Positions 1-64,000 of a DNA stretch of 64,000 nt are shown piece after piece. The stretch lies in IMG/VR virus record IMGVR_UViG_3300036985_006248, positions 62,001 through 126,000 of that record, one strand, 5' to 3'. The position numbers and the translations under genes are program-made. Numbering within the stretch: position 1 is the stretch's first letter; the number at the start of each line of letters is the position of its first letter. Origin of the DNA: a virus. The notes beneath the pieces were generated by a model. It ran no database searches and was not told the origin of the DNA. It saw nothing but the letters and a program-made list of their open reading frames with translations.

Positions 1-558
1 TAAAGCTCTTTCGCTGTATACTACACGTTGGGAGTGATGTAACTTAGCCTTGCCATTAACTTTTTCAGTTATCTTATCTAAATCCCATCTATCTGCCAAT
101 TCTAACAAGCCACGTTCTTTAAAATACTCACAAGCAATTTTTGTGCTAATGACTGGATCACAAGCTAATTCTGGGTTTGTTTCTAAATTGATACCAAGCT
201 TCTTAGACATATTAACATAATTTGCTCTGCCCGTCAGTTGTAATATACCGCGACCAATAAATTTAGGACCGTCACCGGGTTTCTTATTTCCTAATGCTAG
301 TCTTCCTTCATATAAAGTCCCAGTGGGCTCCAATGGATCACTAGGAATCTTTTTATTATACTTCGAAGGTAATTCTTTATCATATTTTAGTTCTCCACTC
401 TCAACAGCTATTTGTCCAAGAAACGCAGCCATTCGATTAATGGTATCCATAGAATATGTTGGTAATACTTCGTTAAAAGCTTTTGTATATAAAATGCACT
501 TGTCGCTTCGGATGTTAGGAAAAATAGTCTTTAATTGTACTTCAGTTATCTTGATCAT
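1..558 (-). CDS. GH19 chitinase-like endolysin (C-terminus beyond window)
   Basis: The reading frame runs off the left edge, so only the first 186 residues are visible. GRGILQLTGRANY is the signature of family GH19 glycoside hydrolases, which in phages act as peptidoglycan-cleaving endolysins. An upstream AAFLGQIAVESGEL segment carries the expected catalytic glutamate region. A strong ribosome binding site (GGAGGAGAATA) precedes the ATG. The start overlaps the end of the upstream Fis-like gene by 17 bp, so the two are probably co-transcribed. No signal peptide is seen, so export would need a holin. Confidence 0.88.
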   Translation of the reverse strand, partial: MIKITEVQLKTIFPNIRSDKCILYTKAFNEVLPTYSMDTINRMAAFLGQIAVESGELKYDKELPSKYNKKIPSDPLEPTGTLYEGRLALGNKKPGDGPKFIGRGILQLTGRANYVNMSKKLGINLETNPELACDPVISTKIACEYFKERGLLELADRWDLDKITEKVNGKAKLHHSQRVVYSERAL

Positions 559-910
559 TATTCTCCTCCTTGATATAATATTTATTTATATTATACTTTT
601 TAAGTAATCTAAAAAACTTAATAGAGTCTAAACCCAAAAGTCTCATTGCGTCACTTTTAGTTTTAGATGCTGAAACCGCATATTTCAGCAAAGCATCTTT
701 AGTTATATAGTTGATACTTTTCCAGATAGGAAAACCATGAAGCGGAAAACCAATGGCTTTATAAGCTAGCTCTAACTTAAGAGCAATGATTTCTTCTAAA
801 GATAAACTGCTAAGTAATATCTCAAAGTAATCATTGCTCTTATTTTGATTTCTTAGAACTTTACTAATACTATAATCTTCACAAGTATTTTTACTATTTC
901 TTCTTTTCAT
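542..910 (-). CDS. Small protein with Fis-type helix-turn-helix
   Basis: A 122-residue basic protein. Its C-terminal part (about residues 72-110, with SKTKSDAMRLLGLDSIKFFR then LLKKYNI) matches the spacing of a Fis/NtrC-type helix-turn-helix, where an A..LLG..... ..RLLKKY pattern is typical. It probably binds DNA; the target is unknown. It overlaps the start of the endolysin gene by 17 bp, so translational coupling is likely. Confidence 0.7.
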   Translation of the reverse strand: MKRRNSKNTCEDYSISKVLRNQNKSNDYFEILLSSLSLEEIIALKLELAYKAIGFPLHGFPIWKSINYITKDALLKYAVSASKTKSDAMRLLGLDSIKFFRLLKKYNINKYYIKEENNDQDN

Positions 911-998
911 ATTATTTACTTTTATATTAAGAAGTATTTAGTTTAAATATTATTCTTGAAAAGCAGTATAACAACAGTACCACACTGATTTTTTTTCG

Positions 999-1220
999 TT
1001 AAACTTTCTTTTTCTTGCGAGTGTCAACTGGTACAGCCACCGTAACAACTGGTTCTGTTGATGTTTCTTCAACAGCTACTACCTGTTCTACTGGCTTTGG
1101 CATTTCTTGTAATCCCAGCTTCATTTCTGTCTTCTCAGCTACAACTGGTTGCTCGACAGAAGCTGAATTTTCTTTTGCTAACTGCATTCTAAAAAGCTTT
1201 TTACGTTTTGCTGGATTCAT
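999..1220 (-). CDS. Short basic-ended protein, unknown function
   Basis: A 73-residue protein starting MNPAKRKKLFRMQLAKE, followed by a low-complexity Val/Glu/Pro/Thr stretch and ending in RKKKKV. An AAAGGA motif sits upstream of the ATG. The composition suggests a flexible, possibly virion-associated peptide, but no domain is recognised. Confidence 0.6.
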   Translation of the reverse strand: MNPAKRKKLFRMQLAKENSASVEQPVVAEKTEMKLGLQEMPKPVEQVVAVEETSTEPVVTVAVPVDTRKKKKV

Positions 1221-1301
1221 TTGTTTATATTCCTTTACAATATATAGATTTAACTACAGATTTTCACTAGTGTAAGTTGTACAGTATGTTTGCTGACTTA
1301 G

Positions 1302-2144
1302 TTATGCTGCTGGAACTTCTGGCGGTACTTCTGCTCCAACTTCCTCGCTGCCTACTGGCGGTACCTCTGCCGTTGCTACTGGCGCAGCCCCTTGAAGTGC
1401 TGCGTCTTTCTTTGCTTTCTCAGCCTCATATTCTGGAGTTGTGGGTTCCTCCGGGGTAGCCTGTAGCTCTGTTTCAAACTTATCAAAATATAATTTAGTG
1501 TTTGTTAATAGATAATCGTAGAATGTTTCGCGGTCTTGTTCATTTGACAATAAAGAATAAGTTTCAAGAATTTGCTTTTGAATCTTCTTAAAGGTTTCAA
1601 GAGCAAAGTTTCTTCCTGTAAGGTCTTCAGTCTCGATTGCTTGGAAGGCATTAACTGGGTTTGGCTTCTCTACTTTCTTTGGTTTCTTAACGTCAATGAA
1701 ATTAGGATCTGCCTCTGGAGTGCCGGGAACAGGTTCTTCTCCCTGCTCTTTTAACTCACCAGTTGGCTGCGCTGCTGCTGGAGCCGCCACCGGGGCTGGG
1801 GCTTTTCCACCGGCATTCTTCTTATCCACAGCAAAGTATACAGAAGCCGTAGATAAGAGATTTTGAATAGCACGAAGAATATGCGCTTTGAAAGACTTAC
1901 GTTGTGCTTCGTCGGTCTTTAAATCCTTATAACCAGACTCTAAGATTGGAACAATGCTACTAAGTAGTTTTTCAAGTGCATTGATACCAGTAGATTCATG
2001 TTGTGTGGTGTCTTGCTTCTCACGTAGCAACTTACGAATATCTTTGCGAAGCTTTGTTTCTTCGGTTAATTCTTGTTTTTGCTGGCGCTTGATACTACGC
2101 AGTACATTACGGACATATAATCTTAAAGTATCTAATTCTTGCAT
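1302..2144 (-). CDS. Probable virion-associated protein, unknown function
   Basis: 280 residues. The N-terminus has an LRLYVRNVLRSI helix, a charged 'LRxYIR' type segment I recall at the start of many proteins of large environmental phages. An Ala/Pro-rich linker (about 115-150) joins it to a second helical domain with KKIQKQILETYSLLSNEQDR, and the tail is acidic and Pro-rich. It follows the fusion protein gene by one base, so the two form one operon. The structural role is inference. Confidence 0.65.
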   Translation of the reverse strand: MQELDTLRLYVRNVLRSIKRQQKQELTEETKLRKDIRKLLREKQDTTQHESTGINALEKLLSSIVPILESGYKDLKTDEAQRKSFKAHILRAIQNLLSTASVYFAVDKKNAGGKAPAPVAAPAAAQPTGELKEQGEEPVPGTPEADPNFIDVKKPKKVEKPNPVNAFQAIETEDLTGRNFALETFKKIQKQILETYSLLSNEQDRETFYDYLLTNTKLYFDKFETELQATPEEPTTPEYEAEKAKKDAALQGAAPVATAEVPPVGSEEVGAEVPPEVPAA

Positions 2145-2145
2145 T

Positions 2146-4272
2146 TTAGTTTTGCTCCGATTCTTTTCCTAATGGTGCCGCATAGCCACCAACTGCACCA
2201 GCACCCATACTTTCTTCTTTGGCGTGCTTAAAATATTGAACTTGTTTTTCTCTTTTTTCTGCGCCAGATTTATTTGGATAGCAACCTAATTTCTTATTAG
2301 ATTTCTTAGACACTAAACAATACTTACTTCCTGTCTTTATAATATGCTCAGTAATTATATCATATATTTGTTTTTCTTCTAATTTTTGTGAAGAAGAACC
2401 AAACATAGCAAGTATCTCTGCCGCGACTTTTGTTTTATTGACAGAATCAGGTAAAAACTTAACAAGATTTTCTTTGTTTTCCTCTGAAATAGCCTTACGC
2501 ATATCCGTTGCGCTTATTTTGCCCAAAGATGCCATAGGTTTAACAAGTGTCTTCACGCCCTCACGCGCATATTTGGTAATATCTTTTGCGAAACGTTCCT
2601 CGTCTCCACCTTTGGTACTAGTGCCTAAAATAACAGTTTGGCCGGGTTGAGCAAACTCTGGATTGTTATCTTTATTACCAACAAATTCATATGCTGCCCT
2701 TACAGGAGAACTGAAAGGGGAATTCATAACAACTACTTTTTCTGAAAGTCCTTCCGCGTCCAAATATAAATCCCAAATCTTTTTCGATATATCAAATGTA
2801 ACTGGTTGACCATTAGGTAAGTCTCTAGCCAATGGTGAAATCATAATAACTACTTTATCGGCTACTTTTGCATATGATTTAATCATAGCCATATGGCCTT
2901 TATGGGGAGGTTTAAAAGCACCGGGCACAACCGCAATTGTTTCCCCGTTCTTCTTAGACTCATCTAATTTCTGCATAGCAGGAACATTGCCACGACCATA
3001 TTTAAATAATCCAAGAATTTGGTTGACAGGAGCAAAGTTGCCGGTAAACTTATAAGTCATACCATCATAATCAAATACGAATCCTTCTGCGGCTGCGTCA
3101 ACGTTATCGGCGCTACGTAGCTTAATCATTTGTCGTTTTAGAATATTCATTGCATCTTCATTACCGGAAGATTCTATTGCGCTGATTGCTGTTTGGACTT
3201 CCTTTTTCAGACGCTTAACTTCCTTGTCATTATCCAAAACGAATGCGCTTTGTAAACCCTTCAACATTTCAACGGCGAAATCGCTTACAATTGATTCAAG
3301 AGGTAAAATAGCAGTTTTTAATATTTCTTTTTTGCTTGTTTCGTTTAAAAGGTTTTCTTTAACGAATTCTAATTGCTCTTTAGAAATCTTTGCAGATATA
3401 TCTTTAACTGATATTCCTTTGACTCCTAGAATTCTTTTTGCTATATTCATTTTAGCCACAGGATCAAAATTCTTTATTCCACCTCTTTGCAATATTGAAT
3501 TAATTAGAATATATACACGAGCGGCCATATAATCAGCAATTGTGGAATCTTCTCCCAAACTTAATTCTTTATTTTTTACTAGAGTATTAACTGTTGCCAA
3601 TAAAGAATTAATCTTGCTTATAGAAGTATTTAATGGCTTTTTATCGGATAGAGCTTTAAGTTTTTTAACAGCGTTTACTTGAACACTATAGTTGTCGCTC
3701 TTTGATTGTTCTTGAGCATCTGAAATTACTTTTTCTAATTTTGCAGCAGGTTCAGATAAATCTCTTGTTGATGCTTGTTGTTTTTCTCTGTCATATTCAA
3801 AGTGACCTGCGCGATGAATCACTAGAGCTTTTGTATCATAGTTAATAACATTTGGAGTACGTGGATCCATTACTTCTGCGTTATAAAATATGTTAGTCTC
3901 TGGACCAAATATCTCTATTTGTTCTTCGTGGCTCAACCCTTGAACTGCCTTCTCAAACGCCTTAAGGGCATCGCTAAACGTTTCTTTCAATGCAGGGTTA
4001 GCCCGGTCAGCAAACTTAGCTGCTAATTGTTCTGGGGTCAATCCGCCACTTTTTACATCACCTTTGTTTCTAACACCTTTCGCTCTGCCATCTTTGACAG
4101 AAAAAGAAATCATTAAGTTTTGTCCATCAGTTTTTTCAGTGCCTTCAAGTTTGCCACCAGCCGCCGCCGTGAATATTTCTTTTAGTTTGGCGAATGTCAA
4201 ATCACTATTATCATATAAATGATTCATATGACCAGCCACTCCACCTTCTAATAATATTTCTTGATCTGACAT
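2146..4272 (-). CDS. Fusion: ligase-like nucleotidyltransferase plus NMNAT/cytidylyltransferase domain
   Basis: 708 residues. Residues 44-50 read GTEKTDG, like the KxDG lysine motif of DNA/RNA ligases; RNKG follows at 68-71. FYNAEVMDP (129-137) could be motif III, EGFVFDYDG (396-404) motif IV and YKFTGNFA (407-414) motif V. A second domain begins at about 446 with PGAFKPPHKGH (450-460), the HxGH-type site of nucleotidylyltransferases, and has ISATDMR at 586-592, matching the family's ISxTxxR. A short basic Cys-containing domain ends the protein (YCLVSKKSNKKLGCYPNKSG). The second domain is a firm call; the ligase-like reading is by motif only. It could act in NAD or RNA-end metabolism. Confidence 0.7.
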   Translation of the reverse strand: MSDQEILLEGGVAGHMNHLYDNSDLTFAKLKEIFTAAAGGKLEGTEKTDGQNLMISFSVKDGRAKGVRNKGDVKSGGLTPEQLAAKFADRANPALKETFSDALKAFEKAVQGLSHEEQIEIFGPETNIFYNAEVMDPRTPNVINYDTKALVIHRAGHFEYDREKQQASTRDLSEPAAKLEKVISDAQEQSKSDNYSVQVNAVKKLKALSDKKPLNTSISKINSLLATVNTLVKNKELSLGEDSTIADYMAARVYILINSILQRGGIKNFDPVAKMNIAKRILGVKGISVKDISAKISKEQLEFVKENLLNETSKKEILKTAILPLESIVSDFAVEMLKGLQSAFVLDNDKEVKRLKKEVQTAISAIESSGNEDAMNILKRQMIKLRSADNVDAAAEGFVFDYDGMTYKFTGNFAPVNQILGLFKYGRGNVPAMQKLDESKKNGETIAVVPGAFKPPHKGHMAMIKSYAKVADKVVIMISPLARDLPNGQPVTFDISKKIWDLYLDAEGLSEKVVVMNSPFSSPVRAAYEFVGNKDNNPEFAQPGQTVILGTSTKGGDEERFAKDITKYAREGVKTLVKPMASLGKISATDMRKAISEENKENLVKFLPDSVNKTKVAAEILAMFGSSSQKLEEKQIYDIITEHIIKTGSKYCLVSKKSNKKLGCYPNKSGAEKREKQVQYFKHAKEESMGAGAVGGYAAPLGKESEQN

Positions 4273-4281
4273 TTTGGTTTC

Positions 4282-4536
4282 TTATCCTTGGGTACTTGTG
4301 GTAGAAGTTTGGTATGGTACTGTGTTATTTCTCAAAGAAATAGGACCACCTATTTGTTGTGCGATTGGAGTGTGGCGAATTATTCCTGAAGGAGCAGTAA
4401 CTGTTGCCAAAAGGTCATTCGGGTCACCGATTACTTGCGGAAGCGTCACCATGTAGCCATTAATCTGGACTACATAAGCTGCTGTAAGCGTTTTGTTTCT
4501 ACTATCGTCATTCTGTATAGTAAAATCTCTAGCCAT
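4282..4536 (-). CDS. Small protein, unknown function
   Basis: An 84-residue protein with a Thr/Ser-rich, Pro-containing C-terminus and no charged clusters, which would suit a small virion or fibre-associated protein. It lies between the metallopeptidase-like gene and the fusion protein gene on the same strand with short gaps. No family is recognised. Confidence 0.55.
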   Translation of the reverse strand: MARDFTIQNDDSRNKTLTAAYVVQINGYMVTLPQVIGDPNDLLATVTAPSGIIRHTPIAQQIGGPISLRNNTVPYQTSTTSTQG

Positions 4537-4540
4537 ATTA

Positions 4541-5350
4541 TTATTTAACGAAACGACGCATTAGTTCTTGATAAACAAGTTCTTCTTTCTTATTAAATAA
4601 TTCCTTACAAACGCGATCCTTTTCCGTGAATAGTTGTGGATATGGATGAACAATCTGTTCTTCTTCTTCCTTACCTTCTTGTAACTTCTCTACATGTTCC
4701 TGTTCGCTCATATCTTTACCGTGACGTGCTTTCATATCATGTGCCGCTTGTTCGGTGGCCTCTTGCTTTATTGACTTTTTAGCTTTCTTTATTTTATTGT
4801 CTTTCTTCTTCTTTACAGGTGCAGTATTACTTGCGTTGCCAAGTGGATCTGACATTTGACGCAGCGCCGCGATTCTGTCTTCTGCCGTTTCTTTTGAATT
4901 TACCTTCTTCTCAGCCATTAGATTTTTCCTCTCAATTTTCTTTGTATCTGTCCAATCTCTAAAAATCATATTGCCGCGCTCAAAAGCATCGCGTTCCATT
5001 TCCCTTAAACCATTATCATGCAATGAATAAGATTCATCGCTTGCAATTTTGCTTAAGTCTATTTTTTCATCAAAACCTTTTAGCTTCTGTGCATGATGTA
5101 TTAGCTCGTGAGAAAAAGAACGAATTATATCTTTCGCATGCCTATCCGTTATATATAAATGTATTTCTTGTCTTTCGGGATCATATCCACCAGTTTTTCC
5201 TAGTAGATCGCTAGCATTATTTTTATCTTTTTTTAAGAAAACACGAGGAGGAATATCTATATTTAGCTCTTTAGAAGCATAATTATAGAACTCTTTCATA
5301 TATTTCTTAAGGTCATTGTGACTAATATTTTCGTTTAGGAGTTGTATCAT
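4541..5350 (-). CDS. HExxH metallopeptidase-like protein
   Basis: 269 residues. SHELIHHAQKLKGF at about residues 82-95 contains HELIH, the HExxH zinc-binding motif of gluzincin-type peptidases. A later ERDAFERG might give the third ligand. The second half is Lys/Glu-rich and helical. The N-terminus (MIQLLNENISHNDLKKYMKE) is a charged helix like those of other possibly packaged proteins in this window. A terminator hairpin just upstream separates it from the preceding gene. Confidence 0.65.
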   Translation of the reverse strand: MIQLLNENISHNDLKKYMKEFYNYASKELNIDIPPRVFLKKDKNNASDLLGKTGGYDPERQEIHLYITDRHAKDIIRSFSHELIHHAQKLKGFDEKIDLSKIASDESYSLHDNGLREMERDAFERGNMIFRDWTDTKKIERKNLMAEKKVNSKETAEDRIAALRQMSDPLGNASNTAPVKKKKDNKIKKAKKSIKQEATEQAAHDMKARHGKDMSEQEHVEKLQEGKEEEEQIVHPYPQLFTEKDRVCKELFNKKEELVYQELMRRFVK

Positions 5351-5360
5351 AGAAATAAAA

Positions 5361-5394
5361 AAACTACTTATGAGCGTTATGTCATAAGTAGTTT
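5361..5394 (-). terminator. Rho-independent terminator
   Basis: A 13-bp inverted repeat (AAACTACTTATGA / TCATAAGTAGTTT) with an 8-nt loop. On the minus strand it is followed by a run of T. It ends the operon that finishes at the gene on its right. Confidence 0.85.
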
Positions 5395-5419
5395 CTTAAA
5401 GCTTATTTTTTCTAAATAA

Positions 5420-5581
5420 TTAGAATATTTGGATTTGGATTACTCTTGGTGAAGGCTTTTCTTCTTTTTTGTTTTTAATATATTCTTCGTATTCTTGCTC
5501 ATAATCGGGAAGCTGCAAGCGTTTTTCTTCTACAATTTGTTGTTCACGCTTTTTCTTTTCTTCAAGTGCAGGAAGAAACAT
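5420..5581 (-). CDS. Short charged protein, unknown function
   Basis: 53 residues, MFLPALEEKKKREQQ onward, Lys/Glu-rich and probably one helix. The start was chosen because AAGGAG lies six bases upstream. A longer frame reaching further upstream would overlap the neighbouring paralogue and gives an unlikely Cys/Leu/Lys-rich extension. Confidence 0.6.
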   Translation of the reverse strand: MFLPALEEKKKREQQIVEEKRLQLPDYEQEYEEYIKNKKEEKPSPRVIQIQIF

Positions 5582-5624
5582 GGCATTCTCCTTGATGGGC
5601 ACAAAGCCCGTTGTGATAAATAGT

Positions 5625-5852
5625 TTACCAATCTTCGAAAGTCGTAATCTTAAAGACCGAAGTTTCTTTGAACAACATCGTTTTCTCTTTAGACACAGTG
5701 GAAGATTCAAATAAAAACATCCAAATAGCAACATATGAGGAAGGGACACTCAATAATCTTATCAATGCTGAATCAGAATTTTCTACTAATATACCGCGCC
5801 CAAACACTGTGCCATCTTTATTATTTACTCTAACTAAATCTCCCACTTTCAT
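5625..5852 (-). CDS. VGD-box small protein (SH3-like paralogue)
   Basis: 75 residues beginning MKVGDLVRVNNKDGTVF, the N-terminal box shared by dozens of small proteins in this window. The pattern predicts a small all-beta SH3/KOW-like barrel: strand 1 VGDLVRV, strand 2 GRGILVE, strand 3 VAIWMFLF. Unlike the clustered copies it stands alone, between two unrelated short genes. Function unknown. Confidence 0.65.
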   Translation of the reverse strand: MKVGDLVRVNNKDGTVFGRGILVENSDSALIRLLSVPSSYVAIWMFLFESSTVSKEKTMLFKETSVFKITTFEDW

Positions 5853-5855
5853 GGC

Positions 5856-6047
5856 CTACGCCCTTGCAATAAAATTATTATGTGCCTTGCCAATAGCATT
5901 GGTAATCTTAATATAATGTTCCGGGTGTTTCATCATCAGCGATGCTAAAAATTCTTGCTTTGTCAATATAGCCATATGTCCAAAGACATAAACAATACTA
6001 TCAATATCTTTGTCTGAAAGATTCTCGGGCATTTGCATTTGGGTCAT
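5856..6047 (-). CDS. Short helical protein, unknown function
   Basis: 63 residues, largely helical (LSDKDIDSIVYVFGHMAIL). It has a clear AAGGATAACA ribosome binding site and a consensus promoter about 50 bases upstream, so it heads an operon. No family is recognised. Confidence 0.6.
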   Translation of the reverse strand: MTQMQMPENLSDKDIDSIVYVFGHMAILTKQEFLASLMMKHPEHYIKITNAIGKAHNNFIARA

Positions 6048-6094
6048 TGTTATCCTTGGGTGAGAGATGGGTAGGTTTTGATGCTACCTGCTAT

Positions 6095-6123
6095 ACTATA
6101 ACCGTTCATAAGTTGTATGTCAA
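6095..6123 (-). promoter_or_regulatory. Sigma70-type promoter
   Basis: TTGACA, 17-bp spacer, TATAGT. A leader of about 40 nt runs to the ATG of the 63-residue gene. This is one of the best consensus matches in the window and implies expression by host-type RNA polymerase. Confidence 0.8.
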
Positions 6124-6151
6124 GAAAAGTATATTTGTTTCAAACAATGTT

Positions 6152-6709
6152 TTATCTTTCTAGATAGAATCTCCAAGCAATTGGCACACTTTTTTCTATA
6201 TTATAATAGCCGTCTGTGGCTTCCTGAAGATATGGTAATTTATTCGGCTTCTTGGGTTGCTTGACGAGTTTGAAGCCAGATTCTTTTAACGACTTATTGG
6301 CTTTTTTCTGATTACACCCATAACAGCAGGTGATAACGTTTTCCCACATTGTTTTTCCACCAGACGTTTTAGGAATTATGTGGTCAATCGTAAAAGTTGC
6401 AAAGGTGACATGATTTTGACAATATTGACACCTGCCCTCGTCACGGGTCCAAACATTCTTACGAGAAAAACGAATAGCCGAGTTTCTTCTCTTACCTATA
6501 GCATTGTTCTTAAATATAACAACGGCTGGTACTCTCATAGACATTGAGGGTGACCGAATTACTTCATCGTATTCTTCTAGCGTTGTTACTTTATTAGAAT
6601 AGATAAGTGTAACAGCACGAGCCCAAGAAATAACACCAAGAGGCTCATAATTGGTGGATAAAGCTAATACTTTCATTTTTGAAACTCCGTTGGAAGTTTC
6701 ATCATACAT
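6152..6709 (-). CDS. HNH endonuclease
   Basis: About 185 residues. CQYCQ, then TIDHIIPKTSGGKTMWENV and CCYGCNQKKA form an HNH nuclease core with the two CxxC zinc knots typical of the stand-alone 'paraburkholderia-type' HNH family. The N-terminal segment (LSTNYEPLGVISWARAVTLI) is also characteristic of that family. The ATG was chosen for its GGAGA ribosome binding site; an in-frame GTG five codons earlier and an internal ATG at MKVLALS are alternatives. It may be a homing nuclease or have a role in DNA processing. Confidence 0.85.
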   Translation of the reverse strand: MYDETSNGVSKMKVLALSTNYEPLGVISWARAVTLIYSNKVTTLEEYDEVIRSPSMSMRVPAVVIFKNNAIGKRRNSAIRFSRKNVWTRDEGRCQYCQNHVTFATFTIDHIIPKTSGGKTMWENVITCCYGCNQKKANKSLKESGFKLVKQPKKPNKLPYLQEATDGYYNIEKSVPIAWRFYLER

Positions 6710-6736
6710 GACCTTTTCTCCCACGTCAAACGAGAC

Positions 6737-6955
6737 TTATTTTTTAGTTAAACCTAAATCTACTGTGAAATTTTCATTAACATGGTTACAACTATTGCAT
6801 GCAAATACTGGAACAGGAATAAACGTGTCCTTCCCATCTTCCATCAGTAAGCCAGAAATACTCTTTATAACAAATACTTGCTTCAAAAATTCACAGCCAC
6901 ATTTTTCACAAGCTATAGTCTTTGCGTTATCAAGTTGCATTTTATTTAATTTCAT
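6737..6955 (-). CDS. Zinc-ribbon protein
   Basis: 72 residues with two CxxC pairs (CEKCGCEF and CNSCNHVN) separated by about 34 residues, a four-cysteine zinc ribbon. I recall similar small proteins from many phages. DNA or protein binding is likely but the partner is unknown. It lies directly upstream of the HNH gene on the same strand. Confidence 0.7.
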   Translation of the reverse strand: MKLNKMQLDNAKTIACEKCGCEFLKQVFVIKSISGLLMEDGKDTFIPVPVFACNSCNHVNENFTVDLGLTKK

Positions 6956-6964
6956 TTTTATCCT

Positions 6965-7288
6965 TTATAAACTCATGGTAATCATACCAACAAATACTAA
7001 TATCAACCCTATCATTTTATGCCCATGTAACTCGTTATTCAAAATGAAATAAGCAGTTGTATACCAAGCGGCATGAAAAAAGAATGTCTGAAATGCCGAC
7101 ATTAATGTTAATGGTAACATTTTTGCACGTAATTGATAAGCAAAAATACTAGCACTAATGAAACTAGTTAAATAAGTCCAATACCAAGCCATGTTACCCG
7201 CTCGTATTGACTTAGCCATAAATGCTGCCATTACGCCGTTTGCTATTAATATTAACGCTACGATTACAACTTTTATTTGATTGTTCAT
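6965..7288 (-). CDS. Small integral membrane protein, DMT-like
   Basis: 107 residues with four hydrophobic segments (about 6-24, 35-52, 60-80 and 90-107) and a short MNNQIK cytoplasmic start. Size and pattern resemble half-size drug/metabolite transporter (DMT) or SMR-like proteins, but no substrate motif is clear. Confidence 0.6.
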   Translation of the reverse strand: MNNQIKVVIVALILIANGVMAAFMAKSIRAGNMAWYWTYLTSFISASIFAYQLRAKMLPLTLMSAFQTFFFHAAWYTTAYFILNNELHGHKMIGLILVFVGMITMSL

Positions 7289-7299
7289 TTTGTCTTTTC

Positions 7300-8001
7300 T
7301 TATGCTTTACAAATTTCATATTTTCCAACCATTTTTATTATTTGTTGTAATTTTGAATTAGGGTGATTAGTTTTAATAACTGCCCAATAGGCACCTTTAT
7401 CGATAGCTATTGATTCATATCTACGTATTTGTTTTGTAAGTATTTTTATTCCACACGATAAATTATTATATGGATTGAGTATCGTCTTTCGTTTATCATC
7501 GTCTGAAAGCTTAGAATCTTTCGACCAATCAAAGCTACAATTATGGTATAGGGAATCTATGTAGCCGACCTGCAACAATCCTTCACTTATCAATGGTGCG
7601 CTAGTAACAGGGTCTATAGAATTTGAAACACTCGCTATTCTCGCACTGGGGTTGAATGTGCTTTCATAAAATGACATTGATGCAATGAGTTGCCCCCAGA
7701 CATTTATCTTTTGATTTTTATTCAAGTTTTTATAATTAGGACAAAAATGCTTTATATCTTTGGCGCTATTTAAAATTTCAAAGTTATTTTCTATTTGTAA
7801 GAATACATACTCGCTCCACCTTTTCCTACTTGGATTGTTTTTTTCCCATTCTAGTGGGAGCATTGTTTCCTCTATTTTTTCTTCTTCTTCAATCATTATT
7901 TCTGGAATTATTACAACTTGTGGAGTATGACAAGCGAGTTTATGCCCAACAAACAACACACTGTTTAATAATAGAAACATATATAATATTTTTGTTTTCA
8001 T
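7300..8001 (-). CDS. Exported lytic transglycosylase-like protein
   Basis: 233 residues. The N-terminal signal-like segment (MKTKILYMFLLLNSVLFVGH) suggests export. MSFYESTFNPSAR contains the ES..NP catalytic glutamate region of goose-type/SLT lysozymes, followed by SEGLLQVGY and NPYNNLSCGIKIL, which match the GLLQ and N...N...G motifs. It probably cleaves peptidoglycan glycan strands, complementing the GH19 enzyme. No peptidoglycan-binding domain is visible. Confidence 0.75.
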   Translation of the reverse strand: MKTKILYMFLLLNSVLFVGHKLACHTPQVVIIPEIMIEEEEKIEETMLPLEWEKNNPSRKRWSEYVFLQIENNFEILNSAKDIKHFCPNYKNLNKNQKINVWGQLIASMSFYESTFNPSARIASVSNSIDPVTSAPLISEGLLQVGYIDSLYHNCSFDWSKDSKLSDDDKRKTILNPYNNLSCGIKILTKQIRRYESIAIDKGAYWAVIKTNHPNSKLQQIIKMVGKYEICKA

Positions 8002-8156
8002 AGTTTATTTTTAACAAAATTTAAATAATATATTAAATTTAGCTTTAACCTTTGTGGGTCTTAGTATACTCTTATTTCTGAGTATTTTATACTGCCACAT
8101 CTATTTCCCCAAACAGGATGTTTCCATCAACCGCTTGAGATAATGGATTATTGATG

Positions 8157-8357
8157 CTACTCTTTTATTAATTTAACGATTACTAGCTCATCATCATAAA
8201 AATATAAGGGGTCTGCTTCCTCGTCATAAGCAATCTCTATGTAATAATCTCCATTATTCCCCATTGTATCGATATACGTGACAAAGCCATATAGAGTGTC
8301 GCTATCACGAACTCTGACAAAATCATCGATATCAACCAAACATTGTCTTCTGGCCAT
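8157..8357 (-). CDS. VGD-box-like small acidic protein
   Basis: 66 residues. IDDFVRVRDSDTLYGFVTYI and the later YYIEIAYDE follow the strand pattern of the VGD-box paralogues, but the box itself has diverged to DDF. It is acidic, whereas most relatives have basic tails. An ACTATTTATA motif lies just before the ATG. Confidence 0.5.
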   Translation of the reverse strand: MARRQCLVDIDDFVRVRDSDTLYGFVTYIDTMGNNGDYYIEIAYDEEADPLYFYDDELVIVKLIKE

Positions 8358-8484
8358 AGTATTATAAATAGTATTGCAAATGATAAAGCCCCACCAGCGC
8401 GGGGCAACACAACCGCGAAGCGGGGGAGAATTTTTTTGCCTTTCCTACCATACCACCCTTCCCCCTGCCCGTGTGGATTGTTTT

Positions 8485-9024
8485 TTACTTTATTGTGGTA
8501 TTGTGACGTTCAAGAAACGCATAGAACTTCTTACGCAAGAAATTCGGGAACGGAAACATCCATAGATACTCAGAAGAACTAAAAAGAGATATATAATATT
8601 CAATAACTGCTTTGTTGATATAACCATAACGGTCACGTTCAGCTATCATACTTTCACAGTAACCACGATATTCCCAATATGCGCGCATTGTAAAAACAAA
8701 CGGCAGCGGAAAGAACAGGTAACTCAATTCAAAAAGTACAGGCCAACGTCGCGCATCGCGTAGATGAACAAGTTCGTGACGCAATACGTCGTATCCAATC
8801 GCAGTACCAATCAAACGTCGTGGCATATAGACTTTGCCAAACACGGCAGTTATATAATTGGTCATAAAAGATTTATTCCAGAATGTCATCAAAGTAACGG
8901 CATAAAGTGCTCTCATAAAAAAAGATTCATCCTTTGGCACTACTTTGAAGCGTGGAAACTCTTTTGATATGTTTATAACAAGTTCATTATATTTGAGGTA
9001 ATCATCGCCATAATACTCAGTCAT
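8485..9024 (-). CDS. HExxH membrane-associated metallopeptidase-like protein
   Basis: About 179 residues. LRHELVHLRD contains HELVH, a zinc-binding HExxH motif, and YRGYCESMIAERDR downstream could supply a glutamate ligand. Hydrophobic stretches (FELSYLFFPLPFVFTM) suggest membrane contact. The start MTEYYGDD overlaps the previous gene by 8 bp and has an AGGAGATAA ribosome binding site. Substrate unknown. Confidence 0.7.
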   Translation of the reverse strand: MTEYYGDDYLKYNELVINISKEFPRFKVVPKDESFFMRALYAVTLMTFWNKSFMTNYITAVFGKVYMPRRLIGTAIGYDVLRHELVHLRDARRWPVLFELSYLFFPLPFVFTMRAYWEYRGYCESMIAERDRYGYINKAVIEYYISLFSSSEYLWMFPFPNFLRKKFYAFLERHNTTIK

Positions 9025-9265
9025 CTTTTTTATCTCCTTTCTCAATAATTAATAATTGTATTTCTTCAGGATATGCAATGTAAAATTTATTTGTTTTTAT
9101 ACCATAAAGCCTATACCAACTGTTTTCCACCAACCCATAATTACATTCAACAACAACAGCTAACTCAGGCGGGCGGCTTAATATTTGAACCTCCACCAAA
9201 GCACCCACCGGAATTTTTTTCTTTAGATATTGACCTTTTTTCTTCCTTTTGCCTTTACCTCGCAT
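9017..9265 (-). CDS. VGD-box small protein with basic tail
   Basis: 82 residues. A Lys/Arg-rich N-terminal tail precedes VGALVEVQILS and then LAVVVECNYG and WYRLYGIK, the strand order of the SH3-like paralogue family. It is translationally coupled by an 8-bp overlap to the HExxH gene. The basic tail would suit nucleic-acid binding, which is inference. Confidence 0.6.
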   Translation of the reverse strand: MRGKGKRKKKGQYLKKKIPVGALVEVQILSRPPELAVVVECNYGLVENSWYRLYGIKTNKFYIAYPEEIQLLIIEKGDKKDD

Positions 9266-9423
9266 ATTATAAATAGTTTTATACTATTATATAAACGCAA
9301 TATTAGCATAGTATTTTGTGACGCTCTAGGAGGCTCTAGAAACGCGATGTGAGAAAAGAGGTGGCCACCGTCTGCCCTATGGGCAGAAATGCGCGTAGGA
9401 GGCAATACAGGCGCTACAATAGC
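9266..9423. other. Intergenic, no gene
   Basis: A 158-bp gap between the operon ending at the terminator on its right and the next gene on its left. An ORF can be read through it, but it crosses the terminator and has no ribosome binding site. An ACTATTTATAATA motif lies at the left end. Confidence 0.5.
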
Positions 9424-9445
9424 AAAAAGGGATGCATAGCATCCC
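9424..9445 (-). terminator. Rho-independent terminator
   Basis: GGGATGC-TAT-GCATCCC followed by TTTTT on the minus strand, five bases after the last paralogue of the eight-gene cluster. It marks the end of that operon. Confidence 0.85.
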
Positions 9446-9449
9446 CTGA

Positions 9450-9665
9450 TTACCAAATAGTTGATTTGCGGATGTCATCGACGTTAAGCTTTAAAAAAAA
9501 TAGTTGGCTTGGTGCAATATCTTGTGGAGAACTTTTGTCACTCCATTGAATCCGATATTCAGGAGACGCACCCGAAACAATTAACCCAAAGATGTACCCA
9601 CCGTTGAGAGTTGTGCATGCAACGAGGTCGCCTACATTGTATTCCATGTTCTGTTGTGTTTTCAT
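9450..9665 (-). CDS. VGD-box paralogue, cluster 1 copy 8 (last)
   Basis: 71 residues starting MKTQQNMEYNVGDLVACTT, then IFGLIVSG and YRIQWSD, the three predicted strands of the family. The ATG shares ATGA with the stop of copy 7, which decides the start over a longer frame. It lacks the WR..YL helix of its neighbours and ends in VDDIRKSTIW. Confidence 0.75.
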   Translation of the reverse strand: MKTQQNMEYNVGDLVACTTLNGGYIFGLIVSGASPEYRIQWSDKSSPQDIAPSQLFFLKLNVDDIRKSTIW

Positions 9666-9910
9666 AATCCCAAGTTTTGTTTTAAACGGAAAAATGATTC
9701 CCGATATCTCCAAATCATCCATTCGGATAATCTCCTGCTTTCTTCGCCGTTTGCCCAATCGATATTGTATAGTGGCGTTACCTGTCCCTCAACAACAGTC
9801 CAGTCAAGAGATTGTATCCACCCAAGAAGCACTTCATCCCGTGTATCTACATAGTATGCAGCAACAAGGTCACCAATATTGTGTTTATGGCAAACTACAT
9901 CTTTTTTCAC
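9662..9910 (-). CDS. VGD-box paralogue, cluster 1 copy 7
   Basis: 82 residues, KKDVVCHKHNIGDLVAAYY, then GWIQSL and YNIDWANGE and a C-terminal WRYRESFFRLKQNLGL helix. A GTG start forming GTGA with the previous stop matches the coupling of the whole cluster. An ATG 14 codons upstream would overlap copy 6 by 46 bp and is less likely. Confidence 0.75.
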   Translation of the reverse strand: MKKDVVCHKHNIGDLVAAYYVDTRDEVLLGWIQSLDWTVVEGQVTPLYNIDWANGEESRRLSEWMIWRYRESFFRLKQNLGL

Positions 9911-10197
9911 AGGCACATCTTTTTTCTTTCTTTTAGGTAAACTCTTCGCCATGTGTCAATTAAGTTTTCGTCATATTTATAGAATTGTTCGCCGGGTGCT
10001 GCATGGCTCCAACATACAAGGTATAAGGTAGAATCGCTTTGCTTCTGTGCTCGACTAGAACGTTTGGTTCCTTTTACTATACCAGTAATCCACCCAATAC
10101 GGTAGTCTTGTTTAATATATAAATCGGATTGATATTGAGCACCGGCAGTTGTCCAAAGCATCAATAGGTCACCAATATTGTGTTTATATTTTTTCAT
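9907..10197 (-). CDS. VGD-box paralogue, cluster 1 copy 6
   Basis: 96 residues, MKKYKHNIGDLLMLW; an insertion (KGTKRSSRAQKQSD) lies between strands 2 and 3; then YLVCWSH and the terminal helix IDTWRRVYLKERKKM. The start overlaps the previous stop as ATGA. An ATG three codons earlier is possible but uncoupled. Confidence 0.78.
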   Translation of the reverse strand: MKKYKHNIGDLLMLWTTAGAQYQSDLYIKQDYRIGWITGIVKGTKRSSRAQKQSDSTLYLVCWSHAAPGEQFYKYDENLIDTWRRVYLKERKKMCL

Positions 10198-10457
10198 GGG
10201 CTGCATTTCTTTTTTATTTTTAAAGCATTATTCTTCCACACTCTGACCGAGTTCTCGTCGTGCTGTCGCGGTGGCCAACCTTCTCTGTCATCACTCCATA
10301 CCACAGAATAAAGTGTAGAAAGTTCATCGTCATATGGATTATATTTTACCTTAACAACCCACCCAATCAACGTCGAAGCCGCAATCGAACCGACGATTAT
10401 AAGCAGATCACCAACCTTGATATCTTGATCACCAACCTTGATATCTTGTTTTTTCAT
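10194..10457 (-). CDS. VGD-box paralogue, cluster 1 copy 5, with duplicated box
   Basis: 87 residues. The N-terminal box is tandemly repeated, DIKVGDQDIKVGDLL, from an 18-bp duplication in the DNA. Then IGWVVKVK, YSVVWSD and the helix VRVWKNNALKIKKK follow. ATGA overlap with copy 4 sets the start. Confidence 0.78.
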   Translation of the reverse strand: MKKQDIKVGDQDIKVGDLLIIVGSIAASTLIGWVVKVKYNPYDDELSTLYSVVWSDDREGWPPRQHDENSVRVWKNNALKIKKKCSP

Positions 10458-10720
10458 AAGCCAAATTCCTTTTTTAATTTCAAAGCGTGTCTGTGCCATT
10501 TATCAATATGATACTCAGAATACTCTTTCGGTCTTCTCCCCCCTTCATCACTCCAAGCTGCTTTATAACACATTTCTAAAGAGCCATCTGGTGGCACAAG
10601 CTCAGTAATCCATCCACAGTGAAGCGCCTTGCGCGCCAGCGGTGACGCTCCAATGTAAATATCTTGTATCACCAATAAATCACCAACTTTGTATTTATGT
10701 TTTCGAGTTTTATTTTTCAT
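10454..10720 (-). CDS. VGD-box paralogue, cluster 1 copy 4
   Basis: 88 residues, MKNKTRKHKYKVGDLLVIQ with a basic tail, then CGWITELV, YKAAWSDEG and IDKWHRHALKLKKEFGL. It is most similar by eye to copy 5 (shared AWSD/VWSD and WH/WK helix), which points to recent duplication. ATGA-coupled at both ends. Confidence 0.8.
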   Translation of the reverse strand: MKNKTRKHKYKVGDLLVIQDIYIGASPLARKALHCGWITELVPPDGSLEMCYKAAWSDEGGRRPKEYSEYHIDKWHRHALKLKKEFGL

Positions 10721-10968
10721 AGACCCATCCTAGCGCGTTCTTGCAAGTAGTTAAAGCGCCATGATTCTATATCTACTTCACGGTAAGAACCCACCATCTT
10801 TTCCCCGTTGGGACTGAATATATTTAACCACTCTATATCATAGATAAATGAGTGGGGGTGGCGCTCGACCGGATGATAAGACACCATGATTACCATGGCA
10901 AGACGGCAACCTTCGACTCCAAAAGTGCTCCATAACAGATCGCCAACGCTATACTGTGGAGGTTTCAT
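10717..10968 (-). CDS. VGD-box paralogue, cluster 1 copy 3
   Basis: 83 residues, MKPPQYSVGDLLWSTFG, LAMVIMVSY, YDIEWLNIF and VDIESWRFNYLQERARMGL. It forms a close pair with copy 2, sharing IEWLN, the GSY.EVD segment and the R..MGL end. ATGA overlaps on both sides. Confidence 0.8.
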   Translation of the reverse strand: MKPPQYSVGDLLWSTFGVEGCRLAMVIMVSYHPVERHPHSFIYDIEWLNIFSPNGEKMVGSYREVDIESWRFNYLQERARMGL

Positions 10969-11234
10969 AGACCCATGTTACCACGGTGCGCGAGGTAGTG
11001 CAAGCGCCACTCTGTTACATCCACTTCTCCATAACTCCCATATCTCTCAAGAAACGGAAAATTTTTTTCTGTATTAAGCCATTCTATAACATAATATTTA
11101 TCCCCTTCTACAACTCCATGCACTCCAACAATCATTGCAAGCGAAAAAAATGGCACACCGTCGTTATGGGCTTTTGTCCACTCGCGTTCAATCAACAGGT
11201 CACCAACTTCCAAATTTGTATATTTCTTTTTCAT
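10965..11234 (-). CDS. VGD-box paralogue, cluster 1 copy 2
   Basis: 89 residues, LEVGDLLIEREWTK, SLAMIVGVHG, YYVIEWLNTEK and VDVTEWRLHYLAHRGNMGL. It is closest to copy 3. Coupled by ATGA overlaps. The conserved EW and WR..YL positions are the best markers of this subfamily. Confidence 0.8.
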   Translation of the reverse strand: MKKKYTNLEVGDLLIEREWTKAHNDGVPFFSLAMIVGVHGVVEGDKYYVIEWLNTEKNFPFLERYGSYGEVDVTEWRLHYLAHRGNMGL

Positions 11235-11572
11235 TTGATTTGCTTTTTAATCATCAAGTAGATGTCACGCCAGCCACTCAGTGTTCTATATTTGTAGAAA
11301 AAAGTTTGGTTTGGAATATTGTTCCATTCAACCGCATACCAAATCTTTTCAATGGTTTTGAATTGCTCAATCATATAACCGGGTGGTGTCGCATTCACGT
11401 CCACAATCCAACCAACATTGTATTGTTGAATTTCCGATTCATCTTCATCATAATCGTCGGGATCGGGAAACTCATCGCGGTCATCGGGCCAAGGAGCACC
11501 GCGTGGTGAAGTATTGGGATAGGGTTTTATTTTCACAAACAGCAGGTCGCCAATCGATAACTTCGCGTTCAT
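11231..11572 (-). CDS. VGD-box paralogue, cluster 1 copy 1b (acidic insert)
   Basis: 113 residues, MNAKLSIGDLLFVKIK, an acidic Asp-rich insert (DPDDYDEDESE), VGWIVDVN, YAVEWNNIP and WRDIYLMIKKQIK. The insert between strands 1 and 2 makes this the longest member of the cluster. Coupled by ATGA overlaps on both sides. Confidence 0.8.
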   Translation of the reverse strand: MNAKLSIGDLLFVKIKPYPNTSPRGAPWPDDRDEFPDPDDYDEDESEIQQYNVGWIVDVNATPPGYMIEQFKTIEKIWYAVEWNNIPNQTFFYKYRTLSGWRDIYLMIKKQIK

Positions 11573-11802
11573 ATACTGTTCTCGTTTCTGTAATCCAAAT
11601 ATGCGTTACGGAGTATTAATATGAGGTTGTCATCGTATATCATGGTATCCACCAATGCATTATTATCATTGTGTGGGTTTAACCAAAGCACTTCGGCTTC
11701 GTTGGTGAATATTCGCATCACTGCACCAATCATTGTCGATTGGTCTATGTTAACAAGCATCACGAGGTCGCCAACTTTGATGTCTTCAAAGGAAATTGTC
11801 AT
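11569..11802 (-). CDS. VGD-box paralogue, first gene of cluster 1
   Basis: 77 residues, MTISFEDIKVGDLVMLVN, GAVMRIF and AEVLWLNPH. The ISFEDIKVG start is shared almost exactly with the paralogue near 50.4 kb (ISFEDIKIG), linking distant copies. The ATG with an AAGGAAATTG site was preferred over a longer frame starting 15 codons upstream. Confidence 0.75.
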   Translation of the reverse strand: MTISFEDIKVGDLVMLVNIDQSTMIGAVMRIFTNEAEVLWLNPHNDNNALVDTMIYDDNLILILRNAYLDYRNENSI

Positions 11803-11968
11803 AAATTTTTTTGGGAAATTTTTTCTCCGTGCCCAATTGTACACCATTTTGAAATGGGTAGCAAGAAGTGAAATTTCGGATTTTTATCTGGGGTTGGCGG
11901 GTGACCCTAGCCCGTTTCCCCAGCAATATCAGCCGGTTACCAGACATACATTCCGGCCATATCCCCCC

Positions 11969-12352
11969 CTATACGGGGAGGGAGGGGAGGGGGGCACCCC
12001 TATAGCCAAGCATGAAAGTCTCACTGCACTCTTTATTAAACAGTTTCATGTCATATGCATGCAAACATTCGGGCAGGTTAAACATCAATGCTTGACCCGC
12101 ATCCTTAAACAGCCTGCTCCATTCGGCAGGTGGTTCACCGTGTAACTCCACCACTTCCCCAACACGCGCAGCGAGGCAACCATATGCGCGCACAGCTAAC
12201 AGCAAGGCTTCCCATTCTCTGGGAGCGTCTACCTTAAGAAAGAACTCGACACGCCAATCCAACTCCTCACCAGTGAACGACCACATGCCGTTCAACCTTG
12301 AGAGGGTCAGCTTGACTTTATTTATTTCGTGCCGAATCATTTTGTCAATCAC
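11969..12352 (-). CDS. Unknown protein, early-region operon
   Basis: 127 residues, mixed alpha/beta (LNGMWSFTGEELDWRVEFFL). The start shares ATGA with the upstream acidic gene. Codon choice is GC-richer than the cluster on its left. No family is recognised. The intergenic DNA downstream is G/C-run rich and holds no gene. Confidence 0.65.
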   Translation of the reverse strand: MIDKMIRHEINKVKLTLSRLNGMWSFTGEELDWRVEFFLKVDAPREWEALLLAVRAYGCLAARVGEVVELHGEPPAEWSRLFKDAGQALMFNLPECLHAYDMKLFNKECSETFMLGYRGAPLPSLPV

Positions 12353-12738
12353 GCCTCGTTCATATCAAGCATCGCGGTAACATGGTCGCGGTCACGCTCT
12401 GCCGTTGCATATGCTTCCATTGCACGGTTAACGAGGTCCACATATTCCTGAGTTGCCTCAAGAAAGGTTGCGAAGTTAACAGCAACGGCGGCAGCTTCCT
12501 CCGCTTCCTGAATGTCCTCCGCGATGCCTTCACGGGCGGCGAGGTCGGCATCACTGAAAGCATTGTCAAGCTCAGTTGGGAATTCCATGTCTTCGTTCTC
12601 CTCAGTCACCACGTTAACTTCCTCGCCAATTTCGTACACGTCAGACTCTCCGGTGTAAATATCTTTCTCATGGACAAACAGTCTGCCCATCACCTCGCCC
12701 GTCACCACCTCACCCGTCAAGATGTTTTGCGCTTGCAT
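12349..12738 (-). CDS. Acidic protein, unknown function
   Basis: 129 residues, strongly acidic (EENEDMEFPTELDNAFSDAD), with a long C-terminal helix (about 68-125). The start MQAQNILTGEVVTGEVMG has an AAAGGAAAAG ribosome binding site. A small acidic phage protein might mimic DNA or bind a host protein, but no motif supports a particular role. Coupled to the next gene by ATGA. Confidence 0.65.
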   Translation of the reverse strand: MQAQNILTGEVVTGEVMGRLFVHEKDIYTGESDVYEIGEEVNVVTEENEDMEFPTELDNAFSDADLAAREGIAEDIQEAEEAAAVAVNFATFLEATQEYVDLVNRAMEAYATAERDRDHVTAMLDMNEA

Positions 12739-12747
12739 CTTTTCCTT

Positions 12748-13008
12748 TCAGTCTACCCACGTCCAACCACGAGCGGGAAGCATATCCATGAGGTCAGTCG
12801 GTGCGGCTGACATGATGACATAGGGAGCGATTTCCGCTCGCGAGATGTCGCCCGCTTCCTGTTCATATCCGTCAACAAGAGCAAAGCGAATATCCGACTC
12901 GCGTTTATTATCAAGCAGGAAATACTCCCAACGGTTCCGGGTCATAAGCCACCCATACACCTCAACGGACTGCGACCCATCCAGACGCTTCATAGTGCGG
13001 GGCTTCAT
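12748..13008 (-). CDS. Unknown small protein, early-region operon
   Basis: 86 residues, VEVYGWLMTRNRWEYFLLD, IRFALVDGYEQEAG, IAPYVIMSAAP. The strand-rich pattern could be a distant SH3-like member but the VGD box is absent. It follows its upstream neighbour by two bases and is probably read from the same leaderless-start transcript. Confidence 0.6.
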   Translation of the reverse strand: MKPRTMKRLDGSQSVEVYGWLMTRNRWEYFLLDNKRESDIRFALVDGYEQEAGDISRAEIAPYVIMSAAPTDLMDMLPARGWTWVD

Positions 13009-13010
13009 AA

Positions 13011-13238
13011 TTACGCCTCCTGAATCTTGGTGACAGTGAGATTGAACTTCGGGAGCGCCGAGGCAATGTCCTTGGCGTGAATCTTCGACATGGCCCAGAT
13101 GCGGAACGGTTCACCTTCGTCGTCCACAGCATCGACGCAGTGCGTTGCAGTGCGGCACTCAATTTCGAGGAACGCGGTGAGCAGCGGGTCACGGGTGAGC
13201 ATCTTCTTCGTGGAATTCGTCGCGTTGGTGTCGTTCAT
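13011..13238 (-). CDS. Unknown small protein with leaderless-type start
   Basis: 75 residues starting MNDTNATNSTKKMLTRD; two cysteines (ECRTATHCVD) and an IWAMSKIHAKDIASALPKF segment. The ATG lies 7 nt after a GATACT box, so translation would start at or beside the transcript's first base. The MNDT start is shared by three other leaderless genes nearby. Confidence 0.7.
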   Translation of the reverse strand: MNDTNATNSTKKMLTRDPLLTAFLEIECRTATHCVDAVDDEGEPFRIWAMSKIHAKDIASALPKFNLTVTKIQEA

Positions 13239-13245
13239 GTGAAGT

Positions 13246-13274
13246 AGTATCTCATGGCAGAGGGTTTACGGCAA
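13246..13274 (-). promoter_or_regulatory. Leaderless-type promoter
   Basis: TTGCCG, 17 bp, GATACT, then 7 nt to the ATG of the MNDTNAT gene. No ribosome binding site can fit in between. Confidence 0.65.
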
Positions 13275-13296
13275 CAACTATTTCGATGAATGATTC

Positions 13297-13503
13297 TTAT
13301 TCCAGTTCGGCCAACAACGCCAGCAGCTTATCCATGAGAGCGCCATGCTCCCGATTGACACGCTCGCGATAATAGCGGTTCGCCATATCATGAAACTCGG
13401 GCGGGTTGTTATCAAGGTGTTCGATTGTCGCAGCCAGCATTTCCTTGCACTTTGTAAGCTGACTTTCCATCGTCGCAATATATGCGCCATCGGCCATCGA
13501 CAT
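13297..13503 (-). CDS. Unknown small helical protein
   Basis: 68 residues, helical throughout (YIATMESQLTKCKEMLAATI), resembling a coiled-coil. The ATG follows the previous gene's TAA by one base with AGGAGAGC as ribosome binding site. No family is recognised. Confidence 0.65.
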   Translation of the reverse strand: MSMADGAYIATMESQLTKCKEMLAATIEHLDNNPPEFHDMANRYYRERVNREHGALMDKLLALLAELE

Positions 13504-13504
13504 A

Positions 13505-13660
13505 TTAGCTCTCCTGATTCGAGGTGGACTTGTTCGCGCGGCGGTTCATGCGGGTGATTTCGCGCTTGAGGAAACGGACGGTGGAAGCCTTCACCACGAG
13601 CCACTTGCGGTCAGACTTGAGATAACCGCGCATCGTCTTCGCTCTGCTCGTCGTATCCAT
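13505..13660 (-). CDS. Short basic protein with leaderless-type start
   Basis: 51 residues, strongly basic: MDTTSRAKTMRGYLKSDRKW then VRFLKREITRMNRRANKS. The ATG is 7 nt after a TATTAT box. It is followed one base later by the next gene, so the two form an operon. The Arg/Lys content suggests nucleic-acid binding (inference). Confidence 0.65.
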   Translation of the reverse strand: MDTTSRAKTMRGYLKSDRKWLVVKASTVRFLKREITRMNRRANKSTSNQES

Positions 13661-13667
13661 GAGACAC

Positions 13668-13696
13668 ATAATACACCCGCTCAGTCCCTACGTCTA
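13668..13696 (-). promoter_or_regulatory. Leaderless-type promoter
   Basis: TAGACG, 17 bp, TATTAT, then GTGTCTC and the ATG of the 51-residue basic protein. An A-rich tract (GCTGAAAGATG) precedes the -35 box and recurs at the sister promoters. Confidence 0.75.
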
Positions 13697-13754
13697 CATC
13701 TTTCAGCATGAAAGAATCTGATACTTGCCCCACCCCGCCAGTAGATTCTTTCAC

Positions 13755-13783
13755 TGGATATTAGTTTTCGGGTGTGATATAAT
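13755..13783 (+). promoter_or_regulatory. Plus-strand promoter feeding a GAAA hairpin, copy 1
   Basis: TGGATA, 17 bp, TATAAT on the plus strand. The upstream TAGATTCTTTCAC is identical in the 15.6-kb copy and in a minus-strand promoter near 27.86 kb. The predicted transcript would begin at the hairpin. All genes here are on the other strand. Confidence 0.5.
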
Positions 13784-13787
13784 GGTG

Positions 13788-13811
13788 CCAGCCGCGCGAA
13801 AGCGCGGCTGG
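13788..13811 (+). repeat. GAAA-capped hairpin repeat, copy 1
   Basis: A perfect 10-bp stem CCAGCCGCGC / GCGCGGCTGG closed by GAAA on the plus strand. The same 24 bases recur at about 14.51 and 15.65 kb. Each lies just past the last gene of a minus-strand mini-operon, so it could also be a terminator without a T-run. Confidence 0.8.
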
Positions 13812-13848
13812 GTAGCCACTGTTATTAGCTGGTACCCACGCGCATTTA

Positions 13849-14109
13849 TTAGCGGGTCAAATCTTCCACATAAGCGGTCTTGGCCTTTGTCTCAGCGAGC
13901 AGCTTTTCCACCTGAGCGGTAATCTTTTCGAGGTTGCCCTTCATACCGTATTGCTTACGGGCAATTGTCGTCGCCTGTGGAATTTTGCTTGACATTCGCA
14001 TACCGTGCGCCTGCATTTTCAGACCCTGCAACAGCGAGGCGAGACGATAAACCTCAATGCCGTTTCCGGTCATGATAACGCCACCATTACCAAAAGCTTC
14101 AATGGACAT
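13849..14109 (-). CDS. Unknown conserved-type phage protein
   Basis: 86 residues, MSIEAFGNGGVIMTGNGIEV, a helical core LASLLQGLKMQAHGMRMS and IARKQYGMKGN. The pattern 'GI..YRL..L...LK....GM' with 'Y.....KGN' is one I recall from many phages; function is unknown. The start follows an AGGAG ribosome binding site, unlike the leaderless genes around it. Confidence 0.65.
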   Translation of the reverse strand: MSIEAFGNGGVIMTGNGIEVYRLASLLQGLKMQAHGMRMSSKIPQATTIARKQYGMKGNLEKITAQVEKLLAETKAKTAYVEDLTR

Positions 14110-14137
14110 TTTTTTCTCCTGAATTTGTAAGAGGTTT

Positions 14138-14380
14138 TTACAGGTCGGCAATCATTTGGTCAAGCTCATCACAATCAAGCGTCTCGTCAGCATAAGAAAC
14201 ATCGTCTGGGGTCTTCGTTGCCCCACACATTTCCCACATGGCGTAACGAAAGTCGTTGTAGGGATTCCTACGGTTCCGAAACGACCTTGCGAGTCGGTAA
14301 AGACCCTCCTCGTTCTGAATATAGAGCGCGACGTTCCACGTTTCATAATTCGCCCATCCCTGATAAGTCGTGTCGTTCAT
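14138..14380 (-). CDS. Conserved protein with GWANYETWNVALYI motif, leaderless-type start
   Basis: 80 residues. YQGWANYETWNVALYIQN is the hallmark of a small family seen in phages and bacteria (a DUF of unknown function by recollection). The ATG is 7 nt after a TATAAT box and begins MNDTT, like its leaderless neighbours. The rest is acidic. Confidence 0.75.
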   Translation of the reverse strand: MNDTTYQGWANYETWNVALYIQNEEGLYRLARSFRNRRNPYNDFRYAMWEMCGATKTPDDVSYADETLDCDELDQMIADL

Positions 14381-14387
14381 GTGGCCT

Positions 14388-14416
14388 ATTATACATGAGG
14401 GAGGTCTAGACGTCTA
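14388..14416 (-). promoter_or_regulatory. Leaderless-type promoter
   Basis: TAGACG, 17 bp, TATAAT, then AGGCCAC and ATG. The -10 box is a perfect consensus, so transcription should start at or next to the A of the start codon. Confidence 0.8.
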
Positions 14417-14473
14417 CGCTTTTCTGTATGAAAGGTTTTACTAGTGGACCCACCGCCCATTAGAATAAAACAG

Positions 14474-14502
14474 TAGATATTCTTTTTTAGGTGTGATATA
14501 AT
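14474..14502 (+). promoter_or_regulatory. Plus-strand promoter feeding a GAAA hairpin, copy 2
   Basis: TAGATA, 17 bp, TATAAT on the plus strand, four bases before the hairpin. The spacer shares TTTTT and GGTGTGA with copy 1. Confidence 0.5.
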
Positions 14503-14506
14503 AGTG

Positions 14507-14530
14507 CCAGCCGCGCGAAAGCGCGGCTGG
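14507..14530 (+). repeat. GAAA-capped hairpin repeat, copy 2
   Basis: Identical to copy 1 over all 24 bases, and here followed by GTCACCCCAGACC, which is also shared with copy 3. Confidence 0.8.
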
Positions 14531-14552
14531 GTCACCCCAGACCACGCAAGAC

Positions 14553-14633
14553 TTACCCGCTTCCTTCTGTACAGAGGGTGAAGATTAGCAAACCGAATAC
14601 GGGAAAAAACACAATCAAAAAGAGAACGTCCAT
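14553..14633 (-). CDS. Micro-protein, single membrane segment
   Basis: 26 residues: MDVLFLIVFFPVFGLLIFTL then CTEGSG. One hydrophobic span fills the peptide. It starts two bases after the stop of a second membrane micro-protein. Small membrane peptides are common in phage early regions; I infer no function. Confidence 0.45.
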   Translation of the reverse strand: MDVLFLIVFFPVFGLLIFTLCTEGSG

Positions 14634-14635
14634 AT

Positions 14636-14722
14636 TCACACCTGCTCGAAAAGGTCAACAATCATATAGCTGAAAAAGAAAGTGGTGGCAGCGAAGATTG
14701 AATAGAAAATGATAGTTTCCAT
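14636..14722 (-). CDS. Micro-protein, single membrane segment
   Basis: 28 residues: METIIFYSIFAATTFFFSYM then IVDLFEQV, a single transmembrane span. It begins two bases after the upstream gene's stop, with GGGGGTGAT as a possible ribosome binding site inside that gene's end. The paired arrangement with the following micro-protein supports both. Confidence 0.5.
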   Translation of the reverse strand: METIIFYSIFAATTFFFSYMIVDLFEQV

Positions 14723-14724
14723 TA

Positions 14725-15093
14725 TTAAATCACCCCCATGCGGACAAGAATCGACGGGCACCCATGCTCACAGTGACCGTCAGGTTCAACCTGACACCCA
14801 TCCTTGCAGAGTGCAGGCACAGCGTCATCGGTAGCCCATTGCTCAAGAGCGGTCATCATTTCGGAACCATTCTCGATACAATGTTCATTGCGGAATTCTT
14901 GAAGAGTTAAACTCATGTCAATACCCTTTCCATATTTCGAGTAATCAGCAGCTTCCCAATCAGCTTCAGTCACAACGTCTTTTTTTGCTACTTTGTGCGC
15001 CCCGGCACCCTTTCGGGCAATCGCTGCAATAGCGTTGCCGTTTCGGCGGCGGGGTGAAGGCATGCTGGCTTTGATGTTCTTTGGTCTGCTCAC
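14725..15093 (-). CDS. Conserved protein with C-terminal DGCQVEPDG cysteine motif
   Basis: 122 residues from a GTG start that forms GTGA with the preceding stop. The N-terminus is basic (MPSPRRRNGNAIAAIARKG). The end, CKDGCQVEPDGHCEHG then CPSILVRMGVI, is a Cys/His cluster I recall at the C-terminus of small uncharacterised plasmid and phage proteins, probably a zinc site. A longer upstream frame overlaps the zinc-finger gene and is rejected. Confidence 0.7.
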   Translation of the reverse strand: MSRPKNIKASMPSPRRRNGNAIAAIARKGAGAHKVAKKDVVTEADWEAADYSKYGKGIDMSLTLQEFRNEHCIENGSEMMTALEQWATDDAVPALCKDGCQVEPDGHCEHGCPSILVRMGVI

Positions 15094-15251
15094 TGTTCGT
15101 CCCGTGAGAACATCGCGGCAATCTCGTGACGGTCTTCGTCGTCGCGACACGCCTTGCAAACCGGCGCGCCGAAGCCTTCGTGCTCAATCAGGAGGGTCGC
15201 GGGTTCGTCAATGCAGCGGGAGCAAATGCAGTCGTAAGCGGTGTCGTTCAT
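15090..15251 (-). CDS. Small zinc-finger protein with leaderless-type start
   Basis: 53 residues, MNDTAYDCICSRCIDEPATL onward with a second pair VCKACRDDEDRH, so two CxxC pairs that could bind zinc. The ATG is 7 nt after a GATAAT box. It is coupled to the next gene by GTGA. Confidence 0.7.
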   Translation of the reverse strand: MNDTAYDCICSRCIDEPATLLIEHEGFGAPVCKACRDDEDRHEIAAMFSRDEQ

Positions 15252-15258
15252 GTGGGCT

Positions 15259-15287
15259 ATTATCTCACGGGAATGACTTTACGTCTA
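15259..15287 (-). promoter_or_regulatory. Leaderless-type promoter
   Basis: TAGACG, 17 bp, GATAAT, then 7 nt to the ATG of the zinc-finger gene. The upstream AGAATCATTCATGC and AAAGATG segments recur at sister sites. Confidence 0.75.
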
Positions 15288-15318
15288 CATCTTTCAGCAT
15301 GAATGATTCTTATACTCT

Positions 15319-15516
15319 TCAGTAGTCTGATTCGATGCGCTCACCATCGGTGCTGTAATCCGAGTTTACAAAGATGTCGGGGCGGTACTTCGCCAAACGC
15401 ATCGCCTTGCACTTTCCGCACACTCGCGCGACGGGAATCCCGCGAGCGTCGTTCACCCAGTAACTGCCGTCAAACTTAGTGTGGCGCTTGCAATCCGTCT
15501 CGGTCGTGTCGTTCAT
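15319..15516 (-). CDS. Small CxxC protein with leaderless-type start
   Basis: 65 residues starting MNDTTETDCKRHTKFDGSYW, with VCGKCKAMRLAKY giving one CxxC pair; C9 and H12 could complete a zinc site. The ATG is 7 nt after a GATACT box. It is a single-gene unit ending just before the next promoter. Confidence 0.65.
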   Translation of the reverse strand: MNDTTETDCKRHTKFDGSYWVNDARGIPVARVCGKCKAMRLAKYRPDIFVNSDYSTDGERIESDY

Positions 15517-15523
15517 GTGAGGT

Positions 15524-15552
15524 AGTATCTCATGGCCATGCTGTTATGACCA
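15524..15552 (-). promoter_or_regulatory. Leaderless-type promoter
   Basis: TGGTCA, 17 bp, GATACT, then 7 nt to the ATG. The -35 box is the weakest of the set. Confidence 0.55.
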
Positions 15553-15610
15553 GCTTTTTCTTCATGAAACGTTCTAACGTTCCCCCCGTCCACCTAGTAG
15601 ATTCTTTCAC

Positions 15611-15639
15611 TGGATATTCTTTTGTGGACCTGATATAAT
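15611..15639 (+). promoter_or_regulatory. Plus-strand promoter feeding a GAAA hairpin, copy 3
   Basis: TGGATA, 17 bp, TATAAT. The 20 bases upstream (TAGATTCTTTCACTGGATAT) are identical to copy 1. Confidence 0.5.
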
Positions 15640-15643
15640 AGTG

Positions 15644-15667
15644 CCAGCCGCGCGAAAGCGCGGCTGG
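15644..15667 (+). repeat. GAAA-capped hairpin repeat, copy 3
   Basis: Third identical 24-base hairpin, with GTCACCCCAGACC after it as in copy 2. It lies 33 bases past the last gene of the GP88-like operon on the minus strand. Confidence 0.8.
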
Positions 15668-15700
15668 GTCACCCCAGACCGCTCGTCACCATATCTTTTC

Positions 15701-15895
15701 TTATGTCACCCCATAGCGCAGCTTCAATGCCGCATCGTACATCTCAGAAAGAATATTAATACCTTCGTTGATTTGAATTTGTGTAGCTTCTGGATTCAAG
15801 GTGACATATGTTTTAATCAACGCGGAAATTTCTTTGATTTCGCTTTCACTCCATGGTCTATGAGGAACATTAATATAAACTTTTGATTCATTCAT
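15701..15895 (-). CDS. Unknown small helical protein
   Basis: 64 residues, MNESKVYINVPHRPWSESEI, followed by two helices (IKEISALIKTYVTL; EGINILSEMYDAALKL). It follows the GP88-like gene in the same operon. No family is recognised. Confidence 0.6.
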   Translation of the reverse strand: MNESKVYINVPHRPWSESEIKEISALIKTYVTLNPEATQIQINEGINILSEMYDAALKLRYGVT

Positions 15896-15949
15896 TTTAT
15901 TTGTTTTCCTTTGTTAGTCCCAAGTATCTCAGAGAGTGTTTTCAAGACG

Positions 15950-16615
15950 TCACGCGAAATAATCCTTCTGAGCGGGAGTCATTTTCTTGACGCCGTGATA
16001 AACCAGACCGATATTAACAACACCTTCGATTGCAGGCATATCGCTAACGTTTCCGTCTTCGTAGCCTGCGCTGATGCGGTCACTGTCAGTCGCAAAGATG
16101 CGCGCGTGAGATTGAGTCAGGTTAACCTTATCGTCAAACTTTCCACCAAGCGATTGCACGATGCGGAGATTTGCAGGTCGGTCAGTTTCAATGTCAAGGT
16201 GCAAACTCTTAGTGTAGGCATAAAAGGTTACATTAGGAGTGAAAAGGGCAATAGCCTTCCATGCGTTCAAGTAGTCTTGTGAGAAGAAATCGCCAGAGTC
16301 ATGGATACGGACAACATTATACCGCTTGCCAAGCTTCAAGAGGTCTTCAATTGCCATGCCAACGAAACCCATCGCCCCCACGGTGAGAAAGAGATTAAGA
16401 TTATGGTTTCGCGCATTGAAGACGCTTGCCATACCGTAACGACCTTGCTTAGCGTAGCAGACACCTCGGCAAGCGCCAGCACCGGGGCAAGTATTACCCA
16501 CCCCGTCAATCTTGAAGTCTGCCGGAATTCCGTAGCCCAGTACGCGCAGAGTTTCACCACCAGTCTTAACAAGCTTCGCGTTGCCTTCGGTCCATTTGAG
16601 GTTATAGGCGGTCAT
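15950..16615 (-). CDS. GP88-like protein (gene product 88 family)
   Basis: 221 residues. CPGAGACRGVCYAKQGRYGM matches the cysteine-rich core of the 'gene product 88' family known from mycobacteriophages and others; VVRIHDSGDFFSQDYLNAW and FYAYTKS are further conserved-looking blocks. Function in the family is unproven; the Cys arrangement could hold a metal or Fe-S centre. The start MTAYNLKWTEGNAK has an AAAGGAAAA site; a longer frame begins inside the promoter's -10 box and so cannot be used. Confidence 0.8.
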   Translation of the reverse strand: MTAYNLKWTEGNAKLVKTGGETLRVLGYGIPADFKIDGVGNTCPGAGACRGVCYAKQGRYGMASVFNARNHNLNLFLTVGAMGFVGMAIEDLLKLGKRYNVVRIHDSGDFFSQDYLNAWKAIALFTPNVTFYAYTKSLHLDIETDRPANLRIVQSLGGKFDDKVNLTQSHARIFATDSDRISAGYEDGNVSDMPAIEGVVNIGLVYHGVKKMTPAQKDYFA

Positions 16616-16664
16616 GGTTTTTTCCTTTGGTGTGGGTCTGTTTGTTTCCCTATCGACTTCACAC

Positions 16665-16693
16665 ATACTACACCCTACACGCCCACAGGTCTA
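16665..16693 (-). promoter_or_regulatory. Promoter of the GP88-like operon
   Basis: TAGACC, 17 bp, TAGTAT. Here a leader of about 40 nt with a ribosome binding site follows, so the same promoter type also drives leadered messages. Confidence 0.75.
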
Positions 16694-16778
16694 GCTTTTT
16701 TTGCATGAATGAATCTAATGTTGGGGCGGCTAGCATAAGAGCAGCTAATAGGTAAAGACTCTTGACAAAAGGATTCCG

Positions 16779-16807
16779 TTGACCTTTCTGTAAAGTCGTG
16801 CTACAAT
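16779..16807 (+). promoter_or_regulatory. Plus-strand promoter
   Basis: TTGACC, 17 bp, TACAAT on the plus strand in a gap between minus-strand genes. No plus-strand gene follows. A CCACAGTCACTGTGG hairpin lies about 35 nt downstream, so a small antisense RNA is possible. Confidence 0.5.
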
Positions 16808-16818
16808 GACAGTCAAGG

Positions 16819-17073
16819 TCAGAGCCAGACAACGGCACCACAGTCACTGTGGAATAACACGCATGATGACGTTTGTACTGTATCGTGCTTAATATCATAT
16901 GTCAGATACTTCCATCTGTTAGCATATACGTTTTTAAATACATCAGTGATTAGTGTGAGTGATACCGCTATCGCTTCCTCTGACTCTCCCAAGCTGGAGT
17001 CATAACAAAGCCTCCCAATGTACTTCCGGTAGAAGGCTTCGTCTTGTTCGTCGCCGTCTTGTTCGTCACTCAC
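16819..17073 (-). CDS. YIGKL-box small protein (paralogue subfamily 2)
   Basis: 84 residues. An acidic start (SDEQDGDEQDEAFYRKYIGR) leads into YIGRLCYDS, the box of the second paralogue subfamily, then AIAVSLTLI and YLTYDIKH strands. A GTG start overlapping the previous stop (GTGA) is preferred to an upstream ATG. Confidence 0.65.
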   Translation of the reverse strand: MSDEQDGDEQDEAFYRKYIGRLCYDSSLGESEEAIAVSLTLITDVFKNVYANRWKYLTYDIKHDTVQTSSCVLFHSDCGAVVWL

Positions 17074-17294
17074 AGGAAAGTAACTCCTTGCAACCAAAGG
17101 TCATCAGCTATGGTGTAATGGGTCGATCCATTTGTGAGCGAGTGATATATAAAATAAAATCTATGTTCCCCAAGAGTGGCACTCGGTTGCATACCGATAA
17201 TCATATACAAGGGCCACCGGGGTTGCCCAAGAACATCGATGAGGCGATGCTTATAAAACAGTTTGCCAATGTATTTCTTTAATACTTCTTGCAT
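17070..17294 (-). CDS. YIGKL-box small protein (paralogue subfamily 2)
   Basis: 74 residues, MQEVLKKYIGKLFYKHRL, LYMIIGMQ, YFIYHSLTNGS. First gene of a two-gene unit coupled by GTGA, with a TTGACA promoter upstream. It shares KYIG[RK]L[CF]Y with its partner. Confidence 0.65.
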   Translation of the reverse strand: MQEVLKKYIGKLFYKHRLIDVLGQPRWPLYMIIGMQPSATLGEHRFYFIYHSLTNGSTHYTIADDLWLQGVTFL

Positions 17295-17326
17295 ATGCCC
17301 TCATGTGTGCGCGCACGCCCACCCCT

Positions 17327-17355
17327 ACCCTAGCACGGTAGTACCACAGTGTCAA
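17327..17355 (-). promoter_or_regulatory. Promoter
   Basis: TTGACA, 17 bp, TAGGGT. A leader of about 30 nt with an alternating GC tract runs to the YIGKL-box gene pair. Confidence 0.6.
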
Positions 17356-17408
17356 CAGGATTCCCAGCCCCCGAAGGGGGGAATATTACATATATAAACA
17401 ACAAAATA

Positions 17409-17431
17409 CCGCCTTATATACTATAAGGCGG
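17409..17431 (-). terminator. Terminator hairpin
   Basis: CCGCCTTATA-TAC-TATAAGGCGG, a perfect 10-bp stem; on the minus strand a T-rich tract follows. A second hairpin (CCCCC-GAA-GGGGG) lies 40 bases further on. The 200-bp gap around them holds no gene. Confidence 0.75.
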
Positions 17432-17497
17432 CTGGCTATACCTATATTAATAGAGTTACAGTTTTTCATGACCCCCCCCTCCCACACTGGAAGGGCG

Positions 17498-17710
17498 TTA
17501 CCTACTGTGCCCTCCTAGTACCTTAAGATTGGTACCGGCCAACCAATACGGTGCGGTAGTGAATGGGCTATTAGCTGGAAGAATAAGATATGCATCTACC
17601 TTGTATCTGCACTGCAACACTGTAGCAACATAGTCAATGCACTCATCTAGTCTGCTTAACGTTAGAATCTTAACGAGGTCACCTTTTTTAATTGCTCGCT
17701 TCCCTGACAT
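17498..17710 (-). CDS. VGD-box-like small protein (KGDLV)
   Basis: 70 residues, RAIKKGDLVKILTLSRL, YVATVLQCRY, AYLILPANS. The box is KGDLV, and the KKGDLVKIL start is typical of KOW/SH3 proteins. It is followed by the terminator hairpins on its left. Confidence 0.65.
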   Translation of the reverse strand: MSGKRAIKKGDLVKILTLSRLDECIDYVATVLQCRYKVDAYLILPANSPFTTAPYWLAGTNLKVLGGHSR

Positions 17711-17742
17711 AGCTTTATCTCTCCACGTCCAATTGGTACAGA

Positions 17743-17928
17743 TTACGGAGGACTAATACAGCCAAGTCCTCTTCCAAGACAGTAGATGAGCATCATCAGG
17801 GGAAGTAAGAGCAGGCCATTACCGCCTGAACCTGTATCGCTTGTGCTAGCACCTAGGGGTCGAGTACAGAAGGGACAGATATAAGCACTAAACGGAATCG
17901 AGCTACCACACTTCAAGCAGGTTTTCAA
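17743..17928 (-). CDS. Zinc-ribbon protein with membrane anchor
   Basis: 61 residues. CLKCGSSIPFSAYICPFC is a double-CxxC zinc ribbon, followed by a Gly/Ser linker and a hydrophobic segment (LLLLPLMMLIYCLG) that would anchor it in the membrane. It resembles host-type 'zinc-ribbon plus TM' proteins. Partner unknown. Confidence 0.7.
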   Translation of the reverse strand: MKTCLKCGSSIPFSAYICPFCTRPLGASTSDTGSGGNGLLLLPLMMLIYCLGRGLGCISPP

Positions 17929-17956
17929 AGCTTTCTCCTTCAGGGTTAGTTACATA

Positions 17957-18208
17957 CTATTCTAGTTCTGCCCGAAAGTCAAGGTAGTTTTTTCGGTAAA
18001 CCATGATGCGGGTATTAAAGACGGTACCAATGCTTTCCACGGCGAGTGGCGGTGGACAGCCTGTAATCCAATGAACGTTGTGGCTGCCTTTGAAATCATA
18101 GGAGTTTGGTTGAATGACCATTCCAATATCTCCATAATGATTTCTGATAAGCATGCCAAGGGTGACTTGTTTGCCCGCTTCTTCATCAACAGTCGAAGTC
18201 TTATGCAT
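17957..18208 (-). CDS. VGD-box-like small protein with leaderless-type start
   Basis: 83 residues, VTLGMLIRNHYGDIGMVIQP, HNVHWITGC, MVYRKNYLDFRAELE. The strand order and terminal YR.NYLDFR helix match the paralogues, with LGMLI in place of VGDLV. The ATG lies 7 nt after a TACTAT box. Confidence 0.65.
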   Translation of the reverse strand: MHKTSTVDEEAGKQVTLGMLIRNHYGDIGMVIQPNSYDFKGSHNVHWITGCPPPLAVESIGTVFNTRIMVYRKNYLDFRAELE

Positions 18209-18215
18209 AGAACCG

Positions 18216-18243
18216 ATAGTAGCATGCCTCTGGCGGAAGTCAA
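18216..18243 (-). promoter_or_regulatory. Leaderless-type promoter
   Basis: TTGACT, 16 bp, TACTAT, then CGGTTCT and ATG. It sits between the last tRNA gene and the protein gene. Confidence 0.65.
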
Positions 18244-18251
18244 GAAAAAAG

Positions 18252-18324
18252 CAGAGGCACTAGGGCTTGAACCTAGAACATCCAGATTCAAAGTCTGGCG
18301 CTCTACCAATTGAGCTATGCCTCT
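18252..18324 (-). tRNA. tRNA-Gln (TTG)
   Basis: Acceptor AGAGGCA/TGCCTCT, D-arm AGCTCAATTGGTAGAGC, anticodon loop CTTTGAA, normal T-arm with GTTCAAG. No encoded CCA. A T-run follows on the minus strand. Confidence 0.92.
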
Positions 18325-18333
18325 ATACTACCG

Positions 18334-18450
18334 TAACATGGCGGGGAATTGAACCCTGCTATAAGGGCGTTACTCGGAATCTACTCGGAGCTTTGCACTC
18401 CAATTATCCACCCTCATTCACCAGACCTGTGATTCCCATACAGCATGTTA
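18334..18450 (-). tRNA. Atypical 117-nt tRNA-like gene, possibly Cys (GCA)
   Basis: A 7-bp acceptor (TAACATG/CATGTTA) and a T-arm around GGTTCAATTCC are clear, but the body is about 40 nt too long. A GGAG-TGCAAAG-CTCC hairpin could be the anticodon arm; GCA (Cys) is the best guess, though the loop is out of register by one base. TACTCGGA is tandemly repeated in the variable region. It may be a degenerate or intervening-sequence-bearing tRNA. Confidence 0.45.
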
Positions 18451-18454
18451 CGTG

Positions 18455-18525
18455 AGCGATGCATCGGTTTCGAACCGATAATATCAACTTGGAAGGATGA
18501 TGTGTTACCGTTACACTAGCATCGC
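18455..18525 (-). tRNA. tRNA-Gly (TCC)
   Basis: Acceptor GCGATGC/GCATCGC, anticodon loop CTTCCAA, T-arm ATCGGTTCGAAACCGAT. One mismatch in the anticodon stem. Confidence 0.88.
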
Positions 18526-18585
18526 CTATCTTTTGCGCCTATCGTCTTTTTTATGGCATCTGAGTTAATTCCGCATATACACTTG

Positions 18586-18665
18586 TGGGCAAGGTGGGAA
18601 TTGAACCCACAATGCTTGCGCGGCGCATTTTGAGTGCGCTAGATTTACCGTTTTCCTACTTGCCC
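18586..18665 (-). tRNA. tRNA-Leu (CAA)
   Basis: Acceptor GGGCAAG/CTTGCCC, anticodon stem GCGCA/TGCGC with loop CTCAAAA, T-arm GTGGGTTCAATTCCCAC, and an extended variable region as expected for Leu. Confidence 0.87.
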
Positions 18666-18744
18666 ATGTTTCTTAATCGATTAATCCTTATATATATGAG
18701 GTGTTCCAGTTGTTCCATGGAAAGATGCTTAATTGTCATATTTG

Positions 18745-18818
18745 TAGCAGCGGCGGGATTCGAACCCGCACTGTAGAGATTTTAAGTCTCCTGCCTCCTG
18801 CCTTTGGGCTACGCTGCC
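18745..18818 (-). tRNA. tRNA-Leu (TAA), class I body
   Basis: Acceptor GGCAGCG/CGCTGCT, anticodon stem GGAGA/TCTCT with loop CTTAAAA, T-arm GCGGGTTCGAATCCCGC. The variable loop is short, which is unusual for Leu. It would read UUA. Confidence 0.85.
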
Positions 18819-18834
18819 TTCTCTGTCTCTACTC

Positions 18835-18863
18835 ATTCTACACTGCTTTTGATTCTACGTCTA
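18835..18863 (-). promoter_or_regulatory. Internal tRNA-cluster promoter
   Basis: TAGACG, 17 bp, TAGAAT, upstream of tRNA-Leu (TAA). It has the same TNGACG -35 form as the leaderless promoters. Confidence 0.65.
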
Positions 18864-18873
18864 CAACTATTTG

Positions 18874-18945
18874 TGCCCTCAGAGAGATTCGAACCCCCGA
18901 CCTACGGTTTACAAAACCGTTGCACTACCGCTGTGCTATAAGGGC
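18874..18945 (-). tRNA. tRNA-Thr (TGT)
   Basis: Acceptor GCCCTTA/TGAGGGC with one wobble pair, anticodon stem ACGGT/ACCGT with loop TTTGTAA, T-arm with GGGTTCGAATC. Confidence 0.9.
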
Positions 18946-18957
18946 GTACTGATTTCA

Positions 18958-19227
18958 TCACAACAACTTCCTTGCATCATATTGACAGACGTAGTATTTA
19001 TCCACTTCTCCATTCCAATCATTCCCATCGGCAGTATAAAAAGCGTGCCGTCCGAGGCGGCTATTGTACCACCAAACAATAAAGCTGTTAGCCTTTCTTA
19101 TTGTTACTATCCCAAACCCCCAACGCTCATCATAAAGCAGCCTGCCGACGTATTGGTTATTTGCCATGTTTCCTTTAGGGTTTGGGCGTCCAACCAAATC
19201 ACCGACTGAGTGAACACTCTTTTTCAT
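18958..19227 (-). CDS. Small protein with both VGDLV and YVGRL boxes
   Basis: 89 residues. MKKSVHSVGDLVGRPNPKGN is followed by NNQYVGRLLYDERWGFGIVT, so both subfamily boxes appear in series, then FIVWWYNS. Starting at MANNQYVG (AAAGGA site) would give a 69-residue protein of subfamily 2 only. It overlaps the previous gene by 29 bp and lies inside the tRNA cluster. Confidence 0.6.
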   Translation of the reverse strand: MKKSVHSVGDLVGRPNPKGNMANNQYVGRLLYDERWGFGIVTIRKANSFIVWWYNSRLGRHAFYTADGNDWNGEVDKYYVCQYDARKLL

Positions 19228-19423
19228 CTGTGTCCCTCGCAAGAAGATTCAAGATGTTTTCCTTGAACAATTCAATATTACTACAACGATAGTTCCTTAT
19301 GACTTGCCCATCGTTCCATTCTATAGTGTATACCCATATTCCACAGTCTTCCTTGACATCTGTGAGGATGCCCGTCTCGCCGTAGTGCGTCATCATCAGG
19401 TCGCCAACATAATGAATCGCCAT
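19199..19423 (-). CDS. VGD-box paralogue inside the tRNA cluster
   Basis: 74 residues, MAIHYVGDLMMTHYGETGIL, YTIEWNDGQ, then a C-terminal helix (IELFKENILNLLARD). Box, second-strand GIL and IEW positions are all conserved. Confidence 0.7.
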   Translation of the reverse strand: MAIHYVGDLMMTHYGETGILTDVKEDCGIWVYTIEWNDGQVIRNYRCSNIELFKENILNLLARDTDEKECSLSR

Positions 19424-19459
19424 AGACTCATCCTATCATCGATTGTAGCTACCGTCAAG

Positions 19460-19535
19460 CGCATCCGGCAGGGGTCGAACCTGCATGGGTCCAATTAGCT
19501 TTCTCTCGCTTAGAAGGCGAGCGGCATACGGATGC
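19460..19535 (-). tRNA. tRNA-Arg (TCT), apparently lacking a D-arm
   Basis: Acceptor GCATCCG/CGGATGC and T-arm GCAGGTTCGACCCCTGC are good. The anticodon arm CTCGC-CTTCTAA-GCGAG begins only seven bases after the acceptor, leaving no room for a D-arm, and 20 bases with AGCTAATTGGACC lie in the variable position. Total length is normal. Confidence 0.6.
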
Positions 19536-19541
19536 ATTTAG

Positions 19542-19612
19542 TGACCCTAAGCGGTATCGATCCGCTGTTCAAGCCTTGAAAGGGCTTTGTTCTACCATTA
19601 AACTATAGGGCC
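19542..19612 (-). tRNA. tRNA-Glu (TTC)
   Basis: Acceptor GGCCCTA/TAGGGTC (one wobble), anticodon stem AAGCC/GGCTT with loop CTTTCAA, T-arm GCGGATCGATACCGC. Its 5' end overlaps the stop of the adjacent small gene. Confidence 0.88.
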
Positions 19613-19807
19613 AATTCTCTTTTTCAGCTTTTGATAATCATTGATGTACAACTGCATGCTCCGCTGGGTCATATAAACAATTCTTCCGGTATTCCACTCT
19701 ATGTCCCAATCATCATGTTCGTAATCATTACTGTTGTTCCAATTGTGTTTTCTAATGACCATGCCAACTTTACCAGAGAATACATCAAACAACATTGTTC
19801 CAATCAT
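19598..19807 (-). CDS. YIGKL-like small protein wedged between tRNAs
   Basis: 69 residues, MIGTMLFDVFSGKVGMVIRK, DIEWNTGRI, terminal helix YINDYQKLKKRI. The GTMLF..GKVGMVI and IEW strands fit the paralogues. It starts two bases after tRNA-Lys (CTT) and its end overlaps tRNA-Glu by 15 bases; an ATG four codons in is an alternative start. Confidence 0.6.
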   Translation of the reverse strand: MIGTMLFDVFSGKVGMVIRKHNWNNSNDYEHDDWDIEWNTGRIVYMTQRSMQLYINDYQKLKKRIGPIV

Positions 19808-19808
19808 A

Positions 19809-19880
19809 TGGGTTGTCTGGGAATCGAACCCAGTTCTATCGATTAAGAGCCGATTGCTTCACCACATAAGCTTACAACCC
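19809..19880 (-). tRNA. tRNA-Lys (CTT)
   Basis: Acceptor GGGTTGT/ACAACCC, anticodon stem ATCGG/TCGAT with loop CTCTTAA, T-arm CTGGGTTCGATTCCCAG. Confidence 0.9.
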
Positions 19881-19899
19881 AAAACCGTATTGTCCATAA

Positions 19900-19986
19900 C
19901 GGAGTGAGGTGGATTTGAACCACCGATACTATTTCTAGTATGCAGATTTAGCAAACCTGTGCCTTAAGCCCCTCGGCCATCACTCC
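19900..19986 (-). tRNA. tRNA-Ser (GCT)
   Basis: Acceptor GGAGTGA/TCACTCC, anticodon stem CAGGT/ATCTG with loop TTGCTAA, a long variable arm (ATACTAGAAATAGTAT) and T-arm GGTGGTTCAAATCCACC. Confidence 0.9.
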
Positions 19987-19987
19987 A

Positions 19988-20026
19988 ACTAATGCAGTGC
20001 CGCTCTATCTTTTAAGCTACTCCCCC
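19988..20026 (-). pseudogene. tRNA 5'-half remnant
   Basis: GGGGGAGTAGCTTAAAAGAT followed by AGAGCGGCACTGCATTAG looks like acceptor, D-arm and the start of an anticodon arm, then stops against tRNA-Ser. No T-arm or 3' acceptor strand follows, so it is probably a decayed tRNA. Confidence 0.55.
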
Positions 20027-20077
20027 TTAGTCGTTTCTAATACCGTTCACATCTTCGGTTTATACTGCTAAAAATGG

Positions 20078-20151
20078 TAGGGGATGTGGGATTCAAACCC
20101 ACGATCTTTCGCTCCCAAAGCGAACGCGATATCAGGCTTCGCTAATCCCCT
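20078..20151 (-). tRNA. tRNA-Pro (TGG)
   Basis: Acceptor AGGGGAT/ATCCCCT, anticodon stem TTCGC/GCGAA with loop TTTGGGA, T-arm GTGGGTTTGAATCCCAC. Confidence 0.9.
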
Positions 20152-20171
20152 ATATTATCAAACACTTAATG

Positions 20172-20243
20172 CTCCCAAGGTAAGATTCGAACTTACATAT
20201 TCAAAGTTAACAGCTTTGTCCTTTACCGTTAAGGTACTTGGGA
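20172..20243 (-). tRNA. tRNA-Asn (GTT)
   Basis: Acceptor TCCCAAG/CTTGGGA, anticodon stem CAAAG/CTTTG with loop CTGTTAA, T-arm GTAAGTTCGAATCTTAC. Confidence 0.9.
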
Positions 20244-20411
20244 ATACAACAACAAAAATGACCTGAAAACTGGACTAGCATATCCTGCGATAACCTCGTC
20301 ACTCAAGCGCGCGGTGACCATGCGGTCGGGCGCTCTCAAGACAACAAGGTTCATGTATTCAGGACACCTTACCAGCTTTCTAAGGTGGGTGTGATCGGCA
20401 CCGCTTATTAG
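20244..20411. other. Gap in tRNA cluster, no clear gene
   Basis: About 170 bases without a tRNA. A 41-codon frame beginning MNLVVLRAPDRMVTARLSDE can be read on the minus strand, but its end overlaps tRNA-Asn and it has no good ribosome binding site, so I do not call it. Confidence 0.4.
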
Positions 20412-20498
20412 TGGGAGTGAAGGGAATCGAACCCCCTTATGCTTATTAGGCACGTCAGGTTTACAGCCTGATGTTCAGTCCAGTAGAACATCACTCCC
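20412..20498 (-). tRNA. tRNA-Tyr (GTA)
   Basis: Acceptor GGGAGTG/CACTCCC, anticodon stem CAGG/CCTG with loop CTGTAAA, a long variable arm and T-arm AGGGGGTTCGATTCCCTT. Confidence 0.9.
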
Positions 20499-20558
20499 AT
20501 TATAAGATGTTTTTTTAATCTATTCAGTTTTCAAGTTGTCAAAGAACAAGCTATACTG

Positions 20559-20631
20559 TGGAACCTGTGGGAATCGAACCCACAACCTACTGATTAAAAG
20601 TCAGTTGCTCTGCCAATTGAGCTAAGGATCC
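20559..20631 (-). tRNA. tRNA-Lys (TTT)
   Basis: Acceptor GGATCCT/AGGTTCC with one mismatch, D-arm AGCTCAATTGGCAGAGC, anticodon stem ACTGA/TCAGT with loop CTTTTAA, T-arm TGTGGGTTCGATTCCCACA. Confidence 0.9.
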
Positions 20632-20640
20632 ATACAACAT

Positions 20641-20714
20641 TTGCAGGGGTGGGATTTGAACCCACAACGGGGAGATTATGAGCCTCCTGAACTACCGGAT
20701 TGTTCTACCCTGCG
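20641..20714 (-). tRNA. tRNA-Met (CAT), initiator-like acceptor
   Basis: Acceptor CGCAGGG/CCCTGCA leaves C1 opposite A72, the mismatch typical of bacterial initiator tRNA. Anticodon loop CTCATAA, T-arm GTGGGTTCAAATCCCAC. The anticodon stem lacks three consecutive G-C pairs, so initiator identity is uncertain. Confidence 0.85.
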
Positions 20715-20728
20715 TTAATATTTAATTA

Positions 20729-20814
20729 TCGGCTCGCTAGGGATCGAACCTAGTCTGGACCCCAATCTAGGGTAAGGAAATTATAAGTCTCCCCCGCGTC
20801 CAACGCCCGAGCCG
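20729..20814 (-). tRNA. tRNA with TAT anticodon (Ile), class II body
   Basis: Acceptor CGGCTCG/CGAGCCG, anticodon stem GGAGA/TTTCC with loop CTTATAA, T-arm CTAGGTTCGATCCCTAG. A long variable arm and the TTGGACGCG D-region look like tRNA-Leu, and the discriminator is A. First gene of the cluster. Confidence 0.78.
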
Positions 20815-20847
20815 TTTTGTTTCTTGCTACTCACTGCTTCTTCATCA

Positions 20848-20876
20848 ATACTACACCCGTTTCGCTTCTACGTCTA
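20848..20876 (-). promoter_or_regulatory. tRNA-cluster promoter (proximal)
   Basis: TAGACG, 17 bp, TAGTAT, about 30 bases upstream of the first tRNA. Confidence 0.7.
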
Positions 20877-20933
20877 CCACTTTCTTCACTTTCTTTTTCT
20901 ATTCTTTTGTGTAAAGCAACTGTACAGGCGGCT

Positions 20934-20962
20934 AGTATAGCACCAATATCTAGTGTTGTCTA
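20934..20962 (-). promoter_or_regulatory. tRNA-cluster promoter (distal)
   Basis: TAGACA, 17 bp, TATACT with an A-rich tract upstream. Together with the proximal one it gives the tRNA cluster tandem promoters. Confidence 0.75.
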
Positions 20963-20999
20963 CTTCTTTTTTGATATTTTTTTTTATACCCGCTCTAAA

Positions 21000-21018
21000 C
21001 GGCAGCACGGTGCTGCCG
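21000..21018 (-). terminator. Terminator hairpin
   Basis: CGGCAGCAC-G-GTGCTGCCG, a perfect 9-bp stem followed by TTTAGAG on the minus strand, 25 bases after the upstream gene ends. Confidence 0.7.
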
Positions 21019-21043
21019 GGTCATGCAACTAAAAAGGCGGCGC

Positions 21044-21709
21044 TTAGCCGGTCGTCGCCAGCTTGTTAACGATGCTGTCACGATAAAACAGCAACTCACT
21101 TTCAGCAACATTCTGAAGCTCTGCTTCTCCAACAATGTTGATTGTGTAACACCTGCTGCCCTTTGCCCAACTAGCGGGCATGCCTACTTCAACAACAGTT
21201 GACAGGAAGTAACAACCATGTTTCTTGTATACAACAAGCTGTCCCCTCTTATACTTAGCAGCAACCTTATGCTGATTGATATATTTTACTGCATACTTGT
21301 TTTCACACACAGACTTATATTCAGCCTCTGTGGGAATATATTTGGGATCCTTCGCTTTCCTAATGGCATAGCCATAATAAGGAGTAGTTGAATAATACTC
21401 GGTAAGAGTCTTCCAATTGGTAGCAAGCTCATGATTCCAAGCAGCCAACCAACTATCACGCGCAGCAATTGCGGCACCATCATATCGCTGCTCGACCTTG
21501 AGCATGGTATCATATTGCCCTTTGGTCAAGCTCTTATACTTCTGGAATCCTTCTTTGATAGAGGTGAGAAAGTTCTTTTCCCAATCGTTGATAAGACCAT
21601 TACTAAGCAGAATATCAATGCGTGCCGGAATGGTTGCGTCTGCCACCTTTTCTACTGGGGTGTTATAGCGGTGGACGTTCATGCAGTTCATTCTCCATGT
21701 CGAGGTCAT
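21044..21709 (-). CDS. Unknown protein with C-terminal SH3-like segment
   Basis: 221 residues. A helical N-terminal half (DWEKNFLTSIKEGFQKYKSL, LDTMLKVEQRYD-like) resembles a short domain common in phage hypothetical proteins. The C-terminal part, YKRGQLVVYKKHGCYFLSTV then YTINIVGEAE, has the GQLV...Y.I strand order of the paralogue family. The ATG is 6 nt after a TAGTAT box (leaderless); MNVHRYN with GGAG upstream is the alternative. Confidence 0.7.
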   Translation of the reverse strand: MTSTWRMNCMNVHRYNTPVEKVADATIPARIDILLSNGLINDWEKNFLTSIKEGFQKYKSLTKGQYDTMLKVEQRYDGAAIAARDSWLAAWNHELATNWKTLTEYYSTTPYYGYAIRKAKDPKYIPTEAEYKSVCENKYAVKYINQHKVAAKYKRGQLVVYKKHGCYFLSTVVEVGMPASWAKGSRCYTINIVGEAELQNVAESELLFYRDSIVNKLATTG

Positions 21710-21715
21710 ACACTG

Positions 21716-21744
21716 ATACTAGCAGGGAAGTCGTTAGTCGTCAA
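21716..21744 (-). promoter_or_regulatory. Leaderless-type promoter
   Basis: TTGACG, 17 bp, TAGTAT, then 6 nt to the first ATG. Confidence 0.75.
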
Positions 21745-21747
21745 CAA

Positions 21748-21996
21748 CTATTTGGGTACAGACTTAATATACTCGGTGGCTGGTATCCAACGCCCCTGAC
21801 GTATAAGAGTCAATATTCTGGTACCAGTCATTTGCCGACTTGTTTTACTAGTGAGTCGTTGATTACAATATTCTACGTCCATCATCCAAGATTTGCCAGT
21901 TCTCCATAAACTAGTTATATATACTAAGTCGTTTCTTCTCACCGACCAGAACAAGCAACCAATATACTTTCTATACTTTTTCTCGGTTGGAGTCAT
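21748..21996 (-). CDS. YIGKL-box small protein (subfamily 2)
   Basis: 82 residues, KKYRKYIGCLFWSVRR, LVYITSLWRTG, MMDVEYCNQ. The start overlaps the zinc-ribbon gene by 26 bp. The YRKYIG start is shared with the genes near 17.0 and 24.8 kb. Confidence 0.68.
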   Translation of the reverse strand: MTPTEKKYRKYIGCLFWSVRRNDLVYITSLWRTGKSWMMDVEYCNQRLTSKTSRQMTGTRILTLIRQGRWIPATEYIKSVPK

Positions 21997-22159
21997 TGGG
22001 GTTGTCTTGGAATTCGTCTGTATGCCAAATCTGTTTCATCGCTGTATCTGGGGCACACTCAAAACAGAAAATCGTTTCATGCAACTCATCGATTGGAACA
22101 AAGACAAAATCATCTTCAAGACCTGCCTTGTCACAATTGCTGCACCTCCACAAACTCAT
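21971..22159 (-). CDS. Small zinc-ribbon-like protein
   Basis: 62 residues, MSLWRCSNCDKAGLEDDF, then IFCFECAPDTA: two CxxC pairs. The start has AAGGAAAAC upstream. A longer frame would run back through the terminator hairpin and is rejected. Confidence 0.68.
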   Translation of the reverse strand: MSLWRCSNCDKAGLEDDFVFVPIDELHETIFCFECAPDTAMKQIWHTDEFQDNPNDSNREKV

Positions 22160-22193
22160 ATTGTTTTCCTTGTAAGTGTTGCCGAAACTAAAG

Positions 22194-22231
22194 ACAGAAG
22201 CGGGTGTCAGTTGGGAGCAGCCCGCTTCTGT
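22194..22231 (-). terminator. Terminator hairpin
   Basis: ACAGAAGCGGG / CCCGCTTCTGT, an 11-bp perfect stem with a 16-nt loop, followed by CTTTAG on the minus strand. Confidence 0.65.
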
Positions 22232-22250
22232 CACTATCGCTGCTCCATCA

Positions 22251-22580
22251 TCAGGCAACGGAACTAACAGCCTGCTCCGCTGACTCGATTTGTTCAGCAG
22301 CGCCAACCTCAACTGCCGCCTTCGCCTTCTTCGCCGCGTGCTCAGACCGCTTCAAGACGATATCCGAACCCGGCAGGGCAAGACCACCGTTGCGCCCGCG
22401 AAGGCCAAGCAACACACCCGACCCCTTCAACTCGTCAACCACATCAAGCACATCAATGCCGAACTTCTCGGTGAGGAAATGCGACGGGCAGGGACGCTTG
22501 TTATCAGCAACGAAGACAGAAACCGCAGCGAGAACGTCCGACTTGGAAACGGCAACAACAGTGTTAGTAGCGGTAGTCAT
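22251..22580 (-). CDS. Winged-helix-like small protein
   Basis: 109 residues. SKSDVLAAVSVFVADNKRPC, PSHFLTEKFGIDVLDVVDEL and LLGLRGRNGG read like helix-helix-wing of a winged-helix fold, followed by an Ala/Glu-rich tail. The first possible ATG lies in the promoter -10 box, so MTTATNTVVA with AAGGA upstream is the start. DNA binding is inferred. Confidence 0.65.
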   Translation of the reverse strand: MTTATNTVVAVSKSDVLAAVSVFVADNKRPCPSHFLTEKFGIDVLDVVDELKGSGVLLGLRGRNGGLALPGSDIVLKRSEHAAKKAKAAVEVGAAEQIESAEQAVSSVA

Positions 22581-22659
22581 ATTGTTTGTGTCCTTAGATG
22601 GAGTGAACAGCGTTTGGTTGGGGGTTGAACTTCCTACTTCGCCTCGACTTCTGATATCC

Positions 22660-22688
22660 ATACTATTCTACTTTCTGCCTTACGTCAA
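22660..22688 (-). promoter_or_regulatory. Promoter
   Basis: TTGACG, 17 bp, TAGTAT, preceded by GAAAAAAAGATG. A leader of about 70 nt runs to the winged-helix-like gene. Confidence 0.75.
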
Positions 22689-22699
22689 CATCTTTTTTT

Positions 22700-23017
22700 C
22701 TATTCCGGCTCTTTTCCACTAAGGTCAACGGGTCTATGCAAAAAGCCTTGACATGGTATATTCTTGGTGCCTTCGCTGCTCCATCCGGTACAACGCATAC
22801 GCACTTTTTCTCTATCTGCACAAACAAGCATCAAGCGATAACGATAAATTCTGCCACCGCGATAGATACCAGTAATCATTGAAATGGCATATTCTGGAAC
22901 ATACCGTTCTAATGTATTATCCCAAACAGCATATTTATGCCAATGCAACATGCCCACTCGCTTACCATATTCCCTCGCTGTGGCTGAAGTCTTTGTCTTT
23001 TTGTCTTTCGCGTCCAT
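22700..23017 (-). CDS. VGM-box paralogue with leaderless-type start
   Basis: 105 residues, MDAKDKKTKTSATAREYGKR, VGMLHWHKYA, ISMITGIYRGG, YRLMLVCADRE, MRCTGWSSEG. Strand order follows the family, with VGML for VGDL. The ATG is 7 nt after a TAATAT box; the longer frame upstream would start before the promoter. Confidence 0.65.
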   Translation of the reverse strand: MDAKDKKTKTSATAREYGKRVGMLHWHKYAVWDNTLERYVPEYAISMITGIYRGGRIYRYRLMLVCADREKVRMRCTGWSSEGTKNIPCQGFLHRPVDLSGKEPE

Positions 23018-23024
23018 GAAAACC

Positions 23025-23053
23025 ATATTACCACAACGATGGGTTAAGTCGAA
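23025..23053 (-). promoter_or_regulatory. Leaderless-type promoter
   Basis: TTCGAC, 17 bp, TAATAT, then GGTTTTC and ATG. Confidence 0.65.
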
Positions 23054-23098
23054 TGATTCTTTCTTATGCCCTTCTGCCCCACTATTAGTTCTTTTCAC

Positions 23099-23126
23099 TT
23101 GACCCGGCAGCTGGATATGATATAAT
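23099..23126 (+). promoter_or_regulatory. Plus-strand promoter
   Basis: TTGACC, 16 bp, TATAAT. Its CTGGATATGATA is complemented by TATCATATCCAG about 25 bases on, and a second hairpin (the terminator at 23.2 kb) follows, so a short plus-strand RNA of about 80 nt is possible. Confidence 0.5.
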
Positions 23127-23181
23127 AGGGGATTTGTCTTCCACGTATCATATCCAGCCGCCGCAGATCATACATATATCA

Positions 23182-23210
23182 GGAAGGGCGTCTATCATTA
23201 CCGCCCTTCC
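23182..23210 (-). terminator. Terminator hairpin, possibly bidirectional
   Basis: GGAAGGGCG / CGCCCTTCC with an 11-nt loop, 12 bases past the VWA-like gene. Confidence 0.7.
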
Positions 23211-23222
23211 AACCTATACTAT

Positions 23223-24440
23223 TTAATCAACAGCAATCACGCGCTCATGGGTCTTGAAAGGCATACCATTCAGGCAATCCCTTGTAGTCATCCACATACG
23301 CTGACACTTGCTGCTGACAGGTTTCTCAGCCTGCATATCAGTCAAGACAATATGACCGTCAAACGACTGCTCATTGACATACTTAGTCGGAGCATTGAAG
23401 TCAGTACCGCCATGCTTGACACGCTCTTTCTTCTTATTCATACCCTTCTTCCAAGTGTAGACAAGCTCCTTAGCGACCTCAGTATCGAAAGGAATAACAG
23501 TGAACGTTGCAATCTTTGCAAGGTTATTCAACTCAGAGAAGAAAGACTCAAGCATCTGGTCAGACACAGAGCCAGACTGGTCGATGCTAATAGCAATCTT
23601 AGCATGACGGAGAACCTTCTTACCCGGATGAATATAAGCATACCGCTTATTGATACGCTTGACAGTCGAGGTCTTCGCAGACCGCTGCGAAGTCTTGATG
23701 AAATAGCGCAGGACAGAACGCCAATCAATCTTGCCGCTAATCCTGTCCATGATATCCTTGCGGACACTCTGGGACACAGTACCCCAACCTTGCGAAGACT
23801 TGTTGGCTTGGTCTGCCGCGTCACGCATCATTTCACGCAGGCGTTCCTTTGCCATTTCACGCAAGGTAGGGTCCAACTTCTCAGCATTCTCACCCCAACC
23901 ACTATGGTCGTCAAACGAGTCACCCTCGCCTTCACCATCTTCACCCGGCTCACCTTTGCCCTTGTCCTTGTCTCCCTTGCTCTTGTTGTCATCGGTCAGC
24001 TTGTTGTAATACCATTCGGCGCTCTCATAGAGAGGATAATCAGCGAATGGACCAACACCCGGCACACAAGCAATAGCAGGAAGCTCAGAGGCAATAAAGC
24101 TATTAATTGCAAGGTCGGCAGCAATATTCCACTTCTTAGTCATCTTGCCTTCTGGCATACGCTCAGTGACGTGACCCAAGACAAGATGATAAAACTCATG
24201 CTTGAGAACACCTGCGCGCTGCTCTCGCGTCAGCTTGTGAAAGAAGGAAGGGTTGTAAAGCATTTCAAAATGACCTTCGCTGGTAATACGAACGCCAGCG
24301 GTGGGCAGATTGGTCGAGGAACGCTTCTCGACATGACGAGAAATCTCTGCAAAGAAAGGCTCACTCTGCAAAAGGTTGTAGACGTAAATGTCAAGGTCAA
24401 ACGACTCAGCGATGACGGATTCAGTAACTTCGTTGCTCAT
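23223..24440 (-). CDS. DUF2201-like metallopeptidase/VWA protein (CobT-like)
   Basis: 405 residues. The N-terminal part has LKHEFYHLVLGHVTERMP, an HExxH...H zinc motif typical of the 'putative metallopeptidase' domain; a Gly/Asp/Lys-rich linker follows (about 150-185). The C-terminal part, IAISIDQSGSVSDQM, is a DxSxS MIDAS motif of a von Willebrand A-like domain, with HGGTDFNAP and VLTDMQAE later. Such proteins partner MoxR/CobS ATPases, and one is encoded nearby. AGGAGG lies before the ATG. The target is unknown. Confidence 0.85.
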   Translation of the reverse strand: MSNEVTESVIAESFDLDIYVYNLLQSEPFFAEISRHVEKRSSTNLPTAGVRITSEGHFEMLYNPSFFHKLTREQRAGVLKHEFYHLVLGHVTERMPEGKMTKKWNIAADLAINSFIASELPAIACVPGVGPFADYPLYESAEWYYNKLTDDNKSKGDKDKGKGEPGEDGEGEGDSFDDHSGWGENAEKLDPTLREMAKERLREMMRDAADQANKSSQGWGTVSQSVRKDIMDRISGKIDWRSVLRYFIKTSQRSAKTSTVKRINKRYAYIHPGKKVLRHAKIAISIDQSGSVSDQMLESFFSELNNLAKIATFTVIPFDTEVAKELVYTWKKGMNKKKERVKHGGTDFNAPTKYVNEQSFDGHIVLTDMQAEKPVSSKCQRMWMTTRDCLNGMPFKTHERVIAVD

Positions 24441-24472
24441 TGGTGGAACCTCCTACTGCGAGTGATAGACCT

Positions 24473-24501
24473 ATTATGCCAGAAGACGCAGGGAAGTCCA
24501 A
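24473..24501 (-). promoter_or_regulatory. Promoter
   Basis: TTGGAC, 17 bp, CATAAT, with a leader of about 30 nt and a perfect AGGAGG site for the VWA-like gene. Confidence 0.65.
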
Positions 24502-24511
24502 TGAAAGGTAC

Positions 24512-24835
24512 TTATACTGGGCTTGCCCACCGACGTCGCTTTTTCATAGCTTCTTCGCTTGACATGGGCGGCTGGTTATGATATGATGCCGCGCTCACTG
24601 GTATTGCCTGCTTATCAAACAGCTTAGAAGATACATTCTGGTTATGTCGCATTACTTCTGGATGATTCAAATACTCTACTTGGTAATGCCACCAACCACT
24701 AATCTTTTTCACATCAACAGGCATTACAAGTATCTCAGTCGTTACAAACTCTCCTGTGGCACTTATAAATCTCCTACCGTTCATAATAAAAAGCTTACCA
24801 ATGTTCTTTCTGTATTTATCCTCTACTGTAGACAT
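24512..24835 (-). CDS. NIGKL-box small protein (subfamily 2) with extended tail
   Basis: 107 residues, KYRKNIGKLFIMNGRRFISA, WWHYQVEYLNHPE, and a long basic tail (EEAMKKRRRWASPV). It lies between the VWA-like and ATPase genes. AAAAGGA directly abuts the ATG, an unusually tight ribosome binding site. Confidence 0.65.
   Translation of the reverse strand: MSTVEDKYRKNIGKLFIMNGRRFISATGEFVTTEILVMPVDVKKISGWWHYQVEYLNHPEVMRHNQNVSSKLFDKQAIPVSAASYHNQPPMSSEEAMKKRRRWASPV
24559..24587 (+). promoter_or_regulatory. Plus-strand promoter
   Basis: TTGACA, 17 bp, TATGAT, inside the end of the NIGKL-box gene and antisense to it. The GGCGGCTGG in the spacer is shared with the plus-strand site near 26.8 kb. Confidence 0.5.
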
Positions 24836-24884
24836 TCCTTTTGAGTCTCCGCGCTATATGAAATGATTGCACAAACAACAAAAA

Positions 24885-24909
24885 GCAGGGGAGTGTGTTC
24901 TTCCCCTGC
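24885..24909 (-). terminator. Rho-independent terminator
   Basis: GCAGGGG / CCCCTGC followed by TTTTTG on the minus strand, 11 bases past the ATPase gene. Confidence 0.8.
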
Positions 24910-24919
24910 TCAAAGGCTA

Positions 24920-25975
24920 TCACTTCTTGGCAGGAGTGCTAGGATTCAGAATCTGAATGATACGGTCAGACAGACGGTCATGAATGCGAACCGTGTTCTT
25001 GACGTTCTCACCAGACACCTGACGCCAGAATTTCATGCACACTTCGCTAGGCATGGTGAGCACATACGCGCACACAGCAGCCAGCTTGTTATCGGGCAGT
25101 TCATTCTTGAACAGACCAGAAGCGATAAGCTTGTCAGCCATACCAGTGTGGTCGTTGATGCCCCACTGAGCAGTCTTCTCAAGACGACCCTCAAAGATAT
25201 CATCAACAGTCACCTGACGCTCATACTTGTCAACGAAGTCGCGGAAGGCAACCGCAGCTTCAAAGCCAAGGAAAGCACACCCGACCTCATAGGTCGAAGA
25301 CAAGTGAGCCTTTGCATCGTTGCCAAGGAAGGCGGCAGCAGTGACGCACTCGTTGAACCGCGCCCAGCTACGGCGCGAAGGATACACCTTATTGGGTTCA
25401 AACTCTCCCTTGTGCTCAAGGTGCCCGCGATTCTGGTTGATGAAATCCCAGATGATACCATCGCAGTTGGTCTTCGCCCAAGCAAGCCAATCCTCGACAG
25501 AAGGCTCAAGGTCGAAGGTGGTCCAACGGTCAAGCTCTGCCGGGTCCATTTCGCCAACCTGATACTGCGCGCCGTGGGCACCACCATTGACAGCGGCGAA
25601 GATGATAGTATCAGGGTGCAGAGTGTGACCGTTCAGCTTGCGCGAGTCGGTCAATTCAAAGATGCCCTGACGGACCTCAAGAGTAGCACGGTCAACCTCG
25701 TCAAGAAAGAGCACACGCCCATGGTCGCAGCAATCCTTAAACCAGTCAGGCGGATTGAAGCGGGTCGAGTTACCCTCGACAGACGGCAAACCAATAAGGT
25801 CACCTTCCGTCATCTGCGAGGCGCGGCGCTCAACAACACGCATGCCCACAGAAGCCGCATACTGATAGACAGTCTCACTCTTACCAAGACCGTGACGACC
25901 GCGAATCAGTACAGGCTTCTTGACAGCAGTGATGAAAGGAACAATCTTGAGAAAGGTCTTAAAGTCAACGGCCAT
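24920..25975 (-). CDS. MoxR/CobS-type AAA+ ATPase
   Basis: 351 residues. Walker A is GRHGLGKSE, Walker B is VLFLDEVDRA, and sensor 1 is FAAVNGG. MTEGDLIGLPSVEG is the MoxR-type loop that contacts the ring. It would remodel a client together with the VWA-like protein encoded downstream. A 45-nt leader with GAGGTAA precedes the ATG. Phage CobS/CobT-like pairs are known by family but their role is not settled. Confidence 0.88.
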   Translation of the reverse strand: MAVDFKTFLKIVPFITAVKKPVLIRGRHGLGKSETVYQYAASVGMRVVERRASQMTEGDLIGLPSVEGNSTRFNPPDWFKDCCDHGRVLFLDEVDRATLEVRQGIFELTDSRKLNGHTLHPDTIIFAAVNGGAHGAQYQVGEMDPAELDRWTTFDLEPSVEDWLAWAKTNCDGIIWDFINQNRGHLEHKGEFEPNKVYPSRRSWARFNECVTAAAFLGNDAKAHLSSTYEVGCAFLGFEAAVAFRDFVDKYERQVTVDDIFEGRLEKTAQWGINDHTGMADKLIASGLFKNELPDNKLAAVCAYVLTMPSEVCMKFWRQVSGENVKNTVRIHDRLSDRIIQILNPSTPAKK

Positions 25976-26010
25976 GTGTGTTACCTCGGTGTTCAGCGAG
26001 TTATGGATAG

Positions 26011-26039
26011 ATACTACAGGAGGTTCGGCTTTACGTCAA
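26011..26039 (-). promoter_or_regulatory. Promoter
   Basis: TTGACG, 17 bp, TAGTAT, upstream of the AAA+ ATPase gene. Confidence 0.75.
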
Positions 26040-26048
26040 CATCTATTT

Positions 26049-26666
26049 TTAACTTCTACGCGACCTCTTTCCCTTGAAGATATTTTCAATGCCGCTGGAA
26101 CCGTCAAGCCAATTCTTAGGGACGCTAGCGCGAATTTCGTCTGCGGGGCGGCGCGTCAAGACTCTGACACCGTGGTCCTCATTTGCTTTATTCTTCGCGT
26201 TGACAGCGTTCGCTCGGAATGAATAACCGTATGAACTGTTACTGGTAAGGCCACGTCCCATAAGCGGACGTGAATAACAATTTTTTGATTGAATGTCATC
26301 CCAGCTAATAGATTCAAGTAGATACAGGTCGTCAGAAGCCAACCCTTCCAATGTATCAAAGTCTTGGACTACACCACCGAGGTTCTTGTAATATTTGTCA
26401 TAGAGGGTAATCAATGAACCAACCCCTAAACCATTCTCAGCCATATTATCAAGCACTCGCGCTCTGAATGCGGCGTTTTCCTTGATATAGTTAATCTTGT
26501 TGCCTTTGAGAACAATACAGGTGGGTCGGGTATGACCAGAGTCCCCGCAGTAACTACAGGTACGCACCTTAGCGGTCAGCTTGGTAATAGCCTTTTGTTC
26601 TGGCGTGAGCAGGTGGCAGGTACGTCTGTTATGACCCTTAGCTCCACAATATCTGCAATGTCGCAT
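26049..26666 (-). CDS. Double CCHC zinc-knuckle protein
   Basis: About 205 residues. CRYCGAKGHNRRTC and CSYCGDSGHTRPTC are two CxxCxxxGHxxxxC knuckles of the retroviral nucleocapsid type, which bind single-stranded nucleic acid. A helical middle and a basic end (IFKGKRSRRS) follow. The start MRHCRYCG was chosen because the longer frame crosses the promoter. Confidence 0.75.
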   Translation of the reverse strand: MRHCRYCGAKGHNRRTCHLLTPEQKAITKLTAKVRTCSYCGDSGHTRPTCIVLKGNKINYIKENAAFRARVLDNMAENGLGVGSLITLYDKYYKNLGGVVQDFDTLEGLASDDLYLLESISWDDIQSKNCYSRPLMGRGLTSNSSYGYSFRANAVNAKNKANEDHGVRVLTRRPADEIRASVPKNWLDGSSGIENIFKGKRSRRS

Positions 26667-26720
26667 CATGATATAAGCCCGTTCCCTTCTTGACTGCGCG
26701 GTTCCCCTACTGATATACCT

Positions 26721-26749
26721 ATAATACACCCACCTTGCCCACACGTCCA
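26721..26749 (-). promoter_or_regulatory. Promoter
   Basis: TGGACG, 17 bp, TATTAT, preceded by GAACTGTTCATGCAAAAAGA, a block also found before the 27.7-kb promoter. Confidence 0.75.
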
Positions 26750-26842
26750 CATCTTTTTGCATGAACAGTTCTAATCGATGCCCTCGTGCCTATTAGCCTT
26801 TTTTACTAGGACATGGCGGCTAGCTATGATATGGTGGATAAT

Positions 26843-26899
26843 TTATCCATTTAGCCCAGACCCAGACCCAGACCAAATAAAGCAGCGAGTAATTCTCAC
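26843..26899 (-). CDS. Repeat mini-ORF 4 (shortest)
   Basis: MRITRCFIWSGSGSGLNG, 18 residues, starting from a GTG that overlaps the previous stop as GTGA. It leaves the hexamer array into unique DNA. Translation is uncertain; it is listed because its header is the same as in the other three. Confidence 0.3.
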   Translation of the reverse strand: MRITRCFIWSGSGSGLNG

Positions 26900-26991
26900 G
26901 TTTCACCAGACCCAGACCAAGACCCAGACCAAGACCAAGACCAAGACCCAGACCTAGACCTAGACCAAATAAAGCAGCGAGTAATTCTCAC
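26896..26991 (-). CDS. Repeat mini-ORF 3
   Basis: 31 residues: MRITRCFIW then alternating Ser with Arg, Gly or Trp, ending GET. GTG start overlaps the stop of mini-ORF 2 (GTGA). Confidence 0.35.
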   Translation of the reverse strand: MRITRCFIWSRSRSGSWSWSWSGSWSGSGET

Positions 26992-27215
26992 GTTTCACCA
27001 GACCAAGACCTAGACCCAGACCAAGACCAAGACCAAGACCTAGACCAAGACCCAGACCCAGACCTAGACCAAGACCCAGACCTAGACCCAGACCTAGACC
27101 AAGACCCAGACCAAGACCCAGACCAAGACCCAGACCAAGACCCAGACCTAGACCCAGACCTAGACCAAGACCCAGACCAAGACCCAGACCAAATAAAGCA
27201 GCGAGTAATTCTCAC
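26988..27215 (-). CDS. Repeat mini-ORF 2 (longest)
   Basis: 75 residues: MRITRCFIW, then about 31 [WGR]-Ser dipeptides, ending GET. It starts with GTG overlapping the previous stop (GTGA). No known family; the sequence resembles a hypervariable Ser-rich linker. Confidence 0.4.
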   Translation of the reverse strand: MRITRCFIWSGSWSGSWSRSGSRSGSWSGSWSGSWSGSWSRSGSRSGSWSRSGSGSWSRSWSWSWSGSRSWSGET

Positions 27216-27403
27216 GTTTCACCAGACCCAGACCAAGACCCAGACCTAGACCCAGACCTAGACCAAGACCAAGACCCAGACCCAGACCCAGACCCAGACC
27301 CAGACCTAGACCCAGACCTAGACCCAGACCAAGACCCAGACCCAGACCCAGACCAAGACCCAGACCTAGACCAAATAAAGCAGCGAGTAATTCTCATTGT
27401 CAC
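27212..27403 (-). CDS. Repeat mini-ORF 1
   Basis: 63 residues: MTMRITRCFIW, then 25 [WGR]-Ser units and GET. Its GTG forms GTGA with the stop of the upstream gene, so ribosomes could enter the array by coupling. The other three mini-ORFs continue from it in the same way. Confidence 0.45.
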   Translation of the reverse strand: MTMRITRCFIWSRSGSWSGSGSGSWSGSRSGSRSGSGSGSGSGSWSWSRSGSRSGSWSGSGET

Positions 27404-27684
27404 TTCATGCGGATAAGTGCAGTGCCGCCTCGGTCAATAACCATTTCAAAAGCGCCTTCATGCTTCTGAACATCTTTCCCTTTGCCTGAGAAAAACTCCT
27501 TGTAGGTGCCGCTTTCGTAAACAGTGGCGGTATCAGTAAAGACAAACACTGTTCCGGTAACAGAATTCAATGTACCAGTATAGTGCAAAGTAGGAGTGCG
27601 AATATAATACTTAGCGCCAATCTTAAAGATTCCTTCTGACAATTCACCATCAGCAGCGACTTCGCGGGCATCATTGACGTTCAT
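27400..27684 (-). CDS. Conserved-type small protein (FKIGAKYYIRT motif)
   Basis: 94 residues. IFKIGAKYYIRTPTLHYTGT then LNSVTGTVFVFTDTATVYES and GTYKEFF follow a pattern I recall from small uncharacterised phage and bacterial proteins (G..Y.IRT.T..Y.G.L). All-beta and reminiscent of the SH3-like paralogues. AAAGGAAAAC precedes the ATG. It ends by overlapping the first repeat mini-ORF. Confidence 0.7.
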   Translation of the reverse strand: MNVNDAREVAADGELSEGIFKIGAKYYIRTPTLHYTGTLNSVTGTVFVFTDTATVYESGTYKEFFSGKGKDVQKHEGAFEMVIDRGGTALIRMK

Positions 27685-27713
27685 GTGTTTTCCTTTGGTT
27701 AGTTACTTAAGAC

Positions 27714-27742
27714 AGAATACACCCCTTCTGGCAGTACGTCGA
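27714..27742 (-). promoter_or_regulatory. Promoter
   Basis: TCGACG, 17 bp, TATTCT, upstream of the FKIGAKYYIRT gene and the repeat array. Confidence 0.65.
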
Positions 27743-27839
27743 GAGCTTTTTGCATGAACAGTTCTAATGTCACATGCTATACTATAAGAGGTTTTACTTG
27801 ATAGTTGGCGGCTAGGTCACTCCCACACCCCGCGAGTAT

Positions 27840-27868
27840 AGTATACCATAGGGTGCTGGGGATATCCA
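27840..27868 (-). promoter_or_regulatory. Promoter of the TAGATTCTTTCAC class
   Basis: TGGATA, 17 bp, TATACT. The preceding TAGATTCTTTCAC is identical to the plus-strand promoters at 13.76 and 15.61 kb, but this copy faces left. Confidence 0.55.
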
Positions 27869-27939
27869 GTGAAAGAATCTACTAGAAGGGTCACGCGCTA
27901 TAAGAGCTATTAATGCACGCCAGCCGCCCGCATGGTCCT

Positions 27940-27968
27940 ATTATAGCATGGCGCTAGCGAGACGTCAA
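27940..27968 (-). promoter_or_regulatory. Near-perfect promoter with leaderless 7-codon ORF
   Basis: TTGACG, 17 bp, TATAAT, then six bases and ATG. The frame (MRAAGVH, stop) is only seven codons, so the product is a leader peptide or, more likely, a non-coding leader of about 250 nt before the next gene. Confidence 0.65.
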
Positions 27969-28098
27969 TTGAATCTTTCTTATAGGAGCTATTAATACTT
28001 CTATCAGTAGACAGCCTTATTGAATATCGATATACATATTATTCTTTCTTGTAGCCCTGTATATGTTCCCGTGGTACTGTAGTTTGTGGATGAAGAGC

Positions 28099-28211
28099 GT
28101 AACCCCTTGATTTTGCAGGGATATTTGTAACATATTGTTATATAAGGGCTTTCTGTAACCCCTTGATATATAAGGGATATTTGTAACCCCTTGATAACAC
28201 GAAAAATATTC
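28099..28211. repeat. 28-bp direct repeats (iteron-like)
   Basis: GTAACCCCTTGAT occurs at 28099, 28155 and 28183, and a degenerate GTAACATATTGTT at 28127, all on a 28-bp period. Each good unit can fold as CCCTT-gatata-TAAGGG. Such arrays often bind an initiator or regulator. Confidence 0.75.
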
Positions 28212-28331
28212 CCGGATGGGGGCGTAACTTCCTCCCTCCCAACCTCAATTTTTCACTACCTTATAAGCTGTTGTATACAGTTAAATGAGTAGCCAACCTA
28301 TTAATCGAGACATAGAGTCTACATGACCTAT

Positions 28332-28517
28332 CTATCTACCACCAAACCACACATCTTTTATGCTATACCCTTTGGGTATATAGGACATTGCTTTCTTATG
28401 TTTGCTATCTATAAAGCAAATAGACAAAACAAGTAATATCATACTAGAGATATATATTATATACACTATCCTATCCAGTATCTGTTCACTTGTCTTTTTG
28501 CTTTTCTCTGGAATCAT
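28332..28517 (-). CDS. Small membrane protein
   Basis: 61 residues with one hydrophobic span (IVYIIYISSMILLVLSICFI), flanked by charged ends. It overlaps the end of the upstream gene by 32 bp and is last in the second paralogue block. No family is recognised. Confidence 0.6.
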   Translation of the reverse strand: MIPEKSKKTSEQILDRIVYIIYISSMILLVLSICFIDSKHKKAMSYIPKGYSIKDVWFGGR

Positions 28518-28974
28518 CCCTTAATTCTTCATATAGTTGTTGTGCATCTAATATAACTATATCCTTAAGGGGGATTAAGCTCCATTCATCTTCAAAATGA
28601 TTGAACTGTTTTTCTTTTGATTGCCACGATATAACATATCCTATCAGGTTTGGGTCTGTTGTGGGCCACGCTTTTTTACGAGGGGGTAGGGGGTGGGTAG
28701 AGGATGAGTGGGGGGTACCGGGGTAGGTACCTCCTACTCTAGCTCCTAGTACATACCCTATATAGGTTGTTGATATAGTGAATAAGTCACCAGTGCTTTT
28801 TTTCTTTATTACTGCCGATGCATCTATATGTGATGTATGATAACTTATCCAAGCTTCTTTTGGGCTCATGTAGCTATGTGTATGGAAGAAGGCTTTTGTT
28901 TTTTGTCTGTTGATTGGCCCAAAGGTCTTGTATACCATTTCACCTTCTTGCAAGATTGGTTGATTTGTGTTCAC
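28486..28974 (-). CDS. Enlarged VGD-box-like paralogue
   Basis: 162 residues. STGDLFTISTTYIGYVLGAR has TGDL and IGYVLG strands, then NLIGYVISWQSKE, with an unusual Pro/Ser/His-rich insert (HSSSTHPLPPRKKAWPTTDP) between them. The C-terminal helix DAQQLYEELRDDS matches the family's end. The start overlaps the next gene's stop as in the rest of the block. Confidence 0.62.
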   Translation of the reverse strand: MNTNQPILQEGEMVYKTFGPINRQKTKAFFHTHSYMSPKEAWISYHTSHIDASAVIKKKSTGDLFTISTTYIGYVLGARVGGTYPGTPHSSSTHPLPPRKKAWPTTDPNLIGYVISWQSKEKQFNHFEDEWSLIPLKDIVILDAQQLYEELRDDSREKQKDK

Positions 28975-29267
28975 TTGACCTTCTTTAACATGTTTTCTAC
29001 TTTGTTTATCAACGTTCCTTCTGCTCTTGCCTTTTCATAATTGTTTAACCATTCTTCTATCAAGTAGGTATAATAATAATGTTTGTTGAATAGACCGAAC
29101 TCTGCTATTCCATTAACATGGCTTTTAGCTGTTAAATTAAATAACCAACTAATTGAATATTTATTATATCTTTCGAGGGCACGCTCAGTATCAATTACAT
29201 CATAACCTTCAATTATTCCCAAGTCTCCTTCTTCTGATAATACTAACATACCCGGCATTAATTTCAT
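28971..29267 (-). CDS. VGD-box-like paralogue, block 2
   Basis: 98 residues, LMPGMLVLSEEGDLGIIEGY, YSISWLFN, YLIEEWLNNYEKARAEG. PGMLV replaces VGDLV; EEGDLGII is shared with several members of this block (GDLGM[IV]). ATGA overlap with its neighbour. Confidence 0.7.
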   Translation of the reverse strand: MKLMPGMLVLSEEGDLGIIEGYDVIDTERALERYNKYSISWLFNLTAKSHVNGIAEFGLFNKHYYYTYLIEEWLNNYEKARAEGTLINKVENMLKKVK

Positions 29268-29479
29268 AATGTCTTTCTAAAAGCTTCGTAATGTGTTCTC
29301 ATCATTAATACATAATCAATTGGATAAGTAAGAACTCTTTCATCTAGGAGTATCATATCTTTATATTTGTAGCTGCATAGATATATCATGCTAGCATCGA
29401 TGTCAGATATGGCCACTATATAACTGAGCCAGTCACCGTCGCTTGTCATCAACAAATCACCAATCTTTAATGATATCAT
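29264..29479 (-). CDS. IGDLL paralogue, block 2
   Basis: 71 residues, MISLKIGDLLMTSDGDWLSY, IVAISDI, YLCSYKYK, ending VLMMRTHYEAFRKTL. ATGA coupling on both sides. Confidence 0.75.
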   Translation of the reverse strand: MISLKIGDLLMTSDGDWLSYIVAISDIDASMIYLCSYKYKDMILLDERVLTYPIDYVLMMRTHYEAFRKTL

Positions 29480-29703
29480 AGTTTATGCTTCTTTCTATGT
29501 TCAATGAAGGTCACTCTCATTTCAGCAGCCCATTCTAAATCGTATGTAAAGGTATTATATCTTTTTTTCCATTCAGCGTCGTAGCACCATCGTATACATG
29601 CGTCTCTTTCAGTAATTTTTTCTACACATCCCAATACTTTTTGTGATGACATCACGAGGTCGCCAATCTTCACCTTGACTACTACCTTATCATACATTGG
29701 CAT
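29476..29703 (-). CDS. IGDLV paralogue, block 2
   Basis: 75 residues, MPMYDKVVVKVKIGDLVMSS, LGCVEKI, YDAEWKK, MRVTFIEHRKKHKL. The start overlaps the upstream stop region; an ATG two codons later is possible. Confidence 0.72.
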   Translation of the reverse strand: MPMYDKVVVKVKIGDLVMSSQKVLGCVEKITERDACIRWCYDAEWKKRYNTFTYDLEWAAEMRVTFIEHRKKHKL

Positions 29704-29902
29704 AGTGTCTATACTCTTCAAGATTATGAATCATTTTTTCTACTTCACCAAAAAAAAGTAGGGTATCCTGCGTGCCGATGGATGAAGGTCTACTTAACCA
29801 CTCTACTCGATATCCTAGCTGTTCAAACCCTGTTATAATGCCCAAATTTTTGTCTTCAGATAATATCAGTTTTCCTAAAAACCTTTTTTTGACCCTAGCC
29901 AT
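29690..29902 (-). CDS. LGKLI paralogue, block 2 (subfamily 2)
   Basis: 70 residues, MARVKKRFLGKLILSEDKNL, GIITGFEQLG, YRVEWLSRP, MIHNLEEYRHYANV. The ATG overlaps the previous stop by 8 bp (ATGGCTAG), which sets the start over a longer frame. Confidence 0.74.
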   Translation of the reverse strand: MARVKKRFLGKLILSEDKNLGIITGFEQLGYRVEWLSRPSSIGTQDTLLFFGEVEKMIHNLEEYRHYANV

Positions 29903-30134
29903 TGGATTCTTCTCGGGCTTTCCACAATAAATAATTTCTTCGATAGGCATGTATCGTAGGCATAGTATAACATACTCGTTCTGAGCTTATGAGCTTATGG
30001 TACCATTCGATTTTGGTCCCGAAAGGACCAATGTAGCCGCGCCGTACATCTATTTCTATAACCATGCCAAGACTTCCTAGAGGTGACATCACCAAATCTC
30101 CAATTTCAGGGTTCGCTATACCACAATTTTCCAT
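29895..30134 (-). CDS. IGDLV paralogue, block 2
   Basis: 79 residues, MENCGIANPEIGDLVMSPLG, SLGMVIEID, TKIEWYHKL, IHAYRRNYLLWKAREES. The SP.G.LGM[IV]I string is shared with the gene near 30.9 kb. It overlaps its neighbour by 29 bp. Confidence 0.74.
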   Translation of the reverse strand: MENCGIANPEIGDLVMSPLGSLGMVIEIDVRRGYIGPFGTKIEWYHKLISSERVCYTMPTIHAYRRNYLLWKAREESNG

Positions 30135-30336
30135 TTTTAAATTCGTCATATAGTTGAAGCATACTGGTTAATTCGGTTACATGATGTTTTGTTTCTTCTT
30201 GAAAAATCGTCCATTCTATTATGTACATAGGATATATTGATGAAACATTACATATTTTCATTATCATTCCCAACTGTACGGGAGGAAAGTAATATGATCG
30301 TTTTGCCACCATCTTGCCGATATACTTGTCTGTCAT
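30106..30336 (-). CDS. YIGKM paralogue, block 2 (subfamily 2)
   Basis: 76 residues, MTDKYIGKMVAKRSYYFP, QLGMIMKI, YIIEWTIFQ. ATGA overlap with the upstream gene. Confidence 0.74.
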   Translation of the reverse strand: MTDKYIGKMVAKRSYYFPPVQLGMIMKICNVSSIYPMYIIEWTIFQEETKHHVTELTSMLQLYDEFKNGKLWYSEP

Positions 30337-30581
30337 AGCTTAAGATTCCTTTTATATCTCAAATATACTGGTATAAGAGCTTGGATTTCTCTATCTGTAT
30401 GCCAAAGTGATTTTGGCTCTCGATTAAAGTTTGTTTGGCACCATTCCACACGCCAAACATGATAACAATCTGTCATGTCTTTTCTGCCATGACCTTCTAC
30501 TATCATACCAAAAATTGGTGGATTGTCTCTACTAATAAGTGCCTGACCGACTTTTATATTATATTTTCTTTTAATCGTCAT
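30333..30581 (-). CDS. VGQAL paralogue, block 2
   Basis: 82 residues, KYNIKVGQALISRDNPPIFG, MIVEGHGR, WRVEWCQTN, IPVYLRYKRNLKL. The box has drifted to VGQAL but strands and basic end are kept. ATGA on both sides. Confidence 0.74.
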   Translation of the reverse strand: MTIKRKYNIKVGQALISRDNPPIFGMIVEGHGRKDMTDCYHVWRVEWCQTNFNREPKSLWHTDREIQALIPVYLRYKRNLKL

Positions 30582-30841
30582 AATCGAATATTTTTCTTAT
30601 ATTTTGACAGCAGTTTTAACATGATCTTTATTTCATTTTCTGAATAATGGGTTCTGAACCCGAATTCATGTTGTGAATTATCATATAGCCATTCAACTAT
30701 ATAAATTTGATATGGTCCACTGGATTCATAAAATCCGGGTTCTCCCATACCATTAGAAATACATTTTATCATTCCCAAGTCACCAGTGACAGACATAACG
30801 AGACGACCAACTGGTGATTTTAGCTGTTTCGCTTTTTCCAT
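30578..30841 (-). CDS. VGRLV paralogue, block 2
   Basis: 87 residues, SPVGRLVMSVTGDLGMIKCI, YIVEWLYDN, IKIMLKLLSKYKKNIRL. VGRLV is intermediate between the VGDLV and IGKLV boxes, which argues that the two subfamilies are related. Confidence 0.75.
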   Translation of the reverse strand: MEKAKQLKSPVGRLVMSVTGDLGMIKCISNGMGEPGFYESSGPYQIYIVEWLYDNSQHEFGFRTHYSENEIKIMLKLLSKYKKNIRL

Positions 30842-31044
30842 GAAAGAAATTTCTTCCTGTATTTGGAGAGGTGTCCCCCATGGACATCATACCTCGTATT
30901 TTTTGCTACGTCAATACCGGGTTCATACCACTCAATATTATAATAAAGTAATGTGCCTATATGTATTATCATCCCAAGTGTACCTTGAGGAGACATGATC
31001 AAATCACCAACGTTATAATTCGATTTTCTCATTGCCTTTTTCAT
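30820..31044 (-). CDS. VGDLI paralogue, block 2
   Basis: 74 residues, MRKSNYNVGDLIMSPQGT, LGMIIHIG, YNIEWYEPG, LSKYRKKFLSWKKRNS. It overlaps both neighbours by about 20-30 bp. Confidence 0.75.
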   Translation of the reverse strand: MKKAMRKSNYNVGDLIMSPQGTLGMIIHIGTLLYYNIEWYEPGIDVAKNTRYDVHGGHLSKYRKKFLSWKKRNS

Positions 31045-31276
31045 TTAGTTTTTTAGTTACCAAATTATAAAAGTACCTTAAATCACTTTCACGATATTGT
31101 TGATACTCCGTGGTTCCATCTGGGTTGAACCATGCTATGCTATAAAACTTCGGAAGAAGCTGACTTTGTGTGTACCTGTTCCTACGTGCCACTATCCCAA
31201 AAAGAGTTTCTGATGTTGATGCCGTGGAAAAGCGTATAACTAATTTACCGATATGTTTATCTTTCTGGTCGGGCAT
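31013..31276 (-). CDS. HIGKL paralogue, first gene of block 2 (subfamily 2)
   Basis: 87 residues, MPDQKDKHIGKLVIRF, LFGIVARRN, YSIAWFNPDG, LRYFYNLVTKKLNEKG. AAGAAAG precedes the ATG. It follows an unrelated gene by ten bases, so the block may be read from the same transcript. Confidence 0.74.
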   Translation of the reverse strand: MPDQKDKHIGKLVIRFSTASTSETLFGIVARRNRYTQSQLLPKFYSIAWFNPDGTTEYQQYRESDLRYFYNLVTKKLNEKGNEKIEL

Positions 31277-31286
31277 ACAATCTTTC

Positions 31287-31685
31287 TTACACTAAATTCT
31301 TCTCACAATCAAGACAGATATTCTGGATCCAGTGTCCAAGCTTGCTTTGCGGGCACTTATTAAGACTAGTCAGTTCTACTCCACAAGTCTCACAAATACG
31401 CACACTCTTCTCTTCGGTATCAGTTATGAACTGATAAATGTCTGTAATAGTTTGTTCATCAACAAGACACACACCACCCTCATCATAGCTAAATTCCACA
31501 TAGAAACGCAGTCCACCAAATTTCTCCTTCACTTGTACTGCACGGCAATGCTTTGTTTTGTTAGAAATAAAGCTTGCTATCTCGGTTATAAGTTTAATCC
31601 ACCCATCACCGCATTCAAAAAACAAATTTTCACCAAATACGGTTGGAAATTCTACTCCTAGCTGCTTTTCACTTTTTTCAGTCAT
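31287..31685 (-). CDS. Conserved-type phage protein with Cys cluster
   Basis: 132 residues. FFECGDGWIKLITEI, VQVKEKFGGLRFYV and ICETCGVELTS are blocks I recall from a widespread small phage protein of unknown function; paired CxxC and CLDC at the end suggest zinc. MTEKSEKQLG was chosen as start for its GGAG site; a longer frame would cross the terminator. Confidence 0.7.
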   Translation of the reverse strand: MTEKSEKQLGVEFPTVFGENLFFECGDGWIKLITEIASFISNKTKHCRAVQVKEKFGGLRFYVEFSYDEGGVCLVDEQTITDIYQFITDTEEKSVRICETCGVELTSLNKCPQSKLGHWIQNICLDCEKNLV

Positions 31686-31704
31686 TTTGTTCTCCATATG
31701 AAAA

Positions 31705-31730
31705 TGCCCCCTAGCTTGTGCTAGGGGGCA
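31705..31730 (-). terminator. Rho-independent terminator, bidirectional in form
   Basis: TGCCCCCTAGC-TTGT-GCTAGGGGGCA, a perfect 11-bp stem; T-rich on both sides. It ends the gene to its right. Confidence 0.88.
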
Positions 31731-31770
31731 TGTGTTTTTCAACTATTCAATTTTTGTTATCGCTTTTAAT

Positions 31771-32025
31771 TCAGCGAGCGCGATACTGCAACTCTTTGCT
31801 AAGGAATGACTGGAAAGCACGAGCTTCAGCCAGTGTCATTACGAATCGACGTGCAGGGCCACTATCATCGGTAGGCTTCCACAAAACCACATCCGACGTA
31901 CCACCGTGGCGCGTGTCACCGCGACGGATACCCATACCGATACGGCGAAGTACATGCTCACGCTTGTAGTTACCATTCTCGGTTACGTTGTAAACGCTGC
32001 GTGAATTACGGGTACGGTTAGTCAT
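31771..32025 (-). CDS. Small basic protein, unknown function
   Basis: 84 residues, Arg-rich (MTNRTRNSRSVYNVTENGNY, RRIGMGIRRGDTRHGG) with a final helix LAEARAFQSFLSKEL. AAGGATAAAAA-type site upstream. The basic surface hints at nucleic-acid binding; no family recognised. Confidence 0.6.
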   Translation of the reverse strand: MTNRTRNSRSVYNVTENGNYKREHVLRRIGMGIRRGDTRHGGTSDVVLWKPTDDSGPARRFVMTLAEARAFQSFLSKELQYRAR

Positions 32026-32111
32026 TTTTTATCCTTTGGTTGGGGAGTCTTTCGACTCGGCTACATTTCTACTATACACCTACTTCGTTCTGCGGTATAC
32101 AACTTTGTTTT

Positions 32112-32363
32112 TTATCTTCTATTCAATTTTCGGGATCCATATTTGTGCTCTCTGTGTTTCTCCCAATATACTTGTATACGTACTGCTGCTACATCACAAT
32201 CTTCTGGGAGTGGCTTTGCTGCTCCAATAATCACTGGAAATGGTTTGCGTTTGTTATGAAGATATGGTCCACCACCCGCGCCACAGATATTGCATATATA
32301 GAATGTCTCTATTCCATACAGGCCAAAATCAATGTCTTCCAACTCCCAGACATGTGCTTTCAT
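32112..32363 (-). CDS. Small CxxC protein, unknown function
   Basis: 83 residues, starts MKAHVWELEDIDFGLYG, with YICNICGAGGGPYLHNKRK, a CxxC followed by a Gly/His segment, and a basic C-terminus (YGSRKLNRR). A half zinc ribbon is possible. It follows the adenylosuccinate synthetase gene by three bases. Confidence 0.6.
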   Translation of the reverse strand: MKAHVWELEDIDFGLYGIETFYICNICGAGGGPYLHNKRKPFPVIIGAAKPLPEDCDVAAVRIQVYWEKHREHKYGSRKLNRR

Positions 32364-32366
32364 TTT

Positions 32367-33362
32367 TTATATTTTGTTAGGACTTTCTGACCAGTGGATT
32401 TTCACTTCTGGGACTTGTTCTGCTATCCACTCCTTCATCATACTCTCACTATTGAAGGAAAGCAAGCTTCCTTTTTTATCGTAGGCTTTCCATACTCCTA
32501 AGCTACGAAGAATATCAACCTTATTAACCACGAGATCGGTTACACCATTGATATCAATAGCCTTTTTTAAGAGTGACACATTTATCCAGTTGCATTGACG
32601 AGGGCGACCCGTGGTTGCACCGTACTCATTTCCTAATTCACGAATCTTTTTGAAGATTGGCTCGTCTGGTTCATATTTTTTGCCACCGACGTAGGTTTCA
32701 TACATTTTAGTAACACCCCAAACTTTACTGATTTTCCTAGGTGGCACTCCATTGAGAATAGCGGCTCCAACTGTACATGAGGAACTGGTTACATAAGGAT
32801 AGTCACCCCAATCTATATCTAAACCAAAGCCTTGAGCCCCTTCAAATAGAATGCGGTGCTTGTCTTTGCTAGAATATAATTCTTCATATAGGTCTATCAG
32901 ATAAGGTTTAAGTATTTCAACTTGTTCTGCTCTTAGCCCTTGTCTTGAATACTTATCAGCATAAGCTGGCCCGTTGCCGCGTTTAGTGGTGCCAATCTTA
33001 ACATCTTTTCTATCTTGCTCTAAATGTTCTTCCGTGATGATATGTACGTTCTTAGCGATGTAAACCAAGCCTTCAGTTTTAACACCCGCTTCAGTCAGCT
33101 CTTTCAATTCATCAAAGAACTGTTTAACATTCATAACACAACCGGGGCCAATGATAGACTTTATACCCATCACTACACCAGTTGGTATTGAATGAGTTAC
33201 AATCTTCTTTCCTTCATGGTATATTGTGTGGCCTGCGTTATTCGAACCTTGAAACCTTATACAATGTGTATATTCACCGCTTTTACAAAGCTGATGACAT
33301 ACTTTACCTTTACCGCTATCACCATACGCCAAATCTACTATTACGTCTGCAAACTCAATCAT
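32367..33362 (-). CDS. Adenylosuccinate synthetase, short PurA/PurZ-like
   Basis: 331 residues, about 100 shorter than bacterial PurA. The P-loop is YGDSGKGK (cellular PurA: WGDEGKGK). NNAGHT carries the catalytic His; GTTKRGNGPAYADKYSRQG, FEGAQGFGLDIDWGDYPYV and GATTGRPRQCNW match PurA active-site blocks. It joins aspartate to IMP, or to dGMP if it is PurZ of the 2-aminoadenine pathway. The short length and Ser in the P-loop fit the phage/archaeal branch that includes PurZ; I cannot settle which substrate it uses. Coupled by ATGA to a 32-residue ORF upstream. Confidence 0.9.
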   Translation of the reverse strand: MIEFADVIVDLAYGDSGKGKVCHQLCKSGEYTHCIRFQGSNNAGHTIYHEGKKIVTHSIPTGVVMGIKSIIGPGCVMNVKQFFDELKELTEAGVKTEGLVYIAKNVHIITEEHLEQDRKDVKIGTTKRGNGPAYADKYSRQGLRAEQVEILKPYLIDLYEELYSSKDKHRILFEGAQGFGLDIDWGDYPYVTSSSCTVGAAILNGVPPRKISKVWGVTKMYETYVGGKKYEPDEPIFKKIRELGNEYGATTGRPRQCNWINVSLLKKAIDINGVTDLVVNKVDILRSLGVWKAYDKKGSLLSFNSESMMKEWIAEQVPEVKIHWSESPNKI

Positions 33363-33457
33363 GTTGAACCCTTTATAGTCATATGAACAACTAGTTTTTT
33401 CATTTGCTTAGGCTTTCCTGCTTCCTTAATATTTTTGTTTTTAATCTTAATTTTCAT
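33359..33457 (-). CDS. Basic micro-protein coupled to adenylosuccinate synthetase
   Basis: 32 residues, MKIKIKNKNIKEAGKPKQMK then KLVVHMTIKGST. Its ATG overlaps the preceding stop (TAATG) and its stop overlaps the following ATG (ATGA), so it fits exactly between two genes. Function unknown. Confidence 0.5.
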   Translation of the reverse strand: MKIKIKNKNIKEAGKPKQMKKLVVHMTIKGST

Positions 33458-33738
33458 TAACTTTCTTCAAATGGTTCATCTTCGGCAGCAATATAATCAT
33501 CGCTGTATTCTGCTTCGTTAACCGCCTCATCGTTGTCTTCATAATCTTCAAATTTGCGTGTGCTGATTTTTGCTGAAGCCCAGTAATATTCTTCTTCTTC
33601 TATCTCTGCAATATGAGCTTCGACAATTTCTTGGTGTTCTTCATCTAACAAATCTAATTCTACAAACTCTTCAAGCTTTTCACGAGCATCTTCTGGAGCT
33701 AATTTGCCGCTCTCTAGACCTTTACAAATCATGCACAT
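33457..33738 (-). CDS. Acidic protein with N-terminal Cys pair
   Basis: 93 residues, MCMICKGLESGKLAPEDARE, then a very acidic helical tail (IEEEEYYWASAK; AEYSDDYIAAEDEPF). The start has AAAGGAG upstream; a longer frame has an improbable hydrophobic start and is rejected. Function unknown. Confidence 0.68.
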   Translation of the reverse strand: MCMICKGLESGKLAPEDAREKLEEFVELDLLDEEHQEIVEAHIAEIEEEEYYWASAKISTRKFEDYEDNDEAVNEAEYSDDYIAAEDEPFEES

Positions 33739-33802
33739 AGATAATACTCCTTTTAAAATAAAACTAACTAGTAGTTGTTTATAGCAAAGGAAAAAGGTCT
33801 TG

Positions 33803-34549
33803 TTAAGTATTAAGTGAAGTTCTTTGACTGGAATATAAGAGTATACCGGCATCTAACAATACATCGCGTAGCATATCTTCGTTCCACATATCATCAGTGG
33901 CAGCAGAGGCTTTCTTCAAAGCTTCTTCGCCTTTTTGTATAAGTGCATCTGTGTCTATGGATGGATCTTTATATATATATACTTTGTTAAGTATCTCCGC
34001 ATCTTCATCGGTATGAATGGGACAATCATCTTTTTTACTTTTTGTCTTTGGAGCTTCAACATTGTCCAGACTGTCTAATGTTTCACCAGTATCTGGATCT
34101 TTTATAACTTTAATGTCAGCAAGTTTGGCTAATCTCTTAGCCATTGCGCGAGCAGACAAACTAACTGAACCTCTGTCAGACATTATCCCTTCTGGGTAAA
34201 ATGCAAACACTGCTCTGGCTAAATATTCGCCAAGCTTACTGCCTTTAAAACTGGGATTAAGACCCGCGTAGTTTCTTTCTGCTGCGCCCATGCACTCACA
34301 TCCATGTCTAGCTTGCACTTCGCTATTTGAAATGATTCCAATATAAGATATAGCTATATTATTTTTCATTAAGTCTTCTTTGTCGAAGTCTGGATTGTCC
34401 TTTGGGAGCGCACCACAAAATTCTATAAGCTTATTAGGATCAAACAAAACATGCTGTCCGTCAGACTTTAGCATAGCAAGAGAAGATTTATCTATTGATG
34501 GTATAGATTGTTCTCTCAAAGACTTCTTTATTTTAACCTTGCATTTCAT
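33803..34549 (-). CDS. Acetyltransferase-like phage protein
   Basis: 248 residues. LGEYLARAVFAFYPEGIMSD followed by RGSVSLSARAMAKR resembles the 'GyG..LYD.A....P.G.L..DRG.VS..A' block of small GNAT-like phage proteins. The C-terminal half has CPIHTDEDAEILNKVYIYKD. The start MKCKVKIKKSLREQS is a charged tag. Function inferred only from that block. Confidence 0.6.
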   Translation of the reverse strand: MKCKVKIKKSLREQSIPSIDKSSLAMLKSDGQHVLFDPNKLIEFCGALPKDNPDFDKEDLMKNNIAISYIGIISNSEVQARHGCECMGAAERNYAGLNPSFKGSKLGEYLARAVFAFYPEGIMSDRGSVSLSARAMAKRLAKLADIKVIKDPDTGETLDSLDNVEAPKTKSKKDDCPIHTDEDAEILNKVYIYKDPSIDTDALIQKGEEALKKASAATDDMWNEDMLRDVLLDAGILLYSSQRTSLNT

Positions 34550-35445
34550 TTGTCTTTTTCCTGACCAACCATATGAATATTAAAAGATAACTTATCGGTA
34601 AATTCTTCTGTATAATCTTCTGCCTTATCTTCTTGGTCTTCCCACATAATTAATTGCTTGACATTTGGAAGCTTGTCGATTATTCTATAGATTGTTTTTG
34701 TTTTGTATTCTACAGTATCGCCACCGAATTCATTGAAATGGGTTTCGGCAAAGAATATATTCTTATCATTCAAAAGAGTATTTATCTTATCTTCAAATAT
34801 ATTTCCAATTCTGCCTGTCATCATGACACAATAAATATTTGGATTAGAACATAGCTCTTGTGCTTTATATACCACTTCTAAATTCCAATCTGACTCTTTG
34901 GCTTTATCTGGTATCGAATCAGGACTTAGATGAGAGTCAGTTCCAAGTCTTTTTGATGCCTCTGTACTTTTAAACAGTGTATCATCAAAGTCAAATACGG
35001 CAAGAGTCTTAACAATTGCGAGGTTACGTTTTTCTTTATCTTTTTGTTCTTTTACTGTATTGGGCTTTATGCGAGTTAAAAAAGAATTATACCAATCTTT
35101 TCTTAAGACCGGTATTGTTTTGCCTCTCTGTATTTTATCTTCTTCGGAGGGTTCTCTTGCCGCTTCTTCTTCAGGATGAGAGAAATCAAAGAACTGTTCT
35201 TGGCCTTCACCGTATGGAACAAAAAACTTTAACGGTCCTGTGCCCATCTGACTATCTTGAAATACCTCTTTATATCTTTCAAAAGCGAAGTCTAGGACAC
35301 CATGTGATACTATGTTGTTCTTTACACGTTCTGGCAAGCCATCAATAAACTTTTCGGGCAAGAAAGTGCTGTCAATCCATTGCATTTCTTTGAGAACTTT
35401 CTTTTCATTAAGGAAGCCCCTCCACTTTTTGAATATGTCTTGCAA
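34546..35445 (-). CDS. HAD-superfamily protein (phosphatase/RNA-repair-like)
   Basis: 299 residues. AVFDFDDTLFKS (149-160) is HAD motif I, CVMMTGRIGN motif II, and MWEDQEDKAEDY a plausible motif IV. The arrangement is like the HAD domain of 'Swiss Army Knife' RNA-repair proteins of phages. The N-terminus, FKKWRGFLNEKKVLKE, resembles packaging tags. ATGA-coupled to the next gene. Confidence 0.75.
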   Translation of the reverse strand: MQDIFKKWRGFLNEKKVLKEMQWIDSTFLPEKFIDGLPERVKNNIVSHGVLDFAFERYKEVFQDSQMGTGPLKFFVPYGEGQEQFFDFSHPEEEAAREPSEEDKIQRGKTIPVLRKDWYNSFLTRIKPNTVKEQKDKEKRNLAIVKTLAVFDFDDTLFKSTEASKRLGTDSHLSPDSIPDKAKESDWNLEVVYKAQELCSNPNIYCVMMTGRIGNIFEDKINTLLNDKNIFFAETHFNEFGGDTVEYKTKTIYRIIDKLPNVKQLIMWEDQEDKAEDYTEEFTDKLSFNIHMVGQEKDK

Positions 35446-35457
35446 GATTAAGTCCTT

Positions 35458-35793
35458 TTATTTTTTACCTGTTACTTTATTATACTTTAAATAATCTGCA
35501 ACACTTCCTATCATTTCTGTTGCTACGGCAATCTTTTCTTCAACCCAAGGTTCAAGGTTTTCATTATCCTCTATAATGTTATGTAACATAGTTGCAGCCT
35601 CGGCCATCTTAAATAAATTACCTTTTGCCATTCTTCCTTCTTCTTCTGGTAGGCTCATAGAGTTACCCATTTGTTGCATAGGAAAAGGTGCATTAGGAGT
35701 GGCATTAGCCATATTGCTAACAGTCTGTTCATAGCTCATGTCATTTATACACTCTAAAACTAGATCACGTAAATATTTTTTAGTCACTTTCAT
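35458..35793 (-). CDS. Tagged small protein, marine-phage type
   Basis: 111 residues. It begins MKVTKKYLRDLVLECIND, the K[IV][ST]K..L[KR] tag shared with three other genes here. The C-terminal half, FKMAEAATMLHNIIEDNENL then EPWVEEKIAVATEMI, is a block I recall from environmental phages. Possibly packaged in the virion. Confidence 0.68.
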   Translation of the reverse strand: MKVTKKYLRDLVLECINDMSYEQTVSNMANATPNAPFPMQQMGNSMSLPEEEGRMAKGNLFKMAEAATMLHNIIEDNENLEPWVEEKIAVATEMIGSVADYLKYNKVTGKK

Positions 35794-36341
35794 TTTACCT
35801 TTTCCTTATGTTCTTCCATGAGGGCACCAGCGGAAGGACCAATTGTTTCGCCGGGGGCAGCGGCGGCTCCACCGAGTTTTTTAGCAGCTTTTTTATAATA
35901 TCCACTAACCGTTTCTCCTTTTTTATGAGGAGGGTAGGGCTTAGAAAGAGATTTCTTTTTCTTCATTCTATCTTGCGGTTTCATTAATTTAGCTGCTTCG
36001 CGCTTTAATTTTAATTGTTTTCGTTGAGATTTTATTTTACGCATTACGCCTGCAATATCATCTACCATTTCTTCTGAATCTTCTAATTCTTTTTCAAATA
36101 GTTTTTGTATAGAGCCATTGATTGCTTGACTTTTTTGTTGTTCGCCTAATGCCCAGTTTCTATCCGTCTTGTTAGGCCATGGGCGCTCGGTGTTTTTAGC
36201 TCGGTTTTTAGCTCGGTGCTTCCAATATTTGCTTAATTTGGCTTCAATGAGCAAACCATTTTGTTCTTCAGTAATTTCTTTTTTTGTTTCATGATTCAAA
36301 TTCAACCATTCAATAAACTGTTCGTGATTATAATTATCCAT
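35790..36341 (-). CDS. Basic protein, unknown function
   Basis: 183 residues, very Lys-rich in the middle (MRKIKSQRKQLKLKREAAKL). QQKSQAINGSIQKLFEKELE is a helical segment. The end is Ala/Gly-rich. ATGA-coupled to the tagged gene. The charge suggests DNA or capsid binding. Confidence 0.6.
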   Translation of the reverse strand: MDNYNHEQFIEWLNLNHETKKEITEEQNGLLIEAKLSKYWKHRAKNRAKNTERPWPNKTDRNWALGEQQKSQAINGSIQKLFEKELEDSEEMVDDIAGVMRKIKSQRKQLKLKREAAKLMKPQDRMKKKKSLSKPYPPHKKGETVSGYYKKAAKKLGGAAAAPGETIGPSAGALMEEHKEKVK

Positions 36342-37456
36342 TATTTTTTACCGGTTGTTTTCTTCTTTGAAAATGCATTTCTGGAAAGTTGGGCTTTTTT
36401 AGCTTTCTCATAGCCTGCGCGAACATCTAATCCTCTTTCTTGTTGTAGCCGATTAATAATCTGTTGTGTTACACTTATAAGTGCGGTAACATCTGCAATC
36501 GCTGTATGCCAATCCTTATTATTAATGTTAAGTGCATTGGTAAGAGTGCCCATAGTAAATGAAATTTTGCCATATGACGACTTCAATTTACTCAATAGGT
36601 TTTCTTTATCGGCAACAATCAACAATGGATAAAAGAATTCGTAAACTAAGTCCAGTGTGTCAATGGTTTTATTATTTAGTTTCTCCAGACCATATTTTTC
36701 TGAGCGCACTGAAACATGTTTACGATCAAACTGAGCGTTGTGTGCCAACAATACTACTTCACCCTGCTTCTCAAGACCTTTTATATATTCTATAAAACCT
36801 TTTAAAGCCGAGGCTTCGTCAACCTTCTCCCCTTTACTGGTAAAGTATTGGGTCATTTGTAAAATTTCTTTGGGAGATTTGTCGCGGGCATTTTTTGGAG
36901 TATAAGGTTTTTCTAACCCCGCTTTAGTCTCAGGGGTTAGTTCTATTTTTTTATGGTATTGGCTTATTGTTTGTGCATTGCCACCTGAGAAATCAGGCTT
37001 AACGGCCATAGCAGCTATTTCGGTTAGCTGTCTGCTATGAGGGTCGATGCCAGTTGTCTCTGTATCAAAGAAAACCCAAATTTTATGGGAATGTATTTCC
37101 AACTGTTTCATCAATTCGCCCATCATTACAGCAGCCTTTTTTTCTTCTTCATGCAATTGCATATATTCATCTAGACTGGCTGCCTTTAATTTAATATAAT
37201 AATCCGGGTCATTGGTTAAATGGTCTTTCGCAATTTCTTTGCCTATTTGCTTATCAGGCGTGTGTTCGCCCGTTTCATCTTCAATCCCGGTAGCTAGTTG
37301 TTTTTGATCGAATGCAGAATCGGGGCGATTATCACCTGCTCCACCTTTAAGTTTCTCGCGTTCTTCCATAGGCGCTTCCATACGGTCGGGTTGCCCACGA
37401 TCCATTTGTCCACCCATATTTATGTCGCGTTCTTTTAACTTAAACTTAATCTTCAT
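36341..37456 (-). CDS. DnaQ-like 3'-5' exonuclease
   Basis: 371 residues. WVFFDTETTGIDPHSRQLTE is ExoI of the DEDDh family, LLAHNAQFDRKHV is ExoII, and WHTAIADVTALI is ExoIII with the His and Asp. The N-terminal 110 residues are acidic and disordered. It could proofread for the DnaE-type polymerase encoded in this window, which has no exonuclease of its own, or act in repair. The start MKIKFKLKERDIN avoids the terminator. Confidence 0.87.
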   Translation of the reverse strand: MKIKFKLKERDINMGGQMDRGQPDRMEAPMEEREKLKGGAGDNRPDSAFDQKQLATGIEDETGEHTPDKQIGKEIAKDHLTNDPDYYIKLKAASLDEYMQLHEEEKKAAVMMGELMKQLEIHSHKIWVFFDTETTGIDPHSRQLTEIAAMAVKPDFSGGNAQTISQYHKKIELTPETKAGLEKPYTPKNARDKSPKEILQMTQYFTSKGEKVDEASALKGFIEYIKGLEKQGEVVLLAHNAQFDRKHVSVRSEKYGLEKLNNKTIDTLDLVYEFFYPLLIVADKENLLSKLKSSYGKISFTMGTLTNALNINNKDWHTAIADVTALISVTQQIINRLQQERGLDVRAGYEKAKKAQLSRNAFSKKKTTGKK

Positions 37457-37482
37457 AATACATAAATAGTATAAAAACAAAA

Positions 37483-37510
37483 GAGGAGAAGGTATTTCTA
37501 CCTTCTCCTC
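37483..37510 (-). terminator. Rho-independent terminator
   Basis: GAGGAGAAGGTA / TACCTTCTCCTC with a 4-nt loop, followed by TTTTGTTTTT on the minus strand. Confidence 0.88.
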
Positions 37511-37559
37511 ACTAATCTAGCATACTTTTATTTACAGTTAAAATATATGGCAGACCATT

Positions 37560-37946
37560 TTAATTAAGTATCGTCGAGAAACCATATACCTTGTTTATAT
37601 ATTCTTTTGCATCTTCAAAATTATTAATCAAAGCAGACAAAAGTGCCAATTCTTCTTTAGTCAGCAACAGACCTTCAAGCTTATTTTTCTTTAAATATTC
37701 TGCAACCTTTTCATCAGGTTCGGTAATGAGCTTTTGAAGAAAATCCTTTAAGACTTTTGCATTAAGATATGCGTCCATATAATCTGGAGTTGGGGTATTG
37801 TGCCAAGTATCAGTATCATTTTTTTCTACCAATTCTTTAACAGTGGTAGAAAACATACGCATACTTCTGTCAGCATCAGTCATAAGGCTCCATGACCTTT
37901 TTAATGATAGAATATAATATTGGCCATCTGTTGTTTTTTTAGACAT
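37560..37946 (-). CDS. Unknown helical protein
   Basis: 128 residues, helical, YYILSLKRSWSLMTDADRSM, then KEELALLSALINNFEDAKEY. It starts at the stop of the next gene (TAATG type). It is the last gene before the terminator. Confidence 0.65.
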   Translation of the reverse strand: MSKKTTDGQYYILSLKRSWSLMTDADRSMRMFSTTVKELVEKNDTDTWHNTPTPDYMDAYLNAKVLKDFLQKLITEPDEKVAEYLKKNKLEGLLLTKEELALLSALINNFEDAKEYINKVYGFSTILN

Positions 37947-38515
37947 TAGTAATACTTCTCTCCTTCACCCCAGAAATATTCACATTTTCTGTCATCTGTG
38001 GTGAATAAAAATATTGCAACTTCATGGTCAAACTTGTTTATGAACTTCGCTTCTTCTCTAAAAAGCTTAAGTCTGCCATACTTTGGTGTAGCTTCCTTCT
38101 TGGCAAATTTCTTTTTTGGTTCAACGGCGTTTAAGTAATTCAAGCAATTCTGCAAGATTTGCGGATTAGTAAGCCCTAGTAGCCGATGCTTCTCAAAATC
38201 CGCCTTAAGATAAGAAATGATTACCCACCGATCATTTTTAAATTCATCTATCTTATACATAGAAGTAGAATAAATGCCAAGCTTCTTTTCGCCAGCTTGG
38301 TAATTTGTAATTTCATACTTAGGAATAGGCATGAATTCACATTCAATCATCGTGGTGTGGTCTACAACAATCGGTATCGGCAGCGGTTCAGGGGCAGCCT
38401 TTTCGGCAGCTACAGCAGGGGAATCAATACTAAATACGGTTCCCGTTGTATCTGCCTGTGGATTCTTTGGCGGTCTACCTAAACGCTTACCAGTCTTAGA
38501 AAATCTAGGAGCCAT
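37946..38515 (-). CDS. Unknown protein with AT-hook-like start
   Basis: 189 residues. TGKRLGRPPKNP near the N-terminus is an AT-hook (GRP core), followed by an Ala/Pro linker and an alpha/beta domain (EVAIFLFTTDDRKCEYFWGE). AT-hooks bind the minor groove of AT-rich DNA. Function beyond that unknown. Confidence 0.62.
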   Translation of the reverse strand: MAPRFSKTGKRLGRPPKNPQADTTGTVFSIDSPAVAAEKAAPEPLPIPIVVDHTTMIECEFMPIPKYEITNYQAGEKKLGIYSTSMYKIDEFKNDRWVIISYLKADFEKHRLLGLTNPQILQNCLNYLNAVEPKKKFAKKEATPKYGRLKLFREEAKFINKFDHEVAIFLFTTDDRKCEYFWGEGEKYY

Positions 38516-38521
38516 ATTAGT

Positions 38522-38836
38522 TTATCCCTTCAAAGCCTTTCTTTTACCATCAAGCTCTTGACTAAACAGATTTGAAATATGTTCCAAATCTCCAATCACT
38601 ACAATATCTTGACCAATATTACCACGGGAAATTGAAATGCGGGTGAACTTCTGTTCTTTATTTAAAACTTCAGGCAATCTTCCATCCTTTAGATATGACG
38701 ACATTACTGCATCGTCTCTCATGAAAGCAATGAAATGCTTATTAATCACAACATCACGCATACTATAAAACTTTTGTCCTTCAACCTTGCCGTGGTGCAT
38801 AACCTCTTCATAAACTTCAATAAGTTTAAGAAACAT
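38522..38836 (-). CDS. Unknown protein
   Basis: 104 residues, MFLKLIEVYEEVMHHGK, FYSMRDVVINKHFIAFMRDD, IVVIGDLEHISNLF. Alpha/beta; no family. It overlaps the paralogue gene upstream by one base (TAATG). Confidence 0.62.
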   Translation of the reverse strand: MFLKLIEVYEEVMHHGKVEGQKFYSMRDVVINKHFIAFMRDDAVMSSYLKDGRLPEVLNKEQKFTRISISRGNIGQDIVVIGDLEHISNLFSQELDGKRKALKG

Positions 38837-39063
38837 TATCGCTTTCCTTTCGTGGTGATAAGCGTCATATCTTCTTTTTTAATTAAGTATTCGTTTTGCC
38901 CAATTGAAACAGAATAAAAATCTCCAAGCTGTTTTCTCATTATAAGTCCGACCGCCACATCGCTAACGGCTTTTTCTGGTATTGCATAGTCGGCAGCGGC
39001 TTCGTAGAGCATGACTCCCTTCGGAATATGTACTAAATCCCCTATTGCAAATGGATTATCCAT
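38836..39063 (-). CDS. IGDLV paralogue, isolated copy
   Basis: 75 residues, MDNPFAIGDLVHIPKG, AVGLIMRKQ, YSVSIGQNEYLIKKEDM. Start set by an 8-bp overlap with the upstream stop (ATGGATAA). Isolated from the two main blocks. Confidence 0.72.
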   Translation of the reverse strand: MDNPFAIGDLVHIPKGVMLYEAAADYAIPEKAVSDVAVGLIMRKQLGDFYSVSIGQNEYLIKKEDMTLITTKGKR

Positions 39064-39358
39064 TTGACTGTTTATCATTATTTTGCTCCTGTTGTGTGCC
39101 CTGTTGATTCTTCTGGGCTTCGTACTTTGCATATCCGAGAAGTATAGTGTAACAGTCTTCATAGGTGAAGTCAACAGAGCTTAACCTTTTACGAATGTTG
39201 TCAATGACTTGAATCTTTCCAAGAATGTCGTCGCTGCTGGCACACTCTTTTGTCGTGTACAATAAGTCTTCTAATTCCATAGCAACATCATCTAGCAATC
39301 TATTAACTTCTCTAGGAATTTTTTCCATTGGTACGGTTAATGTTATTTTTGCGTTCAT
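39056..39358 (-). CDS. Helical protein, unknown function
   Basis: 100 residues, MNAKITLTVPMEKIPREVNR, then helices (VAMELEDLLYTTKEC; ILGKIQVIDNIRKRL) and a Gln/Asn-rich end. The start follows GGAGAAAGAACCA. Coupled to the IGDLV gene. Confidence 0.65.
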   Translation of the reverse strand: MNAKITLTVPMEKIPREVNRLLDDVAMELEDLLYTTKECASSDDILGKIQVIDNIRKRLSSVDFTYEDCYTILLGYAKYEAQKNQQGTQQEQNNDKQSNG

Positions 39359-39371
39359 TGGTTCTTTCTCC

Positions 39372-39400
39372 AAAAAAAAGGAACGGAGTCAATCCGTTCC
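39372..39400 (-). terminator. Rho-independent terminator
   Basis: GGAACGGA / TCCGTTCC stem followed by eight T on the minus strand, just past the coiled-coil gene. Confidence 0.88.
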
Positions 39401-39431
39401 TTCACTATACCATGGCTTTGGTGTAGTTAAA

Positions 39432-39776
39432 CTATTTTATTAATAGATCCATTAACATATTTAGAACTACTGTTAAAGTCGCACCACCCAATAGCCACAA
39501 TACCCTTGTAAAGTTTGATTGTGTTTGCTTTATTAAAGCCATATCTTCTATAAGGTTAGCAGGTACAACTTGCTCTAATATAGTTAAACGTTTCTCTTGC
39601 TCTGATTTTGAAACATGTAGGTCTTCCACTCTCGCCTCTAGCTTCTCAATATTAATATTGACTTGTTCTAATTTGGTCACAAGTATTTTTGTGTTTATTC
39701 TTATTTCGTGTATGCTGTCCGACAATTCTCCTATTAACTCTTTTTGTTCCTTAAAATCCACCGGAAGTACCTCCAC
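39432..39776 (-). CDS. Coiled-coil protein with C-terminal membrane anchor
   Basis: 114 residues: a coiled coil (about 5-75) then VLWLLGGATLTVVLNMLMDL, one transmembrane helix. The layout resembles XhlA-type phage proteins that assist lysis, but without sequence motifs that prove it. Confidence 0.6.
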   Translation of the reverse strand: MEVLPVDFKEQKELIGELSDSIHEIRINTKILVTKLEQVNINIEKLEARVEDLHVSKSEQEKRLTILEQVVPANLIEDMALIKQTQSNFTRVLWLLGGATLTVVLNMLMDLLIK

Positions 39777-39818
39777 ATGAAATAGCCAAATAAATTGGCT
39801 GTAATATAATAATTAGTT

Positions 39819-41399
39819 TTATATTTCGATAATAGCATGTGAGGTAGTCAGCAAGGTAGAAGCTGCACTAACTGCATTTTGTAAGGCACACCGCGTTACT
39901 TTGGCAGGGTCTATTATTCCTGCGTCTCCCATGTTAACATATTCTCCTGTTGCGAAGTTCATTCCTTCCCAGAAGCTTTCTGATTTTGTTGACAAATTGT
40001 GTATTATAACATCAGCTTTTAACCCACCATTTTCTGATAGTTTTCTGACTGGTTCTTCGCAAGCCTTCATAACAATTTCAATACCAAACTTCTCATCTTG
40101 GTTGCTTGCTTCCACGTCTTTGTCCAAGTCACGAGATAACTTCAGTAAAGCAGTTCCACCTCCCGGTAAGATACCCTCTATCTGGGCGCTCTTAACGGCT
40201 TCTAGGGCATCTTCAATACGATGCTTACGTTCTACCATATCTACCTCCGTTAATCCACCTACGCGAACTATGGCGATTCCAGAGGCTAATCTGCTGATAC
40301 GTTCCTGTATGCGTTCACACTCTCTTAAATCACTAGTGCTGGCAATCTCGGCTTTTAGGGCTTCAATACGCTTTTCTACTTCATCATAGTTGCCACCACC
40401 GCCGACAATTGTTGTCCACATCTTTAAACTGTCAATTGTTTTTACGGTTCCCAAGTGTTGACGCTTCACTTCACTAATAAGCATGCCACTTTCACGAGAA
40501 ACGAAAGTAGCGCCTGTTGCAAGAGCTAAGTCGTTAAGGATGTTTTTACGTTCCTCACCATATCGTGGAGCTTTTAAAGCAACAATCCGCATACTACCGC
40601 GTGTATTATTGAGTATGAGTGCCGCTAACAACTCTCCTTCAACCGGGTCACCAATTATAATAAACGGCTTATTCTCACGTTGGACTATCTCTAGTAACGG
40701 GAATATCTCTGTGATACTTGATAGGCTGTGGTCCGTAACTAATATAAGGGCGTTTTCATGTCTTACAGAGCCTCGCCGCTCATCATTGATAAACTCTCTT
40801 GAGATAAAACCACTGTCAAATTGAAAACCTTCAACAATATCTAATACAGTCTCAAGCGACTTGCCTTCTTCGATTGTTACAGCACCATCTTTACCAACCT
40901 TATCAACGGCTGTTGCTATAAGTTTGCCAATTTTATTATCACCATTTGCTGATATCGTTGCAATGTTTTCTACATCAGCAAGACTTGTTACCGGCTTGCT
41001 TACTAGTTTTATAGCTTCAACCAACTTTGCTGTGGCTTTTTCCATACCTCTTTTTAAGTCCGTTGGTGAAGCACCAGCAATAATATAACGCTGCGCTTGA
41101 TTGACTATTGCCCTTGCTAAGACAGTTGCCGTGGTGGTTCCGTCTCCAGCTTCAGTGGCTGTAACGGAAGAAGCCTGCTTTAATACTTGGGCTCCTGCAT
41201 TTTCGAACGGGTCATCAAATAATACTGCATTAGCTACCGTGATTCCATCCTTACTGATTACAGGGTTCTTGCCCTTGCTATGAATAATAACATTTCGTCC
41301 CTTGGGACCAAGTGTACAACTCACTGCATCAGCTAGCTTATTTACACCGGCTACAATCTTGGAATTTAGTGATTGTCCGTTATCATATACTTTCTTCAA
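39819..41399 (-). CDS. groEL: GroEL chaperonin
   Basis: 526 residues, nearly full length. TLGPKGRNVIIHSKGKNPVI, DGTTTATVLARAIV, ANGDNKIG, VTIEEGKSLET, LPGGGTALL and AGIIDPAKVTR are diagnostic GroEL segments. The GGM-rich tail of bacterial GroEL is missing. It starts at TTG with AAGGTG 11 bases upstream. It would fold phage proteins in the cytoplasm with the GroES-like protein encoded 21 kb away. Phage-encoded GroEL occurs in several jumbo phages. Confidence 0.97.
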   Translation of the reverse strand: MKKVYDNGQSLNSKIVAGVNKLADAVSCTLGPKGRNVIIHSKGKNPVISKDGITVANAVLFDDPFENAGAQVLKQASSVTATEAGDGTTTATVLARAIVNQAQRYIIAGASPTDLKRGMEKATAKLVEAIKLVSKPVTSLADVENIATISANGDNKIGKLIATAVDKVGKDGAVTIEEGKSLETVLDIVEGFQFDSGFISREFINDERRGSVRHENALILVTDHSLSSITEIFPLLEIVQRENKPFIIIGDPVEGELLAALILNNTRGSMRIVALKAPRYGEERKNILNDLALATGATFVSRESGMLISEVKRQHLGTVKTIDSLKMWTTIVGGGGNYDEVEKRIEALKAEIASTSDLRECERIQERISRLASGIAIVRVGGLTEVDMVERKHRIEDALEAVKSAQIEGILPGGGTALLKLSRDLDKDVEASNQDEKFGIEIVMKACEEPVRKLSENGGLKADVIIHNLSTKSESFWEGMNFATGEYVNMGDAGIIDPAKVTRCALQNAVSAASTLLTTSHAIIEI

Positions 41400-41470
41400 T
41401 TCTGTACCACACCTTTCTTATAAGCCTAAAGTTCTTTTAATTTGTTCTTCTAATGTAGACTGCGCGTGAA

Positions 41471-42718
41471 TTACCTAGTCTTTATTTTCAAATTCTGCTT
41501 GTCGCCGCTCAACATATTACTATGAAATTTAACACTGTGTATCGTTAGTGGGTCTAGCCCCGGTATATCTATTACTATATTACTATCTTCTTGTTTTACA
41601 AGATCGGTTTTGTTCATGCCACTGGCTTTAATCTTTTGTATGTCCGGTTTTCCGCCACCTTGAGCTTCTAACTTAACACCATCGCTTGTGCTTGTTAAGA
41701 CAAAGAAGCTATCATATCCTTCACGTTCTTCTTCGCCGCCCAATTGTGCCTCTTGAACCATGCTTACTAATTCTTTTAGTTTAAGTCGTCTTAAGTTGGT
41801 TGTCAAGATATCCCGTACTTTTTCATATACTTCGCTCATCGCTTCTTTATATAAGTCAGGATGGGTTTCTTTAGCTTTTTCCATCCATGCTGGCGGTTCA
41901 TAATCTTCTACGCCGGGATTATATTTGCGTGGTCCAACCTTGCTTGCAAATATTTGTCGGCCAACTATCCACCAAGGTTTACCACTTGGATTTTTTACAA
42001 GATTGTCGTCTGTTTCGTCCCCATAACCAAGATTTTTGTTATATGTAAATCTGACGCCACGACCTTCTTCGGTAACCAGTTTAATAGATAGGCCAACCTT
42101 TTTACCATCTTGAGTAGTTAATATTAAGTCTGCTTTATTGTTTGCGCTGCCAACGCTTTCTGCGTTAACTACCTGACCAATGTGTTTTTCAATTAGTTTC
42201 TTACCCTTTAATGCAACGTCTAAACTATCAGCAAAGTCGCCTTTTAATTTCTGCTTTACTTCTTCTTTGCTTGCCTCTGCTGGTAAATCAAGACGATTCT
42301 TTAGCTCGTCAGTTATCTTTCTGGTTAGCAAAAACTGCATAACGTGTTCTAATGCTAAACCTTCGCGTGAACCAATATCATATTTATAAACGACATAAAC
42401 ACGTCCAGAGCCATCGCTATATTCTGCTATAGTGCATTCAATGCTTGGATCGTATTTGGCAACTAGTTTGTCTTCAAGGGTCATTCCTTCACCCTTGAGT
42501 GCCGCCCTGACGCTTTTTCTAGTGGCATCTATATCTTCTTTGTCGTCTACACGAACAACAAGTGCCATATCACCTTTGTTTGAAGTTGTAACAGAGATAC
42601 CCTTAACGTCTGATAATAAGTCCTTGACGTGAGACATTAACTTTTCTTGATTGGCTAATTCTTCTTCTAGACCATGCTGTATTTGCTCTAGAAGATATTT
42701 AGTAAATTTATTTTTCAC
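41471..42718 (-). CDS. Large unknown protein, PD-(D/E)XK-like motif
   Basis: 415 residues. The N-terminal helix (FTKYLLEQIQHGLEEE) looks like a packaging tag. KADLILTTQDGKKVGLSIKL (196-215) has the D...(13)...SxK spacing of PD-(D/E)XK nucleases. GKPWWIVGRQIF and LVSMVQEAQLGG are other motifs. It overlaps the next large gene by 11 bp. A nuclease or structural role is possible. Confidence 0.6.
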   Translation of the reverse strand: MKNKFTKYLLEQIQHGLEEELANQEKLMSHVKDLLSDVKGISVTTSNKGDMALVVRVDDKEDIDATRKSVRAALKGEGMTLEDKLVAKYDPSIECTIAEYSDGSGRVYVVYKYDIGSREGLALEHVMQFLLTRKITDELKNRLDLPAEASKEEVKQKLKGDFADSLDVALKGKKLIEKHIGQVVNAESVGSANNKADLILTTQDGKKVGLSIKLVTEEGRGVRFTYNKNLGYGDETDDNLVKNPSGKPWWIVGRQIFASKVGPRKYNPGVEDYEPPAWMEKAKETHPDLYKEAMSEVYEKVRDILTTNLRRLKLKELVSMVQEAQLGGEEEREGYDSFFVLTSTSDGVKLEAQGGGKPDIQKIKASGMNKTDLVKQEDSNIVIDIPGLDPLTIHSVKFHSNMLSGDKQNLKIKTR

Positions 42719-44417
42719 TGAATTCGTATACCTCTACTGTTAATTGCGTCCCACCTTTAAATCTAAAATTGAGTGAAGTTTCATAAAGCTTTGGATTACT
42801 TTTATCATCAACACCCATTTCTGTTACAAACTTAAATTTGAATCCCGAATAGTCATCAAAGTCTTCTATCGTTGCCTTATTGGCTCCCATCTTTAAACGT
42901 TCCTGTCCACTGAATTTTATAATATGTCCTGCTTCGCCTGTCGAAGAACCTTGTACTTTATAAAAGGTTGGGTTGAACCCGTGTATGCTAACGGCATATG
43001 CGGTTAACGCTAATAATGGATTTTTTTCATTCTCCATCGCCTTAGAAAACTTTTTTATTTTCTCAAATTGCTCTAGATAAGTTTGTAAAAATCTATAGCA
43101 TTCATATTTTTTAATTGTTCTATCAGCAGAAGCATTTAATTTATTTTGCAATTCTGGATTTACTTTTTCTTCTAATTTCTTTTCGGCAGTGGTTACATTC
43201 ATTATCTGATATTTCTTAAGTGTATCGAAAGCTTTTTTCTTCTGAACCTTTAGTTTGCCTGACCATTTGCTTAAAGTTTTTTCATTCACTTTGGCAACGC
43301 CACTCTCTAAGTTTTTAATGCTTTTTTTAGACTCATCATCAATCTTGTATTGTTGAATATTTTCGTTTGGGAATATAGAAGAAGCAAACTTAGTAATTCC
43401 TAGAGCCTTTCCGTGTTGTGCATCTTCTTGTTTTAATGATACACCGACAATTGTTTTTTGCATTTCTCCAAACAATTCATTTATTCCCGCGCTCTTAAGC
43501 TTTTCTTCAACATATACAGAGACAACAGCATTATTTTCTTTAGCACTTTTTAAAACACTTTCTATTGTAGAGACAGAATCTTTTTCGTATAGATAGACAT
43601 CTGATGGGTTCCACTTATCTTTTTCACCACCGGTTATTACGCTAGCAGTTTCTCTGACTTTATTAAATAAGCCACCGCGATCAATGACAGTATTTTTGCT
43701 TGGGGGGCGCAATTGGTAAACTGCTCTCGCACAGGAGATCGCATTTAAAAATAATTCTTTTTGTTTTTTATCCAATTGATTATTATTTAAAAACATTATT
43801 GCTAATGGAATATTTTCCCGCGTAGATTGACCATAAAGTTGTGGGCTCTTTTCCATGAGGTGTGCTGGCAGCTTTAAGATATTATTTTGCTTAGTTTCAT
43901 CATTAAACTTTTGTAATACAGTGTCTATCAGTGAATTTCCTGTTTTTTCACGCATTAAACCATAAAAATAACAAACCATTCCTTCTTTAAAATTTTCTGA
44001 GCCGGTGTCCATCAAAGCGCCTTTGGATAGGTCATCACCAACACTCTTATGTATTTTCTTAAAGCTGTCCTTGCTCACCTGTGAAAGACTATATTTTTCT
44101 CCATCAATTGTTTCTATATTTGGTATATATTTGGTACCAACTTTAAATATTTTATCTATTTCTTTAGGATCCTTGCCTGATTGACTTAAGAGCTTTAATA
44201 CATTTGGATGAATTTTTTTTGGACGGCCATCTATTATGAAAGGCTCACCTTTTTTAATTTTCTCAATCCAATCATCATAATACTTTGATAGTTCATTGCT
44301 ATTAAAATCCTTTTCAAGTAATACAGATTCTTTGATTAACTCATTTAGCTCGTCTACTGAAAATGTCTTTTCTTTCTTATGAAAGAAGTTTTCAATTAAC
44401 TTATTATAATCAGCCAT
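42708..44417 (-). CDS. Large unknown protein (KWNPSDVYLYE motif)
   Basis: 569 residues from MADYNKLIENFFHKKE. KDKWNPSDVYLYE is a block I recall from uncharacterised proteins of large phages. The C-terminal half is rich in Lys and mostly helical, and LRFKGGTQLTVEVYE ends it. A longer frame extends into the ClpP gene and is unlikely. It may function with the PD-(D/E)XK-like protein that overlaps it. Confidence 0.6.
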   Translation of the reverse strand: MADYNKLIENFFHKKEKTFSVDELNELIKESVLLEKDFNSNELSKYYDDWIEKIKKGEPFIIDGRPKKIHPNVLKLLSQSGKDPKEIDKIFKVGTKYIPNIETIDGEKYSLSQVSKDSFKKIHKSVGDDLSKGALMDTGSENFKEGMVCYFYGLMREKTGNSLIDTVLQKFNDETKQNNILKLPAHLMEKSPQLYGQSTRENIPLAIMFLNNNQLDKKQKELFLNAISCARAVYQLRPPSKNTVIDRGGLFNKVRETASVITGGEKDKWNPSDVYLYEKDSVSTIESVLKSAKENNAVVSVYVEEKLKSAGINELFGEMQKTIVGVSLKQEDAQHGKALGITKFASSIFPNENIQQYKIDDESKKSIKNLESGVAKVNEKTLSKWSGKLKVQKKKAFDTLKKYQIMNVTTAEKKLEEKVNPELQNKLNASADRTIKKYECYRFLQTYLEQFEKIKKFSKAMENEKNPLLALTAYAVSIHGFNPTFYKVQGSSTGEAGHIIKFSGQERLKMGANKATIEDFDDYSGFKFKFVTEMGVDDKSNPKLYETSLNFRFKGGTQLTVEVYEFSEK

Positions 44418-44418
44418 A

Positions 44419-45090
44419 TTAAAATACCTCGTCGGCAATACCGTATTTAACTGCTTCTTCGGCTGATAAATAAACATTGACGTGCTTCTCAAGCAAATCC
44501 TTCATTGACTTAGCTGTTAAGTTTGTTTCTTTCGTTAACGCCTTTGTATATCTCTCTTGTACAAAACGGATTTCATTCATTTCATTTTCAAGATTGAATA
44601 ACGGTCCTTCGCTACCACCCAAGACTGAATGAATCATCACGCGGGCATTAGCACCAATCTTACGCTTACCCTTTGTACCTGCTGCTAATATTAATACACC
44701 AGCACTCATAATCTTTCCAACGCCTATTGTTTGGACTTCACAGTTCTTTTTTGCAACGCGCATCATATCATAAATCGCAAACATATCACCGGCAGATCCA
44801 CCATGCGTATTAAGATAAAATTCAATAGGAGAATGTGTATATTTGTCTTTACGTTCATTTTTTGGTATTTCTCCTTGTTTACTTAACACTAATAGATTTT
44901 GTATTACCTCTGCACAGGTTTGTTCGTTAACATCACCAAAAAGACCTATAACGCGCATAGCAGCCGCAGGTTCGTGTTCTAGCTGAAACAATGGGCTATC
45001 TAATAGTTTTTCTAGCTCTGAACTCTGTGGCTTTTCTTGTCCTTCGGGAAGCTTCTTTTCTTGCTTGGTCGTCTTGGTTTTAGTGATCAT
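44419..45090 (-). CDS. clpP: ClpP-type serine protease
   Basis: 223 residues from MITKTKTTKQEKK. NTHGGSAGDMF is the oxyanion-hole segment, GKIMSAGVLILAAG holds the catalytic Ser129, and MIHSVLGG the catalytic His154. The Asp lies near GIADEVF/TKETN. A Pro/Gln/Lys-rich extension of about 35 residues precedes the core. It would degrade proteins with a host ClpX/A ATPase, or act as a prohead protease. A TTG start 18 codons upstream is possible. Confidence 0.92.
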   Translation of the reverse strand: MITKTKTTKQEKKLPEGQEKPQSSELEKLLDSPLFQLEHEPAAAMRVIGLFGDVNEQTCAEVIQNLLVLSKQGEIPKNERKDKYTHSPIEFYLNTHGGSAGDMFAIYDMMRVAKKNCEVQTIGVGKIMSAGVLILAAGTKGKRKIGANARVMIHSVLGGSEGPLFNLENEMNEIRFVQERYTKALTKETNLTAKSMKDLLEKHVNVYLSAEEAVKYGIADEVF

Positions 45091-45136
45091 TTTTAGTTCT
45101 CTAAGCGTATGTCCGAATAAAACTGGCTCTTTTACC

Positions 45137-45514
45137 TTATTCAATGTTATCGCCTTTCTTAATTAGTTGCTCAACATATACTCGTGCAGTTTTCCAGTCA
45201 GTATATTCAGTTTTATATGGTAGCTTATCTATTAAGCTTTCAATCCATGAATCTCCAAAACCATCAAATTTCTCATGAATTTTCGCTACTATCTTTTTAC
45301 ATTCTTCTAATTTGCTAGGATCTTTCTCGGCGGCTTCAGCATATGTTAATTCTAATATCATTATCGCATGATGCTTGTATTGAATTAAACTCATAGCTCC
45401 CAAAAGAAACTTTAATTCCATACTTCTAAAGCTATAAGCGATTGCCACTCTCTGGGTTAGTTTAAACAACATTGAACAGCAGAATGCACCAAACAAAAAA
45501 CTTAACATTTCCAT
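45137..45514 (-). CDS. Unknown membrane-associated protein
   Basis: 125 residues from MEMLSFLFGAFCCSMLFK (GAGGATA site). The N-terminal 25 residues form one membrane segment; the rest is helical (KIHEKFDGFGDSWIES). The ClpP gene begins just past its stop. Function unknown. Confidence 0.6.
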   Translation of the reverse strand: MEMLSFLFGAFCCSMLFKLTQRVAIAYSFRSMELKFLLGAMSLIQYKHHAIMILELTYAEAAEKDPSKLEECKKIVAKIHEKFDGFGDSWIESLIDKLPYKTEYTDWKTARVYVEQLIKKGDNIE

Positions 45515-45530
45515 GGGTATCCTCAAATAA

Positions 45531-45573
45531 AAAACCTGCTGTACCCCATTCTATCAGAAGGTAAGCAGGTTTT
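45531..45573 (-). terminator. Rho-independent terminator
   Basis: AAAACCTGCT / AGCAGGTTTT inverted repeat; T-rich tail on the minus strand. Confidence 0.85.
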
Positions 45574-45592
45574 CATAAGATTTGTTATCTTT

Positions 45593-45877
45593 TTATTCTT
45601 CGCTGTTATTGTCTACTACTTCTTTCAGAAGCGGAATAGAAATATTTTCTGGGAGGTTATCAACAAATGCTTGGAATGCACTAACTGGAATTTGTGTTTC
45701 TTCTAAAACTTCCAAAAAGTCCATTAGGGCTTCTTTTGAAACTGTTTCATTAGTCACACCATATCCTGCCACATATCCTTCTAGAAGAGTATCTAATTGA
45801 TCTTTTTCTTCAGATACTGTTTCCATTTCTTCGGAAATAATTTGTTTTAATTGCTTTTTAGAGATTTGCATTTTCAT
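45593..45877 (-). CDS. Tagged acidic protein
   Basis: 94 residues starting MKMQISKKQLKQIISEEMET, one of the shared N-terminal tags. The rest is acidic and helical (EALMDFLEVLEETQIPVSAF). It lies between two terminators as a single-gene unit. Virion packaging is inference. Confidence 0.68.
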   Translation of the reverse strand: MKMQISKKQLKQIISEEMETVSEEKDQLDTLLEGYVAGYGVTNETVSKEALMDFLEVLEETQIPVSAFQAFVDNLPENISIPLLKEVVDNNSEE

Positions 45878-45894
45878 TCCTTATAAACCTAAAA

Positions 45895-45926
45895 CACCGG
45901 CACACCTTTTTACGGGGATGCCGGTG
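45895..45926 (-). terminator. Rho-independent terminator
   Basis: CACCGGCA / TGCCGGTG stem followed by TTTTA on the minus strand, just past the acidic repeat protein gene. Confidence 0.85.
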
Positions 45927-45952
45927 AGCTTAGGAAATAATACTATGATTTG

Positions 45953-46759
45953 TTATACCTTCTTCTTGTTGCCGCCCAACGTTGCTAAATTCTTTCCACC
46001 GTGCGTTACGGAGTGTACTGCCTTGGCCGGAAGGTCTTCCATCTTGTGACCACCACTTCCACCTTTTTCGCCCTTGCCCATCTTCATATCGGCATGACCC
46101 TTAAACGTATCGTGCTTATTCTTGCCTTGTTTCAAGAGAGGACCACCACCTTTTGCATCCGTGGCTTCATCTAACTCTTCTTTTTTTTCTTTCTTCTTTT
46201 TGTCCTTCTTTGCCTTCATCTTTTCCTTAACGGACATTTTCTTTTTTTTTGCTTCAGAGATAAGACGTGCAGTAACGCGGGCTAGAACTGTTTCAACAAG
46301 GTTATCTTCTGATAATTCTTGTGTTTCTTCCATTTCATCTTCTTCGCCTTCTTCTTCGCCTTCTTCTTCGCCTTCTTCTTCGCCTTCTTCTTCGCCTTCT
46401 TCTTCGCCGCCTTCAAGGTCGTGCATTTCTTCACCACCTTCTTCAGCGTTTTCTTCTTGGCTTTCTAATTCAACTTCAATGCCCATTGAGTCGGCTAGAG
46501 CTTGGACAGCAGCTTCAAATGCTGCTTGCTTTTCCGGGTCTGCTTCGCCACCAACTTCAATTGTCTCGCCACCCATTTCATCGCCCATACCCATTTCTTC
46601 GCCTGCTGGTAAGGCTGCGGGAGCGGCTTCTGGACCCATTTCTTCCGGTGGAGCCATCGTGTTCATTTCATCGATGCGTGTTTTACCGAGTGATTCTATG
46701 TTAGCTAACTTCATAAAACGACGGATTTGTGTTTCCGACAGTAATTGTTTCTTGTTCAT
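45953..46759 (-). CDS. Acidic EEG-repeat protein with phage-type tag
   Basis: 268 residues. It starts MNKKQLLSETQIRRFMKLAN, a tag I recall from proteins of environmental phages. The middle is a (EEEG)n tract from a 12-bp DNA repeat; flanks are Met/Gly/Pro-rich. The C-terminal part is Lys-rich (KMSVKEKMKAKKDKKKK) and Gly/His-rich. The charge split suggests a scaffold or packaged protein. AGGAGA precedes the ATG. Confidence 0.7.
   Translation of the reverse strand: MNKKQLLSETQIRRFMKLANIESLGKTRIDEMNTMAPPEEMGPEAAPAALPAGEEMGMGDEMGGETIEVGGEADPEKQAAFEAAVQALADSMGIEVELESQEENAEEGGEEMHDLEGGEEEGEEEGEEEGEEEGEEEGEEDEMEETQELSEDNLVETVLARVTARLISEAKKKKMSVKEKMKAKKDKKKKEKKEELDEATDAKGGGPLLKQGKNKHDTFKGHADMKMGKGEKGGSGGHKMEDLPAKAVHSVTHGGKNLATLGGNKKKV
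46337..46410 (-). repeat. 12-bp minisatellite
   Basis: About six copies of GGCGAAGAAGAA encode GEEE units inside the acidic protein gene. Copy number probably varies by slippage. Confidence 0.8.
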
Positions 46760-46848
46760 GTATTATCTCCTAAAATAATTTGTTGGAACAAATTTAAAAT
46801 AAATAGTCATATTAACTACAAAACGTACATATTTTTACAGATATATTA

Positions 46849-47097
46849 CTACTTTAACTTAGCACCAAGCCGTATATTGAGCTTGTTTAAAGCACCTTCT
46901 TCTAGCTGTTTCACTCTAACAAACGAACAATTTAGTCGCTTTGCTACGTCTCTCAGAGTCAGGTCATCATTTTTGTCTATTGTAATTAGTGAACAGTTTA
47001 GATCTTCTTCATAATTTATCCATTTTCTACAATCTTTGTTTGGACATGAAACATTTAACTTGGTGCAAGCATCTACACAACTCTTATGTACAGTCAT
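46849..47097 (-). CDS. Small sigma-region-4-like protein with zinc site
   Basis: 82 residues. CPNKDCRKWINYEEDLNC is a Cys cluster; LTLRDVAKRLNCSFVRVKQL then EEGALNKL closely follows sigma-70 region 4 (LTL.EI...LGVS..RV.QIE..AL.KL). It may bind -35 DNA or RNA polymerase and act as a phage transcription regulator. ATGA-coupled to the next gene. Confidence 0.78.
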   Translation of the reverse strand: MTVHKSCVDACTKLNVSCPNKDCRKWINYEEDLNCSLITIDKNDDLTLRDVAKRLNCSFVRVKQLEEGALNKLNIRLGAKLK

Positions 47098-47414
47098 AAA
47101 TCAGGATTCTCGCTTTCAATTAGGTCAAATATGTTTTCAATCTCTTCTTCGTTAAGCGCAAAGTTCTTAATAGTTTGTCCTTCTTCTTTTCTATCGCGCT
47201 TTCTAGAATGTTTCTTAGCTTTGCTTAAGTCTTTTGCTAATATTTCATCCATGAAATTTCTTAAATGGACATTGTTTGTAAGGTACGCTGCAATAATATG
47301 CTTAATGAAAGTAGATTGCCCCATACGATCATAAAATAATGCTATCTTAAAACGAGCATGGACGTCATCGTCTATACTGAATATAAGCTGCTTTTCTTTA
47401 CTATTATCTCGCAT
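47094..47414 (-). CDS. Ribbon-helix-helix-like protein
   Basis: 106 residues. LIFSIDDDVHARFKIALFYD then FIKHIIAAYL fits the strand-helix-helix of ribbon-helix-helix DNA-binding proteins. A Lys/Arg-rich C-terminal part follows (AKKHSRKRDRKEEG). Coupled to the sigma-like gene, so both may be regulators. Confidence 0.65.
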   Translation of the reverse strand: MRDNSKEKQLIFSIDDDVHARFKIALFYDRMGQSTFIKHIIAAYLTNNVHLRNFMDEILAKDLSKAKKHSRKRDRKEEGQTIKNFALNEEEIENIFDLIESENPDL

Positions 47415-48426
47415 GGTTTAGTATGTGTGGGGAACTTTCTAATTGGCCCGCTGAACTTTGTTTAATAAAAGTTGCTTTGCAACGTAATTCTTTTATATTT
47501 CTGGATCCGCTATAGGAAAATCCACTGCGGACATTTCGCAGAAGGTCGTCCAATACATCTTTTACTTTCCCCTTATTTTGTACTCTATGAGATACACCCT
47601 CGAAAGAAGAATAGCTACCTTTCCAATCAATTTGCGCTTCTTTACTAGCCATTCCTCTATAAGTTTTATGATAACCCATAGAGTCCATATGTAGTTCACC
47701 GGGAGTTTCATCAGTGCCCGCTAAAAGAGAGCCCAACATTACAAAATCTGCTCCAGCGGCCAAAGACTTTACTATATCGCCAGACGTTTTTATTCCCCCA
47801 TCAGCAATGAGAGCCGATTCATTAGCCGCATTGGAACAAAGCATCACGGAACTTAACGTTGGAATCCCATGACCAGTTTGAATTCTGGTCGAGCAGATAC
47901 TTCCCCCGCCTATACCTACACGTACACTGTTTGCCCCCCAGTGACTTACACGCTCAAACCCTTCCAGAGTAGCCACATTCCCGGCCATTATGTGGATAGA
48001 AGAACCTAACTTGTTTCGTAAGTTCTTTAGAGCGTTCTTAACACTTATATGATCTCCATGTGCTACGTCTACACATATAACATTTGCGCCGTCCTGAACG
48101 AGTGCAGCGGCTCTTTCTAGATAATCTCCCGTGACGCCTATAGCAGCCCCGACGTTCTTAGCCCCAAGCAAGATAGCACTAACAACTAAATCTGCCTGCT
48201 CTTCAAGGGTGTTGTAACGATGAATAACTCCTAGACCGCCCGCTGCACTTAGTGCTACTGCCATGGTGGCAGAGGTCACTGTATCCATGGGACTCGATAT
48301 AATTGGGATCTCAAGTTTTATATTTCCAAGATAAGAAGATAAATCTACTTCGCTTCTTGAAGAGATATCGCTATATTTTGGTTCTAGTAGCACGTCGTCG
48401 AAGCAAACAGTTTCTTGGAAAGTCAT
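47404..48426 (-). CDS. IMP dehydrogenase / GMP reductase family enzyme, no CBS domains
   Basis: 340 residues. GIGGGSICSTRIQTGHGIP carries the catalytic Cys loop, ADGGIKTSGDIVKSLAAGAD and VMLGSLLAGTDETPGE bind phosphate, and YRGMASKEAQ is the flap start. Length and lack of CBS domains fit GMP reductase or a minimal IMPDH. It would shift purine flow between IMP, XMP and GMP, next to a PurA/PurZ-like enzyme. I cannot decide between the two reactions. It overlaps the ribbon-helix-helix-like gene by 11 bp. Confidence 0.88.
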   Translation of the reverse strand: MTFQETVCFDDVLLEPKYSDISSRSEVDLSSYLGNIKLEIPIISSPMDTVTSATMAVALSAAGGLGVIHRYNTLEEQADLVVSAILLGAKNVGAAIGVTGDYLERAAALVQDGANVICVDVAHGDHISVKNALKNLRNKLGSSIHIMAGNVATLEGFERVSHWGANSVRVGIGGGSICSTRIQTGHGIPTLSSVMLCSNAANESALIADGGIKTSGDIVKSLAAGADFVMLGSLLAGTDETPGELHMDSMGYHKTYRGMASKEAQIDWKGSYSSFEGVSHRVQNKGKVKDVLDDLLRNVRSGFSYSGSRNIKELRCKATFIKQSSAGQLESSPHILNHAR

Positions 48427-48471
48427 TTTTTGTCCTGTTCTAAAGTACGTTTGAGATGTCCTGCTATAAAA

Positions 48472-48723
48472 TCAAATACCGGAGTTTCTTGAAATTTCAT
48501 CGGCTCTCCGTCCTTCACTGCACTTAGGACAATATAGGTCTACCCGCTTATCAGCATTAAATACCTCTACATACCACGTCATCACCATCATTTTATTTTT
48601 CTTGTCGAAAGGCTCATTACATTCCTTGCAAGAAGTTGGCATACTGAGAATTAAAGCTGCCGACGTTGCCAACTTCTGTTCTAGCTTTTTCTTTTTGTTA
48701 CCCGTTCTTGATCGGTTACCCAT
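48472..48723 (-). CDS. Zinc-ribbon protein
   Basis: 83 residues. SCKECNEPFDKK and LYCPKCSEGRR form a double-CxxC ribbon; the basic N-terminus (RSRTGNKKKKLEQK) could touch nucleic acid. VMTWYVEVF between them is a conserved-looking strand. Confidence 0.68.
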   Translation of the reverse strand: MGNRSRTGNKKKKLEQKLATSAALILSMPTSCKECNEPFDKKNKMMVMTWYVEVFNADKRVDLYCPKCSEGRRADEISRNSGI

Positions 48724-48770
48724 GTTTTGTCTCGTATTCTTTTGGATTATAGAAGGACTTCCTGTTTAAT

Positions 48771-49580
48771 TCATATTTCATTATTTTTTTCTATTGTAAC
48801 AGTTTCTTTTGGCTCTGGCAAGGGAATAAGACTGAATGTTATAATGGCTTTTGATGCATCAACAACCTTTAGTTTGTTTCCAGAGCTATCATAAATATTA
48901 TAATTTTCATTAACATATTTTTCAAATTCTTTTGCTAGTTGATTTTTTTCTTCTGTCGATAATACTTCAATACCTTTTGATTTTTTATAAGCTTTGACAT
49001 ATTCAACTTCAGCAATGTTGATATGAGCTATGGCTGCTTTATAACCGGGTTCAACCATTTCTTTTTTCGTATAAATACTTGGCGGATATATTTTAGATTT
49101 AAAAACCAATGGCTCTTTGGAAGCCTTTAAATAGTCCTTTGTAGCTTCTTCTTTTTTAGCTATTGGATACTTTTGTGGCTCTTTTTTTACTGATTTATCA
49201 TATTGACCTGATATCGCATATCCACTTTTAATAAATTCACTATAATTAATATTAGAAATTCTAATAATTACAGTATTCGTGGCATTTTCGCCATTCTTTA
49301 TTATATTTGCGAATGCTCTATGTCTACCTTCGTGTGAAGTAACTGTTCCTATTTCATTTATGTTTAGTAAAAGTTCTCCTGCTCGTGCTTCAGAATATTC
49401 CAATGGTCGTGTTTTTTGATCGTGCCTTAGCATATCCATAACATCTTCGTTGGTAGTTAATTCAAGAAAATCTCTAGAAGGCATTCTTACTAAAATTTCA
49501 TCATATCTTTCATTTTCTTTAAGAATGCCTTCTAATTCTTCTTTGATAACTTGTTTCAAATACTTTTTTGAAATTTTCAT
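48771..49580 (-). CDS. Tagged ParB-like protein
   Basis: 269 residues starting MKISKKYLKQVIKEELEGIL, the clearest copy of the shared tag. VTSHEGRHRAFANIIKNG resembles the G.HR..A motif of ParB/sulfiredoxin-type domains. The tag plus this domain suggest an ejected or virion-carried enzyme, but no nuclease or NTPase activity can be shown. Confidence 0.62.
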   Translation of the reverse strand: MKISKKYLKQVIKEELEGILKENERYDEILVRMPSRDFLELTTNEDVMDMLRHDQKTRPLEYSEARAGELLLNINEIGTVTSHEGRHRAFANIIKNGENATNTVIIRISNINYSEFIKSGYAISGQYDKSVKKEPQKYPIAKKEEATKDYLKASKEPLVFKSKIYPPSIYTKKEMVEPGYKAAIAHINIAEVEYVKAYKKSKGIEVLSTEEKNQLAKEFEKYVNENYNIYDSSGNKLKVVDASKAIITFSLIPLPEPKETVTIEKNNEI

Positions 49581-49593
49581 ATTTTATCTTGAA

Positions 49594-50034
49594 TTATTTA
49601 TGTCCTGTACTCCCGAAGCCTCCTGCGCCACGGGCATTATTAGGAATGTCAAAGACCTCAACCAATTCCAATTCGCTTTCATATACACGATTAACTGTGA
49701 ACTGAGCAACTTTATCGTGATGCTTTAAGTCAATATCTCTATCGGTGCCGTTATACAATATTACCCCCCACGGTCCTGTATAAAATGCATCAACTAGTCC
49801 AAGAGCAACAATTTTGCCTTTGCTGCTCATTCCACTACGACCACGAATGTCACACGACCAACCCTCTGGTGGCATAATAGAAACTCCTGTGGGGATAATA
49901 GCAGTTTGACCCTTCAATAATACCATATCACCATTTGGTAAATCAGCAAACAAATCATATGCTGCATCTTGTTGATGAGCCTTTACGGGAGGTTTTGCAG
50001 TGTTACTTAACGGCTTCCATTGTAGTTTTATCAT
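49594..50034 (-). CDS. dut: dUTPase
   Basis: 146 residues, standard length for the trimeric enzyme. QQDAAYDLFAD is motif 1, RGRSGMSSKG motif 2, GLVDAFYTGPWGVILYN motif 3, and RGAGGFGSTG motif 5. It converts dUTP to dUMP, which feeds ThyX and keeps uracil out of DNA. GAGGATATA precedes the ATG. Confidence 0.96.
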   Translation of the reverse strand: MIKLQWKPLSNTAKPPVKAHQQDAAYDLFADLPNGDMVLLKGQTAIIPTGVSIMPPEGWSCDIRGRSGMSSKGKIVALGLVDAFYTGPWGVILYNGTDRDIDLKHHDKVAQFTVNRVYESELELVEVFDIPNNARGAGGFGSTGHK

Positions 50035-50043
50035 TATATCCTC

Positions 50044-50229
50044 TTATTTAGTTCTTACAACATCGTAAAGTTGCTGATGAGTGGGTATGCCCCATCTTAA
50101 CGTTTCAAACTGAAAATATCCTGAATGTAATCCTTCATGTCCTTCAGCTTTGGCACAAAGTAATGTATCATACATGGGGTGGACTGTGCAACAGGTTTTA
50201 TTTTGTTTTAGTTTGTCTTTATTTTCCAT
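50044..50229 (-). CDS. Small Cys/His protein
   Basis: 61 residues; CCTVHPMYDTLLCAKAEGHE could be a zinc site. It begins just before the end of the paralogue gene (11-bp overlap). No family recognised. Confidence 0.6.
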   Translation of the reverse strand: MENKDKLKQNKTCCTVHPMYDTLLCAKAEGHEGLHSGYFQFETLRWGIPTHQQLYDVVRTK

Positions 50230-50473
50230 ATTTTCTCTCGTATTCTTGAATGGTTATTAACGTCAGATGTTCGAAAGCATATTTATCATAGTCCCCCGTG
50301 TACACATTTCTTTTCGAAAAATATAACTGGACATATCTATCAGCTAAAAGCTCATTATGCTTCCAATCTACAAACCCCATTACTAATACTGGCTCAGGGT
50401 AAGCTGGTTCCGCCACATGCAAAAATAACTCGCCAATTTTGATATCTTCAAAGGATATAGAATTATAACTCAT
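50219..50473 (-). CDS. IGELF paralogue, isolated copy
   Basis: 84 residues, ISFEDIKIGELFLHVAEPAY, VLVMGFVDWK, ending TIQEYERKYGK. The ISFEDIK start is shared with the first gene of cluster 1 (ISFEDIKVG). ATGA overlap with the neighbour. Confidence 0.72.
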   Translation of the reverse strand: MSYNSISFEDIKIGELFLHVAEPAYPEPVLVMGFVDWKHNELLADRYVQLYFSKRNVYTGDYDKYAFEHLTLITIQEYERKYGK

Positions 50474-50655
50474 TTTGCTCGTCTTTTTCTTTCCATGCCC
50501 CGCGTATATCTTTTCATTGATTCTTGAACAAACTCAAGATTTTTGATTGTGAGAACATCATGCTTCAAATCTTCCTTCAAATCGCTCATATCAAAAAGGA
50601 TGTCTGTTCTTAGAATGTCTAAACGGCGAGGACGATAATTATTTTGGTAACCCAT
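50470..50655 (-). CDS. Small basic protein
   Basis: 61 residues, MGYQNNYRPRRLDILRTDIL and a basic end (YTRGMERKRRAK). It sits between the polymerase gene and the paralogue. Possibly nucleic-acid binding. Confidence 0.6.
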   Translation of the reverse strand: MGYQNNYRPRRLDILRTDILFDMSDLKEDLKHDVLTIKNLEFVQESMKRYTRGMERKRRAK

Positions 50656-50676
50656 TATTTAGCTCCGCTGCTGCCT

Positions 50677-53600
50677 TCAGCCTAACAATTTAAACGTATG
50701 CTTAATACTTCTTGTACTAAATCCCCAAGTATCATCGTATTGTAACTTTCCTAGATATGGTCGGTTAAGCCAAATCTTATCACGCTTTGGGTCAACCCCC
50801 CAGCATTTAATATTGGTAAGTTTATTTGTAATATCTGTAGTTTCTAGAATCCAGAATATCTTGCCGTTTTTTGTTTTCTTCTCAGTAATTTTACGTGGGA
50901 TAAACCATACTACCTCACCCAATGATGGGTCATAATCACCAATCGGTGGAATATATTTATCTTCAATGCTTTTTAAAGTCGCCGGGTCGAGCACAAGATT
51001 AATTGGATAAACTCCCGATAGCGAGACAAGATTTTCAATAGTTTCTTCCGTAGTAAAACTGCCTTCTGGCTTGTACTTGTCTATGTTCTCCAGCAGCTTC
51101 TTTGGTGTCTTTGGACGGTCAACCACTACTGCCGACCAAAAGTGTTTTAACCCAGTGAATCTCTTATCAACCAAAGAAGGCAAAGCGTTGCTTCTTGTTA
51201 AAGCGTCAAGGGCTTTTTTGTTTAACTTACTATAAATTATCTCTTCATTAAACAGCAGTTCCTCGACTGTCTTGAAAGGTCGATATTTCATTATTTCTGT
51301 CATGGCTGTATCTCCAAGTCCCTTAATAGATGACAGAGGTTGAATAAGTGTTTTATCGTCTAGGTTATCGACTTCCCATTTCGTACCTGAATTGTTGATA
51401 TCGAGTGGCTTGATGTTAAACCCATAGTATTTTGCTAGAGAAATAGCAGCTTCCTTTTTTTCCTCCGGTTCTTTATCGAGAAACGCCGCCGCCCATTCTG
51501 CTGGATGATGATGGAACAGGTAAGCACACTGATAAGAAATTATAGAATAACAGATAGCGTGTGATAAATTGAAACCGTACCCTGAAAAGAATTCCATAGT
51601 CTTCCAGAGATCGATACCGTTTTCTTCTGTTAATCCCTTCTCCACACACCCGTCAATAAACTTCTGATAAAGCTTAAGCTTGACTTGTGCTTCCTTGCCA
51701 GTTCCTTTCTTGGTGAGAACCTTCCGTAGTTCATTACCTTCATCTAGGGAAATGTTTTTACCAAGTTTGTGCGCTAACATGCTTAATTGCTCTTGGAAAA
51801 CTATGAATCCATGGGTTTCTTGCGTCACTTCTTTAATTAATGGATGAGCATATTTTATAGACTCAGGATTATTCTTAGCTAAGATATAATTCTCATGTAC
51901 GTTTGCCGATAAAGGACCGGGACGGAAGATAGAAGTAATGGCCGCGATATCTATGATGTTTTTTGGTTTAGCTAACATGCAGAATTTCTGAGCATTTTTG
52001 CTAGTGAACTGGAATGTTCCACAGAAGTTTCCTTCTTGGAAAATGTGTTCATAGACACCTTGGTCGTCTAGATTGATCTTTTCTGGATGGAGATTATCAT
52101 TGTAATACTTCTTGATATCCTCAAAGGTGGGCGTAGCAATGCCGTGGTGTCTTTTAAGAATGTGTTCAATCGCTGTTTCAATCATACGAAGAGAAGCAAG
52201 ACCAAGAATATCAAACTTGATAAACCCAAGTGGCTCTAAATGACGTACTGTTTGTCCTTCAGTCCAAGGGGTTTGTACAGTGCCACCACTATTGATTAGA
52301 GGCATCTTTTCATTGATATTATCTGCAAACAAAACTCCACCAGCATGGCGCGAAATAGAACGTACTTGCTTCTGCAAGTTTTCAACGTGTGTCGCAACAT
52401 GGGGATACTTTTTGATGTAAGCATTGAGTGCGGGACTGTGTTCCTTTAACTCTTCCCAAGTCGGTTCATATACACCAGCTATAATGCCGTGTATTTTCTT
52501 GCAAATAGGAGTAGCTTCGTTGAGCATCTTAGAAGTGACTTCGTTCACGTCTGTAAAAGGGATTTCGTATAACTTGCTAATATCTTTTACTAGAGAACGT
52601 GGCTTTAGAGTATTGTAGTTGGAAATAGGAACTACCGAGTTTTCTCCATACTCTTTGATAAGCAATTCCTTAATTGCCATAGGGTCGGAAACGTCAAAAT
52701 CGATATCGGGCATATCACTAAGATCTGTTTTGCGGATAAAACGTGAAAACTGTAATTTATACTTGATAGGGTCTATTTCTGTAATATTTAGCAAATATGA
52801 TACAAGAGAACCCGCTCCAGAACCACGGCCACCACCGCATAACTGTACTTCTTTGGACTTGTCGCTAATCTTCTTCATAGTCAAGAAGTATTTTGAGAAT
52901 CCACGGTCTTTAATGGTGTGAAGTTCTTCTTTTAATCTCTCAACGTAAGCGTTGTCTTTATAAAGCCCAGTGCTCTTTAACTTATCGACTGCCATTTTGG
53001 CTAATGCGGTATCTGCGGTTTCACCTTCGGGAACAACGAATGAAGGCAACTTAATGCTCGTATCGGGAATATAATTCTCAATACGGTTCTTAAGAATATC
53101 GTCTGTACGAGCAATAGACTCTTCGATAAGCTTATCATCATAGGAAAAGCCAAGGTTTTTTGAGAATAGTTTATAGGAGGCAAACAATTCATCGCCGTTC
53201 TTGGGATAAAGCTGATATTCCATCGCTTCTAGAGTAGAAGGCAGTGCGTCGATTTTAATTTCATTTCCACCCTTACCAGCCCAACCGAGCATCTTATAGA
53301 TTTCGCGGTCCTTCCACATATCCGGTGAAGGAAAGTGTGCATCACACGTACTGATGAGCTTGAAGCCTAGCTGTTTAGAAATATTGATGATATATTGATT
53401 AACAATGTGTTGCTCTTTGTAATTCGCCCACTGTAATTCACCATAAAAGCGATCACCAAAGATATCCATCATAGACTTAACAGTCTTTTCCATGGCAGCG
53501 TAAACAGCCCTTTCTCCCTTGTCGATATTATCCCAATAATCATTGGCTAACACTCCACCCAGACAGGCAGAACTGGCGATGAGTCCTTCGTTGTGCTTCT

Positions 53601-54114
53601 TGAGCATTTCATAATCCATACGTGGGTAGCGATAAAAGTTATCACCACGATATGAATCACTAACCAACTTGAAAAGATTGTTTAAACCAATCTGGTTTTG
53701 GGCTACCAACACCAAGTGCGAACGACGATTTAAGGTTGAACGAATGCCTTTCTTAGTTTCGCTTTCATTTTCGACAACTAGTCCAACATCGTCGTCAACA
53801 TGCTTTGCAAGCTTGGCGTCATCTTTGTGCTTGCTGTGTTCTCCCTTCCATTGAATTATGGATGGGTGGACGTATGCCTCAATACCATACATAACGCGAA
53901 AATCTTTACCTTCTTCTTTCATCTTCTTCGCCTTCATAAAAGCATAGCTAAAGCTATTGCAATTTCCATGCTCTGTAAAAGCAATACCTTGCAGTCCATT
54001 TTGAAAGCCGAAATCGATATGTTCTTCGGGATACCCGAGGCCATCAAAAATAGAATATGTAGTGTGCGTATGCAGGTTCACGAAAGGAATACTGGTCTTC
54101 TTGCGCTCTGACAT
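50677..54114 (-). CDS. dnaE: DNA polymerase III alpha subunit (DnaE-type)
   Basis: 1145 residues. LHTHTTYSIFDGL opens the PHP domain; DIDFDVSDP near residue 467 holds two catalytic aspartates of the C-family palm; SRHAGGVLFA (about 590), FKFDILGL-type, and LTKKGTG are polymerase core motifs. It is the phage replicase and needs a clamp and a clamp loader from the host or elsewhere in the genome. No 3'-5' exonuclease is present; a DnaQ-like gene lies 13 kb away. GGAGAAACA precedes the ATG. Confidence 0.97.
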   Translation of the reverse strand: MSERKKTSIPFVNLHTHTTYSIFDGLGYPEEHIDFGFQNGLQGIAFTEHGNCNSFSYAFMKAKKMKEEGKDFRVMYGIEAYVHPSIIQWKGEHSKHKDDAKLAKHVDDDVGLVVENESETKKGIRSTLNRRSHLVLVAQNQIGLNNLFKLVSDSYRGDNFYRYPRMDYEMLKKHNEGLIASSACLGGVLANDYWDNIDKGERAVYAAMEKTVKSMMDIFGDRFYGELQWANYKEQHIVNQYIINISKQLGFKLISTCDAHFPSPDMWKDREIYKMLGWAGKGGNEIKIDALPSTLEAMEYQLYPKNGDELFASYKLFSKNLGFSYDDKLIEESIARTDDILKNRIENYIPDTSIKLPSFVVPEGETADTALAKMAVDKLKSTGLYKDNAYVERLKEELHTIKDRGFSKYFLTMKKISDKSKEVQLCGGGRGSGAGSLVSYLLNITEIDPIKYKLQFSRFIRKTDLSDMPDIDFDVSDPMAIKELLIKEYGENSVVPISNYNTLKPRSLVKDISKLYEIPFTDVNEVTSKMLNEATPICKKIHGIIAGVYEPTWEELKEHSPALNAYIKKYPHVATHVENLQKQVRSISRHAGGVLFADNINEKMPLINSGGTVQTPWTEGQTVRHLEPLGFIKFDILGLASLRMIETAIEHILKRHHGIATPTFEDIKKYYNDNLHPEKINLDDQGVYEHIFQEGNFCGTFQFTSKNAQKFCMLAKPKNIIDIAAITSIFRPGPLSANVHENYILAKNNPESIKYAHPLIKEVTQETHGFIVFQEQLSMLAHKLGKNISLDEGNELRKVLTKKGTGKEAQVKLKLYQKFIDGCVEKGLTEENGIDLWKTMEFFSGYGFNLSHAICYSIISYQCAYLFHHHPAEWAAAFLDKEPEEKKEAAISLAKYYGFNIKPLDINNSGTKWEVDNLDDKTLIQPLSSIKGLGDTAMTEIMKYRPFKTVEELLFNEEIIYSKLNKKALDALTRSNALPSLVDKRFTGLKHFWSAVVVDRPKTPKKLLENIDKYKPEGSFTTEETIENLVSLSGVYPINLVLDPATLKSIEDKYIPPIGDYDPSLGEVVWFIPRKITEKKTKNGKIFWILETTDITNKLTNIKCWGVDPKRDKIWLNRPYLGKLQYDDTWGFSTRSIKHTFKLLG

Positions 54115-54133
54115 TGTTTCTCCTATACAAATA

Positions 54134-54841
54134 CTATACCACGTTAGTTTCTTCTTTCCAAATTTTTTTATTTATCAAAAGATAAATTGTGGTGCAAGAT
54201 ACATCATATTTTTTAGATAAAGATTTTGTTGTATTTCCTGATTCGTGTAATTGTCGTATTTCCCTAGCCTTACCCCAATCTAATTTAGACATAGGATTTA
54301 TTCTTTTTTTGGCTTTTTTTCTCATTAATTCTATAGTTTCGGCAGAGTGTTTTTTTCCATACATTGGATTCTTCTCGTTCTGTCTATTGCCTATAGCTTC
54401 TCTGATTTTTTGTTTGGTTGCATTCGTGAGCTTCTTGCCGTATGCCGGTGCGAGATGTCCCTTTTTTCCATACATCGGATTCCTCTCCCCAGAAACGTCT
54501 GCGTGATTTTCGCTTATTCTTTTTTTGGCATCTTCACTGTATTTAATGCCCAAAGTAGAACTCGCAATTTTACAGATGTTATATTCCGGCGTTAGAATGT
54601 CTAGAAAGTGCTGCTCTCTTAGTAACAAGCTATTGATATCAATTATTTCTTCTAGGACTTCGAATATAAAGTTTTCTTTTCCGTATTTGTCCCAAGCTCT
54701 TTGTAAATGATAATTACTATGGGTTTTGTTTTTTAATTCGCTAACGTGAGTAGAAAATCTATTTTTTATATCCACCGCGCTACCAATATAAAATTTACCA
54801 TTAATACGATTTGTTATTTTATAAATGCCAGATTTTTTCAT
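54134..54841 (-). CDS. GIY-YIG homing-type endonuclease
   Basis: 235 residues. GIYKITNRINGKFYIGSA is the GIY-YIG core; several NPMYGKK...AYGKK repeats and TIELMRKKAKK are NUMOD-type DNA-binding elements; a C-terminal helix-turn-helix (TTKSLSKKYDVSCTTIYLLI) follows. It sits next to the polymerase gene, a common insertion target for homing nucleases. Confidence 0.93.
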   Translation of the reverse strand: MKKSGIYKITNRINGKFYIGSAVDIKNRFSTHVSELKNKTHSNYHLQRAWDKYGKENFIFEVLEEIIDINSLLLREQHFLDILTPEYNICKIASSTLGIKYSEDAKKRISENHADVSGERNPMYGKKGHLAPAYGKKLTNATKQKIREAIGNRQNEKNPMYGKKHSAETIELMRKKAKKRINPMSKLDWGKAREIRQLHESGNTTKSLSKKYDVSCTTIYLLINKKIWKEETNVV

Positions 54842-54858
54842 GTTTCCAAGCCGCTAAA

Positions 54859-55185
54859 TTAATCTTCTCCAAACAACTTTTTTAGACGTAAGTATTCCTT
54901 TAATTCTTTCTTCTTTGCCATCTTTTTTTGCTTCTCGGCATCCATTTTTTGTTTTTCTATACGCTTCAAGCGATTTGCATATTCTTCATCGCTCTCTACA
55001 CGTTCCCCAGATAAATTATAGCTATTTACACCTCCAATATAATAATCAGCGTTAACGGTAAGATTAGAAAAATTAGAATATATCTTTTTATATTCTGCGA
55101 GCATAGAGACTACAGTCTCTAAAGAACCCTCAAAATAATCTTCAGGAATCCTACAAAGCCCAACTTTAATTTTTAGTTTACTCAT
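54859..55185 (-). CDS. Unknown protein with Lys-rich coiled-coil end
   Basis: 108 residues; an alpha/beta start (VGLCRIPEDYFEGSLETVVS) then a long charged helix (EKQKKMAKKKELKEYLRLKK). ATGA coupling with the following gene. Function unknown. Confidence 0.6.
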   Translation of the reverse strand: MSKLKIKVGLCRIPEDYFEGSLETVVSMLAEYKKIYSNFSNLTVNADYYIGGVNSYNLSGERVESDEEYANRLKRIEKQKMDAEKQKKMAKKKELKEYLRLKKLFGED

Positions 55186-55370
55186 ACTTTAATCCACTCT
55201 CTTAGATCAATTATTTCATACCATTCGATAAGACGACGGTTCTTGTCCTTAACTGTTTTAATCTTCGCTTCGGCTTCTTCATGGGTTTCAAATGTTCCAA
55301 TCCAATCTCTTGTTCCTCTGTTTGGATAATAATTTTCTCCCGCTATCAAAAGATAATATTTATTTTTCAC
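55182..55370 (-). CDS. Small conserved-type protein (YYPNRGTRDWIG)
   Basis: 62 residues. YYLLIAGENYYPNRGTRDWI then ETHEEAEAK is a pattern I recall from small phage proteins of unknown function. ATGA-coupled on both sides. Confidence 0.68.
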   Translation of the reverse strand: MKNKYYLLIAGENYYPNRGTRDWIGTFETHEEAEAKIKTVKDKNRRLIEWYEIIDLREWIKV

Positions 55371-55600
55371 TGTTCAGTCTCCTTGAGAACTGCATCGCGC
55401 AATTCTTCTAATCGTGAAGCATCTTGCAAATCCTCTTTGGTGCATAAATCTCCTGATCCGACGACGCGCAGATCCATTTGCTCTAGAGCATCACGTAATA
55501 GCTTAACATGTCTCTTCAATCTGTCGATTTCCGCCACGGGATTACAATCGCATTCTCCATGTACCCACCAACCACAAGATTCCGAGTGCGAGTAACTCAT
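55367..55600 (-). CDS. Small Cys/His and coiled-coil protein
   Basis: 77 residues. ESCGWWVHGECDCNPVAEID has Cys/His and could hold zinc; a coiled coil follows (IDRLKRHVKLLRDALEQ). Coupled by ATGA. Confidence 0.62.
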   Translation of the reverse strand: MSYSHSESCGWWVHGECDCNPVAEIDRLKRHVKLLRDALEQMDLRVVGSGDLCTKEDLQDASRLEELRDAVLKETEQ

Positions 55601-55974
55601 TATATTTCCTCGTGGGATAATGCGTCAATTACCAGTTTATCACACACTAATGTCTTCTGTCCACATTCTTCATACAAAGTCTCTAAGGCTTTACGGAGCA
55701 TATATGACACGCGCTCCATATGAGCTAGCCTGACACGTAGAACCGAGGTGGCACTATCGACTCCTTTTGGAACATCAAGAGGCGATGCCCTAGGAGGTAC
55801 GCTGCAAGCTCCTATCGCAAACTCATCAAGATAGAAGTCACATTGGCGCAAGGCATTTAAAGCATTATCGCGCTCTGCCGTTAATTCATCCAGAGCGGCA
55901 CATACAGCTTCGTTGAGCACCTTGATACACTTATCATAGGCTGTTTCACCTATGGATTTGTCTTTTTTCTTCAT
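55600..55974 (-). CDS. Unknown coiled-coil protein
   Basis: 124 residues, helical (NEAVCAALDELTAERDNALN). A consensus promoter lies about 35 bases upstream, so it heads the four-gene operon on its left. Function unknown. Confidence 0.62.
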   Translation of the reverse strand: MKKKDKSIGETAYDKCIKVLNEAVCAALDELTAERDNALNALRQCDFYLDEFAIGACSVPPRASPLDVPKGVDSATSVLRVRLAHMERVSYMLRKALETLYEECGQKTLVCDKLVIDALSHEEI

Positions 55975-56006
55975 TGTTTGATCTCCATTGACGTTACATA
56001 GAAAAC

Positions 56007-56035
56007 AGTATAACAGATGCTTTTTGAAACATCAA
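56007..56035 (-). promoter_or_regulatory. Promoter
   Basis: TTGATG, 17 bp, TATACT. A leader of about 30 nt runs to the coiled-coil gene. Confidence 0.7.
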
Positions 56036-56037
56036 TG

Positions 56038-56418
56038 CTAAACTTGGGTCTTTAAAACATCTTTTAAACCATTTACCGCTTTATCAACTACTTTTGAGCA
56101 CAGATCTAATTCCTGAGTATATTTGTACATGCCAGCTTGCATTGCTAGTAATTCCTGATTAGACATATTCTCTCTAGTTAATGAGGTCTTTAAAATGGAA
56201 TCAATCTTCATTGAACCTTTTTCCAAGGATGCAATAATTGAAGAAATGGTGCTTGAAATTTTTGAAGTTGATTCAATCTTGTTTACATGATGATTATCAT
56301 GTTGTTTATTGATTGTCACATCAAATTTACTTGGTGCTGTTTTTTCTAATTGTGGACGTGGATGTTCAACAACTTTTTGTAAGCCCGCTGCTGCTATGTT
56401 AGAAAGTGGACCCGCCAT
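56038..56418 (-). CDS. T3SS inner-rod-like protein (YscI/PrgJ/HrpB type)
   Basis: 126 residues. MSNQELLAMQAGMYKYTQEL then DLCSKVVDKAVNGLKDVL and KTQV (85-126) follow the C-terminal pattern of type III secretion inner-rod proteins, sP.ELL.LQ...Y..ELEL.SKV..KA...V..LL.TQ. The rest is Ser/Lys-rich. It starts right after the next gene ends. A phage tail or ejection-channel function is possible; the T3SS link is by motif. Confidence 0.55.
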   Translation of the reverse strand: MAGPLSNIAAAGLQKVVEHPRPQLEKTAPSKFDVTINKQHDNHHVNKIESTSKISSTISSIIASLEKGSMKIDSILKTSLTRENMSNQELLAMQAGMYKYTQELDLCSKVVDKAVNGLKDVLKTQV

Positions 56419-56419
56419 A

Positions 56420-56899
56420 TTATCTGATATTGCTAATGGAGTTTTTTGCTGTGTCGTGTTTTGTCTTTAAAACATTTGATATTGATGAAAACATTGTATT
56501 TTCACGCTGCATAGCCATTTGAACCTGTAGCATTTGTGAGTTCTGAGCTGACATGCTGGCTATATCAGTATTATACTGACCTATACCGCCTGTAGCTGCC
56601 CCAGCAATTAAGTTTGGACCGCTACCACTGCCAGAGCTACCATTTAATCCTACAACGCCTGTAGCGGCGTATGAAGCACCAGAAGTGCCCCCGACTAGAT
56701 TGTTAATCGATGACACTGCTGCTGAAATAACCGCTCCACCGGGTAATGCGCTTCCCAGCAATGCAGCGCCTTGTGATACGGCAGAAGCTCCAGAATATAA
56801 AGCATCATTGACCTTTTCACCAAAGTTTTTTCCCTGTGTTTGTTTTGGTAACGTTACGTTCATTGAGAGACGATTTGGCATACTGATTACATTACTCAT
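56420..56899 (-). CDS. T3SS needle-like/structural protein
   Basis: 159 residues. The Gly/Ala-rich middle is hydrophobic (LLGSALPGGAVISAAVSSIN), and the C-terminal helix SSISNVLKTKHDTAKNSIS then NIR resembles the end of needle proteins (SN..K..KD....I..NI). Adjacent to and co-oriented with the rod-like gene. It might be a helical or channel-lining phage protein. Confidence 0.5.
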   Translation of the reverse strand: MSNVISMPNRLSMNVTLPKQTQGKNFGEKVNDALYSGASAVSQGAALLGSALPGGAVISAAVSSINNLVGGTSGASYAATGVVGLNGSSGSGSGPNLIAGAATGGIGQYNTDIASMSAQNSQMLQVQMAMQRENTMFSSISNVLKTKHDTAKNSISNIR

Positions 56900-56965
56900 A
56901 ACTGTTTCCTTTAAAAAAAAAGTACCTATAGTAATTATCGGAGAATCATTGAACTAGTTGCTTAA

Positions 56966-57175
56966 TTACAATATTTTTTTTAATTCTAGTTTCCATCCCA
57001 AGGCTGTATACTCATCAACCCAATTACGTCTATTATCGTTCCAATATATTATCCATCGTCGATCATGATGTCCGGTTTCTTCTACGACGATACCAAATTT
57101 CTTTCTCAAATCGTCCCAAAGCAAATCACCTGTTTTTATACTCAAGATATTACTTCTTTCTAGTGGAGATATCAA
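56966..57175 (-). CDS. TGDLL paralogue, isolated copy
   Basis: 69 residues, ILSIKTGDLLWDDLRKKFG, IVVEETGHH, WIIYWNDNRR. Overlaps the next gene by 26 bp. The strand order fits the family with TGDLL as box. Confidence 0.7.
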   Translation of the reverse strand: MISPLERSNILSIKTGDLLWDDLRKKFGIVVEETGHHDRRWIIYWNDNRRNWVDEYTALGWKLELKKIL

Positions 57176-57422
57176 TATTTTCTTTTATCTCTTCGCCTAT
57201 AGTAACATCAATTTTATGCAGCGTCCAATATACGGAATCATATTTTTGTTTTATGTACTGAAGCTCAAAAAGATAATCTAGATTCATGTTTTCTGAAAAT
57301 GTCTCTCGTATATCACCATCGCTATCTATAAAAGCATACATCTTTCTCTTGCAAGTGCATTGTTGGTCAGGATATCCCGCGTCACAATACGCACAATTAT
57401 ACCATTTGGTTGCATCGTTCAT
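57150..57422 (-). CDS. Small CxxC protein
   Basis: 90 residues starting MNDATKWYNCAYCDAGYPDQ, then QCTCKRKMYAFIDSDGDIRE; a Cys cluster that could bind zinc. The rest is helical. It starts inside the preceding stop (TAATG). Confidence 0.65.
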   Translation of the reverse strand: MNDATKWYNCAYCDAGYPDQQCTCKRKMYAFIDSDGDIRETFSENMNLDYLFELQYIKQKYDSVYWTLHKIDVTIGEEIKENIDISTRKK

Positions 57423-57628
57423 TAAAGAACCTTTACTTGCATATATTCGTATTCTTCTGCCTTAATAAATTCATCAAAAGAGTATGTTCTAACTTCTTCG
57501 GACTCGGTATCTAAATACGTAATATACGCATCCTTAAGAAAAGTCATCAGCTTTTTCTTATTTGAAAAATACCACTCTTCGGTAGATGGATAATGATAAA
57601 GTTTATAGATTTTCATTTGGCTGCTCAC
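57422..57628 (-). CDS. Small protein (KIYKLYHYPST)
   Basis: 68 residues. SSQMKIYKLYHYPSTEEWYF, then FIKAEEYEYMQVKVL. GTG start overlapping the GC-rich gene's stop as GTGA; the ATG at MKIYKL is the alternative. Possibly a small regulator; unknown. Confidence 0.6.
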   Translation of the reverse strand: MSSQMKIYKLYHYPSTEEWYFSNKKKLMTFLKDAYITYLDTESEEVRTYSFDEFIKAEEYEYMQVKVL

Positions 57629-58086
57629 GACGCGACCTCCGTGCGGAAGACCTCATTGTGCGCCCGCTTCCACGTTGAGCGGGAAGGCACCTCCTCCTCG
57701 GACTCACACACGAGGTCACGAAGCGCCTCCCGCGGCCGGTCAATCTCAGCCAGCAGCACCTCGATGGCGGACGCCATCTCCTTCGGAACCGGGTGGACGA
57801 AGCCTCGCACCTGCACCATTGCCTCGGGGTCGCTGTGCTTCTTCGGGAAACAGCCTTTCGTCGGGCAGTAGAAGCCGACAGAGCCACCGTCAACCTGCGC
57901 CGCACCGCACCGCTCGCAGCCACCATCAGCCGCATCAACCTCGGGAATGGCTGCGATTGCGTCGAGGTAGCCGTTCAGCTCGGCGTTCTTGGCCTCCAGT
58001 TCCGCGACGCGGGCTTGTAACGCCGTAACCCACGGTGTGCCGTCCAAGCAGTCTTCACATATGCAATCGCTAAAGTGTTTGCTCAT
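57625..58086 (-). CDS. GC-rich zinc/coiled-coil protein, probably acquired
   Basis: 153 residues. CICEDCLDG and CERCGAAQ...CPTKGC give three Cys pairs, with a coiled coil between (LQARVAELEAKNAELNGYLD). By eye it is far GC-richer than its neighbours, which points to recent transfer. Role unknown. Confidence 0.72.
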   Translation of the reverse strand: MSKHFSDCICEDCLDGTPWVTALQARVAELEAKNAELNGYLDAIAAIPEVDAADGGCERCGAAQVDGGSVGFYCPTKGCFPKKHSDPEAMVQVRGFVHPVPKEMASAIEVLLAEIDRPREALRDLVCESEEEVPSRSTWKRAHNEVFRTEVAS

Positions 58087-58091
58087 AATTT

Positions 58092-58193
58092 TTAGTCCTT
58101 AAAGTAAATGTTATTGCGATCCATCCACGACCAGACAAGCAACAAAACTAAAATAGCTGTATCAATTCCAGCAGTATAATAATCAATATCCAT
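58092..58193 (-). CDS. Membrane micro-protein
   Basis: 33 residues, MDIDYYTAGIDTAILVLLLV then WSWMDRNNIYFKD. It overlaps the previous gene's end by 11 bp and has GAGAAAG upstream. One hydrophobic span. Confidence 0.5.
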   Translation of the reverse strand: MDIDYYTAGIDTAILVLLLVWSWMDRNNIYFKD

Positions 58194-58455
58194 ATCTTTC
58201 TCTATCTAGGTCGCCTGCCGTTTCTGGCGAAGCGAGTCTAAGTTTATACAATTCAGCACGCGCTTCATCGCGTTCTCTCATAAATCTCTCATCATTTTCT
58301 TCTTTTGCCTTTTTATATGAATCGCGTTCCTTACGCATAGTTTCATAATCATTAAGCAAATCAGATAAGTGTTTCTCGTCTGCAATATTCATAGTGCCGC
58401 GAGCTACCATGTTAATACAATTTTCATAAGCTGAAAGCTTTATCTTAGGAGTCAT
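58183..58455 (-). CDS. Coiled-coil protein
   Basis: 90 residues, mostly one charged helix (TMRKERDSYKKAKEENDERF). ATGA coupling to the upstream gene. Function unknown. Confidence 0.6.
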   Translation of the reverse strand: MTPKIKLSAYENCINMVARGTMNIADEKHLSDLLNDYETMRKERDSYKKAKEENDERFMRERDEARAELYKLRLASPETAGDLDRERYGY

Positions 58456-58697
58456 ATCACATCCTCTATAATCAAGGGGGTATCAAGTACAATCTTTCTA
58501 CAAGACTTTGACACGTTGTTCGAACCCTTAAAGCTCAATGAACAAGCCATTCTTTGTTGGTTTGCTACTTGATTAAGTAAATCACTATTTTCCTGCTTGA
58601 GATCATTGATATACATCATAAACTGATCTCGTGAAACAAAAAAATCATTTCCATTACATTCTTCCGCTACAAGGAAATGAATATCTTCATATTTCAT
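58452..58697 (-). CDS. Unknown small protein
   Basis: 81 residues, MKYEDIHFLVAEECNGNDFF then coiled coil (INDLKQENSDLLNQVANQQR) and Ser/Lys-rich end. AAAGGATAAAACC lies upstream of the ATG. No family recognised. Confidence 0.6.
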   Translation of the reverse strand: MKYEDIHFLVAEECNGNDFFVSRDQFMMYINDLKQENSDLLNQVANQQRMACSLSFKGSNNVSKSCRKIVLDTPLIIEDVI

Positions 58698-58710
58698 GGT
58701 TTTATCCTTT

Positions 58711-58869
58711 TTAGCCTACCAGATGCTTAGTGCTTTTCCACTCAGTAATAATTTTCCAGAAGAGGTGCAGTAAGGTGTCTCCAATATACATGTAGTTTGT
58801 ATGCCATGCAACCCAAATCTTTTTTTCTTTATATATAAGAATACTGCCGATGGTAAAATCAGTTTTCAT
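58711..58869 (-). CDS. IGSIL paralogue, shortest copy
   Basis: 52 residues, MKTDFTIGSILIYKEKKIWV, AWHTNYMYIGDTLL, ITEWKSTKHLVG. ATGA overlap with the upstream paralogue. IGSIL replaces the box; the C-terminal WK motif is kept. Confidence 0.65.
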   Translation of the reverse strand: MKTDFTIGSILIYKEKKIWVAWHTNYMYIGDTLLHLFWKIITEWKSTKHLVG

Positions 58870-59093
58870 AACTTTAACCACTCCTCTAAATATTCTTTAA
58901 ACGCACTGATTTCTAACTCGCTATGTGAGCGTACTCTGTTTTCTTTATTATGAATAAAGTTATCGTGCCAATAGACTTTATATACCCCCGTTTCCGCATC
59001 GACATAGACTATTGTTCCACAGCAGAAATGATCTGTATTCCATCTTGAGTGGTATTTTGCTCTGACAACCATTTCACTCACTTTGTGCGTCAT
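58866..59093 (-). CDS. VSEMV paralogue
   Basis: 75 residues, MTHKVSEMVVRAKYHSRWNT, CCGTIVYVDAETG, YKVYWHDNF, ISAFKEYLEEWLKL. It follows the nucleotidyltransferase gene by 4 bases. The box has changed to VSEMV but the strands and helix are as in the others. Confidence 0.68.
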   Translation of the reverse strand: MTHKVSEMVVRAKYHSRWNTDHFCCGTIVYVDAETGVYKVYWHDNFIHNKENRVRSHSELEISAFKEYLEEWLKL

Positions 59094-59097
59094 TGCC

Positions 59098-59934
59098 TTA
59101 TTCTTCTCCAATCCTTTTTCTATGATTGCCTTTGAATAAAGTTTTCGGCTTGTCATAAAGAGAACTTTGCTCAGATGCTATATATTTTTTGTAGCTTTCC
59201 CAACTACTAATTTCATGATACCAAGGTAAGTCTATCACGGTAGCATCAGTTCTATCAAGACCTTTAAATACAGCAGCCAAATCATAATATCTTGCACTTT
59301 TTTCTGCCCATTCTTCTGCCTGTTTATGCTTAACAATATCGCGACAACGGAAAAAATCTTCAGCACCAAACGTAAATGGTATATGCAGATTATCTTTTAC
59401 AGTTTGTCCGTTATGCGAATATATGACATTCTTCTTTGAAGACAATAAGGCTCTATTTTCTCGGATGGATTCGTCTGGCATAATACCATATGGAAACGAA
59501 CAAAAGAACTTCTCTGGGGCTATCCATTTGCTTATAAAGTTTGATATACGGTAAGCACTATCGGCACCATATAAAACACTCCATCCAAGACAGTCGCGTT
59601 TTATCCTATCTTTTGGATGAATAGGAACATAATATATACTAATTTCTTTAACTTTCTTATAAGCCGTGGGCGTCATAATAAGATAGCATGGATCTAATAT
59701 TACGTCTCCGACTCGCTTTCTTACTATGGGCTGCGTACCCATATGTCCAACTACCCAAATTGTTTCGCACCCAGCCAGCGCACATTGAAATACTGCTCGT
59801 TCAACTGCTAGATAATCTTTTGATATTGGTATCATACTATCATGCCAAGGCATATTGAAGTCTAGTGGCTGTCCACCAATCGGTACAATGCCAGCTAAAT
59901 GCTGAATGTTGTTTTGTTTGTCTATTATTTCCAT
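59098..59934 (-). CDS. Nucleotidyltransferase-like protein (GT-A fold)
   Basis: 278 residues. AGIVPIGGQPLDFNMPWHDS then MIPISKDYLAVERAVFQCAL and ETIWVVGHMG look like the start of a sugar-nucleotidyltransferase-like (Rossmann GT-A) domain; ADSAYRISNF is another block. An enzyme of DNA- or nucleotide-modification is possible, without proof. Confidence 0.6.
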   Translation of the reverse strand: MEIIDKQNNIQHLAGIVPIGGQPLDFNMPWHDSMIPISKDYLAVERAVFQCALAGCETIWVVGHMGTQPIVRKRVGDVILDPCYLIMTPTAYKKVKEISIYYVPIHPKDRIKRDCLGWSVLYGADSAYRISNFISKWIAPEKFFCSFPYGIMPDESIRENRALLSSKKNVIYSHNGQTVKDNLHIPFTFGAEDFFRCRDIVKHKQAEEWAEKSARYYDLAAVFKGLDRTDATVIDLPWYHEISSWESYKKYIASEQSSLYDKPKTLFKGNHRKRIGEE

Positions 59935-59937
59935 AAA

Positions 59938-60684
59938 TTAGTATAGCATACTAATGCTGCTGGGCAAGTCTTTATAGATGTTTTTTCCTAAAGGGTATAT
60001 GTCACGTCTTAAAGGTGTTAACTTAGGAGGTAAGAAACATTCATTTGTTTTATCCCATTTACCTTTTATACCAGAAGCTTTCATGCTTTTGATAGTTTTT
60101 AATCTTACGATGCTTTGGTCATAATCACTATTGAGTAAATCAGCATCACTTATCTTCGATACTGCCAATAAATCTTTTTTGGTGATATTCTTATAAAACC
60201 GTGTTGATGGATAAAAATAGATCTTTTTAACAAAGTCTTCTTTTTCGTCAACTATAAAATCAAGCGGGTGTAAAACTCCGCGATTTACATCAAACCAATC
60301 GATTACCCAATTTTTATCATCTGTTTTACCAGTTGGCGGCGGTAGACCTTCGACTCCATAATCATCGCTGATTACTAAATGATTAAATTTTATTTTGCAG
60401 ACTAAGCTATATCTTGTGACAGCTTTTAAAATATTATCTTCTTGTAAGCGCAAAGAGACTATCTTATCACTAAATGGCAGCAACTGAGACATAGATAGAG
60501 CATATGCCATTTCATCCCATATAGCAATACTTCTTTGCCAGTTTTCTCTTTCATTGTACTTATAAGGTCTTAAAACTCTGGAATAAATTGCTGGGCATTG
60601 ATGTTCATAACAATAAGCCAACGCACCCAAATCGCTACCAATAACCAAACGGTCATAAGATAGTTCAAGGGTGCGCTGTATCAT
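59938..60684 (-). CDS. Unknown protein, phage accessory
   Basis: 248 residues. LSYDRLVIGSDLGALAYCYE resembles a Rossmann-type start, and DDYGVEGLPPPTGKTDDKNW is an unusual block. No family recognised. It starts 8 bases before the NTase-like gene ends. Confidence 0.58.
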   Translation of the reverse strand: MIQRTLELSYDRLVIGSDLGALAYCYEHQCPAIYSRVLRPYKYNERENWQRSIAIWDEMAYALSMSQLLPFSDKIVSLRLQEDNILKAVTRYSLVCKIKFNHLVISDDYGVEGLPPPTGKTDDKNWVIDWFDVNRGVLHPLDFIVDEKEDFVKKIYFYPSTRFYKNITKKDLLAVSKISDADLLNSDYDQSIVRLKTIKSMKASGIKGKWDKTNECFLPPKLTPLRRDIYPLGKNIYKDLPSSISMLY

Positions 60685-60692
60685 GTGTGTTA

Positions 60693-61517
60693 TTATAATT
60701 CTTTCTCAGATCTTTGTTTATACATGTGTAGGGCAAAATCTACTGGCTTGGCCAACGAACCATTTGAGTATTCTTCACCTTCAGGAGCTTCGCTAATAAG
60801 ACCTGCCTTATCATAAAACATTAAAATCATCTCTTTTGGAATAAAGTTTTGTTTTTTTAAGAGTCTTCTTATGATAATATAGTCATTACCAGCTTTGCAC
60901 TTCTCAAGCATCTTATAAAGAAGTTCCGTCTTCGTCTCTTCATTAACAGAGTATTCTTTGGTGAGATATTTTTCTATCCGTCTCAACAAAAAATCTCCAG
61001 AATAATTATCTATACGAATATTCTTTTCTGTTTCTATTTTTTCCCAATCTTCAACCATCCAAACCTTCTTACCATCTGTTGCAATCTTACAATTAGAGAT
61101 ATCAAACCGGTTTAATACAGTTGTTGGACAACCAACGTTCTTGAAAATAAATTGGTGTTTGACACCATAAAGCATACCCTCGTATGCAAACCCACCAAAA
61201 CTGTTTGGCACACAAGGGCGAGGAGCAAGTTTTCCGTATACGTTGTCTAACTGACCTCCTAGCGCGAGAAACTTATCGACTGCTTTTTCACAATCTTTTT
61301 GTGTATAATAGAAGAAGTCAATGTCTCCCTTCTTAAGATTTTGTAAGTCCATAAGAGCAGTCTGTGCCGACGCATTCAAAATTACTTTTCTAAGGAACCC
61401 TCCAGCGATATAACCATTATCAAATAAGTGTTTGTAGCCGCTTCCATTATCAAAAAAATGAGGAAAGTCTGGAACGCTTTTAATCAACCAACTAATGTCT
61501 TTTTCAATGATGTTCAT
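60693..61517 (-). CDS. Nucleotidyltransferase (NTase-fold) protein
   Basis: 274 residues from MNIIEKDISWLIKSV (GGAGG four bases upstream). YIAGGFLRKVILNAS then LKKGDIDFFYYTQKDCEKAV shows the GG..R...D.D arrangement of poly(A)-polymerase/CCA-type NTases. It might act on tRNA or another RNA, apt for a tRNA-rich phage, but the substrate is not shown. Confidence 0.72.
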   Translation of the reverse strand: MNIIEKDISWLIKSVPDFPHFFDNGSGYKHLFDNGYIAGGFLRKVILNASAQTALMDLQNLKKGDIDFFYYTQKDCEKAVDKFLALGGQLDNVYGKLAPRPCVPNSFGGFAYEGMLYGVKHQFIFKNVGCPTTVLNRFDISNCKIATDGKKVWMVEDWEKIETEKNIRIDNYSGDFLLRRIEKYLTKEYSVNEETKTELLYKMLEKCKAGNDYIIIRRLLKKQNFIPKEMILMFYDKAGLISEAPEGEEYSNGSLAKPVDFALHMYKQRSEKEL

Positions 61518-61554
61518 GTAACCTCCAAGGAATAGACTATCGTAAAAAAAGAAA

Positions 61555-61575
61555 CCCGTCAAGCTCAAAGACGGG
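61555..61575 (-). terminator. Rho-independent terminator
   Basis: CCCGTC / GACGGG with a 9-nt loop, flanked by A/T tracts; T-run on the minus strand. Confidence 0.8.
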
Positions 61576-61603
61576 CTTTAAAAAGATAATTGTTGCACAT
61601 TCA

Positions 61604-62314
61604 TTACTTGATTCTTAATTCATTATATGCTTTGATTGTTTCTGGAAAAAGATCTTCAGATATCTTTAAGCATGCATTCGCTACTTGTGTTATTTCCCAT
61701 TGCGCGCCTTCATGAGAACGCAGTTCAATAAACTTGAATAAATTATTTAAGTTGACTGTCCCATAATATTCAGTATATAAGTTCTGCGGCAATACTCCCC
61801 GTGCCTGTTCTCGACAAACACCTGCTTTCATTAAATCTTCATATAGCTCAACTGACTGCCGATTGTGGTAAACCACCAACTCGTTAGCATACATCCCGAG
61901 ATTTTTGTTTCCTTCCAAAATGATTGGGTTAACAAGCTGTTGTGAGTTGCTAGCCTGCCGGTTGTTGGCGTGTTGAGTACGAAAAGACTTTGGTTCATAG
62001 AATTGCAGGTTTTCATCAGTATAACGACGAGAAATTTCGTTATAGCTCCAAGTGCGGTGCCTGTGATGCTGTGAACGAATAAACAACGGAACAACAAACT
62101 TGAAAGTAATCAAGTTGTGCTCAAGAGTTGAAGTGTGTCGATGTTTGATGAGATATCGAATAAGCTTTTTATCTTTTTCATCAAGAGCATTGTCATTATC
62201 TTGACCAAAACTAACTCGCGCACTGTTCACAATTTTTTTATCATTTCCCATATGCTCAACATATTGTACTCTACCGATGTTGTCGCCATATAAATAGATT
62301 GTATCGTTTATCAT
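61604..62314 (-). CDS. thyX: Flavin-dependent thymidylate synthase
   Basis: 236 residues. RHRTWSYNEISRRY at 85-98 is the RHR...S ThyX motif. NSARVSFGQDNDNALDEKD and FYGTVNLNNL-like blocks fit. It makes dTMP from dUMP using FAD and methylene-tetrahydrofolate, alongside the dUTPase. It overlaps the next gene by ATGA. Confidence 0.97.
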   Translation of the reverse strand: MINDTIYLYGDNIGRVQYVEHMGNDKKIVNSARVSFGQDNDNALDEKDKKLIRYLIKHRHTSTLEHNLITFKFVVPLFIRSQHHRHRTWSYNEISRRYTDENLQFYEPKSFRTQHANNRQASNSQQLVNPIILEGNKNLGMYANELVVYHNRQSVELYEDLMKAGVCREQARGVLPQNLYTEYYGTVNLNNLFKFIELRSHEGAQWEITQVANACLKISEDLFPETIKAYNELRIK

Positions 62315-62589
62315 CGATAGAATACTCCATATATTGCCGCTTCTGGCACAAGCAGGTAAACATTACCAAAAGCCTTTATTTCTTCAACCATGTTAGCTGG
62401 AACTAAAACGAGATTATTAACTGAATCGACATAAGGAGATCCGCTTGACGCAGCAAGCAGCCTTACAACTTTGTGAAGTTCTTTAGTCTTGTAGTCGTCT
62501 GGCAGAATGAAGCCAGAGGATTGACCCTCTGGCTTTTTTTCTTCTACCATTTCGACCAAGAGATACTTATTTTTTGGACGAAATTGCAT
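62311..62589 (-). CDS. GroES-like co-chaperonin
   Basis: 92 residues. FRPKNKYLLVEMVEEKKPEG, SGFILPDDYK and VYLLVPEAAIYGVF follow GroES (start 'RPL.DRVLV', mobile loop before 'GI.LP', and an end 'Y.....I..V'). It would cap the phage GroEL encoded 21 kb away, similar to T4 gp31 with host GroEL. ATGA-coupled to thyX. Fairly sure. Confidence 0.75.
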   Translation of the reverse strand: MQFRPKNKYLLVEMVEEKKPEGQSSGFILPDDYKTKELHKVVRLLAASSGSPYVDSVNNLVLVPANMVEEIKAFGNVYLLVPEAAIYGVFYR

Positions 62590-62602
62590 TTTATATCCTT
62601 CT

Positions 62603-62863
62603 TTACTTGACTTTATTAAACATGTCTACAAACTTATCAATGTCGAGGTCACCATGCTTGGCGAAGTTATAAGCCTTGGACACATACTTCATATCTTCCT
62701 TCGACAGCCAATCATTCTCAACATAATTCTTCTTCAAATCAGTCTTCTGCTCCTTAAAAGGTTGCATAGCCTGCTCAACAGCAGCAATAGCACGAACAAA
62801 ATCCTTAATACGTTCTTCCTTGGACTTCGGCTTATCTGTTACATTATCAACGCTGTATGACAT
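62603..62863 (-). CDS. Small charged helical protein
   Basis: 86 residues, Lys/Asp-rich helix (KDFVRAIAAVEQAMQPFKEQ). AAGGAAAAC lies upstream. No family recognised. Confidence 0.6.
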   Translation of the reverse strand: MSYSVDNVTDKPKSKEERIKDFVRAIAAVEQAMQPFKEQKTDLKKNYVENDWLSKEDMKYVSKAYNFAKHGDLDIDKFVDMFNKVK

Positions 62864-62873
62864 AGTGTTTTCC

Positions 62874-63116
62874 TTATGGGGTTATATGCTTCTGAATTTC
62901 TCCAGAAAGTTCGTTGTACTTCTCCTCTAATGTACCATGTGCTTCTGCTTCTTGCAACAGATCTAAATCTATTTTAATTCCCACTTCTTTATTATCCACT
63001 AGGAGCTTACGGAAGAAAACAAAGTCATCGGGCGAATAATAAGTTTCATATGAAAATCTTACAGTGTGTTTAGAACGTTTTGATAATTCATTTTCTAATA
63101 CTTTTTGATTAAACAT
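62874..63116 (-). CDS. Small protein, unknown function
   Basis: 80 residues from MFNQKVLENELSKRSKHTVR, then YETYYSPDDFVFFRKLLVDN. A terminator separates it from the tagged gene on its right. No family recognised. Confidence 0.6.
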   Translation of the reverse strand: MFNQKVLENELSKRSKHTVRFSYETYYSPDDFVFFRKLLVDNKEVGIKIDLDLLQEAEAHGTLEEKYNELSGEIQKHITP

Positions 63117-63135
63117 AGAACTCTCCAAAATAAAA

Positions 63136-63167
63136 CAGCACTACGGTATTGTTGTACCATAGTGCTG
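63136..63167 (-). terminator. Rho-independent terminator
   Basis: CAGCACTACGGTA / TACCATAGTGCTG (one mismatch) followed by TTTTATTTT on the minus strand. Confidence 0.82.
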
Positions 63168-63224
63168 CTCACCAGTTAAGGAGAAATAATATTAGCTTTT
63201 CTTTTTGCGATTACTGGTTCAGAC

Positions 63225-63473
63225 TTATTCTTCTTCTTCCGACTCATTCATATCGTCTGCTGCTTCTCTGTCAGCGCGGTAATCGTTATCTTCATGGTCA
63301 GAATCTGGGTTGCTTGGTGTTTTTGTCCCATAAGTTGCCGATACTTTCTTCCCGTAACGCATTTTTACTGGCTTCTTTGAAGGAACGGGCGCTTGTTCTT
63401 TTTCGCTTTCCTCGATGGCTTTTTGCATTTCTTCTTTAATAAGGTTCTTCAAATAGTCTTTTGTAACTTTCAT
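63225..63473 (-). CDS. Tagged acidic protein
   Basis: 82 residues starting MKVTKDYLKNLIKEEMQKAI, then Lys-rich and finally acidic (DREAADDMNESEEEE). The same tag as three other genes. Packaging is inference. Confidence 0.68.
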   Translation of the reverse strand: MKVTKDYLKNLIKEEMQKAIEESEKEQAPVPSKKPVKMRYGKKVSATYGTKTPSNPDSDHEDNDYRADREAADDMNESEEEE

Positions 63474-63497
63474 TTTTTTATTTTCCTTTGTTATTTC

Positions 63498-64000
63498 TTA
63501 ATAACACTTACTCCACCCACAACCGTCCTTACAAGTAGCACATCCATCTTGATATACTAATTTGCTATTGCATTCTGGACAGTTGGAAGTTGAACCTGTA
63601 ACTTCTTCGCCTTCTTTAATATATAGTTTTAACACCCTTGCAACTGCCTTACTAAATGTAGTCATACTTGTTGTTTCGCTCTTTAAAATTTGCTCTACAA
63701 CAAATTTGACATCAGCACCATGACGTAATGAAAGAGATACCAAGCGAGTTAAGTCAGAATATTGTGTATTCTCAAATGCTTCCTTAATATCTACTGCTTC
63801 GACAGCTATATCATCAACCTGCAATAGATAATGACCTGATTTTTTCTTTATGATTTCGCCAATTTTTATATTTGTGGGAATCTCAATCTTATCAGCTAAT
63901 CCACCAAATACTTCGTATGGCTTACCATCGAATAACCCAACAAGGATTAACCACTTTTCACCCTTGACTGATACATGATGTATACCACAATTCAATGATT
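63498..64000 (-). CDS. nrdJ: Class II ribonucleotide reductase C-terminus (B12-dependent, NrdJ-like), 5' end beyond window
   Basis: The frame stays open to the right edge (the first in-window start is only a TTG). EKWLILVGLFDGKPYEVFGG then GEIIKKKSGHYLLQ is typical of the end of NrdJ; CPECNSKLVYQDGCATCKDG then CGWSKC is its zinc-ribbon tail. It would make dNTPs from NTPs, feeding ThyX and the dUTPase. I infer the enzyme from this region only. Confidence 0.82.
   Translation of the reverse strand, partial: SLNCGIHHVSVKGEKWLILVGLFDGKPYEVFGGLADKIEIPTNIKIGEIIKKKSGHYLLQVDDIAVEAVDIKEAFENTQYSDLTRLVSLSLRHGADVKFVVEQILKSETTSMTTFSKAVARVLKLYIKEGEEVTGSTSNCPECNSKLVYQDGCATCKDGCGWSKCY

Follow-up and report, generated by a model that had tools for sequence, protein, structure and literature searches.

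Organization of the locus in the window

The window, by which we mean the whole stretch of 64,000 nucleotides analysed here, is part of a virus record of 174,280 bases. By direct reading and recomputation, it contains four minus-strand ORFs between 27397 and 26843, each composed of a common header followed by (TCTNGG)n, and these are accompanied by an upstream gene, gene A, and by two copies of a short element, as follows.

27400..27684, minus strand: gene A, 94 aa, with a predicted Sm/LSm-like fold; first gene of the module and a divergent member
27397-27212, minus strand: SX ORF1, ATG start, 61 aa, MRITRCFIW-(S[RGW])n-GET, begins after a 2-nt gap from the gene A stop
27215-26988, minus strand: SX ORF2, GTG start, 75 aa, GTGA coupling
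26991-26896, minus strand: SX ORF3, GTG start, 31 aa, GTGA coupling
26899-26843, minus strand: SX ORF4, GTG start, 18 aa, 3 units only, TAA end
27227-27370, minus strand: array block 1, 24 perfect TCTNGG units followed by TCTGGT
27003-27188, minus strand: array block 2, 31 perfect TCTNGG units followed by TCTGGT
26911-26964, minus strand: array block 3, 9 perfect TCTNGG units followed by TCTGGT
26855-26872, minus strand: array block 4, 3 TCTGGG units
27746..27767, minus strand: 22-nt element TTAGAACTGTTCATGCAAAAAG, copy 1, upstream of gene A
26753..26774, minus strand: 22-nt element, copy 2, downstream of the array, just before the next gene

The headers of the four ORFs (A/GTGAGAATTACTCGCTGCTTTATTTGG) differ in the first letter only, and the TGA of each ORF overlaps the GTG of the following one as GTGA. 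The encoded peptides, here termed SX, begin with (M/V)RITRCFIW and continue with Ser-X units; ORF4 is possibly a remnant of an array ORF. The first-pass annotation had described an array with 25, 32, 10 and 3 units in four ORFs chained by GTGA between the same headers, and both descriptions were borne out, the counts corresponding to 24, 31, 9 and 3 perfect units plus the terminal TCTGGT of blocks 1-3. The span that it drew to 27403 does enclose the array, but the first start codon lies at 27397. Its peptide formula, MRITRCFIW-[WGR S]n-GET, describes ORFs 1-3, where it can be refined to a Ser-X dipeptide array, but not ORF4, which has no GET terminus.

There are 55 matches to (TCTNGG)x4 in the window and none in 100 dinucleotide shuffles, which excludes a chance origin of the array; all 55 matches in the 174 kb record fall inside this one array. 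Block 2 contains an internal 9-unit repeat (p about 0.005). The Rfam search gave no match, and no close relative of the window phage was found in the collection searched.

Distribution of the two-gene module and the predicted fold of gene A

When public viral contigs were scanned for exact runs of eight TCTNGG units, at least 120 stretches were returned, and arrays with a variable N were found at 102 loci, the window included. ATG opens the Ser-X frame in 137 of 155 variable arrays. Clustering of neighbouring genes revealed a conserved gene of ~90-115 aa; in 71 of the 102 loci it shares the strand of the array and ends directly before it. Alone among the window ORFs, gene A matched the profile of 23 loci that did not include the window (E 2.1e-12), and it also matched the sister-family profile (E 2.2e-6). 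Its relatives fall into two homologous families, F1 and F2 (hhalign E 3e-12). Searching viral contigs with gene A alone yielded 190 and 393 relatives, and in the best 159 loci, which were analysed further, at least one same-strand SX cistron was located downstream in 145 and at least two in 30, with up to 14 cistrons and no gene A-SX fusion. The commonest spacing between the two genes is a 4-nt overlap (54/140), and a 1-nt overlap accounts for 14/140; such overlap of the SX start with the gene A stop, as ATGA or TAATG, suggests translational coupling. In the window, the first array ORF likewise follows a gene A homologue encoded on its own strand, here across a 2-nt gap, and consists of a start-codon-led leader and in-frame (Ser-[RGW])n. 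In some phages, SX cistrons also stand away from gene A, indicating that the two can be uncoupled.

Judging from these contigs, the module is carried by hundreds of uncultured phages (several hundred or more) and the gene pair has been missed by standard family libraries; the first-pass annotation saw neither the relatives nor the conserved upstream Sm-fold gene. Across 50,697 phage records, the gene A families had almost no match, with one groundwater genome per family. In one of these two genomes, MW202573, the 'hypothetical protein' UOF78858.1, encoded downstream of a gene A homologue, reads MNAAIIRAGLDASWSWSWSWSRSRSWSWSGSRSGSRSRSGSGS. Members of the module have therefore already been deposited, though no description of the two-gene system was found in the literature searched, which consisted of published open-licence papers; the first-pass annotation had likewise recognised no described equivalent. 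In MW202825 (L248 5641-6020), SX-like cistrons combine TCG and TCT as Ser codons and contain numerous Leu units (TTG), exemplifying a decayed or looser array. The surroundings of related loci vary and are by inspection of a DNA-metabolism kind, including helicase/primase-like, methyltransferase-like and recombination proteins.

In bacterial genomes, the TCTNGG pattern is represented almost exclusively by monotonous repeats. A bacterial origin of the array was rejected, as nearly all bacterial matches are monotonous chance repeats such as (TCTCGG)n. One Methylomonas sp. (L179 7871-7996) has a Ser-Arg/Ser-Gly array (TCTAGG/TCTGGG) with no Trp and no ATG leader, which is probably unrelated. In searches for a host link, the only match among 380 genomes from the phylum of a Patescibacteria MAG was this MAG, and 0 of 399 genomes from the phylum of a Limnohabitans MAG matched; neither result gave a firm host assignment.

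The AlphaFold2 model of an F1 representative has a pLDDT of 92.5 and six strands, and its listed Foldseek matches in the PDB are all Sm/LSm proteins, the best being 1i8f, an archaeal SmAP heptamer (E 5.4e-4, TM 0.81 on the target). The model of the window gene A is of modest confidence (AF2 pLDDT 70); its top 50 PDB matches are Sm/LSm chains, with a best E of 5.5e-3 and none below E 0.001. By prediction, both proteins contain the five-stranded Sm-like beta fold, all models being of monomers. Among the viral structural matches are DUF6948 proteins and an 'RNA binding protein' of a Gordonia phage. Sequence searches with F1, F2 and gene A gave no Sm, LSm or Hfq family match in Pfam, PHROGs or PDB sequences and no Pfam or PHROG match of any kind, and NCBIfam returned only a weak, sub-cutoff match to MM0924. 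Because no Sm family is recovered by sequence, we call gene A Sm-fold and do not assign it to any named Sm family.

Coding constraint and turnover of the array

Within each array the Ser codon is nearly uniform, being TCG in most loci and TCT, AGC, TCA or AGT in the others. Because it differs between phages while the Ser-X product stays, selection acts on the peptide. The alternative frames (Leu-Gly and x-Val) were discarded, since a constant product and start-led leaders are found in the Ser-X frame only. The leaders likewise evolve as protein in this frame: between pairs picked by nucleotide identity alone, third codon positions carried 698 changes against 459 and 352 at the other two, and the ratio of silent to replacement changes, 430:589 for the Ser-X frame, was lower in both alternative frames (150:845 and 87:886). 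These results bear on the possibility that the repeat is a DNA- or RNA-level element, such as a binding-site array, a decoy or a G-quadruplex tract, in which the ORFs are incidental. Such an element would account for the dense GG runs and for a hexamer that is invariant in the window, but not for a hexamer that differs by phage (TCTNGG, TCGNGG, AGCNGG, TCANGG, AGTNGG) with a constant product, for protein-like leaders, or for arrays that follow a start codon behind gene A. We regard it as largely refuted and very improbable, and the binding-site array suggested in the first-pass annotation falls with it, as the Ser codon varies freely between phages and the peptide is constant.

Counted over 232 distinct arrays with 12 or more units, Arg, Gly and Trp occupy X at 1628:1688:1548, which is near 1:1:1, and Glu, Lys, Met, Leu and Val units also occur in relatives' arrays. 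NGG codons account for about 97% of the Gly and Arg units despite synonymous alternatives, as would be expected if a run of NGG stalled ribosomes or tied up CCN-anticodon tRNAs and SX genes were translation-perturbing minigenes. Early NGG codons in a gene reduce expression in E. coli. We nevertheless consider such a codon-level effect improbable, given that the Ser codon is free to vary between phages, that the five other kinds of unit are present and that exclusive use of one Arg codon is not predicted by it. Moreover, no codon set other than NGG allows a single change of the first base to convert Arg, Gly and Trp into one another, and the bias is therefore explained by the copying of units.

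Arg is encoded by AGG only in 90 arrays and by CGG only in 113, and the two are mixed in 11, against 161.7 +/- 5.8 mixed arrays expected if they were independent. The statement of the first-pass annotation that N is G, T or A and never C is thus true of the window but not of its relatives, which may use CGG; as nearly all arrays use AGG only or CGG only, the missing C reflects one phage's choice of AGG for Arg. A mutation spectrum from G to A or T was rejected as its cause, since A is lacking from CGG arrays. The same codon counts weigh against targeted mutagenesis at N in the style of a diversity-generating retroelement, with TCTAGG as template and A changed to N. Diversity-generating retroelements resemble the SX array in that variation is limited to set codon positions of a coding array, and the single variable base per unit coincides with the sole adenine of TCTAGG. 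However, base randomisation at N is not supported, because it would mix AGG and CGG, which almost never mix. Adenine-specific change to all four bases was not observed, and near-identical relatives differ by gains and losses of whole in-frame units. Nor did the reverse transcriptase that the first-pass annotation had proposed to look for elsewhere in the genome emerge: RVT_1 (PF00078) is absent from the 174 kb record, which may be incomplete, in a search whose control was positive in 3 of 14 genomes. Targeted mutagenesis is accordingly even less credible than a nucleic acid element.

To compare repeat registers, we took the longest array per stretch and scored it as a three-letter array if three letters occurred at N, each at least twice. 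Three-letter arrays made up 75/120 of the TCTNGG stretches among the matches listed and 100/119 of the TCGNGG stretches, against 0/22 and 0/117 in the control registers TCTGNG and TCTGGN (0/139 together) and 1/119 for bacterial TCTNGG. Since the control registers lack such arrays, confinement of variation to the first base of NGG is a specific property and not a general one of hexamer repeats. The controls also speak against neutral slippage or an assembly artefact with no function, an account that draws on the tendency of simple repeats to slip, on contigs that often break at the array and on the chance monotonous (TCTCGG)n of bacterial genomes. We give it a low probability: selection is needed because leaders, the partner gene, the ~1:1:1 composition and the Ser-X frame persist across hundreds of contigs.

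Array turnover was evident from pairs of other phages, mostly metagenome assemblies, rather than from the window phage's own lineage. Four contig pairs (L261/L262, L263/L267, L291/L293 and L295/L299) are 100% identical over 650+ nt that cover gene A and the flank upstream of it, yet their arrays differ by clear gain or loss of in-frame units, and in a fifth (L265/L266) the flanks are 99.7% identical and the SX arrays are unlike throughout. Other identical-flank pairs have identical arrays too, several of them probably one genome assembled twice. Contigs end within 300 nt of the module 25 times on the array side against 2 times upstream, as expected from population variation or simply from repeats that are hard to assemble, and misassembly may account for some of the contig-to-contig differences in array length. 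Inside arrays, 3874 units showed 76, 114 and 293 changes at positions 1, 2 and 5, against 28 and 56 at the silent positions 3 and 6. That silent third positions are the least variable fits fast unit copying combined with selection for a mixed alphabet. Equal neighbouring units are rarer than in shuffles (1454 vs 1613 +/- 31), and units that lie six apart match in excess.

The slippage-prone or diversifying coding array envisaged by the first-pass annotation is therefore upheld, with a conserved Ser-X frame and arrays that differ between phages with identical flanks. Its suggestion of phase variation is not indicated, because the changes are in frame. Phase-variable bacterial coding microsatellites are similar to SX in being short in-gene repeats that change copy number, whereas the 6-nt unit of SX preserves the frame and provides no on/off switch, and it is composition rather than frame that is conserved.

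A possible role of SX and the genomic setting

Our preferred reading, to which we give about even chances, is a coding array whose units turn over fast and in frame under selection for composition, and which supplies the disordered SX partner of an Sm-fold protein acting on RNA. Gene A, with its predicted Sm/LSm-like beta-fold product, is the first of a two-gene viral module. The next gene, usually overlapping the gene A stop and at times tandem-copied, encodes a short basic peptide made of a conserved leader of ~10-12 residues and (Ser-X)n, with X being Arg, Gly or Trp near equally. The array DNA undergoes rapid turnover through gain, loss and shuffling of 6-nt units, which leaves each array homogeneous in its silent letters, and selection maintains the Ser-X alternation and the R/G/W mix. 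The peptide would then act as a disordered, positively charged, Trp-containing 'tail in trans' for the Sm-fold protein on RNA, with chaperone, sequestering or condensate-forming functions as candidate activities during infection; its length and composition would matter, and the exact unit order would be free. The layout of the module and the hypervariability of its arrays are demonstrated here; that it may involve ring formation, RNA binding, interaction of both products and a condensate we infer.

Many Sm-fold proteins act with disordered tails, such as the C-terminal domain of Hfq and the RG tails of SmB, D1 and D3. The disordered C-terminal domain of Hfq is described in PMC5606850. The likeness of the module to Sm/LSm proteins (Hfq, archaeal SmAP) is the predicted fold of gene A, which differs in having no sequence-family match and is known here from monomer predictions, not rings. 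The tail-like peptide differs in being a separate hypervariable gene product with Trp and in being virus-confined in the genomes searched. SX also resembles eukaryotic SR/RS and RGG domains, with Ser alternating with Arg/Gly, a basic and low-complexity composition and an RNA-binding-type fold adjacent, but it is a free phage peptide with one third of X as Trp, a strict dipeptide register and fast turnover; we claim no homology for this likeness. Sm folds and Arg-rich low-complexity tails are each of already known kinds; it is the two-gene system as a whole for which the literature searched yielded no description. More tentatively, the module may be an RNA-handling system exclusive to viruses, with an Sm-fold protein paired in trans with a rapidly rewritten Arg/Gly/Trp peptide, a natural sticker-and-spacer polymer selected for its composition but free in its sequence, which possibly builds phage condensates or silences host RNA.

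The main rival, ahead of the codon-level effect, is that SX is an antagonist, either an Arg/Trp-rich host-inhibiting peptide or a ligand sensed by host defence, whose variation is driven by an arms race. The basic, Trp-rich composition, the tandem variant copies, the fast array change beside a conserved leader and flanks, and the excess of replacements over silent changes inside the arrays (3874 units) are all compatible with this. It is nonetheless unlikely in our judgement, because a near 1:1:1 composition in unrelated phages fits a bulk-composition constraint better than escape, PADLOC gave no match, and the tight pairing with the Sm-fold gene is left unexplained. Returning to the tail in trans, if the Sm-fold link holds, phages would own an RNA-binding ring whose disordered partner is tunable and encoded by a gene of its own, and this would be relevant to how phages control RNA of the host and of the virus. 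The arrays also offer a natural experiment in the evolution of a low-complexity peptide that retains no more than its composition and alternation, and their turnover and synonymous history can be read from the arrays themselves.

The 22-nt element is present in exactly two copies in the 174 kb record, flanking the module (20-nt core, 3 mismatches allowed), and a sigma-70-like match, TGGACG-17-TATTAT, follows the second copy. Each copy possibly precedes a promoter, and the element is likely to be regulatory; co-regulation of gene A and the post-array gene through it is a guess. The post-array gene (26049-26762, minus strand), with the 22-nt element upstream, lies directly past the array and encodes 237 aa with two C-x2-C-x4-H-x4-C (CCHC) zinc knuckles. 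It is not a conserved neighbour in related loci, and its candidacy as a conserved third partner was dropped for lack of support from the neighbours in relatives.

Elsewhere in the window, 32367-33362 (minus strand) encodes a PurZ-type adenylosuccinate synthetase (PHROG 1211, '2-aminooxy adenylosuccinate synthetase', E 1.7e-68), so the phage may carry 2-aminoadenine DNA; a PF04447 search of the record was empty, and its positive control likewise gave no match. A phage-encoded chaperonin GroEL (PHROG 5725, E 1.5e-144) is located at 39819-41399 (minus strand), and a DnaE-type DNA polymerase III alpha with <60% identity to any phage record at 50677-54114 (minus strand). A 12-nt tandem repeat, TCTTCTTCGCCT, is present in 5.9 perfect copies within a coding region at 46338-46408.
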